From positions 1 to 64,000 of the forward strand of contig JAGXGY010000039.1 in NCBI GenBank assembly GCA_024636505.1: 64,000 nt of DNA, in the 5' to 3' direction. The translations under genes were made by a program, and so were the position numbers. The stretch's first letter is position 1. Each line of letters begins with the position of its first letter. The notes under the pieces were generated by a model. The model ran no database searches and was not told where the DNA came from. It saw only the letters and a list, made by a program, of their open reading frames with translations. Below are positions 1-64,000 of this stretch, piece after piece. Source of the DNA: Methylobacter sp. GTDB taxonomy: Bacteria > Pseudomonadota > Gammaproteobacteria > Methylococcales > Methylomonadaceae.

Positions 1-286
1 GGCGGCCCCAGCCGTCCTGGTCACTCGATCGCTACCCAACAAGGGGTAGCTCACATGCTCTCCAATGACTCGACGCGATTTCGTAAAGCCTGCATTTTCA
101 CTTCGCAAGCTGCGTGAAAACACATGCACTATCGCTTCTGGCGACTACTCGACTCCTGTCTCGCAGCGATTGTTCCTCCCCGTGAACGCATCGCTATCGA
201 CACACGTTAAAGAGTAGGGGCGATCCGGCAGGTCGCTCGCATTGCGATAATGCTGATGTATCGTCAATGATGTTCAGCACAGGGCG

Positions 287-395
287 CGACCTCGGCAACG
301 GCTCCATGCATTGCTCTACCTCCTCCATTCATGGAGTCGTACCTCTTTCATCCCTGAAGTCGTACCGTCTGCATCATCCAAAAGGATGTGGTGAA
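287..395. repeat. Dispersed intergenic repeat copy A (second copy at 6971-7080)
   Basis: CTCGGCAACGGCTCCATGCATTGCTCTACCTCCTCCATTCATGGAGTCGTACCTCTTTCAT... is nearly identical to 6971-7080 by eye. Confidence 0.85.
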
Positions 396-599
396 TGCAG
401 CCGTAGGGCGTGCTGTGCGCGCCTTGGAAACTGCTTAATCTGCCTTTAACGGGAAAAAAAGTAAAAAAATATGAGAAAATCAGCGGCAGGGAGTAGTGAT
501 AAGCACGGCAATCCGGCTTGAATACGGCTATCTTAGATCAAGGCTGGAGTCTGTTTTCTATACAAACAAAGCGGGAATAATGGCATCGTGCTAAGGGTT

Positions 600-905
600 C
601 CGGCACAATACACCAGTCAGGGCTGACTGGTCAGTATGTTGCTAAAGAAAACCGACTGACACCGGTCGCGTTTGCTTGTGTGAAATGCGGCTATAGTGAA
701 AACGCTGATCTTGTCGGCGTATCAATGTCCGCGCTAAAGGCCACGCGCCTTTAGCGGGAAATCAACCGTCGGATAGACGGGGATAGTCTGTGAAGTGAAC
801 CGTGCAGCAATGCGGTCAGCAGCAGAAACCGGTGAGCAGTAGCAATGCGCTCACTCTTAGGTAACTGGGAATCTCCTTGTTTTAGATGGGGAAGGATGTC
901 AAATC
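600..905 (+). pseudogene. tnpB: Decayed 3' end of an IS200/IS605-family tnpB (OrfB) plus right-end hairpin
   Basis: Reads PAQYTSQG*... then, after a frame change, YVAKENRLTPVAFACVKCGYSENADLVG. This matches the TnpB zinc-ribbon CxxCG and NAD motif. A GGGAATCTCC..GGGGAAGGATGTCAAA right-end-like hairpin follows at about 868-905. Confidence 0.75.
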
Positions 906-990
906 GACTGATTTTGATTCATGGCGCGACGTGCCTTAACTAACTGCATTTTCCCACGCACCGCGTGGGAATGAGATATACGATTTTTTC

Positions 991-3900
991 ATGGCTAATA
1001 ATATAATTCTCTCCCCTGAAGTTCCGCAGAAACAACATCAATTACTTATCTGGAGCGGTTTAACCGGTTGCGGCGATTCGTTGGCGTTGGCTTCTGCGAT
1101 AAAAAATCAAGATTGTTTGTTTGTTATTGTGACGCCGGACAATCAGACCGCGTTGCGGCTTGAACATGAGCTGTCATTTTTCTTGCAGGATCAATATCCC
1201 CTTTTACATTTCCCCGATTGGGAAACCTTGCCTTACGATGTGTTCTCGCCGCTGCCGGAAATTATTTCAGAACGGCTGAAAACGCTGGCCTTGTTACCGC
1301 AGGTGAAACGCGGCGCGCTGGTGGTGTCGGTGACCACGCTGATGCATCGATTGGCGCCCCGAGAGCATGTCTTGGCTAACAGTTTTGCGGTTAAGGTCGG
1401 CGATGATTTTAATCTGGAGCTGAACCGCATCAAACTGGAAAGCGTCGGCTATCATTGCGTGTCGCAAGTCTATCAACACGGTGAATTTGCGGTCAGGGGT
1501 TCGATAGTCGATTTGTTCCCGATGGGCAGCAAGATGCCGTATCGCATCGAATTATTCGATGAAGAAATAGAATCCATCCGCACCTTCGATGCTGAAACGC
1601 AGCGGTCATTGGAGAAAATCGACCGGATTCAGCTGTTCCCGGCGCGGGAATTTCCGTTTACCGATGAGGCTATCAAGCATTTTCGCCAAGCTTTCAGGGA
1701 GGCTTTCCCGGAAACGTCACCGAAAAACCATTTCTATCAGGACGTCAGCAAGGGGATTACCCCGGGGGGCATTGAATATTATTTGCCGCTGTTCGTAGAG
1801 CAAATGGCGACATTGTTCGATTACCTGCCGAAATCGGCGGTTGTGGTGGCATCGGATAGTTTTGATGCCAGTTCACGCGCTTTTTATGCCGAAGTCGAGG
1901 ATCGGTTTCAGCAACGGAAATACGATGCGGACCGGCCGTTATTGAAGCCGGAACTGTTGTTTTTATCGACGGACGAACTGGCGCAAAGAACCGGGGCATT
2001 TGCCCGGATTATTCTTGATGGCATCGTTGCGGATGCCGATAGCATTGTTTTCAACTGCCGACCGCTGCCCAATGTAACCATCGATGCCAAGCATGAGCAA
2101 CCGGCGCAGGCATTGCAACAGTTTGTCGATAGCTTTGCCGGCAAGATTTTGTTTGTCGCAGAATCGGCAGGACGCCGCGAAGCCTTAATGGAGAGATTAA
2201 GGCAGTACAAAATTAGCGTGAAACAGGTCGAAAGCTGGGATAAGTTCCTCCAGTCGGAACTGTCGCCGTGTCTTGTTGTCGCGCCGATGGATCATGGCTT
2301 ATGGCTAACAAATCCGGCTATCGCGATCATCACCGAAAACCTACTGTCCGGCGAAAAAGTACAGCAACGGCGCAGACGGCGAAAATCTGCGGCGCATGAG
2401 CTGGAAAATATCGTCAATAACCTGAATGAATTGACCATAGGTTCGCCGGTGGTACATCAGGAGCATGGCGTGGGTCGCTATTTGGGTTTGCAGACGCTTG
2501 AGATTGGCGGTATCGCATCGGAATTTCTGACCTTGGAATATGCCAATAACGACAAGCTTTATGTGCCGGTTTCGGCCTTGCATGTGATTGGCCGCTATAC
2601 CGGCATGAGTCCGGAAAATGCGCCTTTGCATAAGCTGGGCGGCGACCAGTGGAATAAGGTCAAGCAAAAAGCCATTAAACGCATCCGCGATGTCGCTGCG
2701 GAATTACTGGAAATTCATGCCAAAAGAGCGGTTAAACTAGGCCATGCCTTTGACGTTGAAAATGTCGAATATGCGGCTTTTGCCGACGCCTTTCCCTTTG
2801 AAGAAACGCCGGATCAGCAGACTGCGATCGAAACGATACTCGATGATATGGCCAGCCCCCATCCTATGGACCGGGTGATTTGCGGCGATGTCGGTTTCGG
2901 TAAAACCGAGGTGTCGATGCGGGCGGCGTTTATTGCGGTACAAAACGGCAAACAAGTGGCGATATTGGTGCCGACCACTTTGCTGGCCCAGCAGCATTAT
3001 CAGAATTTTCGCGACCGCTTTGCCGACTGGCCGGTGCGCGTCGAAGTGCTGTCGCGCTTTGTCAGTCCCAAACAGCAAAAAGAGATTACCGACGATCTGG
3101 CACAGGGCAAGGTCGATATCGTCATCGGCACCCACAAGTTATTGTCTAAAGAGATCAAATATAAAGTGCTGGGGCTGGTGGTCATCGACGAAGAGCACCG
3201 CTTTGGCGTGACCCAAAAAGAGCATTTCAAGAAGCTGCGCAATGAACTGGATATGCTGACCCTGACGGCAACGCCGATTCCGCGCACTTTGAATATGGCG
3301 ATGTCGGGCTTGAGGGATATATCCATTATCGCCAGTCCGCCGCCTAATCGTCATGCGATCAAGACCTTTATCAGTGAATGGATCGATGCCCAGATCAGGG
3401 AAGCCTGTTTGCGTGAAATCAAGCGCGGCGGACAGGTGTTCTTTTTGCATAATGAAGTGAAAACCATGGAGAAAATGGCCCGGGAGCTGGAGGCTCTGGT
3501 GCCCGAGGCGCGGATTGAAATTGCCCACGGACAAATGCCGGAGCGCCAGTTAGAGCGCATCATGCTGGATTTTTATCATCAGCGCTTTAACCTGCTGTTG
3601 TGTTCGACTATTATTGAAAGCGGCATCGATATTCCCAGCGCCAATACCATTATTATCAATCGCGCCGATAAATTGGGCTTGGCGCAGCTGCATCAGTTGC
3701 GCGGCCGGGTAGGGCGTTCGCATCACCGGGCTTACGCCTATTTTGTGGTGCCGCCGCTTAGCTTGTTGAGCAAAGACGCTGTTAAACGGCTGGAAGCGGT
3801 TGAAGCCTCCGGCGATTTGGGCGCCGGCTTTATGCTGTCGTCGCATGACATGGAAATTCGCGGCGCGGGCGAGTTGCTCGGCGACGACCAAAGCGGTCAG

Positions 3901-4443
3901 ATTCAGGAAATCGGCTTTACCTTGTATACCGAATTGCTGGAACGCGCGGTCAGCGCCTTAAAATCCGGAAAACAGCCGGAGCTGGATATGCCGATGGATA
4001 GAGGGCCGGAAGTCGATTTGCAGACTTCGGCGCTGATTCCTGAAGACTATCTGCCGGATATTCATGGCCGTCTGGTGTTGTACAAACGCATTTCCAATGC
4101 CGAAAGCAAAAAAGATTTGCGCGAGCTACAGGTGGAAATGATCGATCGTTTCGGTTTGTTTCCCGAACCGGTAAAAGCGTTGTTTAGCGTTACCGAATTA
4201 AAGCAGCAGGCCGAAAAACTGGGCATTAAGAAAATAGAAGCCAATACAGGCGGTGGGCGTATTATTTTTTCAGCGACGCCTGCTATTAATACCGATCAGC
4301 TGATTGCTTTGATACAAACCCAGGCCCAGCTTTATAAATTCGATGGTGCCGACAAGTTACGATTTATCAAGCCGTTTGAAACGACCGAACAGAAGCTTGA
4401 ATTTATCACCGAGTTGCTCGATAAACTCACGGTAAAAAAATGA
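991..4443 (+). CDS. mfd: Transcription-repair coupling factor Mfd
   Basis: 1150 aa; UvrB-like N-terminus, CarD-like RNAP-interaction domain (GSPVVHQEHGVGRYLGL), helicase motifs GDVGFGKTEV and DEEHRFGV. Confidence 0.97.
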   Translation: MANNIILSPEVPQKQHQLLIWSGLTGCGDSLALASAIKNQDCLFVIVTPDNQTALRLEHELSFFLQDQYPLLHFPDWETLPYDVFSPLPEIISERLKTLALLPQVKRGALVVSVTTLMHRLAPREHVLANSFAVKVGDDFNLELNRIKLESVGYHCVSQVYQHGEFAVRGSIVDLFPMGSKMPYRIELFDEEIESIRTFDAETQRSLEKIDRIQLFPAREFPFTDEAIKHFRQAFREAFPETSPKNHFYQDVSKGITPGGIEYYLPLFVEQMATLFDYLPKSAVVVASDSFDASSRAFYAEVEDRFQQRKYDADRPLLKPELLFLSTDELAQRTGAFARIILDGIVADADSIVFNCRPLPNVTIDAKHEQPAQALQQFVDSFAGKILFVAESAGRREALMERLRQYKISVKQVESWDKFLQSELSPCLVVAPMDHGLWLTNPAIAIITENLLSGEKVQQRRRRRKSAAHELENIVNNLNELTIGSPVVHQEHGVGRYLGLQTLEIGGIASEFLTLEYANNDKLYVPVSALHVIGRYTGMSPENAPLHKLGGDQWNKVKQKAIKRIRDVAAELLEIHAKRAVKLGHAFDVENVEYAAFADAFPFEETPDQQTAIETILDDMASPHPMDRVICGDVGFGKTEVSMRAAFIAVQNGKQVAILVPTTLLAQQHYQNFRDRFADWPVRVEVLSRFVSPKQQKEITDDLAQGKVDIVIGTHKLLSKEIKYKVLGLVVIDEEHRFGVTQKEHFKKLRNELDMLTLTATPIPRTLNMAMSGLRDISIIASPPPNRHAIKTFISEWIDAQIREACLREIKRGGQVFFLHNEVKTMEKMARELEALVPEARIEIAHGQMPERQLERIMLDFYHQRFNLLLCSTIIESGIDIPSANTIIINRADKLGLAQLHQLRGRVGRSHHRAYAYFVVPPLSLLSKDAVKRLEAVEASGDLGAGFMLSSHDMEIRGAGELLGDDQSGQIQEIGFTLYTELLERAVSALKSGKQPELDMPMDRGPEVDLQTSALIPEDYLPDIHGRLVLYKRISNAESKKDLRELQVEMIDRFGLFPEPVKALFSVTELKQQAEKLGIKKIEANTGGGRIIFSATPAINTDQLIALIQTQAQLYKFDGADKLRFIKPFETTEQKLEFITELLDKLTVKK

Positions 4444-4567
4444 CGATGATGAGATTGATAGCTTGCAGTCCGGCGGCAATTGAAAAAAGATGAGTGCCGG
4501 CAGGGTTTTTATGCTATCAAGAAAGTCGTAACGCCTTGTTAGCCAAATACTTAACCGAGGAATAATA

Positions 4568-5098
4568 ATGAAAAGAAAAGACATCGTGCCGACAAGTCAG
4601 GAACGGGTGATGCGGGAAAATGATTTTATCGTTTCCAAGACCGACCTGGCCGGACGGATTACCTACGGGAATGAAATCTTTATCGAGTTTTCCGGATATG
4701 AAGAGGAAGAGCTTTTGGGCAGTCAGCATAATATCATTCGTCACCCGGATATGCCGAGGGCGGTATTTAAGTTATTGTGGGACTATATAGCAGAAGACAA
4801 AGAGATTTTTGCTTACGTCAAAAATATGTCAAAAGACGGTGGGTTTTATTGGGTATTTACTCATGTCGCGCCCATGTTAGACAAAAATAAACAGAAAATC
4901 GGCTACAGCTCGGTGCGCAGGATGCCTAATCCTAAGGCTATTCCGATTGTGACCGGGGTTTATCGCGCGATGCTGGATGCCGAGCGTAATGCCGGGGCGA
5001 AAGATGCGATGACTGCTTCAGGCGCGGTATTGGGCGGTGTGTTAAAAGACAAGGGTGTTAGTTACGAGGAGCTGATCAATGTATTACAGTCGCTTTAA
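4568..5098 (+). CDS. PAS-domain protein (Aer-type PAS, separate from the receptor body)
   Basis: [41 protein letters not shown], an Aer-like PAS; no MCP domain in the same ORF. Confidence 0.85.
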
Positions 5099-6839
5099 AA
5101 ACAATGAAAAGTTGGCCTTAGCAGTAGCGGCTTTTTTCTGGATCGCTTCGCTGATTTACGGGTGGTTGCTTACGCTGGGGATAATCGGTGGCGGGGTGAT
5201 GGTGTCGGGAGTATTAACGGCAGGATCGGCCTTATCTGCTTTTTGGTGGTGTAAATCAGGATCGGGCGATCAACAGTTGCTTGAAAAGTTACTGAGGGCA
5301 ACTCAGGAATGGCGGCAAGGTTCTGTAGATGTCAGGGTTACCCATATTGGCGGTAAGCAGCGCCCGATACAACAGCTTGCCTGGGCGATGAATGATTTGA
5401 TGGATCAGGTGGAAACTGCACAGGTCGATATGTATTATTCGATGGCTTATGTCACTTACGGCGATTTTTCTCGAAAAAGTTATCCGGAAGGCTTGCATGG
5501 CGGCTTTGCGACGGCTCTGAAGCAACTGAATGGCGTTGTAAAAACCTTGTCTATCACCACAGCGGCTATTACTGAGCTGATGAATGCGATAGCGGAAGGT
5601 GATTTTAATAAGAAAGTTAGTGTTAATGTTGGAGGCGAATACAAATTTGCTGTAGACCATGCCCTGCAAGCCATGCAGGCTATGCAGGCTATGCTCGGCG
5701 ATGTCGGTCGGGTGATGGGCGGTGTGGCTTGTGGCGACATCAGTCAGCGTGTTCAGGCCGAAGGTCGAGGCGACCTCGGTAAATTGAAAGACGATATCAA
5801 TCTGTCGCTCGATGCCCTGGGCAGTTTGAATGATATATCACTTATTGCCAGTGCCTTGTCCGATGGCGATCTGACTCAAACTATCAATAAGGACTATCCC
5901 GGCACTTTTGGCGCAGTGATTACCGGCATGAACGGTACCGTGGAAAACCTTAGAGGTCTGGTAGGAGAAATCAAGGATTCCACTAACAATATCAATACCG
6001 CCGCCCAAGAGATTGCTGCGGGTAATAATGATTTGTCGCATCGCACCGAAGAGCAGGCTGCCAGTTTAGAACAGACTGCGGCCAGTATGGAGGAATTGAC
6101 CGCCACCGTGCAGCTGAACGCCAAAAGCGCCCAGCAGGCCAATCAGCTTGCTGTGGGTGCGACGGATATTGCAGGCAAGGGGGTCGTCGTGGTCGACCAA
6201 GTAGTAACGACGATGGAAGGCATTAATGAATCCTCACGCAAGATTGTGGATATTATCTCAGTGATCGACAGTATTGCTTTTCAAACCAATATTCTTGCTC
6301 TTAACGCTGCAGTAGAAGCGGCGCGTGCAGGTGAGCAAGGGCGTGGTTTTGCCGTAGTGGCTGGGGAAGTGCGTAATCTTGCCCAACGCGCTGCCGCTGC
6401 CGCAGGAGAAATAAAAGGTTTGATTGGCGATTCGGTAGAAAAGGTTGAGGATGGCACTAAATTGGTTGCTCAGGCTGGAAAAACCATGGAAGAAATTGTT
6501 AGCGCCATTCGTGGCGTCACTGTCATTATGTCGGAGATCAGAGCAGCTTCCGTTGAACAAACTTCCGGTATCGAGCAGGTCAATCAGGCCATTGGACAAA
6601 TGGATGAAGTCACCCAACAAAATGCTGCGTTAGTGGAGCAGGCAGCCGCCGCTGCAGAATCGCTGGAAGAGCAGGCGCAGAACTTGTCGGTTACCGTAGG
6701 TCGTTTTACGGTTGATAACCGCTCGGGTAGTTTCCAGAATTCTCCCCGCGTCATGCCCTCAGCAATGAAAAGTCCCGTACCGATCAGGGCGAAACCGCAG
6801 TTACAGCCGGTTTCCGAGGGTGATTGGGAGGAGTTTTAA
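5079..6839 (+). CDS. Methyl-accepting chemotaxis protein
   Basis: Two N-terminal hydrophobic segments, HAMP-like repeats, MCP hairpin ([42 protein letters not shown]), C-terminal DWEEF. Confidence 0.95.
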
Positions 6840-6853
6840 TCCATCTTCCTTGC

Positions 6854-6964
6854 GGGTTTAAACCTCGGTCTTCAGGGCATCGCTATCAAAGGCTACAATA
6901 CATCGAGCTAACCGCTCTTGGTAAAGGGTTTAAACCTCGGTCTTCAGGGCATCGCTATCAAAGG
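6854..6964. repeat. Two direct copies of a 39-bp repeat (GGGTTTAAACCTCGGTCTTCAGGGCATCGCTATCAAAGG), 72-bp period
   Basis: Identical sequence read at 6854-6892 and 6926-6964. Confidence 0.9.
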
Positions 6965-6970
6965 GTAGGG

Positions 6971-7080
6971 GCAACCTCGGCATCGGCTCCATGCATTGCT
7001 CTACCTCCTCCATCCATGGAGTCGTACCTCTTTCATTCATGGCGTCGTACCGTCTGCATAATCCACAGGGATGTGGTGAA
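6971..7080. repeat. Dispersed intergenic repeat copy B (see 287-395)
   Basis: CCTCGGCATCGGCTCCATGCATTGCTCTACCTCCTCCATCCATGGAGTCGTACC... matches copy A. Confidence 0.85.
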
Positions 7081-7303
7081 AGTTTCCGCTTTTAAGCGAT
7101 GGCTCCTTGTTAAGCACCTGCTGTTTTTAAATAGCCTTCAGGTTATAATACCCATCGTTTACCAAGCCTTAGCCGATTGTCTAAGCTTTCTTAATTATTT
7201 ATACGTGTGTAGGTTGGCATAGCGTAAATCCGCAAATCAACGCCGCATCCGTTGGGTTACGGCGAAACAAACATGCCTGACCTAACCTCTTACTCTTAAA
7301 AAT

Positions 7304-8662
7304 ATGACACAAAAACTTTATATTCAAACCAACGGTTGCCAGATGAACGAGTATGATTCCGATAAAATGCGGGATGTACTCAATGCTTCACATGGATTTG
7401 AATTGATTGACGACCCAAAACAAGCCGATGTCTTGTTGCTGAATACTTGCTCGATACGCGAAAAAGCCCAGGAAAAAGTCTTTTCGGCTTTGGGTAAATG
7501 GCGCAAAATTAAAGACAAGCGTCCCGACGTGATTATTGGTGTAGGCGGCTGTGTCGCCAGCCAGGAAGGCGCTGCTATCCAAAAGCGGGCGCCGTTCGTG
7601 GATATCGTATTCGGGCCGCAAACCCTGCATCGCTTGCCCCAGCTTCTTGATCAGGCGCGTAGTCAGAAAAATCCGGTAGTTGATATATCCTTCCCCGAAA
7701 TAGAAAAATTCGATGCGCTGCCCGAACCCAGAGCGGAAGGCCCGAAAGCCTTTGTTTCGGTCATGGAAGGTTGCAGTAAATATTGCACGTTTTGCGTGGT
7801 GCCCTATACCCGTGGCGAAGAAATCAGCCGTCCTTTGGATGATGTGATTGCCGAAATCAGCTCATTAGCCAAACAAGGCGTGCGCGAAATTAATCTGCTA
7901 GGTCAAAATGTCAATGCCTATCGCGGAGTCATGGACGATGGCGATATCGCCGATTTTGCTTTATTGCTGCATTATGTGGCCGCGGTGGAAGGCATAGACC
8001 GGATTCGTTTTACCACCTCGCATCCAATGGAGTTTACCGATGCGCTGATCGAGGCCTTTGCCGAAATTCCGCAACTGGTTGACCATCTGCATTTACCGGT
8101 ACAAAGCGGCAGCGATCATATCTTAAAAATGATGAAGCGCGGCCATGCCCGTGCCGACTATATTGAAATCATTCGCAAGTTACGTGCAGTACGCCCCAAT
8201 ATTTATTTGTCATCGGATTTTATTATCGGTTTTCCCGGTGAAACCGATGCCGAGTTTGAAGAAACCATGTCGTTCATTGAAGAAATCGGCTTCGATTTAT
8301 CATTTAGTTTTGTTTATAGTGCGCGTCCCGGAACGCCGGCGGCCGAGTTGCCGGATGACGTGCCTGCGGAAGTTAAAAAACAGCGCCTGGAACGTTTCCA
8401 AAATCGCATTAACGAAATGACGGCGGCCATTTCCGAGAGCATGATCGGCACCGTACAAACGGTTTTGGTTGAAGGTCAGTCTAAAAAGAATCCGCTGCAA
8501 ATGCAGGGCAGAACCGAGAATAACCGGGTCGTTAACTTTATTGGGCACCCGCGCTTGGCCGGGCAGTTTGTCGATGTGCTGATTGCCGAGGCTTTGCCCA
8601 ATTCTTTACGCGGTCGAATGGTCGATGCTTACCAGCCATTAAATATAATGGAACGCAGATGA
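7304..8662 (+). CDS. miaB: tRNA-2-methylthio-N6-dimethylallyladenosine synthase MiaB
   Basis: [14 protein letters not shown], radical [22 protein letters not shown]-like C-terminus. Confidence 0.97.
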
Positions 8663-8760
8663 CGCAGATGACGCAGATGACGCAGATGAATATGATGAAC
8701 TCAGATAATTCAATAAAAATCTTATTTAATCATAATTATCAGCGCCATCAGCGTTCCATT
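8647..8760. repeat. Small repeat element with inverted ends AATGGAACGC/GCGTTCCATT and four tandem ACGCAGATG units
   Basis: Four 9-bp units at 8653-8688; outer inverted ends at 8647-8656 and 8751-8760. Confidence 0.8.
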
Positions 8761-8791
8761 TTTCTAACTACTGAGTAGCTACAATTAATTT

Positions 8792-9766
8792 ATGATTTCA
8801 CAGGAAATTTCTTTGGTACCTGCCGATATTGGCCGGTTATCCAATTTTTGCGGTCAATTCGATGCGCATTTACGACAGATTGAATCGCGTCTTCAGGTCG
8901 AGATAGCCAATCGCGGCAATCAGTTTAAGGTGACCGGTTTAGATAGCTCAGTCAAGGCGGCCTGCGTCGTCATACAGAAATTATTTACCAGCACTGAAAA
9001 AGAACAATTAACTGCCGAACTTGTGCATTTAGCCATGCAGGATGCATCGATTGATGACTTGTTGGATAATCCGAAAACATCGTCCGGGCAACACGTTAGC
9101 ATCAAGACCAAATGCGGGATGATCAGGGGGCGCGGGGCTAACCAGCAAGAATATCTGCGAAAAATCATGACCCATGATATTAATTTCGGCGTGGGACCTG
9201 CCGGAACCGGAAAAACCTATCTGGCGGTTGCCTGCGCCATTGAAGCCTTACAAAGCGAAAAGGTCAGAAAAATTATTCTGGTGCGCCCTGCGGTAGAAGC
9301 CGGTGAAAAGCTGGGTTTTCTGCCGGGCGATATGGCGCAAAAAGTCGATCCTTATTTACGGCCTTTGTATGATGCACTGTACGACATGCTCGGTTTTGAG
9401 CGGGTTGAGAAAATGATCGATAAGGGCATCATAGAAGTTGCGCCGCTGGCATTTATGCGCGGCAGAACGCTTAACGATAGTTTTATTATTCTGGACGAGG
9501 CGCAAAATACCACCGTTGAGCAGATCAAGATGTTTCTGACCCGCGTAGGGTTCGGTTCCACAGCGGTGGTGACCGGCGATGTTACCCAGATCGATTTGCC
9601 TTCGGAAAAGATGTCCGGTTTGCGCCATGTGCTTGAGGTGCTGAAAAACGTTGAAGGTATCAGCTTTACCTTTTTCGATGCGCGAGATGTGGTCAGGCAC
9701 CCGTTAGTGCAACGTATTGTTTGCGCTTATGAAGCCTATGAAAAAGCCTGCAAGGCTACATTGTGA
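8792..9766 (+). CDS. ybeZ: PhoH-like ATPase (YbeZ)
   Basis: GVGPAGTGKTYLAVACAIEAL Walker A; FIILDEAQNTT. Confidence 0.95.
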   Translation: MISQEISLVPADIGRLSNFCGQFDAHLRQIESRLQVEIANRGNQFKVTGLDSSVKAACVVIQKLFTSTEKEQLTAELVHLAMQDASIDDLLDNPKTSSGQHVSIKTKCGMIRGRGANQQEYLRKIMTHDINFGVGPAGTGKTYLAVACAIEALQSEKVRKIILVRPAVEAGEKLGFLPGDMAQKVDPYLRPLYDALYDMLGFERVEKMIDKGIIEVAPLAFMRGRTLNDSFIILDEAQNTTVEQIKMFLTRVGFGSTAVVTGDVTQIDLPSEKMSGLRHVLEVLKNVEGISFTFFDARDVVRHPLVQRIVCAYEAYEKACKATL

Positions 9767-10224
9767 ACGAGTTAGAAATCCAGGTTGTTTTTGCATCGAA
9801 ACACCAGCCGGATCAGCAACACATCCAGCTTTGGGTCGATGCGGCGCTGGAGGATTACCATAGGGATACCGAAATCGTGGTGCGTATTGTCGATGAACAG
9901 GAAAGCGCTGAATTAAATGAACAGTATCGTCATAAACAAGGCCCGACCAATATTCTCAGTTTTCCGGTGGAAATACCTGAAGGTATCGAGTTGAATTTAC
10001 TAGGCGATTTGGTGATCTGCGCCCCGGTTCTGGAAAAGGAAGCACTGCAACAAAACAAGCGCTTGGCCGATCACTGGGCGCATATCATTGTGCATGGCGT
10101 GTTACATTTGTTAGGCTATGACCACATCGACGATAACGAAGCAGAACAGATGGAAAGTAAGGAAATAGCAATTTTAAACAGGTTACACATCAGTAACCCT
10201 TATACAGAGGTAAACGATATATGA
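9763..10224 (+). CDS. ybeY: Endoribonuclease YbeY
   Basis: NILSFPVEIPEG, HIIVHGVLHLLGYDH metal motif; overlaps ybeZ by ATG/TGA. Confidence 0.96.
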   Translation: MNELEIQVVFASKHQPDQQHIQLWVDAALEDYHRDTEIVVRIVDEQESAELNEQYRHKQGPTNILSFPVEIPEGIELNLLGDLVICAPVLEKEALQQNKRLADHWAHIIVHGVLHLLGYDHIDDNEAEQMESKEIAILNRLHISNPYTEVNDI

Positions 10225-11063
10225 GTGATGAACAACCCCCAAGTAGAAACTCCCCACAGAGAAGTTGGATTGATAAGATCAGCCAACTACTGAGTGGGGA
10301 GCCGCAAGACCTTGAGGAGCTACTTGAAATTTTAAGAGACGCACGGGAAAAGCACTTGTTGGATGCGGATGCCTTATATATGATTGAAGGTGTTTTGCAG
10401 GTCTCTCAAATGCGGGTCAAGGACATTATGATCCCCCGCATTCAAATGGTTGTCGTACCCAAAGATGCCGAGCTGGAAACCATCTTGCCGCTGGTTACGG
10501 AGTTCGGACATTCCCGCTATCCGGTTATTGACGGGGATAGAAGCAGAGTGGTCGGCGTATTGTTGGCCAAAGATATACTGGCCCGCATTAGCGAGAACCA
10601 GACCCTGAAAGTTCATGAAATAATGCGCCCGTTATGCGTTGTGCCGGAAAGCAAGCGCTTAAATGTGTTACTTAAAGAATTGCGTACCAATGGTAATCAC
10701 ATGGCCATTGTTGTTGATGAGTACGGTCAGTCGGCAGGCCTGGTCACCATTGAAGATGTGTTAGAACAAATCGTTGGCGAGATTGAAGACGAACATGACG
10801 ATCATGAAGACGAAGGCTATATTTTTCAGCGCAACGACAATGAATATATGATTAAAGCGCTGACGCCTATGGAGGAGTTTGACGACTATTTTGCCACGCA
10901 CCTAGCAACCGATGAATACGATACCATCGGCGGTTTTATCGTCAGTCAGCTGGAACATATGCCCAAAAAAGGCGAGAGCCTTGTTGTGGATTCAATGAAA
11001 TTCGAAGTGACTAGAGTGGATAGTCGGCGCGTACATCTGCTAAAACTGAGAATAATTGAGTAG
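10221..11063 (+). CDS. ybeX: CBS-domain CorC/YbeX-family protein
   Basis: Paired CBS domains (MIPRIQMVVVPKDAELE), C-terminal CorC domain; follows ybeZ-ybeY. Confidence 0.93.
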   Translation: MSDEQPPSRNSPQRSWIDKISQLLSGEPQDLEELLEILRDAREKHLLDADALYMIEGVLQVSQMRVKDIMIPRIQMVVVPKDAELETILPLVTEFGHSRYPVIDGDRSRVVGVLLAKDILARISENQTLKVHEIMRPLCVVPESKRLNVLLKELRTNGNHMAIVVDEYGQSAGLVTIEDVLEQIVGEIEDEHDDHEDEGYIFQRNDNEYMIKALTPMEEFDDYFATHLATDEYDTIGGFIVSQLEHMPKKGESLVVDSMKFEVTRVDSRRVHLLKLRIIE

Positions 11064-11065
11064 AA

Positions 11066-11210
11066 TTGTCCACGAAAAGCACGAAAAAATATAAGGCAAA
11101 AGACTAAAGACGAAGGGCTGAAGATTGATTATATGTTGACCTGTTGTTTTTTCGCCCTTCGTCTTTTGCCTGATTTTCAGCCGTTTTTTTGTGCTTTTTC
11201 GTGGACAAAA
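11066..11210. terminator. Nested inverted repeats between convergent ybeX and phhB; possible bidirectional terminator or repeat element
   Basis: TTGTCCACGAAAAGCACGAAAAAA...TTTTTTTGTGCTTTTTCGTGGACAA outer arms and AGGCAAAAGAC..GACGAAGGGC / GCCCTTCGTCTTTTGCCT inner arms. Confidence 0.65.
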
Positions 11211-11216
11211 TACCGG

Positions 11217-11600
11217 CTAATCATATTTGATGTATTTAAAGCGCGGGTCATCGGGCGTGCCTTCTAAGGCACCGCCTTCTTTTGCCGGCTGCCACATGAG
11301 CACTTCTTCGATTTTACCGGCCAATTCGAAATCCTTGTTGGTAATGCCTTTAGCCGCATGGTTGATCAGCTTGACGATCACAAAAGCGTAAGAAACGGTA
11401 AGATCCGGATGATGAAATGCCGCTTCAGCCAAATGACCTACGGTATTAACAACCATTAAGGTTGCTTTCCAGCCGCTGGTTTTGTATTTGCGTCGAATCC
11501 AGCCGTTTTCCAGATACCAGTGCGGCAATTCCTCTTTTAATCGCTGTTCGACATCAGCATCAGCATAAGTCTCTTCATGTGTGCGTTCTCTCCAGCCCAT
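11217..11600 (-). CDS. 4a-hydroxytetrahydrobiopterin dehydratase (PCD/DCoH family)
   Basis: AAFHHPDLTVSYAFVIVKLINHAAKGITNKDFELAGKIEEV. Confidence 0.88.
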   Translation of the reverse strand: MGWRERTHEETYADADVEQRLKEELPHWYLENGWIRRKYKTSGWKATLMVVNTVGHLAEAAFHHPDLTVSYAFVIVKLINHAAKGITNKDFELAGKIEEVLMWQPAKEGGALEGTPDDPRFKYIKYD

Positions 11601-11684
11601 AATGGCTCACCTCTTGTTGAGTTGTGAAAATGATTGATGGTCGATAATTTTTTTTGTGGCAATCACCTTACATACCTTGCTATC

Positions 11685-12281
11685 CTAGTCTTCCGGTTCT
11701 AGATATGAGGCTTTGCAGCCTTGTTGGTAAAACATAAATGACGGCGTAAATGGAACAATATCAATCGTCAGCGTTGTTTCTTGTTGAAATAATTCAATGG
11801 CATCAGCCACGCTATCACGGAAGTTGTTAAACAGCTGTTTTGCAAGTTTCTCTTGCGCTTCATCTGCGCCCAAGGCAAATGGATCTTCAGCAAGATTGGT
11901 TGCATCAATGGCTTCCTGAAAAGCCGCTGTCGAAAGCGTTTGAATTTTATTTTCGAAATCACTGAAAATTTGAGGCCCCTGTTCACTTTTGATACGCTCT
12001 ATATCGTCTTGGTTGGCATAAACAAGAAATACACCTTTAGCACCTTGAAAATTATTTTTACAAGCTCCGCCATCCATGATTCTGACCAGATTTAATGTCT
12101 GCTCATCTTTAATGAGAGTCATCGGCGGATTTTGGCCTGAACTTTGCATTGATTCGTCGGTTATGACGGATAACGTATCCGTTGTCGATATGGCCGACGT
12201 GTTTTGTTTAGCCTCTTGAGTCGCGCATGCTGTCAGTACCATAAACACCATGCCGATTAAAATTCGAATGCTTGCTTTCAT
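11685..12281 (-). CDS. Hypothetical lipoprotein
   Basis: Signal peptide with lipobox MVFMVLTACATQ; no family recognised. Confidence 0.7.
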   Translation of the reverse strand: MKASIRILIGMVFMVLTACATQEAKQNTSAISTTDTLSVITDESMQSSGQNPPMTLIKDEQTLNLVRIMDGGACKNNFQGAKGVFLVYANQDDIERIKSEQGPQIFSDFENKIQTLSTAAFQEAIDATNLAEDPFALGADEAQEKLAKQLFNNFRDSVADAIELFQQETTLTIDIVPFTPSFMFYQQGCKASYLEPED

Positions 12282-12650
12282 TAAGTTACGCCATGTTGAT
12301 CAGATCAAATATTAAATATTGTAATCGTTAAAAAAGTGGTGAGTTAAAAAATAGGGTCGAGCTAAGGATGCGAAAATAAAAGTCTTCTTCCGTGCTAGTA
12401 GAGCCTCTTAGCATGAAAGAGATTTAAGCATTTGTCTGGCTGATTGTATATCGGTAAAGGCTGAGGCTTACTTATTTTGTATGAATTAGGTAAAATCAAT
12501 CAATTAAGCGACTTGGTTTTTAAAAAGCAGGCTTGCTGTTTATCTGAATGATTATATCCTTGACAGCGGAAGTCATCCATTTATTCATTCATTCGTTCCC
12601 CACTCACCAGTGGCTATTCTTTTTGTTGTGTACCTATTTTTGCATAAAAC

Positions 12651-14237
12651 ATGTCGATTACTGAAATAAGCTCCGAAACCAAACGTCGTAGAACCTTTGC
12701 CATTATCTCCCATCCTGACGCGGGTAAAACCACGATCACCGAAAAACTGCTGCTGTTCGGCGGCGCAATTCAGCTTGCAGGCTCGGTAAAAGGCCGTAAA
12801 GCGGCGCGTCATGCGACCTCCGACTGGATGGAAATGGAAAAGGAGCGGGGCATTTCGGTGACCACCTCGGTGATGCAGTTCGAACATAAAGACTGCATTA
12901 TTAATCTGCTCGATACGCCCGGTCATGAAGATTTTTCCGAAGATACCTACCGCACTTTGACGGCGGTCGACTCGGCGCTGATGGTAATAGACGTCGCCAA
13001 AGGTGTCGAACAAAGGACCATCAACCTGATGGAAGTCTGTCGTCTGCGCACTACGCCGATTTTGACCTTTATCAACAAGCTGGACAGGGAAGGGCGGGAA
13101 CCGATTGAATTAATGGACGAGGTTGAAAATGTGCTGAAGATCAAATGCGCACCGATGACCTGGCCTATCGGCATGGGTAAACGATTTAAAGGGGTTTATC
13201 ATTTATATAAAGATGAAATTCACCTGTTCAGCGCCCAACATGGCGGCAAAATTGCCCAGGCTGAAATCATCAAAGGCTTGCATAACCCCAAGCTGGACGA
13301 GCTGCTGGACGATCAGGCCGAAGAGCTCAGGGATGAAATCGATTTAGTTAAAGGCGCCAGTCATGAATTCAATCTTGAAGACTATCTGGCTGGCAACTTG
13401 ACGCCGGTTTTTTTTGGTTCAGCCATCAATAACTTCGGGATTATTGAGTTACTCGATGCCTTTGCCGAATATGCGCCATCGCCCAGACCCAGACAGGCAG
13501 AACAGCGCGAGGTTTTACCGGAAGAGCCAAGCTTTAGCGGCTTTGTGTTTAAAGTTCAGGCCAACATGGATCCGTCACATCGGGATCGGATTGCCTTTTT
13601 AAGAGTCTGTTCCGGTAAATTCGACAAAGGCATGAAGATTCATCATGTGCGTATCGGTAAAAGTATTCAGATTGCCAATGCGATCACCTTTCAGGCCGAC
13701 AGCCGGAAAAGCGTTGAAGAAGCCTATCCCGGCGACATTATCGGTCTGCATAATCACGGCACTATTCAGGTCGGCGATACCTTTACCCAAGGCGAAACGC
13801 TTAAATATGGCGGCATACCTTATTTTGCGCCTGAATTATTTCGCCGCGTAGTGTTAAAAGACCCGTTAAGAGCCAAAGCCCTGCAAAAAGGACTGGTGCA
13901 GTTGACCGAAGAAGGCGCGACCCAGCTATTCAAGCCGTTAAAAAATAACGACCTTATTTTAGGCGCGGTCGGTATTTTACAGTTTGATGTCACCGCGTTC
14001 AGGCTTAAAAGCGAATACAATGTCGAATGCGTTTATGACGCGATACCCATCTCCGCAGTACGCTGGGTAAGTTCCGATAAACCGGCCAAGTTGGAGGAAT
14101 TCAGGAACAAAGCCTTTGATAACCTGGCTGAAGACGGCGGCGGTTATTTGGTTTATGTCGCCAACAGCCGGGTCAACCTGCAACTGACCGAAGAACGCTG
14201 GCCGGATATTAAATTCAGCGCGACGCGGGAATTATAA
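12651..14237 (+). CDS. prfC: Peptide chain release factor 3
   Basis: [60 protein letters not shown]. Confidence 0.97.
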
Positions 14238-14304
14238 GTTCCATCTTTAATGCCGGACGGGGCTTGCAACCCCATCCGGCTGTATGTTAAATATTTGGTC
14301 TGTC

Positions 14305-14360
14305 GTGGGCGCGAATTCATTCGCGCTTTTAACCTACCGCGCGAATAAATTCGCGCCCAC
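14305..14360. repeat. REP-like palindrome
   Basis: GTGGGCGCGAATTCATTCGCGC ... GCGCGAATAAATTCGCGCCCAC inverted arms in the convergent intergenic region. Confidence 0.85.
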
Positions 14361-14422
14361 AAAGAGACAGTCAGCAGAGTACAACGATGAGAGCCTCCTG
14401 CGTGGAAGCCAGCGTAAAAATT

Positions 14423-17400
14423 TTAAACTTGATCCCGCAATAACTGGGCAAACTCTTCGGCCGGCAGGGGTTTGCTTTTGATAAAACCCTGGTAAGCGTC
14501 GCAGCCTTTTTCCCGCAGGAATGCCAGTTGCTCAAGCGTTTCTACGCCTTCGGCTAATACCTTGAAGCCTAAAATATGCCCCATCGCAATGATCGTCGCG
14601 GTAATTTCCATATCGTCTTGTACCGAGGGAATATCATCAATAAAGCTCTTGTCGATTTTTAGCACATCCAGTGGAAAACGCTTCAGATAGGACAGCGACG
14701 AATAACCGGTGCCGAAGTCGTCAATGGCCAGTCGAATACCTTGAGCGCGCAAATTATTGAGTACCTCGACGGCTTTTTCTTCGTTTTCCATTAAGCCGCT
14801 TTCGGTTAGTTCCAGTTCTAATCGTGCAGCCGGAAAGCCGGTTTCGTGCAATACCTCTGCTACCAGAGCATTGATGTCGCTACGGCGGAACTGGTGCGGC
14901 GATACGTTGACCGCTAAAGTGATCGATGGCAAACCCATATCTATCCAGCACTGGCCTTGCAGGCAAGTTTCACGCAGCACCCAGGCGCCAATCTCTAGAA
15001 TTAAACCGGTTTCTTCGGCAATAGGAATAAAACCGGTTGGAGAAATCAGTCCATGAACTGGGTCTTGCCAGCGTACCAACGCTTCGGCGCCGATGATCAA
15101 GCCGCTGACGATGTCGATTTGCGCCTGATAATAGACGCACAATTCCTGTCGCTCAGTGGCGCGACGCAGGCGAACTTCCAGGGCGATACGTTCACGGGCG
15201 ATAACGGTAAATTCTTCGGAAAAATAGGCAAAACAGCCGCGCCCTTCATCTTTGGCACGGTAAAGTGCAATGTCGGCATTATCCATCAGCTTTTCAGGGT
15301 TGTCGCCGTGCTGCGGAAACAAGCTAATACCTATGCTGGCGCTTATCATTACCTTTCGGCTTAGCTCAGGATGGATAATGCTACTTTGCAGTAATTGAAA
15401 TGGCTTGCTTAAGTCGGCGACGATATCCTCGGCGACCCGCGCCGCATCTTCCGGATGGGTAATATTTTCCAGCAGCACCACAAACTCATCACCACCCAAA
15501 CGAGCAACCATATCGACATCGCGCAACCCGGCTTTGATACGGGCAGCGACTTGTTGCAGTAATTCGTCACCCGCCAAGTGTCCCATGCTGTCATTGACCG
15601 CTTTGAAACGATCCAGATCAAGCATCAGCAATGCCAGTTGTTTGCCGTCACGTCGCTCCATTTCGATGGCATGCGTCAGTCGCTCCCACAGAAGGCGGCG
15701 ATTTGGCAGTGCCGTGAGCGGATCATAATAAGCCAGATTGTGAATGTTTTCTTCAGCTTCCTTATTTTTGGTGATGTCGGTGAAAGCGGAAACGTAGTTA
15801 ATGATCTGGTTATTCGTATCGCTAACCGTGGTAATGCTGAGCCATTCGGGGTAGATGTCGCCGTTTTTGCGTTTGTTCCATATTTCACCCTCCCAGTAGC
15901 CATTCAGTTTTAGGCTATGTTGCAGTTCTTGATAGAAGCGGTCATCCTGGCGATCTGATTTAAGAAAAGCATGGGTTTGTCCAATGGCTTCTTCCGGGCT
16001 ATAACCGGTGACGCGGGTAAATGCCTTGTTGACTTTCAGAATAATCTGATTGGCATCGGTGATGGACATGCCTTCTTGCGATTCAAAAGCAGTTGCGGCA
16101 ATGCGTAGCCCTGCTTCGGCCTGTTTCTGTTCGGTAATATCGCGGAAACTCCACACCCTGCCGACCACTTTATGGTCAATTATCTGAGGGATGGAATAGC
16201 GCTCGACGATTTTTCCATTCTTAAACTCAATAATATCGAAGGAGTGAGCTTCCGGAGTTGCGTACAGTTCGGTTGTTTTTCTTGAGAAAACCTCGGCGTT
16301 TTTGATTTGATTAGGGCCGTACAATTGTTCTGGACTGCCGTCTTTAGCGCTCATTTTGGCGGCGATGATTTCATCGGGAATTTGCCACAAATCAGCGAAT
16401 TTTTGGTTATGCAGCAGCCAATTGTTGTTCAGATCTACAGCCAGAATGGCTTCGCCGGTGGATTCCAACGTGGCTCTCAGTATCGATAGCGATTCCGCTA
16501 TTTGTAACATTGACCGGGTTCGTTCAATCGCTAATTGTGCCAGTCCGGCATAGTGGTCTATCAAGTCGATTTCGGCATCGGTTGGTTGCATCGGTAGTCG
16601 ATGATAGATGGCGAAAGTGCCGATCACCTCCCCCAGGTTATTTTTAATCGGCTGTGACCAGCAAGATTGTAAGTTGGCTTGTTTGGCGAGATCGCGATAC
16701 GCTTCCCAATAAGGATGCTGTTGCACATCTTCCACGATAACACGCTCACCGAGATACGCCGCCGTACCGCAAGAACCGATGCCGTTGCCAATCGCCAGGC
16801 CATCAATGGCTTGATTGTAAAAGTCGGGTAAGCTGGGTGCTGCACCATAGCGTAGCTGCTTATTATTTTCATCCAACAGCAAAATTGAGCACAACATAGC
16901 GGGATGTAGCGCTTCAATTTGCTGCGCTAATTCATCCAATACGGTGGATAGGTCAAGCCCTTGGTTAATTAACTGAAGAACCCGGTTTTGTAAGGCCAGT
17001 TCATCGGTACGGTTACGCAAATCATTTTCGATGGCCTTGCGTTCGGTAATGTCGCGCCAGCAGGCATGAATAATAAGTTCGCCACGCAGCGTCATTGGCG
17101 TTAGCGATACCTCGACAGGAAGAGGCGATCCATCGGCTCGTAGATGCTGCCATTCGAACCGGTGATAACCTATCTGCACAGCCGTGGCTATCATCTCAGC
17201 CGCTTTCTCTGTAGAGATTCGTCCGTCGGGTTGATAGGCCGGAGAGATTTTACCGGGATTGCAATTGATGAGTTGTGATTTTGAATGATAGCCGAGTTGG
17301 GTCAGTGTGGCGGTATTGCAATCGATGAAGCCCCCATCTTTAATCAACAAAACGGGATCGCTGGAATCTTCAAACAGGTGCCGAAATGCCTCTTCGCTTT

Positions 17401-18850
17401 CACGTAGGGCGGCTTCCGCTTGTTTGCGTTCGGTAATATCCTGGATGGTGCCGACTAAATTAACAGGTTTTCCCGCTTTGTCGAATTCAATGTCGCCATG
17501 ATCGATGACCCAGCGTGTTTCGTTATCGCTAGGGCGGACGATGGCGTATTCCATTGAAAACTGTTCGTGGTTACGGGTAATTTCCTGATGCTGATTAACG
17601 ACCCGTTGCCGGTATTCCGGATCAATCAATGCGGCCCAATTAGAGGTATCCCGTTCAAAGTGTGCATCAATGCCGAAAACCTGATTCAGCATAGGCGAGC
17701 TTTCCCAAATATTGCTGGTAAGATCAATTACATAGTAGCCTATTCCGGCGGATTCATGGGCTAAGCGTAACAGTTTTTCGTTACGGGTCGCTATTTTATG
17801 CTCCCGTTTTTTCGCTTTATAAGCTGCTAATAGAATTAAGGTAATAACACCGGTCAATAGACTGATGACTAGCGCAATTTTGACATATTGAAGCAGTTTT
17901 TTTTGCTTGGCTTTCGGATTGGGATCATAGCTAAAACCTTGCAAGAGTCGATCGTTTTCAACCATACCCGCGTTGATGAACGTTTCTGCCATATGTCGCC
18001 AGCGCCACGGATTCATGTGTCCCAAATCAACTATATCAGGCACTATCAATGAGCGTATTGTCTCGGCTTCAAATTCAAGATGGTCTCTGGATTTTGTGAC
18101 TTTATATCTATTGAGTAACAGATCAATAATTTCTTGCGGGTGATTCATGGCGTAATACCAGCCTTCAAGGCTGGCCTGACGAAAGGCTTTGACGCGCTCG
18201 GGATGCTGTTTGAGCTCATTTTCCGTGGTAAACAGAATGTCGCTGTAGAAATCGATGCCATAATTGCGCGGGTTCAGTACGGTGAATTCAATTCCCTGCT
18301 GCTTGAGAAAATAGGGCTCATTGCTCAAATATGAATTAAACGCGTCGGTCTTGCCATCAATCAAATCACGAATCCGGTAACTGCTGGGAATGACCTGAAT
18401 AAGGCTGATATCTATGCTTTCATTATTGAACATTGCCACAAAATCAGCGTCCATGGTGTGATCCAACAACATGACTTTTTTTCCGATTAAATCGTCAGGC
18501 GAAGAAATTCCGGCGTTTTTTCGTGCGAGCAACACGGAAGGAGAATGCTGGTATATCGCCGCCAACGCAACTAACGGCGCACCGCGCAACCGTTCCAGCA
18601 ATAATTCGCTGTTGGCCTCGCCATATTGAGCGCGGCCGTCAAGGACTTCCTTGATGGGTTTTTTTTCCGGAGTACCTGGGTGGATAATGACGTCAAGTCC
18701 GGCTTTTTGATAATAGCCTTTGTGTAACGCGGCATAATAGCCGGCGAATTGAAATTGGTGATGCCAGCGTAGCTGTAGATGGATGGGTTCTGCTGATGCC
18801 GAAAAGCATAGGCATAGCAAACCTGTAACAAGTATGGCCTGAGTTCGCAT
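14423..18850 (-). CDS. NMT1/THI5-like substrate-binding domain, TM, multiple PAS, GAF, GGDEF and EAL protein
   Basis: N-terminus IHLQLRWHHQFQFAGYYAALHKGYYQKAGLDV; PAS repeats; RDVDMVARLGGDEF (I-site RxxD plus GGDEF); AEALVRW and DDFGTGYSSLSYLKRFPLDVLKID (EAL). Confidence 0.93.
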   Translation of the reverse strand: MRTQAILVTGLLCLCFSASAEPIHLQLRWHHQFQFAGYYAALHKGYYQKAGLDVIIHPGTPEKKPIKEVLDGRAQYGEANSELLLERLRGAPLVALAAIYQHSPSVLLARKNAGISSPDDLIGKKVMLLDHTMDADFVAMFNNESIDISLIQVIPSSYRIRDLIDGKTDAFNSYLSNEPYFLKQQGIEFTVLNPRNYGIDFYSDILFTTENELKQHPERVKAFRQASLEGWYYAMNHPQEIIDLLLNRYKVTKSRDHLEFEAETIRSLIVPDIVDLGHMNPWRWRHMAETFINAGMVENDRLLQGFSYDPNPKAKQKKLLQYVKIALVISLLTGVITLILLAAYKAKKREHKIATRNEKLLRLAHESAGIGYYVIDLTSNIWESSPMLNQVFGIDAHFERDTSNWAALIDPEYRQRVVNQHQEITRNHEQFSMEYAIVRPSDNETRWVIDHGDIEFDKAGKPVNLVGTIQDITERKQAEAALRESEEAFRHLFEDSSDPVLLIKDGGFIDCNTATLTQLGYHSKSQLINCNPGKISPAYQPDGRISTEKAAEMIATAVQIGYHRFEWQHLRADGSPLPVEVSLTPMTLRGELIIHACWRDITERKAIENDLRNRTDELALQNRVLQLINQGLDLSTVLDELAQQIEALHPAMLCSILLLDENNKQLRYGAAPSLPDFYNQAIDGLAIGNGIGSCGTAAYLGERVIVEDVQQHPYWEAYRDLAKQANLQSCWSQPIKNNLGEVIGTFAIYHRLPMQPTDAEIDLIDHYAGLAQLAIERTRSMLQIAESLSILRATLESTGEAILAVDLNNNWLLHNQKFADLWQIPDEIIAAKMSAKDGSPEQLYGPNQIKNAEVFSRKTTELYATPEAHSFDIIEFKNGKIVERYSIPQIIDHKVVGRVWSFRDITEQKQAEAGLRIAATAFESQEGMSITDANQIILKVNKAFTRVTGYSPEEAIGQTHAFLKSDRQDDRFYQELQHSLKLNGYWEGEIWNKRKNGDIYPEWLSITTVSDTNNQIINYVSAFTDITKNKEAEENIHNLAYYDPLTALPNRRLLWERLTHAIEMERRDGKQLALLMLDLDRFKAVNDSMGHLAGDELLQQVAARIKAGLRDVDMVARLGGDEFVVLLENITHPEDAARVAEDIVADLSKPFQLLQSSIIHPELSRKVMISASIGISLFPQHGDNPEKLMDNADIALYRAKDEGRGCFAYFSEEFTVIARERIALEVRLRRATERQELCVYYQAQIDIVSGLIIGAEALVRWQDPVHGLISPTGFIPIAEETGLILEIGAWVLRETCLQGQCWIDMGLPSITLAVNVSPHQFRRSDINALVAEVLHETGFPAARLELELTESGLMENEEKAVEVLNNLRAQGIRLAIDDFGTGYSSLSYLKRFPLDVLKIDKSFIDDIPSVQDDMEITATIIAMGHILGFKVLAEGVETLEQLAFLREKGCDAYQGFIKSKPLPAEEFAQLLRDQV

Positions 18851-18962
18851 TATAGAATTGGCTAAAGGCTAAAAATTGAAATACTCTGTAAACTTGAGTA
18901 TATACAATTTTTGCCTTTTGCCTTTCACCGATTCTACGAATGTAGACAGTAATTGGATGGAC

Positions 18963-20696
18963 TTATTTATTGATCAGTTTACGAACACGGTCATAAATCA
19001 TCTGCCTGTTAATGATCAATACATAGCTTAATAAGCCCAACAGTAAACCGAATAGCAATTTTCCAAAAGCGGAACTTTCCTGTTCGGCTTGCGGAGTTTC
19101 AGGCGCCCATTGTTCTTTTACGATTTGTACCGCAACTTTGGAAGGCTTATAGTTTGCTTTCAAATCAGGCAGACCTAGGCTGTGCCATGCATCGTAATCT
19201 TGCCAGATCGGATAATTACGTTTCCACAGTTCCTTGCTGAAATAGGGGGTAAGATCCATGCCGTGCGATTTGGGCATGCCTTTTTCATCCAGGAAGTCTT
19301 TATAGACAACCAGGCTGATATCGCCGCCTTCACCAACGCCGTCAGTGGTAAATGCTTTTTCAACATGGTCATGGAACATCCAAATGCCAGGACCGAAGCT
19401 ATGCAAGCCATCATCGACACCGCTTAATTCCAGATCCAGCCGCTGAGCGGGTGCAATAGCATGTACGTCCCGGGTTATATGGGAATTCGGACCATTATCA
19501 ACGCCGTCATAATGGGTCGCTGTGGGTTTGTGTCCATGCGAATGGAAGGCTATAGTATCTTGAGTACCGTTATAAATACGCAGTTTAACCTTCTCATCCG
19601 GCTGCATTTCAATCAGCGATTCTCTTAACGTATAAGGAAAAGAGCGGCCGTTGAGCATGAAATAGTCATCAGTAGCATCGGTCGTGTCATATCCCATGTT
19701 CATATGCTTGGCAATCAGTCGGGGATCATTAGCTGATCTGGCAACAATATTATGTAATTCCTTGTCGGCCGATCCGTAATGTAAATCGTATTCCCGCGCA
19801 TATTTTTCAAGCACCGCTACCGAGGGATGGCGTACTTGACCGGCACCGACATTAAAAGTTTGCGGCCAGTTATTAGGGCGGTTTTCTTCAACCACAAAAA
19901 GACCCTGTAAGCCCATTGGAATATGGGTATGGGGCTGAACATGGCAATGGTAATACATGGTGCCTGCTTGGCGCGGCTTAAATACATAGGTTTTGCTTTC
20001 GCCGGGCATAACATCCATGTTGCTGGATTGGGCAACGCCATCATTGCCGACGCCGGCATGGTCCATGAACGGATGATCGATACCGTGCAAATGGATGGAA
20101 TGCGGCAAATAATGGGTGTTTTCCAGAATCAACCAGATTATATCATCCTGCTCGACATGAATTGCCGGAGACGGTACGCGCAACAAGGGACTGGCTACCG
20201 GCTCGTAAATGCTTTTGGTTGACATGTCCCGGGTTTTCGGCGCGAAAACCCAAAAAGTCGGCTGTATGCCCGGCGCTATATCGAAGGTGGTGGTCGGGGC
20301 GATCATGTCCGGCGAATGACCGTTGAGTTCGGCAATTTCAAGCCGGATAACGATTTTATCAGGATCGCCGTCGCCATCGATATCATCGGACATGGTGATA
20401 GCGTCAGCAGCGAGTTGGGTTTCCATCAGCGTTTTCATGGAAACGCCGTTGGTGCCTTTGACAAAAGCGGCGATGTCAGACGGATTGTCGGGATTACACA
20501 GCCGTGAAGCCTGTATTTCTACCCCATCGATGACTTGCGCTTCTCGCCATTTGGGTGAAGTAAAATCGGAGCAGACCTCTTCGACCGGCCCCATATCTAC
20601 CTTGGCCGTAGGAGGTAAATCGCTGGCTGCTTGACTCCATGAGTAGGTAAGGAACAAGGTAGTGCCCCAAATGAAGGTAAGAAGATTTTTATGCAT
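18963..20696 (-). CDS. Multicopper oxidase-domain protein with signal peptide and C-terminal TM helix
   Basis: SIHLHGIDHPF, TMYYHCHVQPHTHIPMGLQGLF, AFHSHGHKPTATHYDG, WMFHDHVEKAFTTDG; C-terminal LLFGLLLGLLSYVLIINRQ. Confidence 0.85.
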   Translation of the reverse strand: MHKNLLTFIWGTTLFLTYSWSQAASDLPPTAKVDMGPVEEVCSDFTSPKWREAQVIDGVEIQASRLCNPDNPSDIAAFVKGTNGVSMKTLMETQLAADAITMSDDIDGDGDPDKIVIRLEIAELNGHSPDMIAPTTTFDIAPGIQPTFWVFAPKTRDMSTKSIYEPVASPLLRVPSPAIHVEQDDIIWLILENTHYLPHSIHLHGIDHPFMDHAGVGNDGVAQSSNMDVMPGESKTYVFKPRQAGTMYYHCHVQPHTHIPMGLQGLFVVEENRPNNWPQTFNVGAGQVRHPSVAVLEKYAREYDLHYGSADKELHNIVARSANDPRLIAKHMNMGYDTTDATDDYFMLNGRSFPYTLRESLIEMQPDEKVKLRIYNGTQDTIAFHSHGHKPTATHYDGVDNGPNSHITRDVHAIAPAQRLDLELSGVDDGLHSFGPGIWMFHDHVEKAFTTDGVGEGGDISLVVYKDFLDEKGMPKSHGMDLTPYFSKELWKRNYPIWQDYDAWHSLGLPDLKANYKPSKVAVQIVKEQWAPETPQAEQESSAFGKLLFGLLLGLLSYVLIINRQMIYDRVRKLINK

Positions 20697-20854
20697 ACGA
20701 CGACCTCAGAAGAATTCATTAAATAAAATGACACCGCCACCTGAAGCGGGGTTTTTAACGAAGTTATTCTAACTGAATATCAAGGAGAATTCATGTTTAA
20801 CGCCAGAATAAACACAATTTTTCAATTTAACTGTTTAGCTAACCGCAGCTCAGC

Positions 20855-21045
20855 TTTATCGCTAAGTAGCGTAAAACCCCATCGTTCAGGGCATAGGTAT
20901 CTACACAAGATTGATTGAGTGTCAAAAATCACATCGTAAAGGTGATTATCTTTATGAAAAAAACGATTATATTTGCCTAACTAGCTGATTATAGGTATGT
21001 AAAATTGTGTAGATACCTGCGATTTAGATGGGAGAAGATATCAAG
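20855..21045. mobile_element. Transposase-less IS200/IS605-like remnant (MITE/PATE-like)
   Basis: GTAAAACCCCATCGTTCAGGGC end, 14-bp inverted repeats AGGTATCTACACAA (20895-20908) / TTGTGTAGATACCT (21005-21018), then GATTTAGATGGGAGAAGATATCAA resembling the tnpB right end at about 885-905. Confidence 0.6.
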
Positions 21046-21245
21046 AGCAATGTCTATTCGGTAAGAATATCTGACTCGATAGCGCTAGAAGCAAATCCAG
21101 GACATAGCGATGAGGGAATTTAAATGCGTCCAGTGCATTTAAACACCGCGAGAGTTTCAAAAAGCGACTGTCCATGGCGATATGACGAAGTTATATATTA
21201 AGTCATATATAATGAGTAGCGAACCGACCAGAGATTATTACCGTT

Positions 21246-22856
21246 ATGACAGATTCCAAAACAAAAATAGAACGACTCGATGACTTGGTTTTTGATAATC
21301 GATTTATCCGCGAGCTACCTGCCGATGCCGAAACCGCCAATCATCGCCGTCAAGTGACTGGTGCCTGTTATTCGCGGGTATTGCCTGCTAAGGCCGCCAA
21401 TCCTCAAATGGCCGCATATTCCAGAGAGGTTGCAGAACTACTGGATTTGAGTAAGGAAATTTGTGAATCTGCCGGTTTTACCCAGGTGTTTGTCGGCAAT
21501 CGGCTGTTATCCGGGATGGATCCTTATGCGATTTGTTACGGCGGTCACCAGTTCGGCAACTGGGCGGGACAACTCGGTGACGGTCGCGCGATTAATCTGG
21601 GCGAAGTGCTTAATCGCCGGGGCGAGCATTGGACGTTGCAGTTTAAAGGCGCCGGTGAAACGCCTTACTCAAGGAATGCGGACGGCTTGGCGGTATTGCG
21701 CTCCTCGGTGCGCGAGTTTTTGTGCAGCGAAGCCATGCATCATCTGGGCGTACCGACCACGCGGGCGTTGAGTCTGATACTGACCGGCGACCAGGTTATC
21801 CGCGATATGTTTTACAACGGTAATCCCAAACCCGAACCGGGTGCCGTGGTCTGTCGGGTTGCGCCGTCGTTTACCCGCTTTGGCAGTTTCCAGATTTTTG
21901 CCGCCAGGGGCGAGATTGGTTTGCTGAAAAAACTGCTGGACTACACCATCCGCACCGACTTTCCGCATTTGGGCGAGCCGTCGCGTGAGGTTTATCTGGC
22001 CTGGTTTGCAGAAGTCTGCCGCAGAACGGCAAAAATGATTGTGCACTGGCAGCGGGTCGGCTTTGTGCATGGGGTGATGAATACCGATAATATGTCGATA
22101 CTCGGCCTTACCATAGACTACGGGCCTTACGGCTGGCTGGAAAATTACGATCCCAACTGGACGCCCAACACCACCGATGCCGCAGAACGCCGCTATCGTT
22201 TCGGCAACCAGCCGCAGATTGCGTTTTGGAATCTGGGGCAATTGGCCAACGCCATTTATCCGCTGATAGAGCAAGTCGAACCTTTGCAACAGGCGATCAA
22301 TGTCTATACCGAAACGTTTACGCAGCATTGGCAAGCCATGGTTGCCGCCAAGCTGGGCTTGAATGTCTATGATCCGGCCGCCGATGACCCGCTAAACACC
22401 GAGCTGTTGATTATCTTGCAAGTAGTTGAGACCGACATGACTCTTTTTTATCGCAAGCTGGCGGGGCTGGTCATGGATGTTGAACTCAGCAATGAGGCTT
22501 TGATGCTGCCGCTGATGGAAGCCTATTATGCGCCGGAGCAGTTAACCGACGACTACAAAGCGCGTCTTGGCAACTGGCTTAGGTCTTACATAAAACGGGT
22601 GCAAGGTGCCGACATAGCCGATGCCGAACGAATTCAAAGCATGAACTCCGTCAATCCCAAATACGTGTTACGCAATTATCTGGCGCAACTGGCGATAGAC
22701 AAGGCCGAGCAGGGCGATTTTTCGATGGTCGATGAGCTGTTGGAACTGTTGCGCCATCCCTACGACGAACAACCCGGCAAGGAAGCGTTCGCCTTAAAAC
22801 GTCCCGACTGGGCAAGGCAACGGCCGGGCTGTTCGATGTTGTCGTGCAGTTCTTGA
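21246..22856 (+). CDS. selO: Protein adenylyltransferase SelO (YdiU family)
   Basis: YGGHQFGNWAGQLGDGRAINLGEV, LQFKGAGETPYSRNADGLAVLRSSVREFLCSEAM, FVHGVMNTDNMSILGLTIDYGPYG, C-terminal CSMLSCSS. Confidence 0.97.
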   Translation: MTDSKTKIERLDDLVFDNRFIRELPADAETANHRRQVTGACYSRVLPAKAANPQMAAYSREVAELLDLSKEICESAGFTQVFVGNRLLSGMDPYAICYGGHQFGNWAGQLGDGRAINLGEVLNRRGEHWTLQFKGAGETPYSRNADGLAVLRSSVREFLCSEAMHHLGVPTTRALSLILTGDQVIRDMFYNGNPKPEPGAVVCRVAPSFTRFGSFQIFAARGEIGLLKKLLDYTIRTDFPHLGEPSREVYLAWFAEVCRRTAKMIVHWQRVGFVHGVMNTDNMSILGLTIDYGPYGWLENYDPNWTPNTTDAAERRYRFGNQPQIAFWNLGQLANAIYPLIEQVEPLQQAINVYTETFTQHWQAMVAAKLGLNVYDPAADDPLNTELLIILQVVETDMTLFYRKLAGLVMDVELSNEALMLPLMEAYYAPEQLTDDYKARLGNWLRSYIKRVQGADIADAERIQSMNSVNPKYVLRNYLAQLAIDKAEQGDFSMVDELLELLRHPYDEQPGKEAFALKRPDWARQRPGCSMLSCSS

Positions 22857-23277
22857 ACATACCGTACACATCATCGCTAAAAAGCAGTTAACCCAAATAG
22901 TATAAATTGAACCGTATGAATTACTTACGTTAAACCGTGGTATTGCCGTGTAAGGGCGACCGGCCTGTCGCCCTTACGGTAGCGTGCAACTATCAAATCT
23001 AACTGCTTTTTTAGGATCATAACAGGCAAGGCACACAACAAGCTTTGTTTGTCAGCCCGCCCTTCGCCCCATAAAACTTGCAGGCGAGCCTTCATCCGAT
23101 GTTGTTTAAACTTGATTTGTCGGTTAGCCGCTCTTAATGGACAACTACCTTGCCGAGCCGCTTACCGGAATCAAATCGTAGTTTTGATCGATAAAACCAG
23201 CGGCTGGGTAATTGAGTGCAAATAATTCCGCGCTATCGGTTTTCTGAGCCATCAACCAATAAAAGCAGTTTGAGTTG

Positions 23278-23586
23278 TCAAGCGGTTAAGTTGTCTTGGT
23301 TGTTGCTTTTTTTATGTTCCATGCTTTCGACTTCTCTTCTGATCCGTAACCGTAGCGTATCCAAGTCTTTTTTCTCTTCTGTGTACATGTATGTCAATGT
23401 CATCAGGCTCAAGCAATGAATGCCGATGGTTTGAGCGATGCTATGGATTTTATCCAGAGTGGGGCTTTTTTTGCCCCTTTCCAGCATGCTCAGATAAGTG
23501 CGGCTGGAAATATCGGAGAAATCTTCCTGGGTTAGACCGCGCGATTTTCTGGTAATCTTCAATGCCTTGGCAAAAGCGACTCTCAT
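23278..23586 (-). CDS. XRE-family HTH transcriptional regulator (start set at MRVAFAKALK)
   Basis: ALKITRKSRGLTQEDFSDISSRTYLSMLERGKKSPTLDKIHSIAQTIG. Confidence 0.85.
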   Translation of the reverse strand: MRVAFAKALKITRKSRGLTQEDFSDISSRTYLSMLERGKKSPTLDKIHSIAQTIGIHCLSLMTLTYMYTEEKKDLDTLRLRIRREVESMEHKKSNNQDNLTA

Positions 23587-23635
23587 TATTACTGATCCTT
23601 TGGGTGGTAAGTTGGTCGTCCATCTAGCCAAAGCG

Positions 23636-23664
23636 AACACTATAAGACTACAATCTATAGTGTT
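23636..23664. promoter_or_regulatory. Palindromic operator candidate upstream of the XRE gene
   Basis: AACACTATA-N11-TATAGTGTT, perfect 9-bp inverted repeat about 50 bp upstream of the minus-strand start at 23586. Confidence 0.55.
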
Positions 23665-23859
23665 CATTTTATTCCTGAACCGCAGGGTTATGGGCAACTT
23701 CTGCCGCAGATGCCCCTTAAGATGCAACCCGGGAGACGCTCGATTGTGGGGTGGAAAGCCGCCGTAAAGCTCGTCTGGGGAGCTATAAAGCCGGTTTAGT
23801 GTAAACGCCGCTGTACTTTTTGGCTGGAATGATCCTTATCACGGTCGCATTGACCGACA

Positions 23860-24012
23860 AAGTACCGCTATAAGCGGGATTTTTCTTTCACCCTTGAAGG
23901 CATGAACCTGCTGAATACGGTGCGCAGTTCCTATTACGGCGCGGAAACCCGGCCGCAGAGCGTTTGGGTTAACGATACCCAGGTGGGCGCGACAATGACG
24001 GTACGGTTTTAA
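23860..24012 (+). pseudogene. C-terminal remnant of a TonB-dependent receptor-like protein
   Basis: In frame: KYRYKRDFSFTLEGMNLLNTVRSSYYGAETRPQSVWVNDTQVGATMTVRF*, a TBDR last-beta-strand signature; stops immediately upstream. Confidence 0.65.
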
Positions 24013-24020
24013 TGGCGATC

Positions 24021-24078
24021 TCCAGTCGCGACGTAGGCGTCGCTCCCACGTGGGAGCGACGCCTACGTCGCGACTGGA
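24021..24078. repeat. 58-bp perfect palindrome, REP-like
   Basis: TCCAGTCGCGACGTAGGCGTCGCTCCCACGTGGGAGCGACGCCTACGTCGCGACTGGA. Confidence 0.9.
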
Positions 24079-24134
24079 ACGATAATGAATGGATTTACAC
24101 GTGAACATCGAGTTTTAACATTTTTTAGTCACCA

Positions 24135-27100
24135 TTGTTAAATTTAAGAGTATTTTCCTTGTCAAGTTGCCATCCAAAAAGCGGTGATAACTTTATCTTT
24201 CAAAGGGTTAAATTTCGACAGCCTAATGCAAAGCCCTATCGCTGTGGCTTGCATTGCGCCGCTGTCGGCATCACCAGGGAAGAACGGGCGTGTGTTGCCA
24301 AGCCGGTAGTATGGACGCTGATATTCGAGGTGTTAATGCTGGTATGCGGCGTGGCGCATGCCGATAATGCACTGCAGCAATGGCGCCATAAAGCAGGCGA
24401 GATACGGCTGCTGGCGGAAAACGACACCCAACGGGCCTACGCCGAGGCCGAACGCCTGCAAGCCGAACTTCCCGTCGACGCTACGCCTGCCGATCGGGCG
24501 CGGCTGTTAAATCTGTTGGCGCGCATCGAAGTTTATCGGGCGCAAACCGACAAGGCCGTATTGCATATCCAACAAGCGATGGAGATTGCCAAGCAGCATA
24601 ACGATCCGGTCGGTCAGGCCGAAGCGGACCTGAATACCGCCTTAAACGCAGTCAATCAAGCCAAGATCGACGATGCCATTGCCGCCGCGATTGATAGCCT
24701 GGCGGTGCTAGACGGCGTGGACCGGCCGGATCTGCTCGGTGAGGCGCTGCTAAGAATGGCGATGATGTACCGATGCACCGACCAGCTCGACGAATCGATC
24801 ATGATGTCGATGCAAGCACTGGATATTGCCCGGCAAAGCAATAATCCGCTGGCGCTAACCTATGCTTACCAAGGTTTGGCAATTGCCTACGAACTGAGCG
24901 ACCACTTTAACGAATCGGGCGAATATTATCGGCGCATGCTGGAGCAAGCCCGGATCGCCGGTTCCAGGCTGATGGAAGCCTTTGCGTTGATGGGGCTTGG
25001 CTATATTCATAACAATCAAGGCGATTTGAAAATCGCGGAATCGTTGATTCGCGAGGCGGTTGCGGTGTTCCGCGCCATCGACGTTCCTTTCAGTGTCAAT
25101 TTCAGCCAGTTTGCCCTCGCCGATAATTTGCGCAAGCAGAAGCATTATGCCGAAGCTTCACTAATATTCGACGAAATAATCGGGCGTTATCGACACTATC
25201 CCAATAAGATCGGCCTGTGGTGGACACTGAACGCCCGCAGCAGCAACCGGATAGACTTAGGCGATGCTGCCGGTGCGCGCCGCGATGTCGAACAGGCTTA
25301 TCAACTGGCTAAGGAAATCGGCGTGCCTTTGTACCTGACTGACAGTGCAAAACGGCTGGCGAAAATCGCCGCCGCTAAAGGCGATCATCGCAAAGCCTAC
25401 CGGCTTATACTCGAAGCAAGCGAGATAGCGGCCAAGGCGGCAAAAGACACCGCCTCCATGCGGGTGTTGCAGTTGACGCGGCGTTACCAAACCGAAAGCA
25501 AGCAGCGCGAAATCGATAAACTCAACCGCCATAATAAGCAACAGGCGGCGGAACTTAAACATCACGCACTCGAACGGCGCTGGCTGTCGACCGTGCTTGG
25601 CGGCAGCGTCGTGATGTTGGTTGGCACAGTCTTTTTCCTGGTACGTTTGAAGCGTTCTCATCGCAGGCTGGCAACGCTCAATACCCAGATGCTGCAGGCC
25701 AAAAACAAATTGCAGGCCACACTGGATGCGATCCCCGACCTGATGTTCGAAGTCGGGATGGACGGCCGCTACTACGATTGCCATTCGCCGCAATTGGGTT
25801 TGCTGGCCGCGCCTGCCGAACAGCTGCTGGGCAGGACCGTGGCCGAGGTTATGTCTGCCGATACCGCAGCGGTTTGTCTGGCGGCGTTGCGCGAAGCCCA
25901 CGAAAAAAGCATATCGTTTGGCAGGCAGCTGTTGCTGTCGTTGCCGCACGGCGATTTCTGGTTTGAGCTTTCCGTTGCCGCCAAACCCTCGGTTGCCGGA
26001 GAAGAGCCCAGGTTCATCGTGATGTCCCGCAACATCACCGAGCGCAAGCACATGGAAGATGCCTTGCTGATAAGCCGACAGATTCTCACCGAGGCCCAGC
26101 GCATTGCGCATATTGGCAGTTGGGAGCTGGATCTGGAGACAAATGCCCTTAGTTGGTCGGATGAAATCTTCCGCATCTTCGAGATCGGCCAGGAACAGTT
26201 CGGCGCTTCCTATCAATCCTTCATTGAAATCATTCACCCCGATGACCGTGAAGCTGTCGACTGCGCCTATACCGAGTCGGTTGAAAATCGGCAACCTTAC
26301 GAAATCGAGCACCGCCTGATGATGGCGGATGGGCGCATTAAGCATGTCCTCGAACATGGCGAAACTCATTATACGGACAACGGTAAGCCTTTGTATTCGT
26401 TAGGTACCGTGCAAGATATTACCGAACACAAGCAGGCGGCGGATGCGCTGGTTGCCCGCGAACGCGAATTCCGCACCTTGGCGGAAAGCCTGCCGGACAA
26501 TGTTGTCTGTTATGATCGGGAAGGACGAGCCATTTACGTCAACCCGGTGCTCGAAAAAACCTTAGGCGCCAACGCTTCAAAAATGCTCGGCACGACAGTC
26601 CGAGAACGGTTTCCCAATGGCGACTACGACGATTATGCACAGCTTTTGGATAGCGTTCTCGTCAGCGGAGAGAACGGCGAAATCGAAAAGATAGTGACTC
26701 CTCCGTATAAAGACGCGCATATGATTCACAGCATCCGCATGGTTGCCGAGCGCGATGACAACGGCGAAATTATTGGCGTGCTGGCTATCGGCCGCGACAT
26801 TACCGAACGCAAACTGGCGGAAGAGACACTGCGCGACAGCGAGGAAAAATACCGGACTCTGATCGAAAAAATTCAGGCCGCAGTCATTGTGCATGACGCC
26901 GACACGCAAATTCTGGTTTCCAACCCGGTCGCCCGGGAAATACTCGGCCTTACGGCAGATCAGCTCTATGGCAAAACCGCCATCGATCCGGCTTGGCATT
27001 TTCATCATGAAGATGGCCGTCGGCTGACACCGGAGGAGTATCCGGTCAATCAAGTGCTGGTGTCGGGCAAAGCGCTGAAAAACTGTGTCCTGAGCGTGCA

Positions 27101-29486
27101 TCGCCCCGATCGGCAACAGAACGTCTGGGCGCTGGTCAATGCCGACCCGGTATTCGGCAAGGACGGCGCGATAGACCAAGTTATCGTCACCTTTATCGAC
27201 ATTACCGAGCGCAAGCAGGCCGAACGCCGCCTGTGGCTGATGGATTTCGCGCTGAACCAGGTCCGCGAAGCCGTCTATATCATCGATATACCGAGCCAAG
27301 ACTTCATCAGCGTCAACGACGAAGCTTGCCGGGCCTTGGGTTACAGCCGCGAGGAGCTATTGACGATGAACGTTTTGGACATCGACCCCGACGGCGACCG
27401 CGCTGAACTGCAGCAACTGCAACATGCGATAGATGACGGCGACTTGACCGTATTCGAGCGCCGCCATAAAACCAAGGACGGGCGCATCTTTCCGGTTGAA
27501 ATCAGTGCCAAGGTTTTCGATTACGAAGACCGACCGATCAGCATTGCTTTGGCGCGCGACATCACCGAGCGCAAGTTGGCCGAAAATGAAATCCGCACCC
27601 TGAACGCCCGTCTGGAGCAACGGGTACAGGAACGCACCGAAGAATTGCGTCGACAAACTCATTATCTGCGCACCTTGATCGACACACTGCCGATGCTCGC
27701 TTGGCTTAAAGATAAGGACAGCCGGTTCCTGGTCGTCAATCAGATGATGGCATTGGCTTGCACTCTCAGTGTGGACGAAATGGTCGGCAAATCTGACCTG
27801 GATTGTTGGCCGCGCGAATATGCCGAGTCTTACCGCGCCGTCGATTCGGAAGTCATGGCGACCGGTCGGCGCAAGATCGTGGAAGAAACTTTTGTCGATA
27901 CGCGCAATAACATCATCTGGGTGGAAACCTTCAAGGCGCCGGTTTTGGATGAAGACGGCAGCGTATTAGGAACAGTGGGCATTGCCCGCGATATCAGCGA
28001 CCGCAGAGCCTTGGAGATGGCGCGGGAATCTGCATTGGCCGAGGCCGAGCGGCTGGCGCAACTGCGCAGCCAATTTATGGCGCGGATGAGTCACGAACTG
28101 CGTACGCCGCTGAACGGTATTATGGGCTACGCCCGGATATTGCTGGGAGAAAACCGGAAAAATGAACGCCAGCTCATGATGTTGAACGTGATCCAGCAAA
28201 GCGGCGAATATCTGCTGAATCTGATTAACGACACTCTGGATTTCGCCAAGATTGAGGCGGGCAAGCAGGAATTGAGCTTGAGCGAGATCCAGTTGCCGCG
28301 CTTTCTGGGTAATATCGTCAGTATCATCACTATCAGGGCGGAGCAGAAGGGCTTGTTTTTCGTTTACGATATTGATGCGGATGTGCCGACTGGGATACGC
28401 GCAGACGAGACGCGGCTTAGGCAGGTGCTGCTTAACTTGCTGTCCAACGCCGTCAAATACAGCGAACGGGGTCAAATCAGCCTGAAGGTGACGGTATTGG
28501 AGAAGCACTTTCCAGAGGAGCATGCCGAGCCGGGGAGTTTGTTACGCTTTGAAGTTCAGGATAGCGGTTACGGTATTGAGGCTGGACAATTGGAAACTGT
28601 TTTCCAAGCTTTTGAGCAAGCCGGAGACAGGCAGCGCCATACCGGCGGCACCGGCCTGGGATTGCCGATCAGCCGCGAGCTTGTCAAACTAATGGGCAGC
28701 GATATTCATGTCGTCAGCCGAGTCGGCGAGGGCAGTACCTTTTGGTTCGATCTTGACGCCCCGGTTGTTGATGTCTTGGGGGACATCATGGTTGACGAGC
28801 AGCATGTCGTCGGATACCAAGGCATGCGACGGCGGGTTCTAGTGGTGGATGACATCGATATAAACAGGGCATTGCTGATTGAAATACTCAGCCGCTTGGG
28901 CTTCGAAACCTGCGAGGCGGCAAGCGGCAGAGCGTGCCTAGATAGCGTCGAGACGCAAACGCCGGATCTTATTTTGCTGGATATGGTCATGCCTGAAATG
29001 GATGGATTGGAAACTGCGCGCCGTTTGCGTAGCTTGCCGGGTTTCGGGCAAACGCCGATTATCGCTGTTTCGGCTAGCGCCTCTAGTAGTGATGTTGCCG
29101 AAGCGATGAAAGCCGAAATAAACGTTTTTCTGTCCAAGCCTATCGATATAAAAAGCTTGACGGCGCAACTCGCAGCGCTATTAAAACTCGACTGGATTTA
29201 CCCGCTGCCCGAAACCGGAGTGTCGCCGCAACACCGGCTTAACGAAGCACTGGCTGCACCGCCGCTGGAGGAAATGAATATGTTACATCGTCTGGCGCAG
29301 GAAGGCAGTATGCGCGATATTATCCGGCAGACCACGCATCTGGAAAGACTTGACCCGCGCTATCGCCCGTTTGCCGAGCAGTTACGCGCTTTGGCGCAAG
29401 GTTACCAATCCAAAGCTATTCTGGATTTGGTGGAACGCTATATCAACGGAATGACTCAACCGCAGGTTGATACGGATGCGCACTGA
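24135..29486 (+). CDS. TPR-TM-multi-PAS hybrid histidine kinase with receiver (start uncertain)
   Basis: N-terminal TPR-like repeats, TM (WLSTVLGGSVVMLVGTVFFLV), several PAS/PAC, ARMSHELRTPLNGIMG, GTGLGLPISRELV, LILLDMVMPEMDGLETARRLR. Confidence 0.93.
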   Translation: MLNLRVFSLSSCHPKSGDNFIFQRVKFRQPNAKPYRCGLHCAAVGITREERACVAKPVVWTLIFEVLMLVCGVAHADNALQQWRHKAGEIRLLAENDTQRAYAEAERLQAELPVDATPADRARLLNLLARIEVYRAQTDKAVLHIQQAMEIAKQHNDPVGQAEADLNTALNAVNQAKIDDAIAAAIDSLAVLDGVDRPDLLGEALLRMAMMYRCTDQLDESIMMSMQALDIARQSNNPLALTYAYQGLAIAYELSDHFNESGEYYRRMLEQARIAGSRLMEAFALMGLGYIHNNQGDLKIAESLIREAVAVFRAIDVPFSVNFSQFALADNLRKQKHYAEASLIFDEIIGRYRHYPNKIGLWWTLNARSSNRIDLGDAAGARRDVEQAYQLAKEIGVPLYLTDSAKRLAKIAAAKGDHRKAYRLILEASEIAAKAAKDTASMRVLQLTRRYQTESKQREIDKLNRHNKQQAAELKHHALERRWLSTVLGGSVVMLVGTVFFLVRLKRSHRRLATLNTQMLQAKNKLQATLDAIPDLMFEVGMDGRYYDCHSPQLGLLAAPAEQLLGRTVAEVMSADTAAVCLAALREAHEKSISFGRQLLLSLPHGDFWFELSVAAKPSVAGEEPRFIVMSRNITERKHMEDALLISRQILTEAQRIAHIGSWELDLETNALSWSDEIFRIFEIGQEQFGASYQSFIEIIHPDDREAVDCAYTESVENRQPYEIEHRLMMADGRIKHVLEHGETHYTDNGKPLYSLGTVQDITEHKQAADALVAREREFRTLAESLPDNVVCYDREGRAIYVNPVLEKTLGANASKMLGTTVRERFPNGDYDDYAQLLDSVLVSGENGEIEKIVTPPYKDAHMIHSIRMVAERDDNGEIIGVLAIGRDITERKLAEETLRDSEEKYRTLIEKIQAAVIVHDADTQILVSNPVAREILGLTADQLYGKTAIDPAWHFHHEDGRRLTPEEYPVNQVLVSGKALKNCVLSVHRPDRQQNVWALVNADPVFGKDGAIDQVIVTFIDITERKQAERRLWLMDFALNQVREAVYIIDIPSQDFISVNDEACRALGYSREELLTMNVLDIDPDGDRAELQQLQHAIDDGDLTVFERRHKTKDGRIFPVEISAKVFDYEDRPISIALARDITERKLAENEIRTLNARLEQRVQERTEELRRQTHYLRTLIDTLPMLAWLKDKDSRFLVVNQMMALACTLSVDEMVGKSDLDCWPREYAESYRAVDSEVMATGRRKIVEETFVDTRNNIIWVETFKAPVLDEDGSVLGTVGIARDISDRRALEMARESALAEAERLAQLRSQFMARMSHELRTPLNGIMGYARILLGENRKNERQLMMLNVIQQSGEYLLNLINDTLDFAKIEAGKQELSLSEIQLPRFLGNIVSIITIRAEQKGLFFVYDIDADVPTGIRADETRLRQVLLNLLSNAVKYSERGQISLKVTVLEKHFPEEHAEPGSLLRFEVQDSGYGIEAGQLETVFQAFEQAGDRQRHTGGTGLGLPISRELVKLMGSDIHVVSRVGEGSTFWFDLDAPVVDVLGDIMVDEQHVVGYQGMRRRVLVVDDIDINRALLIEILSRLGFETCEAASGRACLDSVETQTPDLILLDMVMPEMDGLETARRLRSLPGFGQTPIIAVSASASSSDVAEAMKAEINVFLSKPIDIKSLTAQLAALLKLDWIYPLPETGVSPQHRLNEALAAPPLEEMNMLHRLAQEGSMRDIIRQTTHLERLDPRYRPFAEQLRALAQGYQSKAILDLVERYINGMTQPQVDTDAH

Positions 29487-29626
29487 GGGTATGAAAATGA
29501 GACAAAAGGCCAAAGGCTAAGAGCGGTCCTGTTGAAACCCGGTTTTTTCGCCTTTAGCCCGATCTGTTTAATCTGTGTTGATTTGCGGCTGAATAGTTAT
29601 GACGTTTTTTTTAACCGATTTTTTTT

Positions 29627-31606
29627 GTGGAATCACCTGTGAGTAATGAGACCTTACCCGATACGCCCACTATTTTAATCATTGACGATACCCCTGCCAA
29701 TCTTGGCGTGGTAGTGGAAACTCTGGATGGCCGCAGTTACCGGCTGGTGGTGGCTCAGGATGGCGAGGAGGGCTTGCAACGCGCCGTTTTCGTACAACCG
29801 GATCTGATCCTGCTGGATGTGATGATGCCGGGTATGGACGGTTTCGAAGTCTGCCGTCGTTTAAAGCATAATGCCGATACAGCTGACATACCGGTAATTT
29901 TTATGACCGCATTGGCAGAAACCGAACATAAAATCACCGGATTTAAGGTGGGCGGCGTCGATTACATTACCAAGCCGATGCAGATTGAAGAAGTTATAGC
30001 GCGAGTGGGTACCCATCTCAACTTGAGATCCATGCAGCGCCAATTGCAAGCACAGAACATGCAATTGCAAAGGCATCAGGCGGAACTGGAACAGCAGGTT
30101 AGGCATCGTACCGCCGAACTGAGAACCAGTAACCGCCTACTGCATGAGGAAATCGACGAGCGCAAGCGGATTGAAGAGGCGCTGGCGTTGCGCGAGCGCA
30201 AATTTCGCACCTTGGCCGAAAATGCACCGGATAATATCGCCCGTTACGACTGCGATGCACGGATCCGTTACATAAACCCGGTGATGGAGCGCACCTTGGG
30301 TCGGTCCATGAAAGAGCTGGCAGGCAAGCGCCCCGACGAGTTGCGTCCATTAAGTGAGGGTATGCAGCACTATCAGCGAGTGTTGGAGCGGGTCATCGCC
30401 ACCGGCGAGTCGGCGGAATTCGAATTGATCGGCGAATCGATTGGCGGGGACCGCACTCTCTACGATTTGATCCGGTTTGCGCCGGAGTTAGACGACTGCG
30501 GCCGGGTCATAGGAGTAATCGCCATTGGTCGTGACTACACCGAGCAGAAACGGCTGGAACAGGAACTGGTGTGTCGTGAGCGGGAATTCCGTACCTTGGC
30601 GGAAAACTCGCCGGACGTGATTGTGCGCTATGACCGGGACTGTCGGCACATCTATATCAATCCGGCCTATGAACATCAAACCGGAATCCCGCTGGAAACG
30701 GCATGGAACAAGACGCCGAACGAGGTTTGGAAAGCGCTGATGCCGTGCGAGGAATTCATAACCCGTCTTAAGCGCGTGATGGAGAGCGGGGAACCGGATC
30801 GTATCCTGCTTGAATGGCATGGGCGGGACGGCAGCCTGGTCAGTCATGACATGCATGCGGTGGCCGAATACGACGAAGAACGGCAAGTCATCGGTGCGCT
30901 GGCCATCGGGCACAATATTACCGAGCTCAAGGCGACCGAACGGCGTCTGGAAGAGTCGCGCACCCAATTGCGCTCGTTGACCGTCAAGCGCGAAGAAGCG
31001 CGTGAGGAAGAGCGCAAACGCATCGCCCGCGAAATCCATGACGAGCTGGGCCAGCTGCTCAATGTGCTGCGGCTCAATGTCACCACCCTCGATTTCCGTT
31101 TTGGCGATGCTAACTCCGACTTGCGCGACAAAACCCATAAAATGGTAGGCACCATAGATCAGGCCATTTTGATGGTGCGCAGCCTTGCCACCCGCCTGAG
31201 GCCGGCAGTGTTGAGTTCCGGAATCGTTTATGCCCTGGACTGGCTGGTGCAGGAATATGCAGAAAACACCGGCATCGTTGGTAAGCTGCATTTACCCGCC
31301 GAAGACATTTCTCTCGACGAAGACCGTGCAATGCTAGTGTTCCGCATCGTTCAGGAGTCGCTGACCAATGTATTGCGCCACTCCGGCGCGCATCGCGTCG
31401 ATATTACCTTGCGCAGTGTAGCGGGTACCTACGAAGTGGAAATACAAGATAACGGTCAGGGGTTTGATCCAGGCAATATCGACAGGCCTAATGCTTTCGG
31501 CATTGTCGGTATGCGTGAACGAGCGCTGATATTGAAAGGGACGCTGGATATTGCCAATGCGAAAGGGGGCGGTACTGTATTGAAATTGGGCATACCTATT
31601 GAATAA
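29627..31606 (+). CDS. Receiver-PAS-PAS-HisKA_3/HATPase sensor kinase (NarL-partner type)
   Basis: LILLDVMMPGMDGFEVCRRLK receiver; EEERKRIAREIHDELGQLLNVLRLNV HisKA_3; HATPase C-terminus. Confidence 0.92.
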   Translation: MESPVSNETLPDTPTILIIDDTPANLGVVVETLDGRSYRLVVAQDGEEGLQRAVFVQPDLILLDVMMPGMDGFEVCRRLKHNADTADIPVIFMTALAETEHKITGFKVGGVDYITKPMQIEEVIARVGTHLNLRSMQRQLQAQNMQLQRHQAELEQQVRHRTAELRTSNRLLHEEIDERKRIEEALALRERKFRTLAENAPDNIARYDCDARIRYINPVMERTLGRSMKELAGKRPDELRPLSEGMQHYQRVLERVIATGESAEFELIGESIGGDRTLYDLIRFAPELDDCGRVIGVIAIGRDYTEQKRLEQELVCREREFRTLAENSPDVIVRYDRDCRHIYINPAYEHQTGIPLETAWNKTPNEVWKALMPCEEFITRLKRVMESGEPDRILLEWHGRDGSLVSHDMHAVAEYDEERQVIGALAIGHNITELKATERRLEESRTQLRSLTVKREEAREEERKRIAREIHDELGQLLNVLRLNVTTLDFRFGDANSDLRDKTHKMVGTIDQAILMVRSLATRLRPAVLSSGIVYALDWLVQEYAENTGIVGKLHLPAEDISLDEDRAMLVFRIVQESLTNVLRHSGAHRVDITLRSVAGTYEVEIQDNGQGFDPGNIDRPNAFGIVGMRERALILKGTLDIANAKGGGTVLKLGIPIE

Positions 31607-31636
31607 AGGCTAAAGGCTATTAAGCCATTGACACCG

Positions 31637-31717
31637 TAGGAGCGGGCCAGGTCCGAGACATTTGGGCAGCGATTGCAGAGTTGTAGCCCTTTCATCGCGG
31701 CATGGCCCGCTCCTACA
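31637..31717. repeat. REP-like inverted repeat
   Basis: GTAGGAGCGGGCCA ... TGGCCCGCTCCTAC. Confidence 0.85.
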
Positions 31718-31818
31718 ACTTAATGGCATTGGAGCTAGGGGGGCTGTGTTAAAGCTTGGTTTTTTTGCCCTTTGCCTTTCGCCTTTTTTATAAAAAATAA
31801 ATAAATGGAGTAAACAAA

Positions 31819-32451
31819 ATGATACGGTTATTGATCGTCGACGATCATGCATTGATGCGCGAGGGGCTTAAACAACTTTTTGAGGGTGAAGCGGACATCG
31901 CGGTCAGCGCGGAGGCCGGTAGCGGCGAAGAAGCGCTAAGGGTTCTGCAAAATCAAACGGTTGATTTGGTTTTGCTGGACATCTCCATTCCCGGTATTCA
32001 TGGCGCGGAGCTGATAACGAAAATCAGGGAACGCCCAAATAGTCCGCCGATCCTGGTGTTGAGCATGCACAATGAGCCGCAGATTGCCAAACGCAAACTC
32101 AAGGCAGGCGCTTCCGGCTATATCACCAAGGATAGTTCGCCAAAGGATCTGCTGGGAGCGATACGCAAGGTGGCTTCCGGGGGGCGATACATTGCGGCCG
32201 ACATTGCCGAAAAAATCGCTTTTCAAGTCAGTGCGACCGGTCCGCTGGTACCGCATGAGCTATTGTCCGGCCGTGAACTGGTCATCCTGCGGATGCTGGC
32301 CAAAGGCAAAAAGGTCAGTGAAATTGCCAGGGAACTCGATATCAGCAGCAAGACCGTTAGCACCCACAAGGCAAGGTTGATGCAAAAAATGCATATCGAC
32401 AACGATGTCAAACTCATACAGTACACCATCGCCCACGGCATGACGGTATAA
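31819..32451 (+). CDS. NarL/LuxR-family response regulator
   Basis: MIRLLIVDDHALMREGLKQLF; LSGRELVILRMLAKGKKVSEIARELDISSKTVSTHKARLMQKM. Confidence 0.95.
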   Translation: MIRLLIVDDHALMREGLKQLFEGEADIAVSAEAGSGEEALRVLQNQTVDLVLLDISIPGIHGAELITKIRERPNSPPILVLSMHNEPQIAKRKLKAGASGYITKDSSPKDLLGAIRKVASGGRYIAADIAEKIAFQVSATGPLVPHELLSGRELVILRMLAKGKKVSEIARELDISSKTVSTHKARLMQKMHIDNDVKLIQYTIAHGMTV

Positions 32452-32745
32452 AAACAACTGGCTTGTAGTCGATTTCCGATAAGCATTGCAGCGTTTCAAT
32501 GTAGGTCTATTCCTATTCAAACTAGGTGTTCGCCGATTGTGACTATCGACTATATCATTCAAAGTAAGCACACCTAAGCCGACCGGTTAAGTCGGGAAAG
32601 CTTTAGGCTTTGGACGATGGGTGTTCGGGAAAATCGTGGATATAAGCCATGTACTTTCTTGATGTGCAGTTTGTAACCCTGTTTCTCTGCCAGCGCAGGG
32701 TACCGGCATCGTTTGGTTGATAATCCTTAGTCATCAGGAATTTCC

Positions 32746-32949
32746 ATGTGCATTTGTCTATGTTTCGATGTTTCCGCATCAGAAGTAAAAAAGGCCATTA
32801 GAGACGGTCACGATTCAATAGAAAAGCTGTCTGAACATATACAGGTTGGCAGTCATTGCGGAGGCTGTATTGGGCGTATCGAGGGAATTCTGGAGAAGAA
32901 AAAAATAGTAGCTTGCGGTGGTCGTTGCGAATTTTTTAATCGACGTTAA
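32746..32949 (+). CDS. Bacterioferritin-associated ferredoxin-like [2Fe-2S] protein
   Basis: CLCFDVSASEVKKAIRDG...GSHCGGCIGRIEGIL: C-x-C...C-x2-C BFD motif. Confidence 0.8.
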   Translation: MCICLCFDVSASEVKKAIRDGHDSIEKLSEHIQVGSHCGGCIGRIEGILEKKKIVACGGRCEFFNRR

Positions 32950-33420
32950 AGCCGCAGTCAGCCCGCGAACGGGATATGCAAGCTCACAGACATTCAGCGC
33001 TTCAAAGCAATGCGCTTACCTGCAACGGCCTGTGGCGCGCCTGAAAGTAAAGCGTAACTTCCGTCGTCACTGCCCGGCGTCTGCTATGCAAATTACGACT
33101 TCAATGTAGTCTATTCCTTACAAGAACTTGCTTTCTTCCGTATAGGGCAATTCCTGCTTAAATTCGGAGCGCCCCGATTGTGGGTGCTGTCGGATAAGTT
33201 CAGACTCTCCGGTCATTCAATAACCATGCGGGATTGTCTGTCGGCGGGTGAAAACTTATCGTAAAAATCGGGGAATCGTCAGTATGTTGAAAACAAGCCA
33301 AAACTATAGATAAAAGATTTGGGCGATCGGAATTTCCCCCAATATCTTCGGCTGGCGGCTGTTGTATCGATTGCTCGTAAATAAATAGTGTTAATCAAGG
33401 ATTGTTGAGGAAAGTGCAAT

Positions 33421-34738
33421 ATGAAGGAACCGATGAAATTTTATCGAAACGAGTATTGGCTGGTGTTTCCGTTACTGGCGTCCGGCGGACTGGGTGCGAT
33501 AGGCATTGCAGTTTTCAGTCGTTTTGTCATGACTGGTTGGGTTATGGCGGCCGGTTTGGTCATTATGACTGTGTCGGCTTGTGTTACTGGAGCCGTAACC
33601 GCTATCGGATGTCATTGCACACTATCGAACAGGGTTTGTTTGAAGATTTGCAACAGAAAAATGAGGAAGTCATCAAGGCCTTGCGGGATGCGCATCATGA
33701 AGCCGTTTTGCTGGCTAGCGCCCGGCAAGTCGAGGCGGAGCGCATGCATCTCAAGGCATTAAGCACCGATTTAGCGCGACGTTTCGAAGCATTGTCAAAA
33801 CGTCTCGGCGGACGGGAACAAGAAAAAACGGAGCAAGGCGATGCGGTGCATTTATCTGTCGAAACACAGATTGCAGATTTAGCGCAACGTTTCGATGCCT
33901 TGTCGAAGCGACTCGATGCCGCTGTTATCGCATCGCAAAACACCGTCGGCGGCGACCACGATTCAAGCGGCGGGATCGTAGAGCTGCTGAAAGACAGCTA
34001 GGTCGAGTTAAGCACTATCACCCAAGCGCTGGGCGCTTCATTGGAAGAAAAAGAAAAATTGTTGCGCTCAATCGAGGACTTGTCCGGCTTTACCGAACAA
34101 CTGAGCAAAATGGCCGGGGAAGTCAGCAGCATTGCCAGTCAGACTAACCTGTTGGCGCTGAATGCAGCTATTCAGGCGGCACGGGCCGGAGAGGGGGGGG
34201 GCGCGGCTTTTCAGTGGTTGCCGATGAAGTGAGGAAATTGTCGCGCTCATCCGGCGATGTCGGTAAGAAAATTACCGAGACCATCGAAGCGGTCAGCGAG
34301 GCGATCGAGGACACTTTAGTTGTTTCCCGGAAATTCGCCCGACAAGATGAAGAAACCTTAGGTAATGCGGAACGGATTATTGATTCGGTATTGAGGCGCT
34401 TCAGTCGGGCCGCATCCGGATTGACCGAATCCGAGGAGCTGTTGCGTACCGAAAACAACGCGATCAACTATGAAATATCCGATGTTTTTGTCGCTCTGCA
34501 GTTTCAGGATCGGGTCAGCCAGATTCTGGCGCTGGTCTGTGACGATCTGAATAAACTCGAACAGCATTTAAACGAGCTTAAAAGCCAACAAGCCGATGAG
34601 GGATCATCCCGCTCGGTGAATGTGGAGCAATGGCTGGAAGAGCTGTCCAAGACTTACACTATGGAAGAGCAACTTACGGCACACGATGGTACCAAAGCTG
34701 AGATCAAAACCGATCAACCCGGCATTACATTTTTTTAA
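33421..34738 (+). pseudogene. Disrupted methyl-accepting chemotaxis protein
   Basis: TM segment in frame 1, coiled coil in frame 3, in-frame TAG near 34000, MCP core [24 protein letters not shown]9 run 34193-34201 then FSVVADEVRKLS in frame 2. Confidence 0.88.
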
Positions 34739-34748
34739 GGAGTTAACC

Positions 34749-35117
34749 ATGGCAAAAACAATACTGTTTGTAGAAGACTCAGCCTCGGTCAGGCAGGTGA
34801 TGAATAGCACCCTGACCCGCGAGGGCTACGATGTGATTCTGGCTTGCGACGGTCAGGACGCCTTGACCAGGCTGGACGGCAGCAAAATATACCTGATCAT
34901 CAGCGACGTGAACATGCCCAATATGGACGGCCTTACTTTTGTTAAGAGCGCCAAACAAATGCCCGCCTATAAATCCACCCCGATCATCATGCTGACTACC
35001 GAAACCCAGGAAGTGAAGATGAATGAAGGCAAAGCGGCCGACGTTAAAGCCTGGATCGTCAAGCCTTTTCAACCGGCACAGCTGCTGGCAGCGGATTCGC
35101 AGCTTATTCAGGCATAA
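34749..35117 (+). CDS. CheY-like response regulator
   Basis: MAKTILFVEDSASVRQVMNSTLTREGYDVILACDGQDAL...LIISDVNMPNMDGL...VKPFQPAQLL. Confidence 0.94.
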   Translation: MAKTILFVEDSASVRQVMNSTLTREGYDVILACDGQDALTRLDGSKIYLIISDVNMPNMDGLTFVKSAKQMPAYKSTPIIMLTTETQEVKMNEGKAADVKAWIVKPFQPAQLLAADSQLIQA

Positions 35118-35133
35118 ATAACGGGAGCAACTG

Positions 35134-35460
35134 ATGGCGAACGTGAAAAGAAAACAACAGCAGAGCGGTCGCATCGCCATAGCCGGTGAATTGACCATTT
35201 ATACCGCTCTGGAATTGAAAGACAAATTTCTGGCGGGGTTGTTCACCACCGAGGAACTGGAGCTGGATTTATCCGGCGTCGGCGAAATCGATGCCGCCGG
35301 TCTGCAACTGCTGGTGATGATCAAACAGAAGACGGCGGTTGCAGGCAAGATTGTGCGCTTTACCGGTCACAGTCAGGTGGTGTTGGATATTCTGGAATTG
35401 TCCGGCTTGGCCGGTTTTTTCGGCGATCCGTTGCTGTTTGTCTATAAGTCCGCCGAGTAA
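35134..35460 (+). CDS. STAS-domain protein
   Basis: GELTIYTALELKDKFL...LELDLSGVGEIDAAGLQLLVMIKQ. Confidence 0.85.
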   Translation: MANVKRKQQQSGRIAIAGELTIYTALELKDKFLAGLFTTEELELDLSGVGEIDAAGLQLLVMIKQKTAVAGKIVRFTGHSQVVLDILELSGLAGFFGDPLLFVYKSAE

Positions 35461-35471
35461 GGTAAATCGAT

Positions 35472-36263
35472 ATGATCCCAGACGAATATCTACAAACCTT
35501 TGTTATTGAAGGCAGAAAATTGCTTCAGGAAATGGAAGAAGCTCTGCTTATCGTAGAGCAGGCGTCGGAAGATCCGGAAGTTATCAACGCCATATTCCGG
35601 GCGGCGCATACCATTAAAGGCTCGGCCGGTATGTTCGGCATCGACCATGTGGTGGTGTTTACCCATGCTGCGGAAAGCGTACTGGATAGGGTGCGTAGCG
35701 GCGATGTATCAATGAGTTCGGCGTTGGCGGCATTATTTATTGAAGCGCACGATCATTTGAAAGTATTGATCGATCATGTTGCCGAAGGCCGTCATCCCCC
35801 TGGCGAAATCGACAGTGACGGTAAAAGATTAATAGAGCAGCTGGATGAACACCTGAACGATGCGGCGGCGGACCAACCTGAAAATTCCGGCGAAATGGCC
35901 GAAAGCGCCGTCAAACTGTTGGATACCATGGTGCCGTCGATCAAAAACACTTCGGGCCTGGTGCAGGAAATCGCCGCAGCCTCCGAAGAGCAGTCGGCAG
36001 GCGTGAGCCAAATCAATACCGCGATGAACCAGCTCAACCAGATCACCCAGCAGAACGCCAGTTCATCGGAACAGTTGGCCGCCACTTCGGAACAGATGAG
36101 CGGACAGGCCGCGCAATTGCGGGAGCTGATGGCGTTCTTTACCGTGGCTGATAGTGCTGACGGGGTATTCTCAGTCAACAATATTAAGCCTTTCAAGTCT
36201 GCGGTTAAAAAAACGGCGGCGGCAATACAAAGGCTTAACGAAGCCGAATTGGTCGGGTTTTAG
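35472..36263 (+). CDS. Chimeric ORF: CheA N-terminal Hpt domain fused to an MCP C-terminal signalling region (probable deletion product)
   Basis: AAHTIKGSAGMFGIDHVVVFTHAAESVLDRVRSGDV (P1) followed after about residue 135 by VKLLDTMVPSIKNTSGLVQEIAAASEEQSAGVSQINTAMNQLNQITQQNASSSEQLAATSEQMSGQAAQLRELMAFF (MCP C-terminus). Confidence 0.88.
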   Translation: MIPDEYLQTFVIEGRKLLQEMEEALLIVEQASEDPEVINAIFRAAHTIKGSAGMFGIDHVVVFTHAAESVLDRVRSGDVSMSSALAALFIEAHDHLKVLIDHVAEGRHPPGEIDSDGKRLIEQLDEHLNDAAADQPENSGEMAESAVKLLDTMVPSIKNTSGLVQEIAAASEEQSAGVSQINTAMNQLNQITQQNASSSEQLAATSEQMSGQAAQLRELMAFFTVADSADGVFSVNNIKPFKSAVKKTAAAIQRLNEAELVGF

Positions 36264-36429
36264 GTGTCGGGCATCAATGCAATCACACCAGTTGGCCGCC
36301 GCTTTATTGGGCATCTCCATACCGGACAAGGTGTGCACCGCCCAGCTTTTTGGGCTTTGTATCCGTAAAAATATTGTCAAATCAAATCAATAATAAAACG
36401 AATGATTCAGTTCGTGAGGGAAAGTTTAC

Positions 36430-38751
36430 ATGAAAATAAATATGCCGGTAACTAACCAGGAAATCCCAATGAAAAAGGGTGCGCTATTGGTTACACGAAC
36501 TGACCTGAAAGGGGTTATCACTTACGTCAATGATGAGTTTGTCGCTATCAGCGGTTTTACCCGCGATGAACTGATCGGTGCAAGCCATAACATTGTCCGC
36601 CATCCCGACATGCCTGAGGCCGCTTTTGAAGATTTATGGCTGAACTTAAAAGCGCTTAGGCCCTGGAACGGCATAGTAAAAAACAGGTCAAAATCTGGCG
36701 ATTATTACTGGGTAGACGCGAATGCCATGCCGGTGTTTAAAAACGGCAAGGTTCATGAGTACCTTTCCGTTCGACGCGCGCCCAGCCGTGAAAAGATCGA
36801 AAAAGCGGAACAGTTATACCGGCAGCTTAATGCTAGGCAAGCAACCATCAGACCTACCGGTTTGGCCGCAGGGCTTAAGTCGATCAAGGAAATGGATGCC
36901 TGGAAAAAAATGGCTGCGGCGCTGGCGGTGCTGTTGATCCCCGTTTTCTATCTGATGTACCAGCTGTTTTTAACGCAGGATTATTTGCTGCTGGCCGGTG
37001 TTGCCGCGTCAGTGATGATTGCCTCGGCGATAGGCTACAGTGTCATCAAAAGCTTCACCACGACGTTAAATAAAACCATCGGCATTTTTTACCGCCTAGC
37101 CGAGAAAAGGTTCGGCAATGTGCAGGATTTAGCCCGGAACGACTTGATCGGCGATTTCCAGCGCGCCCTGTATTCCATGGAAGTGAATTTGAGCCTGGAC
37201 TTGTCGCAATCCAGGGACGATGCTGCCAAAGCCATGCGTATTAATCAGGCGCTGGATAACGTCAAATCCGGGGTGATGGTGGCCAATACCAATTTTGAAA
37301 TTATTTATACCAACGATAGTGTCGAGCGCATGCTCAAGGCCGCCGAGCAGGATTTTCGTACTCAGTTGCCGCATTTCGATGCCGATAAACTGATAGGCGA
37401 AAATATCGACAGTTTTCACCAGGATCCCGCTCATCAGCGTCGCCTGCTGGAAAACTTAAAGGAGGCCAGCAGCTCAGACCTGATTATTGCAGGTCAACAT
37501 ATGCATATTATCGCCAGCCCGGTTATTAATGATGAAGGCGAACACATCGGTTTTGTCGCCGAATGGCAAAACCGGACACAGGATATAAGAATCGAACAGG
37601 AGATTGGGCAATTAGTGCAGGATGTTAAAGCCGGTGATCTGAGCAGCCGCATTAACATGGGCGATAAACAAGGCTTTGCCAAAATGTTGTCGTCCGGCAT
37701 CAACGAATTAACCGATGTCATAGAAAGCGTCTTTAACGACATTAACAGCGTTATGGAAAATATGTCCCAAGGCGATTTGACCGCTCCTATCAGCAACGAT
37801 TACCAAGGCGTTTACGCCGAATGCAAGAATAATATCAACGGCACTCTAACCAACTTAAGCAACTTCATTATTCAAATCCGGGATGCGGCTGATTTTATCG
37901 ACAGCTCGTCTCAGGAAATGGCCAGCGGCAATAACAACCTTTCCCATCGCGCCGAGCAACAGGCGGCCAACCTGGAGGAAACCGCCGCCAGCATGGAACA
38001 GCTTGCCAGCACCGTCAGAAATAATGCCGATAACACCCAACAGGCCAATCAAGTTGTCAATTCAGCCAGCCAGTTAGCGCAAAAAGGCGGCGATGTGGTG
38101 AATTCAGCCATCACGGCGATGCAGGAAATCAATGACAGCAGCAACAAGATTGCCGAGATTATCAGCGTGATCGATGAAATCGCCTTCCAAACCAACCTGC
38201 TGGCCTTGAATGCGTCGGTGGAAGCGGCCCGGGCGGGCGAGCAAGGGCGCGGCTTTTCGGTGGTTGCAACCGAAGTGCGCAATCTGGCGCAACGCAGCGC
38301 CAATGCTGCCAAGCAAAGTAACGACCTGATCCAGAACAGCATACAAAAAGTCCGCGCAGGGACGGCCTTTGTCAATGAAACCGGCGTGGCGCTAACTGAA
38401 ATCGTCAACAGCGTTGCACAAGTGGGCGACATGGTTTCCCAAATTGCCAGCGCCAGCGCGGAGCAGACGGCGGGTATCGATCAGGTCAATCAGGCGGTTG
38501 CCCAGATGGATGATATTACCCAGCAAAATGCCGCTCTCGCGGAACAGGCGGCAGCGGGCAGTATTGCGATAACTGAGCAGTCTACCCATATGACCCAGCT
38601 GCTCGGTTTTTTTAACGTCAATTCGAAGCGGACTGCTACCGCGTCCGTTAAAACAATAGAGCGCAGCAAAGCTGCAGTGGCGACTAAGCGTATTGCGCCT
38701 GCTTCCTCAAGTAAGCCAAAACACGATGATGGCGAGTGGGAAGAGTTTTGA
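36430..38751 (+). CDS. Aer-like PAS methyl-accepting chemotaxis protein
   Basis: [44 protein letters not shown]; second PAS-like region; MCP hairpin; C-terminal GEWEEF. Confidence 0.95.
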
Positions 38752-38778
38752 TTTGAGGCAAACCGAAATCGCAGTTTT

Positions 38779-39096
38779 ATGGTAATGATTGAGAGGACAC
38801 GTGTGATCAAGATCGAGCAACTGGAAAGCGAATTAAACCAAAAAATAACTGAATTAAATGAAAGTTTGAACGCCCAATGTCTATTACGCGAAAGACTGAG
38901 AAGCAACACTAAAACAATGGGAGAAGTTGAAAACCAGCTTCAGGTCGTAAAAGCCTATTTAAAACATTCCAACGAATATATCAACACCTTAAAGCAGGAA
39001 AACTGTAGCCTTAAATTATCATGCGAGGTATGGATGAAGCGAGCCATAAAACTGGAATTTAAGATTCTAAGTGCTCGTGATAAGACAAAAAAATAG
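38779..39096 (+). CDS. Hypothetical coiled-coil protein
   Basis: IEQLESELNQKITELNESLNAQCLLRERLRSNTKTMGEVENQLQ; Leu/Glu-rich. Confidence 0.5.
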   Translation: MVMIERTRVIKIEQLESELNQKITELNESLNAQCLLRERLRSNTKTMGEVENQLQVVKAYLKHSNEYINTLKQENCSLKLSCEVWMKRAIKLEFKILSARDKTKK

Positions 39097-39139
39097 TTGT
39101 GATCGACCAACAAAAGCACAACGCTTGAGGCAAGTTTAA

Positions 39140-39613
39140 ATGGAATGGAAAATGACTGCATATCACAAACCTAACCTTGCCGAGGTGGTGTTGTAAGAAA
39201 AGGAGTTTACACAGTTTCGCGACCTGATTTACCGCATCGTCGGCATCAGTATGTCGCCCGCCAAGAAGACATTGGTAGCCGGTCGGCTGGCGAAGCGCTT
39301 AAAACACCATGGCTTGGCAAATTACGGCGAGTATTTTCAAATGATTACCGCCGCCGACGGCAAAGCGGAACTGCAAATGGCGGTGGATTTGCTGACTACC
39401 AACGAAACGCACTTTTTTCGCGAGCCCAAGCATTTCGATTTCCTGCGCAACGTGATGATCTATTTCGATCAGGACACCAAACGCCAGGTGGTGTCGCGGC
39501 GGCTGTCGCTACTGCGTCCCGGCGGATATTTTCTGGTCGGCCATTCCGAAACGCTGAACGGCATTAACGACGACGTACGCCTGGTACAACCGGCGGTTTA
39601 CCGGAAGCTCTGA
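39140..39613 (+). pseudogene. cheR: cheR remnant with nonsense codon and internal deletion of the SAM-binding core
   Basis: MEWKMTAYHKPNLAEVVL*EKEFTQFRDLIYRIVGISMSPAKKTLVAGRLAKRL...HFFREPKHFDFLRN|VMIYFDQDTKRQVVSRRLSLLRPGGYFLVGHSETL. Confidence 0.9.
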
Positions 39614-39614
39614 G

Positions 39615-40144
39615 ATGACAAGCCCTTTATTCCCTTTGGAGATATTTCTTCACTCCGGCGATTATTATTTCGCAGATCGGGACACCCGCATTCGTACCGT
39701 GCTGGGATCATGCGTTGCGATAACCTTTTGGCACCCTCAATTGCGGTTGGGCGGGATGTGCCATTACATGCTGCCGGAACGAGGCAGCGATCGCGTAACA
39801 CATGACCGGCCGGGGCGGTATGCCGATACCGCCGTTGCCCTGCAGCTGGAGGAAATGGATGCCGTTGGGACCCTCCATCAGGAATATCAGGTCAAGTTAT
39901 TCGGCGGCGGCAATATGTTTCCCGAAACACATAAAAATATGAATACGATGTTCCAGGTCGGCAGCCGGAATGTACAGGCCGCGCGGCAACTTGCCAAACA
40001 ACATGGTTTTACCTGCGTGGCCGAGCACTTGGGCGACATCGGACATCGCAACGTGATTTTTGAGGTGTGGAGCGGACAGGCTTGGGTTAAGCACAGTCAT
40101 ATATTGCCCGTATTCGAGTATGAACCGATAAGCAGGGATCAACA

Positions 40145-40148
<4 letters not shown>
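39615..40148 (+). CDS. cheD: Chemoreceptor glutamine deamidase CheD
   Basis: [39 protein letters not shown]. Confidence 0.94.
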
Positions 40149-40890
<742 letters not shown>

Positions 40891-40907
40891 TGAGTGAATA
40901 ATGGAAT

Positions 40908-42337
40908 TTGGCGAACCCACAAAATTCCCACCGGAGAGCGGTATCGGGACTGTGCAGAAAACATGCCCCGACGGTTTTCGTAGCCGACCCCGGCGACGGC
41001 TACCGGCTGCTCCATGTCGGCGCAAGCTGTCGGCACTTTGGAGATAGCCATGAACCCCTGCATGGCAGGTTTCTGCCGGCATATATCCCGACGCTCACCC
41101 GGGCCAAGTTGAAACAGTTATAGCGGGAGGTCGGCGAATATAACAGCACATCCATGGAGCCCGATTACCGCCTGGCATCGGGCTCGCGTATCGCTATTGA
41201 GATCACTTTCAGCCTGCTCGAGCATAAGGGACGGAAGCTGATGGTCGGTTATATCTGCGACATCAGTGCGCGCCGGGCTCTGGAAGTCGAACGCCTGCGT
41301 TTGGCTGAAGAGGTTGCCGTTCAGGAAATCGAGTTTCGATATCGGGAAATATTTGACAATGTCACCGACGGCATTTTTCTGCTGGACGTGGTGCATGGCG
41401 AGCGTTTTCGCTTTGTCGGTATCAATCCGTCCATGACGCGGATGACCGGGATCATTCAGAGGGATATTCTCGGTTGTTTTGTCGAAAATATCATGCCGGA
41501 ACGCAGCGCCCGGAAAATGATTGCCAATTACAGGTAATGCGTGCAAGAGGCTAAGCCTGTCGGCTTTGAGATGGAGCTGGAGTTGTCGGGCAGCAAAAAA
41601 ATATTCAACTCGATGCTGATTCCGGTACGCGACGAGTTCGGTCATATTCATCGCATCATCAGCCTGAGCAGCGACATCACCGAGCGCAAGGCTGCCGATA
41701 AGCAGATCGCCCTGTTGAACTATTCCCTGGACCATGTCAAAGAGTCGGTTTTACTGACAGGTGAAGATGCGCAACTCTATTATGTTAACGAAGAATTCTG
41801 CCGAAGACTGGGGTACAGCTGCGATCAACTGCTCGGCTTAGGCGTTTCGGATTTTGACCCCGACTACCCCTTGGATCGCTGGCCTGAGCACTGGCGCGAC
41901 CTCAAGGAAAAATGGTTCGCTCATTTTTGAAAGCCGCCATATGACCAAGGATGGCCGCATTAGGCCTGTTACTGAACGATCAGGACGATGTGCTGAATAA
42001 GTTGAGGCATTTTTATGAGGTCGGTATGGAGTTGGCGCTGGACGATTTCGGTACCGATTATTCGGCGATGGCTTATCTGAAAAAATTCAACATCGACTAC
42101 ATCAAGATCGAGCGTTCTTTCGTTCGCGATCTGGAAACCGATCCCAGCGACCGGGCGATAGCGGAAGCGATTGTGGCAATGGCGCGCCGATTGGGATTGA
42201 AGGTGATTGCGGAAGGCGTGGAAACCGAAGGTCAGCGGACCTTGTTGATGGCGGTGGGTTGTGAGTACGTGCAGGGCTATCTGTATGCCAAACCGATGCC
42301 CATTGAGACGTTTTTAGAGTATGTGCTGGGGCGATGA
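40908..42337 (+). pseudogene. Degenerate PAS-sensor/EAL region lacking GGDEF
   Basis: PAS/PAC pieces (LSSDITERKAADKQIALLN...), TAA at 41535-41537, frame change near 41910, then EAL C-terminus LALDDFGTDYSAMAYLKKFNIDYIKIERSFV...LKVIAEGVETEGQRTLL. Confidence 0.85.
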
Positions 42338-42370
42338 CAATTGTCCGGGCTCAAAGAAACGCTCCGTCCC

Positions 42371-42597
42371 TGGTTTGCAATAGAGCAGGTCGAACCTTTG
42401 CAACAGGCGATCAATGTCTATAATCCGGACGCCGATGACCCGCTAAACACCGAGTTGTCGATTATCTTGCAAGTAGTAGTTGAGACCGACATGATCCTTT
42501 TTTATCGCAAGCTGGCGGGGCTGGTCATGGACGTTGAACTCCGCAATGAAGTCCTCCCGCCAAGGAAGCGTTCGCCTTAAAACGCCCCGACCGGGGG
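42371..42597 (+). pseudogene. selO: selO fragment with internal deletions
   Basis: IEQVEPLQQAINVYNPDADDPLNTELSIILQVVVETDMILFYRKLAGLVMDVELRNE and AAGGAAGCGTTCGCCTTAAAACGCCCCGAC match intact selO at about 22267-22510 and 22781-22810. Confidence 0.95.
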
Positions 42598-42617
42598 TAG
42601 TTGAAAAGATAATTTTT

Positions 42618-43451
42618 TTATTTAACGCGCTTCCATCTACCGTGAATATAATCTAAGGCTTCCCGAATATTCAAATCACGAGTTCCGCCACCGGTTCTAA
42701 CAAAAAATTTTGGTGTATTGCCTTGATCTAAAAATACAGGTCTGGGGGCAGGGGAAACAATAAGACGACAAACCTCTTTATTATCAATTACATGAAATAA
42801 TACATGGACAAATTGGCAGAGATCAGCACCCAAGTTGTTTGAAATAGCGGCCATTAGATTTTGTTCAAAACCATCCTGGTTCGGTTTTTTCAGGGTTTGA
42901 TAATCCTTATCCAGGCCGATAATCTGGCCATCGTCCGATACACCAATCAGCAATGTTCCACTGAGATGACTATTTAAAAATCCGGCGAGTGTTTTTAGAA
43001 CAACGCCTTCCAATGAGCGATTGACGCGTGATTCAACCATATCCCAACGCAACGAAGATTTAAATTCCAAATAAGAGCCTTCGCCTTTCTGAATAATCGA
43101 CAGTAAATCTTTATCTAATTCGTTTTTTAAGTGATCAATGTTGACTAGGCGTTGATGAATGAATTTGTATAGCACCAGCGATAATAGCCCAAGCATCGCG
43201 CCGATTTCGGCATAGAATATAAGCAATGTAGCGCTTTCATCGGATAAATTTCCGGTAAAAAGAGACGCAATTTGTTTTAAAACATACTCGATCGATGACA
43301 GCGGATTAATGGTCTGTTCGCGTGCATAGATGTAGTCGTAACTTGGCGCCAATACAAAAATGCCAATTATCGCGCCAGTCAAGGCGACGGCAAGGTAAAC
43401 CTTTAATTGTTGGCGCCAAATTGACAGCATCAGTAAGAAAAATCTTTTCAT
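42618..43451 (-). CDS. Membrane protein with AlbA_2/Schlafen-like domain
   Basis: Two TM regions, then GEGSYLEFKSSLRWD...VVLKTLAGFLNSHLSGTLLIGVSDDGQIIGLDKDY...RTGGGTRDLN. Confidence 0.85.
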   Translation of the reverse strand: MKRFFLLMLSIWRQQLKVYLAVALTGAIIGIFVLAPSYDYIYAREQTINPLSSIEYVLKQIASLFTGNLSDESATLLIFYAEIGAMLGLLSLVLYKFIHQRLVNIDHLKNELDKDLLSIIQKGEGSYLEFKSSLRWDMVESRVNRSLEGVVLKTLAGFLNSHLSGTLLIGVSDDGQIIGLDKDYQTLKKPNQDGFEQNLMAAISNNLGADLCQFVHVLFHVIDNKEVCRLIVSPAPRPVFLDQGNTPKFFVRTGGGTRDLNIREALDYIHGRWKRVK

Positions 43452-43517
43452 GATTTCGTTTAGTTCTCTGGTTTTTGTCCGCAGCTAGAAGTTCTTGGCA
43501 TCCCTTGGCGATACAAG

Positions 43518-44438
43518 TTAGCCTGCCCCCTTCCATTTTTGCTTGCGGGCTTTTTTCTTGGCCTCTTTCTCCGCCCGAATAATCACCAGCTCGGCCAGTT
43601 CCTTTTCCATCATGTCTGGTATTTCCAGGCTGATTCTGCCTATGGTGCCGGCGCGTAATTCGGACAGCAGGATTTTGGAGACTTTATCCATTTCGATGTG
43701 CCCGCCTGAGCGCAGGCAACCGCGTTTTTTGCCGATAGCTTCCATCAGCTGTTGCTCGCTTTCCGGGAGTTGCTCCAGTTGAAAGCGGGCTTTCAATAAA
43801 CCGGGGTAATGCTGCAGCAGGTATTCGGCGGCGAAGAAGGCGACATTCTCATGGCTGATGGCGGTGTCCTTGATTGCGCCGGTGGTAGCTAGCCGGTAGC
43901 CGCTGTTTTTGTTTTCGACATTGGGCCACAGCATGCCGGGCGTGTCGAAAAGAATAATGCCGTTGCCGATATCAATGCGTTGCTGGCTCTTGGTGATAGC
44001 CGGTTCGTTGCCGGTTTTGGCGATGATTCTGCCGGCCAGAATATTGATCAGTGTGGATTTGCCGACATTAGGTATGCCCATAATCAGCGTGTGGATGAGT
44101 CTGCCGCTGCTCTGTTTGGTCGGCAGCATCTTGTGGCACAGTTCGGTCAGCTGGCGCATTTTTTCCGGCTGCTCGGTGGTCAGCGCCAGGGTTTTTACGC
44201 CTTGTTCCTGTTCCAGATAGCTTTGCCATTGCTGCGTGATCTCGGGATCGGCAAGGTCGCTCTTGCTGAGTACTTTGATGCAGGGTTTGTCGCCGCGCAG
44301 GGCGGTCAACATCGGATTTTGGCTGCTGAACGGGATGCGCGCGTCCAGAATTTCGATAATCAGGTCAACCTGGGGCAGGATTTCTTTAACGGCTTTGCTG
44401 GCCTTGTGCATATGGCCGGGGTACCACTGAATAAGCAT
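43518..44438 (-). CDS. ylqF: Ribosome biogenesis GTPase YlqF/RbgA family
   Basis: IQWYPGHMHKASKAVKEILPQVDLIIEILDARIPFSSQNP; circularly permuted motifs (SKSDLAD, GIPNVGKSTLIN). Confidence 0.93.
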   Translation of the reverse strand: MLIQWYPGHMHKASKAVKEILPQVDLIIEILDARIPFSSQNPMLTALRGDKPCIKVLSKSDLADPEITQQWQSYLEQEQGVKTLALTTEQPEKMRQLTELCHKMLPTKQSSGRLIHTLIMGIPNVGKSTLINILAGRIIAKTGNEPAITKSQQRIDIGNGIILFDTPGMLWPNVENKNSGYRLATTGAIKDTAISHENVAFFAAEYLLQHYPGLLKARFQLEQLPESEQQLMEAIGKKRGCLRSGGHIEMDKVSKILLSELRAGTIGRISLEIPDMMEKELAELVIIRAEKEAKKKARKQKWKGAG

Positions 44439-44532
44439 GATGTTTATAGTCGGGTAAAATGATATATTTAAGCATTAATCCATTCAATCACCAAAAGCAG
44501 GCGCTTTTAGCGACAGCTATAAGGGTTAATCG

Positions 44533-44655
44533 ATGGAAGTCATCAGCGGTCAGCGGCGCTGTTTTTTGCTGATGGGTTGTACCCTGAATGAGCGAGTCCC
44601 GGCGACGGTTACTTTAGGTGATAATAACGAATACGCTGTGCAGACCCGCCGATAG
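44533..44655 (+). other. Possible 40-aa ORF, not supported beyond reading frame
   Basis: MEVISGQRRCFLLMGCTLNERVPATVTLGDNNEYAVQTRR*. Confidence 0.25.
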
Positions 44656-44686
44656 AAAGCATTTTTTTGAATAAACAGAGTGGAAT

Positions 44687-44829
44687 ATGTTTCAATCCAC
44701 ATTCGACCTCATCTGCCAAATGACTGGTCTTACGACAATCCATCGACAGATAGAGGTCAGTGGATTGCCTCGCCGTAAACGACTCTCCCTGAAGGGAGAG
44801 GTCTCAAACCAACAAGGAAATTTGATGAA
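44687..44829 (+). repeat. Structured repeat copy 1 (inverted copy at 55633-55829)
   Basis: ATGTTTCAATCCACATTCGACCTCATCTGCC...CAGATAGAGGTCAGTGGATTGCCTCGCCGTAAACGA...CTCTCCCTGAAGGGAGAGG...AACCAACAAGGAAATTTGATGAA. Confidence 0.9.
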
Positions 44830-45424
44830 TCCAATAACAAGCAGTTTTTACGCCTATTTATCGCGATTAAGATGGATTAAACGTTGGGGACTGAAGCGCA
44901 ATGCGCATGACGAAAATGTGATGGAGCATAGCTGGGAGGTATCGGTTATTGCCCACACTCTGGCCTTGATTAAAAACCGCTATTATGACGGCAATGTTGA
45001 TGCCAATGCGGTTGCTACTGCGGCTTTGTATCACGACATTACCGAAGTCATTACCGGCGATTTGCCGACGCCGATCAAATACCATTCCCCGGAAATCAGC
45101 ACGGCTTACAAGCGGATTGAGCATCAGGCTGAGCTGGAGTTGCTGGCGCTTTTGCCGGTTGAGTTGCAGGCGGATTTTCAGGTGCTGATTCAGCACGACA
45201 GAATGCCGATAGAGCATGTGCGGATTATCAAGGCGGCGGATAAAATCTCGGCTTATCTTAAATGCCGGGCTGAATTAAAAGCCGGGAATTTGGAATTTGA
45301 AACTGCGGCCGCGCAATTGGCTGTAATTATTGGCGCATCGGAGCAACCGGAAGTTGTTTTTTTTATGAACGCATTTGCGCCAAGTTGCGCATTGACGCTG
45401 GATGGCTTGATGAAAACCTATTGA
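44825..45424 (+). CDS. yfbR: 5'-deoxynucleotidase, HD-domain YfbR family
   Basis: ITSSFYAYLSRLRWIKRWGLKRNAHDENVMEHSWEVSVIAHTLALI...AALYHDITEVITGDLPTPIKY; start placed at MNPITSS. Confidence 0.92.
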   Translation: MNPITSSFYAYLSRLRWIKRWGLKRNAHDENVMEHSWEVSVIAHTLALIKNRYYDGNVDANAVATAALYHDITEVITGDLPTPIKYHSPEISTAYKRIEHQAELELLALLPVELQADFQVLIQHDRMPIEHVRIIKAADKISAYLKCRAELKAGNLEFETAAAQLAVIIGASEQPEVVFFMNAFAPSCALTLDGLMKTY

Positions 45425-45539
45425 TTTGGGTAAAGGCTAAAGAATCTACAGCCTACACCAGTCAATCTGAACTTGAGTTTTCCTTTAGGCAAAAAAATTA
45501 AACAGACTAATCAATCAAAAACATTGGATTCTATAAAGC

Positions 45540-45794
45540 ATGATTGGACACTTGGATAAAAGTACCCACGGAGAAGTTGTGCAACATCGATATACCGTTG
45601 AGCAAGCCAGAATGTTATTGGATATTTTAAAGTACCATAACGCATCAACTATGCTGCCGCCATTTCATCAGGTCAAGCAGGAAGCGCTTGATCAAGCGTT
45701 GGATAAGTTGCGGCTGGAATTGTCCGATTTTATCGCAACGGATGACGGGATTGGCTTCATCGTTCCGATTCGGGATGAGAAAGGCTTGATTTAG
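45540..45794 (+). CDS. Hypothetical 84-aa protein
   Basis: Open frame with plausible coding sequence; no family recognised. Confidence 0.5.
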   Translation: MIGHLDKSTHGEVVQHRYTVEQARMLLDILKYHNASTMLPPFHQVKQEALDQALDKLRLELSDFIATDDGIGFIVPIRDEKGLI

Positions 45795-46641
45795 TTTGGC
45801 TGTTTGCGTTTAAAACAACATCACACAACGCCGGAAGCGGCTGTGCTTCGGGTTTCTTGGCTGCTGGAGCCGGTTTTTTGGCCTCCTCTGAAAACCACCA
45901 GGCTAATGAAGCATCACAGCCGTCGCTTTCAGGGGGTGCTTCTTGTCCAGAGCAGTTTTTATTATTCAGCGGGCATTTGAGACGCACATGAAAGTGATCG
46001 TCATGCCCCCACCAGGGACGGATTTTTCTTAGCCAGTCATGGCTTGATTTGCGCGTACACAATAGCTGCTTGATGCTGGCGTTGACGAAGATCCGGTCGA
46101 CCTCGGGTCTGCGTGCCGTCGCTTCAAGGATTTTCTCGTGAGTCATCGACCATTGATTGTCGTTGATAGCATCCGATTTGGCGACAAGAACCGAGGGGGC
46201 GCCCCAGGTTTCGCGTTCATTAAAGTCCAGGTTTCGATTTGCAGCTTGTTGTGAAAGCAAATACCAGATATCAACATCCAGCCCGGTTTGATGGCTGCGG
46301 TGTCCGCTTGGCGTCGGTCCGCCGCGCGGTTGTCCCAGGTCGCCAATCAGCAGCACCCCCCACTGTTGTGAATGCGTCGTCTGCGCGATGCTTTCAATAA
46401 AGTGAATCAAATCAGGATGGCCATAAGACCGGCCGCGTGTAGGGCGCATTACCTGATAGCCGGTACCGTTTTGAGGTAACGGGACAGCACCGCTCAAACA
46501 ACCGGCGGTATAAGAACCGATACTTTGGGCGTTATTGCCGATTTGCGCTGCTTGATTAATGGCGGCCCATTGATTGGCAACAGGAGATGAATAGCATGGT
46601 GAAAAAACAGCCAACAATAACACAAGCGGGAAGAATTTCAT
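45757..46641 (-). CDS. mepA: Penicillin-insensitive murein endopeptidase MepA
   Basis: LIGDLGQPRGGPTPSGHRSHQTGLDVDIWYLL; PWWGHDDHFHVRLKCP. Confidence 0.95.
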   Translation of the reverse strand: MKFFPLVLLLAVFSPCYSSPVANQWAAINQAAQIGNNAQSIGSYTAGCLSGAVPLPQNGTGYQVMRPTRGRSYGHPDLIHFIESIAQTTHSQQWGVLLIGDLGQPRGGPTPSGHRSHQTGLDVDIWYLLSQQAANRNLDFNERETWGAPSVLVAKSDAINDNQWSMTHEKILEATARRPEVDRIFVNASIKQLLCTRKSSHDWLRKIRPWWGHDDHFHVRLKCPLNNKNCSGQEAPPESDGCDASLAWWFSEEAKKPAPAAKKPEAQPLPALCDVVLNANSQTKSSLSHPESER

Positions 46642-46701
46642 GTTGAAATTGGGGTGTGATGAAGTATAAAGGGCGACCTGTCAGTCGCCCTGTTGTTCGA
46701 C

Positions 46702-47595
46702 TTACTTATTAACAGGCGCTGATAAATCCAGAAAATGCTGGGAATTATCCGTTACAGGTACAAGGGTAGAGCTATCGCTGCTGATTGTCGGCGCTGTGTT
46801 GTTCGTTTTTGCAATCCCTGTCGTTTCAGTGTCGGCTTCATCTTCCAGCTGGAGTTGATCTTCTTCAGGAACATTACCGTCATGGAGCAGGTATTCACGA
46901 CGCTGCTGGTAAGCGTTTTTAATAAAAGAGTAACGGTCAATAGCGGCTTCATCAACGATCTTTTCCGTCGGTATCAAATCGGCACGGGTATCGGTGACAT
47001 CAATAGCTTTCGCGCCGCCATTGATTGCGCTGACAGCAGCTCCGCCACCGGCAAATACAAAAGTATAGGTAAGGGGATTCATTAAAGCGTCGCCAACAGA
47101 CCCGGCGACGCCTCTCGGCGAACTGGGTCCCATAAACGGCACTACCAGATAATTACCTGACGGAACCCCCCAGAAACCTAAGGTTTGCCCGAAATCTTCG
47201 TTATGTTTAGGCAAATCAATCATAGTGGCTACATCCACAAAACCGGCAACGCCAGCAGTAGTGTTAATTAGGAACCGACCGGCATCCATACCGCCTTGCG
47301 CCATTTTAAGTTGCAGAAGATCATTAAGCATTACGCCGATGTCGTTAAGGTTACTGAAAAAATTGGTTATGCCGTCATCAACGAATTTTGGTGTTATCCA
47401 CATATAGCCTTTTGCCATAGGTTTTAAAACAGCCTTGTCCAGATCGTCATTAAATTCTTGCGTACCGCGATTCCAGCCCTCCCAGGGATCTGCTTGGTTA
47501 GTTTCTTGGGTGGTTGCACAACCGCCAAGCATACTTGATATAACCAAGCTGTTTATTAATAAACGCGTGTTAATAATGGGTTTTTGGATACTCAT
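46702..47595 (-). CDS. mlaA: MlaA/VacJ family lipoprotein
   Basis: DPWEGWNRGTQEFNDDLDKAVLKPMAKGYMWITP; HNEDFGQTLGFWGVPSGNYLVVPFMGPSSPRG. Confidence 0.93.
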   Translation of the reverse strand: MSIQKPIINTRLLINSLVISSMLGGCATTQETNQADPWEGWNRGTQEFNDDLDKAVLKPMAKGYMWITPKFVDDGITNFFSNLNDIGVMLNDLLQLKMAQGGMDAGRFLINTTAGVAGFVDVATMIDLPKHNEDFGQTLGFWGVPSGNYLVVPFMGPSSPRGVAGSVGDALMNPLTYTFVFAGGGAAVSAINGGAKAIDVTDTRADLIPTEKIVDEAAIDRYSFIKNAYQQRREYLLHDGNVPEEDQLQLEDEADTETTGIAKTNNTAPTISSDSSTLVPVTDNSQHFLDLSAPVNK

Positions 47596-47695
47596 GGCTT
47601 ATCTCTATTTTGCTGGGTGTTGAGGTTATGGGAGGCCTGTCTCAGACAGTTATTATATTTTGCGCGAATTATATCAGACACAAGCCTTAAAAAAC

Positions 47696-48499
47696 TCATT
47701 GATTTTGCATTTGCCGGAGTATCCAATGTTGCCGTTTAAGTAAGTATCTTGATGGTTGCGCTGCTCGCAGAAGTCTGGGGTTAGGTAAGGTTGCAGCCAA
47801 CAATGCCGCCTGAGATCGACTGATTTGGCTTGCATGAACACCAAAATAGTATTTGCTCGCCGCCTCTATGCCAAACAGATGATCGCCGAATTCGGCAATA
47901 TTTAAGTAAATCGTCAAGATTCTATCCTTACTCCACAGTAACTCGATCAGCAGCGTAAACCAAGCCTCCAGACCTTTGCGTACAAAACTTTTTGACGGCG
48001 TCAAGAATAAGTTTTTGGCGACTTGTTGGGAGATAGTGCTTGCTCCTCTAAGCTTGCCGCCGTTCATATAGTCATCAATAGAGGATTGTATGGAATGCAG
48101 GTCAAAACCGGCGTGTTTAAAAAATCGTTGATCTTCGGAAGCAATGACTGCAGAAGAGGCGTGAGGCGATATTTTTTTGGCTCCGACCCATGAGTAGTTA
48201 ATCGTCCTGAACGGGTCGCCGCCCATGAGATCTTCAATATGTCGATACACCATAAACGCCGATGTCGGCGCAGGCACAAAGCGCAACAGCACGCACAAGC
48301 CTATCGAGGTAGTCAGGAAGGTGAGCAGCAAATAAAGCGCGGTTTTACGCAAGAATCGCTTGATGGACAATGAGCGAAAATTGCTTGTTTTGCGGTAACG
48401 GGGTTGTCTTGCCAAAGCGTAATGATGGTTGGTAGTGGTGTTAACTGATTTACCGATTAAGGTTTTGTATTGCATTTTTCTATATGATAAGGCCTTCAT
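47696..48499 (-). CDS. mtgA: Monofunctional biosynthetic peptidoglycan transglycosylase
   Basis: AVIASEDQRFFKHAGFD...RGASTISQQVAKNLFLTPSKSFVRKGLEAWFTLLIELLWSKDRILTIYLNIAEFG. Confidence 0.94.
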   Translation of the reverse strand: MKALSYRKMQYKTLIGKSVNTTTNHHYALARQPRYRKTSNFRSLSIKRFLRKTALYLLLTFLTTSIGLCVLLRFVPAPTSAFMVYRHIEDLMGGDPFRTINYSWVGAKKISPHASSAVIASEDQRFFKHAGFDLHSIQSSIDDYMNGGKLRGASTISQQVAKNLFLTPSKSFVRKGLEAWFTLLIELLWSKDRILTIYLNIAEFGDHLFGIEAASKYYFGVHASQISRSQAALLAATLPNPRLLRAAQPSRYLLKRQHWILRQMQNQ

Positions 48500-48640
48500 T
48501 CAGGTTTGGGTAGCGGCAACGCTTACTATTAACCAGTAAATAAAGTCTGTTCCCTGTTTTACACTGTTAGTGCTGTTGCTAAGAATTTATCGCCATTATT
48601 ATCGTTATAATAAATATTTTCCACAGACTTGATTTGACGC

Positions 48641-49627
48641 ATGACATCCAGATATAGGCTGATTACACTGCTGCTGATGACGCTAAGCGGCTGCATGCCG
48701 ATGACTTATCCTCCCGGCGCCCAAAATAATAGGGCGCAACTTGGTATGAATATTTTTTTGACCGAAGACGGTGCAAGCTTACCGTTACGTCACTGGCTGC
48801 CAAAAAACGAACCGCATGCGATCATTATCGCGCTGCATGGCTTTAATGATTACAGCCGTTTTTTTGATTCGCCGGGCGAGTATTTCAGCAGCCAAGGTAT
48901 TGCCAGTTTCGCTTATGATCAACGGGGTTTCGGCATGGCACCGAAGCGTGGTTTGTGGGCGGGGTATGAAGCTTATGCCAAAGACTTGCGGGTTTTGCTG
49001 CGACTGATCAAGCAACGCTATCCGAAACAGCCGGTTTATTTGCTCGGAGAAAGCATGGGCGGCGCGATCATTATCGCCGCTATGAGCCAAAGGGATAGGC
49101 CGGAAGTCGCCGGTATTATTTTGGCTGCTCCGGCGTTATGGGCCAGGTCGATTATGCCTTGGTATCAGGTATGTTTGCTGTGGGTACTGGCGCATAGTTT
49201 GCCTTGGCTGACTTTGACAGGGGAGAGTTTGGCTGTCACGGCATCGGATAATATTGACATGCTCAGCGCCATGAATCGTGATCCTTGGGTTATCAAAGCG
49301 ACTCGGGTGGAAGCGATGTATGGCTTGACTGATTTGATGGACGAAGCGTTTAAAGGTGCTGCGTCATTATGCGGAAATATCCTGATACTATATGGCGAAA
49401 AAGACGAAATCCTGCCCAAGGAAGCTACTTATGCATTCTTGCGGAAATTTCTTGCCGCAGATGCCGCCAATAAAACGGTGGTGATATACCCGCAAGGCTA
49501 CCATATGCTGTTACGCGATTTGCAAGCGCCCGTCGTATGGAAGGACATAGCCGCATGGATCAATGCCGGCCCTGACAAGCTGCCGTCGGGCGCGGATGAC
49601 AGGGCGCAGCAATTGTTAAGTAGATAG
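48641..49627 (+). CDS. Alpha/beta hydrolase, monoacylglycerol lipase/lysophospholipase-like, probable lipoprotein
   Basis: LLLMTLSGCMPM lipobox; IIIALHGFNDYSRFFDSPGEYFSSQGIASFAYDQRGFGMAP; LLGESMGGAI. Confidence 0.88.
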   Translation: MTSRYRLITLLLMTLSGCMPMTYPPGAQNNRAQLGMNIFLTEDGASLPLRHWLPKNEPHAIIIALHGFNDYSRFFDSPGEYFSSQGIASFAYDQRGFGMAPKRGLWAGYEAYAKDLRVLLRLIKQRYPKQPVYLLGESMGGAIIIAAMSQRDRPEVAGIILAAPALWARSIMPWYQVCLLWVLAHSLPWLTLTGESLAVTASDNIDMLSAMNRDPWVIKATRVEAMYGLTDLMDEAFKGAASLCGNILILYGEKDEILPKEATYAFLRKFLAADAANKTVVIYPQGYHMLLRDLQAPVVWKDIAAWINAGPDKLPSGADDRAQQLLSR

Positions 49628-49643
49628 TGATTCGGGGTTTGGT

Positions 49644-49687
49644 TGTGGGAGCGACGCCCTCGTCGCGATGAAGGCATCGCTCCCACA
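49644..49687. repeat. REP-like inverted repeat
   Basis: TGTGGGAGCGACGCCCTCGTCGCGATGAAGGCATCGCTCCCACA. Confidence 0.8.
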
Positions 49688-49697
49688 AAACGCGCCC

Positions 49698-50354
49698 TTA
49701 CATGGCTTTGCCATTGGACCATTTTTCATGCAATTGCTCATATTCATGAGTCGTGGTCACAACTACAATTTCATCGCCTTTTTTAAGTTTGGTATCATGA
49801 TCGGCTGGTTGAAAGACGTTATTCCGATAAATAAATATCGCTCGGGACTGTTTCGGTAAATCCAGGTTGCTGATTAATCCTTCGCAGCTGTCGTCGGCGA
49901 TAAAGCTAAATAAGCGGACATTACCCCGGATGATCGCAGACAACTCCAGCATATTTCTTCCTGCCGCGCTATTCGCTAAATAGCGGGCATTGTTAAGCGT
50001 AGGAATAATGGTATCGTTCAGCCCCAACTCGATGCAGATATGTTCGAACTCGACATCTTCGATTCGGGTAATGACCCGTTTAATTCCCAGCGAACGCGCC
50101 ACCAAACTGGAAATAATATTAGCTTCATCGCTCTTGGTCAGGCAAAACAGAATGTCGATAGAGCCGGGAGAGGTCTCTTTCAGGATGGCCGGTTTACTGC
50201 CATTGCCATGCATAAACACGCAATCGATTTTTTCGATCAGTTCATCGATGACCGCTTTGTCTTTTTCAATAATGATGACCTCATGGCCTACCTGTAGCAG
50301 CAATTCTGCGGTTGCTATCGCCAGCGAAGAGGCGCCAATAAATACAATTTTCAA
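49698..50354 (-). CDS. trkA: Potassium uptake TrkA-family NAD-binding protein
   Basis: MKIVFIGASSLAIATAELLLQVGHEVIIIEKDKAVIDEL; TrkA-C domain; overlaps trkH. Confidence 0.88.
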   Translation of the reverse strand: MKIVFIGASSLAIATAELLLQVGHEVIIIEKDKAVIDELIEKIDCVFMHGNGSKPAILKETSPGSIDILFCLTKSDEANIISSLVARSLGIKRVITRIEDVEFEHICIELGLNDTIIPTLNNARYLANSAAGRNMLELSAIIRGNVRLFSFIADDSCEGLISNLDLPKQSRAIFIYRNNVFQPADHDTKLKKGDEIVVVTTTHEYEQLHEKWSNGKAM

Positions 50355-51823
50355 GAGTAACTCCTTGCCGTGATCCAGGTGCGCGGATAAAGCAATATTA
50401 AAAAAGCCAAAAATTCAACCCGTCCCAACAACATGTCGACAATTAACACGATTTTCAGTCCCGGTTCCAGTTCGGTTCGGGTAATTCCGGTCGACAACCC
50501 GGTGGTCGAGCAAGCCGAAACAACTTCAAACAAGGCATTCAGCGGATCGTAACCAGCCACCAGGAAGGGCAGCCAGGAACATAGTACGGTGCCTATGAAG
50601 ATTAAGATCAGCATTAAAGCCTTTTCGATCTCATCGGATTCCAGTTTGTCGTCGCTCAAATGCCGTTCCAAGATGGCATGAGCGGGCAGCGCGGTGCGCT
50701 GAATAAAAAACTGTAACAATCGCAGTACAATCAGTAAACGCAGGATTTTTATACCGCCCGCAGTGGAACCGATAGAGCCGCCGACCAGCATCGAAAAAAT
50801 CAGGCTCAGTTTGGAGGCATTATCCAAAGCGGCCACATCGACATTGGCAAACCCTGTGGTGGTTTGAGCAGAAAGTCCCATAATCACGGCGTGTTTAATC
50901 CTTAATAAGGCATTTCCGTCGTTTTCTCCAGAACAAAAAAACAGTAAGCCGATCACCAATATCGATAGCCCCAATAAGGCCCGAATCTCCAAAGTGAATG
51001 ACAATTCCTGGATGCCGTTGTGGAAAAAGCGGTAATAAAACGGCAAGGAAATAGCGCCCAGTACGCCGCATAATACTATCGCTAACTGGGCAGGCCATGG
51101 CTCAATCGCCGCAAGACTTGAATCGTAAATGGAAAATCCGCCGGTTGATATGCCGCTCAATGCGTGCGTCACGGCGCTCAATGGCGGCACGCCGATCATT
51201 AATAACAAGCTGATGGCAAACACGGTCAGTGCACAATAGATTATCAGCAATTTAAGCGAATGCGCACGCGCATTGCCTAAAATATCCCGACTATCGCTGA
51301 TGTCGCCCATCGCCAGACGTCGGGCGGCAAGTCCCTTGTCCTGAAATAACCAACTGATTGAAAAAATAACAATGCCCAAGCCGCCGTACCATTGCATCCA
51401 GGAACGGGCGAACAGCAACGCCGCTGAATGTCGCTGTATGTGGCTGATGGTGCTTAAGCCTGTGGTGGTCAATGCTGAGACTGCTTCAAAAAAAGCATCG
51501 ATATTGCTCAAGCCTTCGTCGATAAAAGGAAGACAGCCCGATAGAGCAGACAGGAAAAAAGACAGTGCGGAAATCACCAGCACTTCATTATCCTTGATGT
51601 CTTCAGGTGCCTGAATCCGGGATAGTGTCAGGCAGATGGCACTGAGCGCCGCCAATACGCTTAACTGATTAATCATAAACGCCCAGTCGCCGTTCAGCAA
51701 AGCGACTAAAACGGGAACTAATCTCAAGGCCATGACAACAATACCGATGCGAGCGAGATAACAAGTTAACACGCGATAGCGTACCGGTTGGGCCAAAGCA
51801 TGGGGAACATTGGGAAAACTCAT
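50351..51823 (-). CDS. trkH: TrkH-family potassium uptake protein
   Basis: Multi-TM; ALTTTGLSTISHIQRHSAALLFARSWMQWYGGLGIVI; GGSIGSTAGGIKILRLLIV; SACSTTGLSTG. Confidence 0.92.
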   Translation of the reverse strand: MSFPNVPHALAQPVRYRVLTCYLARIGIVVMALRLVPVLVALLNGDWAFMINQLSVLAALSAICLTLSRIQAPEDIKDNEVLVISALSFFLSALSGCLPFIDEGLSNIDAFFEAVSALTTTGLSTISHIQRHSAALLFARSWMQWYGGLGIVIFSISWLFQDKGLAARRLAMGDISDSRDILGNARAHSLKLLIIYCALTVFAISLLLMIGVPPLSAVTHALSGISTGGFSIYDSSLAAIEPWPAQLAIVLCGVLGAISLPFYYRFFHNGIQELSFTLEIRALLGLSILVIGLLFFCSGENDGNALLRIKHAVIMGLSAQTTTGFANVDVAALDNASKLSLIFSMLVGGSIGSTAGGIKILRLLIVLRLLQFFIQRTALPAHAILERHLSDDKLESDEIEKALMLILIFIGTVLCSWLPFLVAGYDPLNALFEVVSACSTTGLSTGITRTELEPGLKIVLIVDMLLGRVEFLAFLILLYPRTWITARSYS

Positions 51824-51916
51824 GTTAAGCGTGCTCCCGGATAAATCGGAATGTTAATTTAGCACTATTTAGCTGATTATTCATGAAAGATTCGGAATTG
51901 AGTCGCTGGCATCCTC

Positions 51917-51954
51917 GCCCTGAACGGCGGGGTTTTACGCTACTTAGCGATAAA
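51917..51954 (-). repeat. IS200/IS605-like end, inverted copy of 20855-20892
   Basis: Reverse complement TTTATCGCTAAGTAGCGTAAAACCCCGCCGTTCAGGGC differs only slightly from 20855-20892. Confidence 0.8.
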
Positions 51955-52094
51955 AAAAACATTTTCAGCATAACGCTAAACATCACCATCAACAATGGCG
52001 GCCACATGAATAGATTTTTTTTACCTGCTTGAGAGCCGGTAAAAACAGTTACAATATCCGATGTATTTATTATCGTTTTAACTCTGTATTAGCC

Positions 52095-55000
52095 ATGAAA
52101 TTTATTCATTTTCCTTCCGGTCAATCAGCAATTCAGCCCTTGTTGTTATTTATTATTATCGCTTTAGCTTCAACCGGGGCTCAGGCTAAAACTATTGCGT
52201 CGAATGCCGGGCAAAAAAACACAACATTTGAAATCAATAAAGACACACTAAAAGCCAAAATAGACGCTATCAATTCCCGGGAGGGTCTTGATGAAACGGT
52301 AAAATCCAAGTTGTTGTCTATTTATCAGGCGGCCGAAGATAATGTAGTCAATATCGAAAAATTTAAAGCGCAAGCGTCTGAATTTAAAGCAGCCATCAAG
52401 CAAATGCCAGAGAAAACCAAAAGGCTGCAAAAAGAAATTGAGCATGTTCAGCTAAAACTGTCCAAGCAAAAACCGGAAAACTTTAACCGGATACTGGTTG
52501 AGGAGCTTGAGCAGCGGCTGATTATTGAAAAAGAGAGGGTTGGTAATCTGGATGAGCAGTTAAAGAAAATTGAAAGTGAGCTGCTGGTACAAAACAGCCG
52601 TCCGCAGCTGATCCGTGAAGAAATGCTGGCTGCACAGCAAGATTTGGAAGCGGCGCATAAAAAACTGCAGGTTCTGGCCGGAAATTCAGATTCAAAATTA
52701 GATGTTGAAGCCAGACAGATGCAGCTAAAAACCTTGATTGATGCGCGCACTGCCGAGTTAAAAATGCTCGATACTGAAGCTGCCAGTAATCCAGCCAGGA
52801 TTGAATTCCTGAAAACCCAGCTTCAGTTATTGGATATACAAAAGGCGGCGCTAATTCCGGTTGTTGCTGTAATCGAAGGCCTTGTTTTCGATCTGCGTCA
52901 GCAAGAGGCGAAACAAATACAGGACGCACTTAGTCAAGCGGCAAAAGAAGTTTCCGGTAAGCACGTCCTTATTCAACAAAGTACACGGGAAAATTCTCAA
53001 TATAGCCGGGAATTACAGACGATCACCGCCAAAATAGAGCAATATAGCGAACAAAAAGCCCAGGTAGATGCACAGGCAAGTGAAATTGAAACCGATTTTA
53101 AAAATGCTGAAAAGAAAATCAGCTTGGCAGGTTTAAGCCCGGCGTTAGGAAAAATTCTGCGCGAGCAACGGCGTAATTTACCGGTTGAGGATACGTTCGA
53201 ACAGCAGTCTCAGAGCATTCAGAACGAAATTGCTTTAAACAGTCTGGCTGAATTTAAGGTTGAAGATCAATTGAAACGGCTGGAGGATATTGACGCAGAG
53301 CTAAAAAACATGATGAACCGGCAGGTTAATCAAGCTTTGCCTGTCGATCAACGGATGATGATACAGGCCGAGTTACGGGTGCTGCTCAATACTCAGAAAG
53401 AGTTGTTTAACAAGCTGTCCGTTGCCTATAACACCTATTTACGCACCTTGGGCGATCTTGATTTTGCCCGGCAACAAATGATTGCTCTGACCGGTAAGTT
53501 TGCGGTTTATCTGGATGAACGTTTATTGTGGGTGCCCAGTTCCGAGCCCATTAGCTTGGAATACATAAGCGATTTGTATCATTCCATACAATGGCTGTTG
53601 TCGCCTTCTAACTGGATGTCGGTGATTGAAGATTCAATTAAACTGGCTTTCCGGAATTTGTTTTTACTCTTTGCACCCGTGGTATTTTTTGCGGGTTTGC
53701 TGCTGTTTAAAAAGTGGGCGAAGTTACAATTGGCGACCATATCCGGCAAGGTTGAGAAGATTTATACCGATAATTTTTATTACACCTTAAGAGCCTTGTT
53801 TTACAACCTAATACTGGTATTACCGCTGCCGCTACTGTTTAGCTATGTAGGCTGGTTTTTGAGTCGGGATGTCCAGGTTGACGATTTTACTAAATCCATC
53901 GGTGAAGGATTACAGGGCTCGGCATTGACCCTGTTTTTTCTGCAATTTTTCTATCGACTGTTCGCCGTCGATGGTATAGCACGCAAACATTTTCAGTGGC
54001 AGGAAACGTCGGTTAGTTCTTTGCGTATACAGATCGGCTGGATCCGTTTAATTGCGGTACCGGCGATGTTTATTATCAGCAGCACCAGTACCTCAAAATT
54101 TTCGATTCACAGCGACAGTATCGGCCGCCTAGCGCTGATCGCTATTATGATTGCCATGGTGATTTTTTCGGCTAGGGTGTTAAAACCGTCGACCGGATTA
54201 ATGAAGAATTATATTAATAATCATCCTGACGGGTGGATAGCTAAGCTGCGTTATGTCTTGTATTTTTCTATTATCAGCATACCCTTGGTTATTATCGGTT
54301 TTGCGGTCTCCGGCTATTATTTAAGTGCATTGGAGTTGCAGCAAAAACTCATTATTTCGCTACGGCTGATTTTTCTGACTATTATCATTCATGCGATGGT
54401 GATTCGCTGGTTAACGCTGGTTAACAGGCAATTAGCGATTGCTAATGCCAGACAAAAACGGAAAGCGGCGGCGATTACCGAAAAACATTTGACCGGATCC
54501 GAAGATTCAGTGTTGCCGGTTGACGAACAACAAATCGATATTCCTAAAATAAACGCCCAAACCATAAAAATGTTGAATGTTTTTATCGGTTTTACGCTGA
54601 TCATCGGTTTTTGGATGACCTGGAAAAATATTCTGCCTGCCTTTTCATTTTTGGAGAAAATTGTGCTCTGGCAGCATCTGGCTAATATCGATAATCAGGA
54701 AAGTTATCAGCCGATAACGCCGGTCAATCTGTTGTTGGCCGGTTTATATATTTTTATTGTTGTGGTCTCGATACGAAATTTTTCCGGTGTCATGGAATTA
54801 CTGGTGTTCAGGCGCATGTCGATAGAGACAGGCGGTCGTTATGCGGTTAATCAACTGGCTAAATATTTGCTTTTTTCCATAGGTTTTATTTGTGTGGCAA
54901 ACGAGCTGGGCGGCAGCTGGTCGGAGGTGCAGTGGCTGGTTGCGGCGCTCAGTGTCGGCTTGGGTTTCGGTTTACAGGAGATTTTCGCCAATATGGTGTC

Positions 55001-55547
55001 GGGTATTATCCTGCTGTTTGAGCGCCCGATAAGGGTCGGCGACACCGTCACCATCGGCGATGTCAGCGGCAAAGTCAGTCGTATCAAAATACGGGCGACA
55101 ACATTGATAGACTGGGATCAAAAAGAACTGATTGTGCCGAATAAAACCTTTATCACCAACCAGTTGGTAAACTGGACATTAAGCGATTCGATTACCCGCT
55201 TGGTGATTCCGGTCGGTATTGCCTACGGCTCCAATGTCGAACTGGCGCATAAGGTTATGATCGATACCATAAAAGCGATGCCGTTAGTGCTTGACGAACC
55301 GGAGCCGAGTGTGTTGTTTCTCGGTTTTGGCGATAGTTCGCTGGATTTTTCTATCCGTATTTTTGTCAGTGAATTAGCAAACCGGCTGCCGGTTACCCAC
55401 GACTTGCACCTTTGCCTTGAAAAGGCTTTCCGTGAGCATAAAATAGAAATCCCTTTTCCGCAACGGGACATTCATGTGCGTTCTATTGTGGGTGAAAATA
55501 GCGAGATAAATACTGATACTGATACGCAGCAAGTTATCGGCGGATAG
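52095..55547 (+). CDS. MscK/KefA-type mechanosensitive channel
   Basis: Signal peptide, long coiled-coil periplasmic region, multi-TM, MscS core VAALSVGLGFGLQEIFANMVSGIILLFERPIRVGDTVTIGD. Confidence 0.92.
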   Translation: MKFIHFPSGQSAIQPLLLFIIIALASTGAQAKTIASNAGQKNTTFEINKDTLKAKIDAINSREGLDETVKSKLLSIYQAAEDNVVNIEKFKAQASEFKAAIKQMPEKTKRLQKEIEHVQLKLSKQKPENFNRILVEELEQRLIIEKERVGNLDEQLKKIESELLVQNSRPQLIREEMLAAQQDLEAAHKKLQVLAGNSDSKLDVEARQMQLKTLIDARTAELKMLDTEAASNPARIEFLKTQLQLLDIQKAALIPVVAVIEGLVFDLRQQEAKQIQDALSQAAKEVSGKHVLIQQSTRENSQYSRELQTITAKIEQYSEQKAQVDAQASEIETDFKNAEKKISLAGLSPALGKILREQRRNLPVEDTFEQQSQSIQNEIALNSLAEFKVEDQLKRLEDIDAELKNMMNRQVNQALPVDQRMMIQAELRVLLNTQKELFNKLSVAYNTYLRTLGDLDFARQQMIALTGKFAVYLDERLLWVPSSEPISLEYISDLYHSIQWLLSPSNWMSVIEDSIKLAFRNLFLLFAPVVFFAGLLLFKKWAKLQLATISGKVEKIYTDNFYYTLRALFYNLILVLPLPLLFSYVGWFLSRDVQVDDFTKSIGEGLQGSALTLFFLQFFYRLFAVDGIARKHFQWQETSVSSLRIQIGWIRLIAVPAMFIISSTSTSKFSIHSDSIGRLALIAIMIAMVIFSARVLKPSTGLMKNYINNHPDGWIAKLRYVLYFSIISIPLVIIGFAVSGYYLSALELQQKLIISLRLIFLTIIIHAMVIRWLTLVNRQLAIANARQKRKAAAITEKHLTGSEDSVLPVDEQQIDIPKINAQTIKMLNVFIGFTLIIGFWMTWKNILPAFSFLEKIVLWQHLANIDNQESYQPITPVNLLLAGLYIFIVVVSIRNFSGVMELLVFRRMSIETGGRYAVNQLAKYLLFSIGFICVANELGGSWSEVQWLVAALSVGLGFGLQEIFANMVSGIILLFERPIRVGDTVTIGDVSGKVSRIKIRATTLIDWDQKELIVPNKTFITNQLVNWTLSDSITRLVIPVGIAYGSNVELAHKVMIDTIKAMPLVLDEPEPSVLFLGFGDSSLDFSIRIFVSELANRLPVTHDLHLCLEKAFREHKIEIPFPQRDIHVRSIVGENSEINTDTDTQQVIGG

Positions 55548-55632
55548 ACAAGGATTGCCTGCATTGTATTTTGTAGATGACGCGCTTGTTAAGCAAACGC
55601 AGTCTATTTTCCGTTTTCGGTTTTTTATGTCT

Positions 55633-55829
55633 TTCATCAAATTTCCTTGTTGGTTTGAAACCTCTCCCTTCAGGAAGATTCGTTCAACGTTGACAACGAT
55701 GCTTTAGCATCGTTATTCTTTCAGGTAACCTCGTCGTTTACGGCGAGGCAATCCACTGACCTCTATCTGTCGATGGATTGTCGTAAGACAAGTCATTTGG
55801 CAGATGAGGTCAAATGTGGATTGAAACAT
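55633..55829 (-). repeat. Structured repeat copy 2 (inverted relative to 44687-44829, carries about 54 bp extra)
   Basis: Reverse complement of ATGTTTCAATCCACATTTGACCTCATCTGCCAAATGACTTGTCTTACG... ending ...CAAACCAACAAGGAAATTTGATGAA; extra hairpin AACGATGCTTTAGCATCGTT at 55695-55714. Confidence 0.9.
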
Positions 55830-55903
55830 GGAATAACTGATTTTTCCAGGATAATAGATTTTTAAAATCGCTTATGGTGCTATGATTCGACTACAGTTTT
55901 TTA

Positions 55904-55996
55904 TCAGATTGCACGTAAAACCCCTTCCTTCAGGTCGGGGGATGTAAGTGTCAGATTGCACGTAAAACCCCTTCCTTCAGGTCGGGGATGTAAGTG
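55904..55996. repeat. Tandem duplication of a 46/47-bp hairpin unit (TCAGATTGCACGTAAAACCCCTTCCTTCAGGTCGGGG(G)ATGTAAGTG)
   Basis: Units 55904-55950 and 55951-55996 identical except one G. Confidence 0.92.
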
Positions 55997-56037
55997 TGCT
56001 CTTGATTTCCATTATTTATCATTTTCAACAAAAACTC

Positions 56038-56370
56038 ATGAATTTACATCTGGAAAAAACCAATGGTTGCAGTGTCCTTTTTATTAAGGAAGAAAGGATA
56101 GATGCGCATAATGCCGGTGAATTAAAGGAAACTATTTTGCGTCTGATAGAGCAGGGCGAAATCAATATTATTATCCAGTTGGAACATGTCCGTTTTATTG
56201 ATAGCTCCGGTTTGGGGGCATTACTGTCAGGCCATAAAAATGCAGAGGCCAAGTCGGGCAGGCTGGCTATAGCCAACTTGCAGCAACAGGTGTTGTCGAT
56301 GTTTGAGTTGACTCGCTTAAACAGGATATTTGACATTTATGCCGATTTAAATGAAGCGTTTGAAACATAG
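56038..56370 (+). CDS. STAS anti-sigma-factor antagonist (RsbV-like)
   Basis: ERIDAHNAGELKETIL...LEHVRFIDSSGLGALLSGHKNA. Confidence 0.9.
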   Translation: MNLHLEKTNGCSVLFIKEERIDAHNAGELKETILRLIEQGEINIIIQLEHVRFIDSSGLGALLSGHKNAEAKSGRLAIANLQQQVLSMFELTRLNRIFDIYADLNEAFET

Positions 56371-56373
56371 AGG

Positions 56374-56805
56374 TTGTGTATGTGCAGTTCAGTTATTCAG
56401 GTAGAGGTAATCATTCCGACGCAGACCAAATATCTGGATTTGATCGGGAGTATCGGTGAGCATATCGCGAAGGAATTAGATGGCTATTCCGGTGATCGGG
56501 AAGCGCTGGCTTATCATTTAAATCTGGTGTTAACCGAAGCAACCGTCAATGCGATCAAACATGCAAAGTTTCATGATCCCAAAGACACGGTCAGAATAAC
56601 TATCTATATTCGGGAAAATGAATTGAATATCAAGGTTTACGATCACGGTCAGGGCTTCGATCTGGAATCGGTACCGTTACCGGATTTTGATCACCCTAAA
56701 GAAGGCGGCATGGGCATATTTTTCATCCGTACCTTGATGGATTCGGTGACCTATACCCGGCAGGGCGACTGTAATGTATTGGAAATTATAAAGTATCTCA
56801 GCTGA
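56374..56805 (+). CDS. RsbW-like serine kinase/anti-sigma factor ATP-binding protein
   Basis: NLVLTEATVNAIKHAKFHDPKDTVRI; KVYDHGQGFDLESVPLPD...EGGMGIFFIRTLMD. Confidence 0.9.
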   Translation: MCMCSSVIQVEVIIPTQTKYLDLIGSIGEHIAKELDGYSGDREALAYHLNLVLTEATVNAIKHAKFHDPKDTVRITIYIRENELNIKVYDHGQGFDLESVPLPDFDHPKEGGMGIFFIRTLMDSVTYTRQGDCNVLEIIKYLS

Positions 56806-56838
56806 CTATAACGGCTGACAGTTACAGGTGGATAAGTC

Positions 56839-59800
56839 ATGAGAAGAAAGACGCAAAGTTGGCCGATTGCCCTGCAGCGTATAGCGGAAAGGGCTTTAGG
56901 TACAGAAACCGGTCAGCAGCTGTGGCAAAAATACCATGCCGCGTTTTCAGCCGAATATCGGGCCTTGGTTTCGCCGCGTTATGCGCTAAAAGATATGCTG
57001 AACCTTGAGCAGGTGTTCGCGTCAAACACCCGGCGTATCAGTCTGCTTAATCCCTGCAAGAGAGTCGATCATTATCGGCTGCATTTTTATGGCCGACAAC
57101 CCCGTTATCTGGACGAATATCTTCCGGTTCTGGAAAATATGCATTTGAGGGTGGTGGATCAGGTGCAGTTTTCGGTTACGGTCGATGGCATTACCTTATT
57201 TATCAAGAGTTTTACCATCAAGGCGGCAAAAAGCCAATGCGCATCATTTACCCGGTTAAGAAGCCGGATGCTGGAAACCATTCAAGTGATGATGGAGGGG
57301 GGCGCTGAAAACGATGCGCTGAACAAGCTGTGTGTTCTGACCGGCATGACCTGGCAGGAAATCGATGTGCTCAGAGCCTACCGGAATTATTATTTACAAC
57401 TGGGACACCAAACGACCCGCGCCAGCGTACATCATGCCTTGCTGAGTAATCCGTCGGTTGCATTAGGCTTATTTAATTACTTTGAAGTGCGTTTTAGACT
57501 GAATCCCGAGTGGAATGATCCGGCGATCAGGGAAGAGCAGGTTTCATTTCCGTTACGCCTGCATTTGCTGGAAAGCATCGACTCGGTTTCCGATATTAAT
57601 GACGACCGGATTTTGCGTACCCTGTTTAATCTGATTGATGCGACCATGCGCTGTAATTTTCATTTGCGTCGCGGTTTGGCAGACTACTTCATCGCCTTTA
57701 AAGTGAACAGTCTGGGCATTATCGATATGCCGTCGCCTAAGCCGCAAAATGAGATTTATGTTCATGCAGTCGATATGGAAGGCATACATTTACGCAGCGG
57801 CAAGATTTCCCGCGGCGGTATCCGTTGGTCGGATCGTCCGGATGATTTCAGAACCGAAATTCTGGGATTGATGCAAACCCAGGTCAGTAAAAACGCGCTG
57901 ATCATACCGACAGGCGCCAAGGGCGGATTTGTTGTTAAAAAGAATGGTTCAAAGTCATCCAGTTTGGTAACCAGGGAGGCCGGTAAAAAAGCCTATCTCA
58001 CCTTAATACGCGGTTTGCTGGATTTAACCGATAATTATATCGACGACAAGGTTGTCAAACCGCATAACATCGTCAGTTACGACGATCCCGACCCTTATCT
58101 GGTGGTGGCCGCCGATAAAGGCACGGCACAGTTCTCCGACATAGCCAATACCGTTTCGGCAGAATATCAGTTCTGGCTGGGCGATGCCTTTGCCAGCGGC
58201 GGCTCTTATGGTTATGACCATAAAGCGCTGGGTATTACCGCGCGGGGTGCCTGGGAATGTGTAAAACGCCATTTTCGGGAAATGGGCAAGGCTTCTGCTG
58301 ACGCCCCTTACCTGTTTCCTGTCGGTAAAAACATACAAAAAGAAGCCTTTACCGTCGTCGGTATCGGCAGCATGGACGGCGATGTGTTCGGTAATGGCAT
58401 GTTGCTGTCGCCCTTTATCCGGCTAAAAGCCGCTTTTAGCGGACAGCATATTTTTATCGATCCTAATCCGTCCGATAGTGAAGACACCTTTAATGAACGC
58501 CGCCGTTTATTCGAATTACCGGGCTCCAGCTGGAATGATTATAACCGTACGCTGATTTCAGCGGGCGGCGGTGTTTATCTACGATCAGCCAAAGATATTC
58601 CTATTTCAGTCGAATTGAAAAAATGGTTAGGCCTGCGTTACAAATCGCTGGATGGCGAATCCCTGATCCGTTACTTGCTAAAGGCTCCGGTGGAATTGTT
58701 ATGGCTGGGCGGTATCGGCACTTACGTAAAAGCCAGCAGCGAAAGACATCAGGAAGTGGGCGACCGCTCCAATGATAATGTGCGGATGGATGCGTGCGAT
58801 CTGGGTGCCAGTGTCGTCGGCGAAGGTGCCAATCTGGGCTTTACCCAAAAAGCGCGCATCGAATACAGCCTGAAGGGAGGGCGCATTAACACCGATGCGG
58901 TCGATAACTCGGCAGGCGTCGATATGTCCGACCATGAAGTGAATTTAAAAATCTTTTTGGTCGGCCTGCAAAAGAAAAACCGGATTACAGACTATCAGCC
59001 GTTATTTATCAGTATGACCCGGGAGGTTTGCCGGTTGGTGCTGGCCGATAATATCGCCCAAAGCCTCTGTTTATCCTTGGAACAATTGCGCTGCACGGAA
59101 GATTCAGCGGTTTATTTGCAATTGGCCGAACGATTGGAATCTGCCGGTTTTTTCGATAGGGCGGTTGCATGCTTTCCGCAAACCAAAGAGGTCATGTCTA
59201 GGCCCGGACAAATGATAACCCGGCCCGAATTTGCCGTATTGATGGCGGCCGGAAAAATGTACCTGACCCAGTTAATACAGCAACAAGACGCCTTACTGCA
59301 GCAACAATGCTGTCATTGTTATTTACAGGCTTATTTTCCTGAGCTGCTCAGCAAACAGTATCCAAGCTACCTGTCCGGTCACCCCTTGGCCGATGAAATT
59401 AAAGCGACCTTGATTAGCAATAAAATCATCAATCAGGCCGGATGCGGATTTTTAAGCCTGGATGTTGACAGCGAAAATATCATGGATCATGTCACTTGTT
59501 ATTTGACTTTCGATCGGATTTTAGACGGCGACGCGTTGCGGCAGGCGATTAGCGAGCTAGACGATCGTATCGCTGCCGATAAGCAATACCGGTTATTGAT
59601 GCGGCTGGAAAATACGCTGGCCGGTTTTTGTCGTTGGGCGTTGATGCAGGGGAGGAAAATCCGGCCGAATGAACAGACTATCGGTTGCTATAGTGGGCAT
59701 TTAAAAGACTATGAACGCTATTTTAACAGTGAGCACGCCCTGTTTTCCGGGCAACTGGCGCAATATCAGCAAGACAATATTCCCGAGCTGCTGGCGTTAC

Positions 59801-60213
59801 GTTTGGTATTTATAGCCAGCCTCAATGATTTTCCGCTGATCGTTTCATTATCTGCCGAAACCTCCCTGGATTTTGTCGCAACGCTGAAACTGTTCAATGA
59901 AAGCGCTAGTTATCTAGGGCTGATAGAGGTTAATGAGCAGTTGGCAAAGATGCCGATGCACGATGTTTGGGAGCGAAAAGTGCTAAATGAATTGCAAGAA
60001 GATATGAAGCGAATCACAGGTCGTATGCTTAAGGCTATCCTGGCAAACAACGCTGAAAGTTGTGCCGATTATTTTGAACAGCAAGATCAACAGCAAAAAA
60101 TCAACCGGTACCGGCGGATTTATCAGGAAATTAACAGCCGGTTACCGGTTAATCTGTTCCCTTATCTTGTCCTGGCTAAGGAGTTGGAACATTTGATTGA
60201 TGATGATTTGTAG
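56839..60213 (+). CDS. NAD-specific glutamate dehydrogenase (large-GDH family, N-terminally short)
   Basis: HLRSGKISRGGIRWSDRPDDFRTEILGLMQTQVSKNALIIPTGAKGGFVVKK; ELLWLGGIGTYVKAS; GANLGFTQKARIEYSLKGGRINTDAVDNSAGVDMSDHEVN. Confidence 0.93.
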   Translation: MRRKTQSWPIALQRIAERALGTETGQQLWQKYHAAFSAEYRALVSPRYALKDMLNLEQVFASNTRRISLLNPCKRVDHYRLHFYGRQPRYLDEYLPVLENMHLRVVDQVQFSVTVDGITLFIKSFTIKAAKSQCASFTRLRSRMLETIQVMMEGGAENDALNKLCVLTGMTWQEIDVLRAYRNYYLQLGHQTTRASVHHALLSNPSVALGLFNYFEVRFRLNPEWNDPAIREEQVSFPLRLHLLESIDSVSDINDDRILRTLFNLIDATMRCNFHLRRGLADYFIAFKVNSLGIIDMPSPKPQNEIYVHAVDMEGIHLRSGKISRGGIRWSDRPDDFRTEILGLMQTQVSKNALIIPTGAKGGFVVKKNGSKSSSLVTREAGKKAYLTLIRGLLDLTDNYIDDKVVKPHNIVSYDDPDPYLVVAADKGTAQFSDIANTVSAEYQFWLGDAFASGGSYGYDHKALGITARGAWECVKRHFREMGKASADAPYLFPVGKNIQKEAFTVVGIGSMDGDVFGNGMLLSPFIRLKAAFSGQHIFIDPNPSDSEDTFNERRRLFELPGSSWNDYNRTLISAGGGVYLRSAKDIPISVELKKWLGLRYKSLDGESLIRYLLKAPVELLWLGGIGTYVKASSERHQEVGDRSNDNVRMDACDLGASVVGEGANLGFTQKARIEYSLKGGRINTDAVDNSAGVDMSDHEVNLKIFLVGLQKKNRITDYQPLFISMTREVCRLVLADNIAQSLCLSLEQLRCTEDSAVYLQLAERLESAGFFDRAVACFPQTKEVMSRPGQMITRPEFAVLMAAGKMYLTQLIQQQDALLQQQCCHCYLQAYFPELLSKQYPSYLSGHPLADEIKATLISNKIINQAGCGFLSLDVDSENIMDHVTCYLTFDRILDGDALRQAISELDDRIAADKQYRLLMRLENTLAGFCRWALMQGRKIRPNEQTIGCYSGHLKDYERYFNSEHALFSGQLAQYQQDNIPELLALRLVFIASLNDFPLIVSLSAETSLDFVATLKLFNESASYLGLIEVNEQLAKMPMHDVWERKVLNELQEDMKRITGRMLKAILANNAESCADYFEQQDQQQKINRYRRIYQEINSRLPVNLFPYLVLAKELEHLIDDDL

Positions 60214-60374
60214 GACTTTCAAGAAAGTATTCACTGTAAAAATAAAGCTGGCGCCGAGCGGAGTCTTTGAAGTGCAAGCTGTGCTTACACAGCAGGCGAA
60301 GCCTGCACTCCAGACGACAGATAGGCCCTCCTGTTTTAGCTAGATTGCCCCTTAATCATTACACAGACAGGCTC

Positions 60375-61187
60375 ATGAGAATTTTACTGGTTTTATGCTT
60401 ATGTTTACCCGCTTGGGTTGATGCGGAAATTTACCAATGGCGGGATACCGACGGCAGCAAGCATTTTTCCGATCGTCCGGTTGCCGGGGCAAAAAAACTT
60501 GCTATAAAACCGGGCTATGGTTTTTACCGGGTCAAGACGGTTTACGATGGCGATACTGTGGTACTGGAGGATGGGCGTAAAATCCGCTTTTTGGGTATCA
60601 ACACACCGGAGGTTCAGCATCGGCACAAACCGGCCGATGCTGGCGGAGACGAGGCCAAACGCTGGTTGATCGACAAACTAAAAAATACCAAAGTCCGCCT
60701 GGAAATCGCAACGGAAAAAACCGACAAATACGGCCGGACATTGGCGCATTTGTTCACCGAAAAAAAACAGCATATAAACCTGCAATTGGTTGCGGCGGGA
60801 TTGGCTGCGGTCAGTATTTATCCGCCTAATCTGCTTTATGTGAATGAGTTGGTCAAGGCGCAAGATCAAGCCGAGCTTGCCAGACTCGGCATTTGGGGGC
60901 GGCCTGAATATGCGGTAATACCGGTTGGCCGTGTTGCCGAGGCAGGGCATTCGGGCTGGACGCGCCTGAAAGGCAAGGTGGTTGATATTCGCGCGACTCG
61001 AAAGTCGGTTTATCTGGTGTTTTCCGACGCCTTTGAAGCGCGTATTGAGCGCAAATGGCTGGATTTATTTCCCGATGTGAATAGCTATTTGGGCAAAACC
61101 GTCGAAGTACGCGGCTGGCTAAGCAAAAGCCAAGGGCATTTGTCGATGTTAATCCGTCATCCGAGTGCGATTAAGCTAGAGGCATAG
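60375..61187 (+). CDS. Secreted DUF4124-like plus staphylococcal nuclease-like protein
   Basis: Signal peptide; EIYQWRDTDGSKHFSDRPV; VKTVYDGDTVVLEDGRKIRFLGINTPE...EKTDKYGRTLAHLF. Confidence 0.9.
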   Translation: MRILLVLCLCLPAWVDAEIYQWRDTDGSKHFSDRPVAGAKKLAIKPGYGFYRVKTVYDGDTVVLEDGRKIRFLGINTPEVQHRHKPADAGGDEAKRWLIDKLKNTKVRLEIATEKTDKYGRTLAHLFTEKKQHINLQLVAAGLAAVSIYPPNLLYVNELVKAQDQAELARLGIWGRPEYAVIPVGRVAEAGHSGWTRLKGKVVDIRATRKSVYLVFSDAFEARIERKWLDLFPDVNSYLGKTVEVRGWLSKSQGHLSMLIRHPSAIKLEA

Positions 61188-61460
61188 CTGCCAATGACAC
61201 GGATTAGACGATATATTTTTACGCGAAGTTCCCCAAACGCCAAAGACTATGTATTTTTAGCTATTCTTTTGGGAGAGGGTATATTCAATACCGCATCATT
61301 AACTTTCACAGCTTCTGGGTCCTGGAAAGCCGCATAAAATAAGCAGTCACAAGGAACTCTTTTTATTTTTTGTTAAGTTGCACTTTATGAATTTTGTAGG
61401 ACTGAAATATTAAGCTCAGCCTGAGGTATCTTATATTTTTAATTAAATTTTGGAGAAAAA

Positions 61461-62054
61461 ATGAGTTTTGCTACCTCTTCCCAAAATATTGATTATTTTT
61501 TACCGCAACGCAACTCCTTATTGATCCGAGGTTTGCTTTTGACGGTGGCCGGCACCTTGCTGATTGTTTTTTCCATAATTGCACCTGACGTAAAAATCAT
61601 GTCGCAATCAAGCTCATGGTTGCCGGTAGTCGCATTGGTTATTTTATCTACCGGCCTGTTAGCCTGTGTGGATGCTTACATCTTACGCCATTCCAAAGAG
61701 TTTTTTGTTAACTTACAGATTGCCGTTTTAGATACGGTCATTGGTATTTTTTTGCTTGCCGAGCTTAATAAATCGATAGAGAAGATCATCTTGCTGGTTT
61801 CGGCTTATTTGATAATTAAAGGTATATTCAGAATTTTTGCCGCCATTAGGGTAAGTTTTCTTCACGCCAATGCAGCTATTGTCGGCGGCATGTTATCGGT
61901 TGTTTTAGGTGTGTTGTTATGGCAAGAATGGCCTTTTACTTCGATGTGGTATATTTGTTTGTGCTTGAGCGTCGATATTATGACCCGTGGCTGGGCTTTA
62001 ATTAGGTTCGCGCTCTGGTTAAAGGTGCAGTATAAAATTAGAGCAGCAGAATAA
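61461..62054 (+). CDS. HdeD/DUF308-like membrane protein
   Basis: Six predicted hydrophobic segments (e.g. LLIRGLLLTVAGTLLIVFSII, VGGMLSVVLGVLLWQEWPF). Confidence 0.7.
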   Translation: MSFATSSQNIDYFLPQRNSLLIRGLLLTVAGTLLIVFSIIAPDVKIMSQSSSWLPVVALVILSTGLLACVDAYILRHSKEFFVNLQIAVLDTVIGIFLLAELNKSIEKIILLVSAYLIIKGIFRIFAAIRVSFLHANAAIVGGMLSVVLGVLLWQEWPFTSMWYICLCLSVDIMTRGWALIRFALWLKVQYKIRAAE

Positions 62055-62202
62055 ATGTGAATATAACCTTAAAAAATAGTTCCTTAGGGTTTATGGTTCA
62101 AGATATTGATCTACTAAGTAGCATCAAAAATCAGCCTTTTAAATTTCTATTTGAGCATGCACTGCTATAAACTAGCGCGCTTTACCATTAACTGAGATTT
62201 AA

Positions 62203-63513
62203 ATGACTGCTCCACATATTGGTTTTATTAGTTTGGGTTGCCCCAAAGCCCTGGTCGATAGCGAGAGAATTCTAACCAAGCTGCGTTCAGAGGGTTACAT
62301 CATTTCGCCGACGTATCAGGACGCCGATTTAGTCGTGGTCAATACCTGCGGCTTTATCGATGCGGCAGTTGAAGAATCGCTGGACAGTATCGGCGAAGCG
62401 TTGGCTCAAAACGGCAAGGTCATCGTCACCGGTTGCCTGGGTTCCAGAGAAGCCGAAATACGTGAGCGTCATCCGCAAGTCCTGAAAGTGACCGGCGCAC
62501 ATGCTCTGGAAGAAGTGGTGGCCGCCGTACATGAGCATTTGCCGCCGCCGCATGACCCGTTTATCAGTCTGGTGCCGCCGCAAGGCATAAAGTTGACGCC
62601 TCGGCATTATGCCTATTTAAAAATTTCCGAAGGCTGCAATCACCGCTGTACCTTTTGCATCATCCCTTCAATGCGCGGCGATCTGGTCAGCAGGCCTATT
62701 GACGATGTACTGCTGGAAGCCCAACGTCTGGCCAATGCCGGAGTCAAGGAATTGCTGGTGGTGTCGCAAGATACCAGTGCCTACGGCCTGGATTTGAAAT
62801 ATCAAAGCAAGTATTGGAAAGGTCGTTCGGTCAAGACCCGTTTTTACGATTTAGCCGAAGCGCTGGGCGATTTAGGTATCTGGGTCAGGATGCATTACGT
62901 GTACCCGTATCCGCATGTCGATGAAGTGATCCCGTTAATGGCCGAGGGCAAGGTTCTGCCTTATCTGGACATACCGTTTCAACACGCTAACAGCCGTATT
63001 CTTAAATTAATGAAGCGTCCGGCAGCCGGCGAAAATAACCTGGAGCGCATTAAAGCGTGGCGGGAAGTTTGTCCTGATATTACCCTGCGCAGCACCTTTA
63101 TCGTCGGTTTTCCCGGCGAAACCGAGCAGGAATTCGAGCAGTTGCTGGACTTTATCAGCGAAGCGCAACTGGACAGGGTCGGTGCCTTTGCTTATTCGCC
63201 GGTCAAAGGCGCGGCGGCTAATGACTTGCCTGACCCGGTTCCGGAAGAAGTCAAGCAGGAACGCCTGGCGCGATTTATGGCGCATCAGGCCAAAATCAGC
63301 GCGGCGCGTTTGCAGCAACGCATAGGCCAAATCGAAACGGTGCTGGTCGATGAAGTGGTCGAAGAAGGCGCGGTGGCAAGAAGCAAAGCCGATGCGCCGG
63401 AAATCGACGGACAGGTGTTTATCGACGGCGCGACTCATCTGAACGTCGGCGACTTTGTCGATGTCGAGCTGGAAGAGGCGGATGAATACGATTTATGGGG
63501 GCGCTTGGTTTAA
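62203..63513 (+). CDS. rimO: Ribosomal protein S12 methylthiotransferase RimO
   Basis: [52 protein letters not shown]. Confidence 0.97.
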
Positions 63514-63536
63514 GTCGTCGCCACTGCAGCAAGACT

Positions 63537-63564
63537 GCGGGAGCGATGCTTGCGTCGCTCCCGC
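63537..63564. terminator. REP-like hairpin downstream of rimO
   Basis: GCGGGAGCGATGCTTGCGTCGCTCCCGC. Confidence 0.65.
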
Positions 63565-63632
63565 AAAATCACAGCCGCAACCATATCTCTTGGTAACTGT
63601 TCAGCGATAATGCCGGATAAATTAAGACGCTT

Positions 63633-63998
63633 TTATTGCTCAGTCTTTGCCAGCATGCTATGTCTTACAGAATAAGAAAAATAAATAATCAACCCGATCA
63701 CCAGCCAGACCACAAAGCGCAGCCAGGTTAGCGACGGCAAAAACGCCATCAGTGCGGTACAAGACAGCATGCCTAACACAGGAAACAACGGACTGAACGG
63801 AGAGCGGAACGGGCGCTCCATGTCCGGCTTGGTGATGCGCAGTACTAATACGCCTAAACACACCAATACGAAGGCGGCCAGAGTACCGATATTGACCAGT
63901 TCGGCCAGATCGCCGAGCGGGATGATGCCTGCGGCTGTCGCCATGATGATGCCGCTCAGCACGATCACGCGTACCGGGGTTTGGGTTTTGGGATTCAC
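63633..63998 (-). CDS. APC-family amino acid permease, C-terminal part (runs off the window)
   Basis: NPKTQTPVRVIVLSGIIMATAAGIIPLGDLAELVNIGTLAAFVLVCLGVLVLRITKPDMERPFRSP. Confidence 0.85.
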   Translation of the reverse strand: MNPKTQTPVRVIVLSGIIMATAAGIIPLGDLAELVNIGTLAAFVLVCLGVLVLRITKPDMERPFRSPFSPLFPVLGMLSCTALMAFLPSLTWLRFVVWLVIGLIIYFSYSVRHSMLAKTEQ

Positions 63999-64000
63999 TT

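Follow-up and report, generated by a model that had tools for sequence, protein, structure and literature searches.

The chemotaxis locus and its genes

The window analysed here is a 64,000-nt stretch of contig JAGXGY010000039.1 from Methylobacter sp., a methane-oxidising bacterium, and all coordinates refer to it. A chemotaxis (che) block occupies approximately 23.3–42.4 kb, between selO (21246–22856) and a GTPase gene (43518–44438). It contains an ORF at 35472–36263 on the plus strand, which runs from ATG to TAG and encodes 263 aa. The ORF and its neighbours are composed of the following features, given with the evidence for each:

33421–34738 (+): mcp-like gene broken up over three frames and shortened by a deletion of 171 bp at ~33886; an intact 491-aa protein of a relative (G010) matches frames 1, 3 and 2
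34749–35117 (+): cheY, full length; Response_reg 2e-24, 93% identity over 122 aa
35134–35460 (+): STAS-domain gene, full length; STAS_2 9.1e-16
35472–35889 (+): 5' part of cheA, P1/Hpt with H46, K49, H65 and E68; PF01627 and 68–78% identity to CheA starts
35889–35897 (+): cheA/mcp deletion junction, ~3.72 kb gone, in frame; the left and right references switch here
35890–36263 (+): 3' end of mcp, post-tip limb and tail, tip missing; PF00015 profile 113–172, no tip motif
36288–36430 (+): site from which cheW is missing; in L045, cheW (6140–6700) lies between the same two mcp genes
36430–38751 (+): PAS-PAS-HAMP-MCP gene, full length, 773 aa; Pfam, 5' half 82% identical to L045
39149–39613 (+): cheR remnant, interrupted by a stop in its N-terminal region and shortened by an in-frame deletion of 369 bp at ~39444; comparison with relatives
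39615–40148 (+): cheD, full length, with a raised replacement/silent ratio; CheD 1.8e-28
40145–40890 (+): cheB remnant, with a ~346-bp frame-shifting deletion at ~40288; frame 2 before it, frame 1 after it
40874–42337 (+): remnant of a ~2187-aa PAS-EAL gene, with frameshifts and a ~5.04-kb deletion at 41961; pieces in several frames

The block thus carries at least six deletions within 9 kb (171, ~3720, the cheW region, 369, ~346 and ~5040 bp), and three of the five that were sized are in frame. The mcp-like gene has two frameshifts in addition to its deletion, and a search of the window's contig for a CheW domain found none.

Domain composition of the 263-aa ORF

Two Pfam domains, and no others, are present in the ORF: Hpt (PF01627) at residues 5–97 (E 4.5e-18) and, at residues 133–192, the last part of MCPsignal (PF00015), covering profile positions 113–172 of 172 (E 6.6e-8; 33 bits, slightly below the cut-off of 34.6). 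The P3–P5 domains of CheA (dimerisation, ATPase and CheW-like), found in the CheA of an intact relative, are absent. Residues 1 to ~143 align to the N-termini of full-length, 711–742-aa CheA proteins of the genus with 68–78% identity, while residues ~130–263 align to the C-termini of MCPs of relatives with up to 73% identity. These domains and matches indicate that the ORF consists of two true coding segments in frame rather than a chance ORF. They agree with the original prediction of a CheA P1 start fused in frame to an MCP C-terminal end, and the frame is open over all 263 aa as it had stated, with no stop in 35472–36263.

The first segment resembles the CheA histidine kinase in P1 sequence, active-site residues, start region and operon position, but it lacks P2–P5, with 140 of ~730 residues left. 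It keeps the whole P1 quartet His46, Lys49, His65 and Glu68, the active-site residues of the CheA P1 domain. The second segment shares the post-tip C-terminal limb and tail with the MCP cytoplasmic domain, but the sensor, membrane part, HAMP, first limb and signalling tip are missing. The tip motif GRGFxVVAxEVR, which stands at residue 470–472 in intact receptors of 625 and 626 aa in G020, was not found in the ORF; the MCP part starts past the hairpin tip, and a complete signalling hairpin, whose tip is the binding site for CheA and CheW, is missing. A product without the kinase core, the CheW-binding part and the receptor part, consisting of P1 and a tip-less MCP limb, would probably be inert if it is made.

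Ancestral gene order and the deletion junction

The intact operon of relatives has the order mcp-like, cheY, STAS, cheA, mcp, cheW, followed further on by cheR, cheD and cheB. The closest layout is that of L045, from the same genus, with STAS at 1284–1622, cheA at 1619–3808, mcp at 4224–6131, cheW at 6140–6700 and a PAS-mcp gene from 6978. Contig C86 of G010 likewise has cheA, mcp and cheW, with cheR, cheD and cheB in that order further along. Measured on C86, the cheA/mcp deletion is 3720 bp, a multiple of three, and begins at codon ~140 of cheA, reaching into the 3' end of the mcp that follows; its size in L045 is similar. The deletion origin proposed for the fusion is supported by the intact cheA-mcp-cheW order in these relatives and by the junction at about 35889–35897. 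The ancestral order had been given as cheA-cheW-mcp, which L045 and C86 contradict. With cheW lying after mcp, a single deletion took P2–P5 and the front of the receptor, as proposed, but it did not take cheW, which was lost separately downstream.

An intact operon in close relatives had been named as one mark of simple debris, and L045 and G010 both have it. An intact form of this cheA, encoding 711–742 aa, is present in 11 of 22 congeners, counted as matches with E < 1e-50 to the first half of the ORF.

Many deletions within so short a stretch of a draft genome (69 contigs, 86.7% complete) might suggest that they are artefacts of assembly or DNA amplification arising from chimeric reads, and that the operon is intact in the organism. 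This explanation is most improbable. The deletion ends share only 2–9 bp, far below an assembler's word, and the missing parts of CheA and CheW are absent from the rest of the assembly. The frameshifts, the stop and an excess of replacement changes, moreover, are found in the che block and not in its neighbours. Large ORFs of the window outside the block are open (1150, 1475, 1783, 1172 and 1124 aa), and where the window was compared with G010 and G020 it is mostly collinear within blocks and over long distances, so that indel error is not general in the assembly.

Genomic context of the operon

The genome keeps a second CheA (725 aa) and a CheW on another contig (C13), and it retains flagella, with fliM present. 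The broken che operon is therefore accessory, in keeping with the fact that half of the congeners lack it. Loss of motility was considered as the cause of the decay and rejected, since fliM and the second che set are retained.

selO and the GTPase gene adjoin in G020 and G010, while the whole signalling/che block (22860–43515) lies between them in this genome, so the block has moved into its present place. At its far end, 42380–42595 is a shrunken duplicate of the 3' part of selO (22266–22812), with pieces 92–98% identical and internal deletions, one of which has an end overlap of ~10 bp. This remnant is adjoined by a minus-strand gene (42618–43451) for a protein whose Schlafen AlbA_2 domain is preceded by a long N-terminal extension. 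A near-perfect palindrome of ~58 bp at 24021–24078, resembling REP or MITE dispersed repeats, has many copies on both strands of contigs C1, C35, C44, C53 and C68. Further short dispersed repeats at 759–902, 8671–8784 and 31619–31742 have many copies here and in congeners.

Selection on the surviving pieces

Substitutions private to this genome were counted with G020 as the outgroup. The che block has 153 replacement and 156 silent private changes (N/S 0.98), compared with 51 and 115 for the same block in G010 (N/S 0.44; Fisher p 1e-4) and 415 and 812 for the other window genes of this genome (N/S 0.51; p 5e-7 vs the che block). The Hpt piece alone has 22 replacement and 16 silent changes, whereas G010 has 1 and 12 there (p 0.003). 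An N/S of 1.4, as in Hpt, is below what would generally be expected under zero constraint, a point against debris, although part of this branch predates the deletion. A stricter count, restricted to sites where all other relatives agree and summed over the che segments, gave 34 replacement and 10 silent changes here and 5 and 10 in G010. These counts, in which the branch also spans a period preceding the deletion, the MCP tail is possibly compared with paralogues and sites are assumed to be independent, point to relaxed selection on the surviving pieces, Hpt included, on this lineage only.

The retained active site raises the question of function. The ORF could encode a soluble Hpt protein that would receive phosphoryl groups from the second CheA and either pass them on to CheY-like proteins or serve these as a sink, while its MCP limb would dimerise through a coiled coil. 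The intact P1 quartet, the open frame, the full-length cheY next door and the presence of another CheA in the genome are in keeping with such a protein. It is nevertheless very unlikely in view of the relaxed selection on the Hpt piece, in which C14G, E16K, E19Q and I37V are private changes at positions each invariant in ten relatives. The P1 of the other CheA is only 48% identical to that of the ORF, the surrounding operon is broken, and no orthologue of the fusion was found in the collections searched. A residual phosphotransfer role, suggested by the retained active-site residues, is possible but unlikely.

Distribution of the fusion

No fused orthologue was found in 60 relatives or across another 300 genomes from the order. 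A peptide-pattern scan of ~85,000 species, which detects close relatives only and, with one genome per species, is silent on sister strains, found none either. A conserved family of Hpt-MCP fusions was considered and rejected, as each of the matches listed covered one half only, and a literature search for such a fusion found nothing. The results from the order and the scan support the original statement that no established family is known with a layout of Hpt followed by an MCP tail.

Origin of the ORF and its meaning

The ORF is best explained as a deletion-fusion pseudogene derived from a deletion in a dispensable chemotaxis operon, with a probability of roughly 0.9; a 3.7-kb deletion in a decaying operon most likely left it behind as a scar, which makes it a case of ordinary gene decay. 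On this explanation, a chemotaxis operon missing from about half of the genus is being lost in this lineage by repeated short-range deletions. One of these, of ~3.7 kb, brought codon ~140 of cheA up against the 3' end of the neighbouring mcp, the frame staying open by a one-in-three chance. Slippage or end joining is the presumed mechanism, as some deletion ends share short identity. This identity reaches 9 bp at cheR and 7 bp at cheB (at least 7 bp has a chance probability of ~0.001) and is ~2–3 bp at the cheA/mcp and EAL junctions, while the deletion in the mcp-like gene lies within imperfect repeats. A single short-repeat mechanism for all deletions was rejected, since only cheR and cheB show long end identity.

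The locus has in common with deletion-fusion pseudogenes of decaying operons an intact operon in relatives, broken neighbours, relaxed selection and a lack of orthologues; it differs from them in that the fused reading frame is open by chance. Counting against debris, besides this lack of a stop, are the retained P1 active-site residues and cheA start region, the four genes still at full length (cheY, STAS, cheD and one mcp) and the three in-frame deletions among the five sized. An in-frame deletion might also have given rise to a newborn, lineage-specific soluble phosphotransfer protein that ties up phosphoryl groups or the coiled coils of receptors in the chemotaxis system that is left, a highly improbable origin. 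The functional new protein that had been thought conceivable is not supported, as the operon is decaying as a whole and its Hpt piece is under relaxed selection.

As a probable deletion-fusion pseudogene, the ORF belongs to a locus that provides a clear snapshot of the loss of an accessory chemotaxis operon by several short-range deletions, some of them in frame. Automatic annotation would name the leftover ORFs of such deletions as new fusion proteins, and an intact ORF should not be taken for a designed domain architecture unless its neighbours have been checked.
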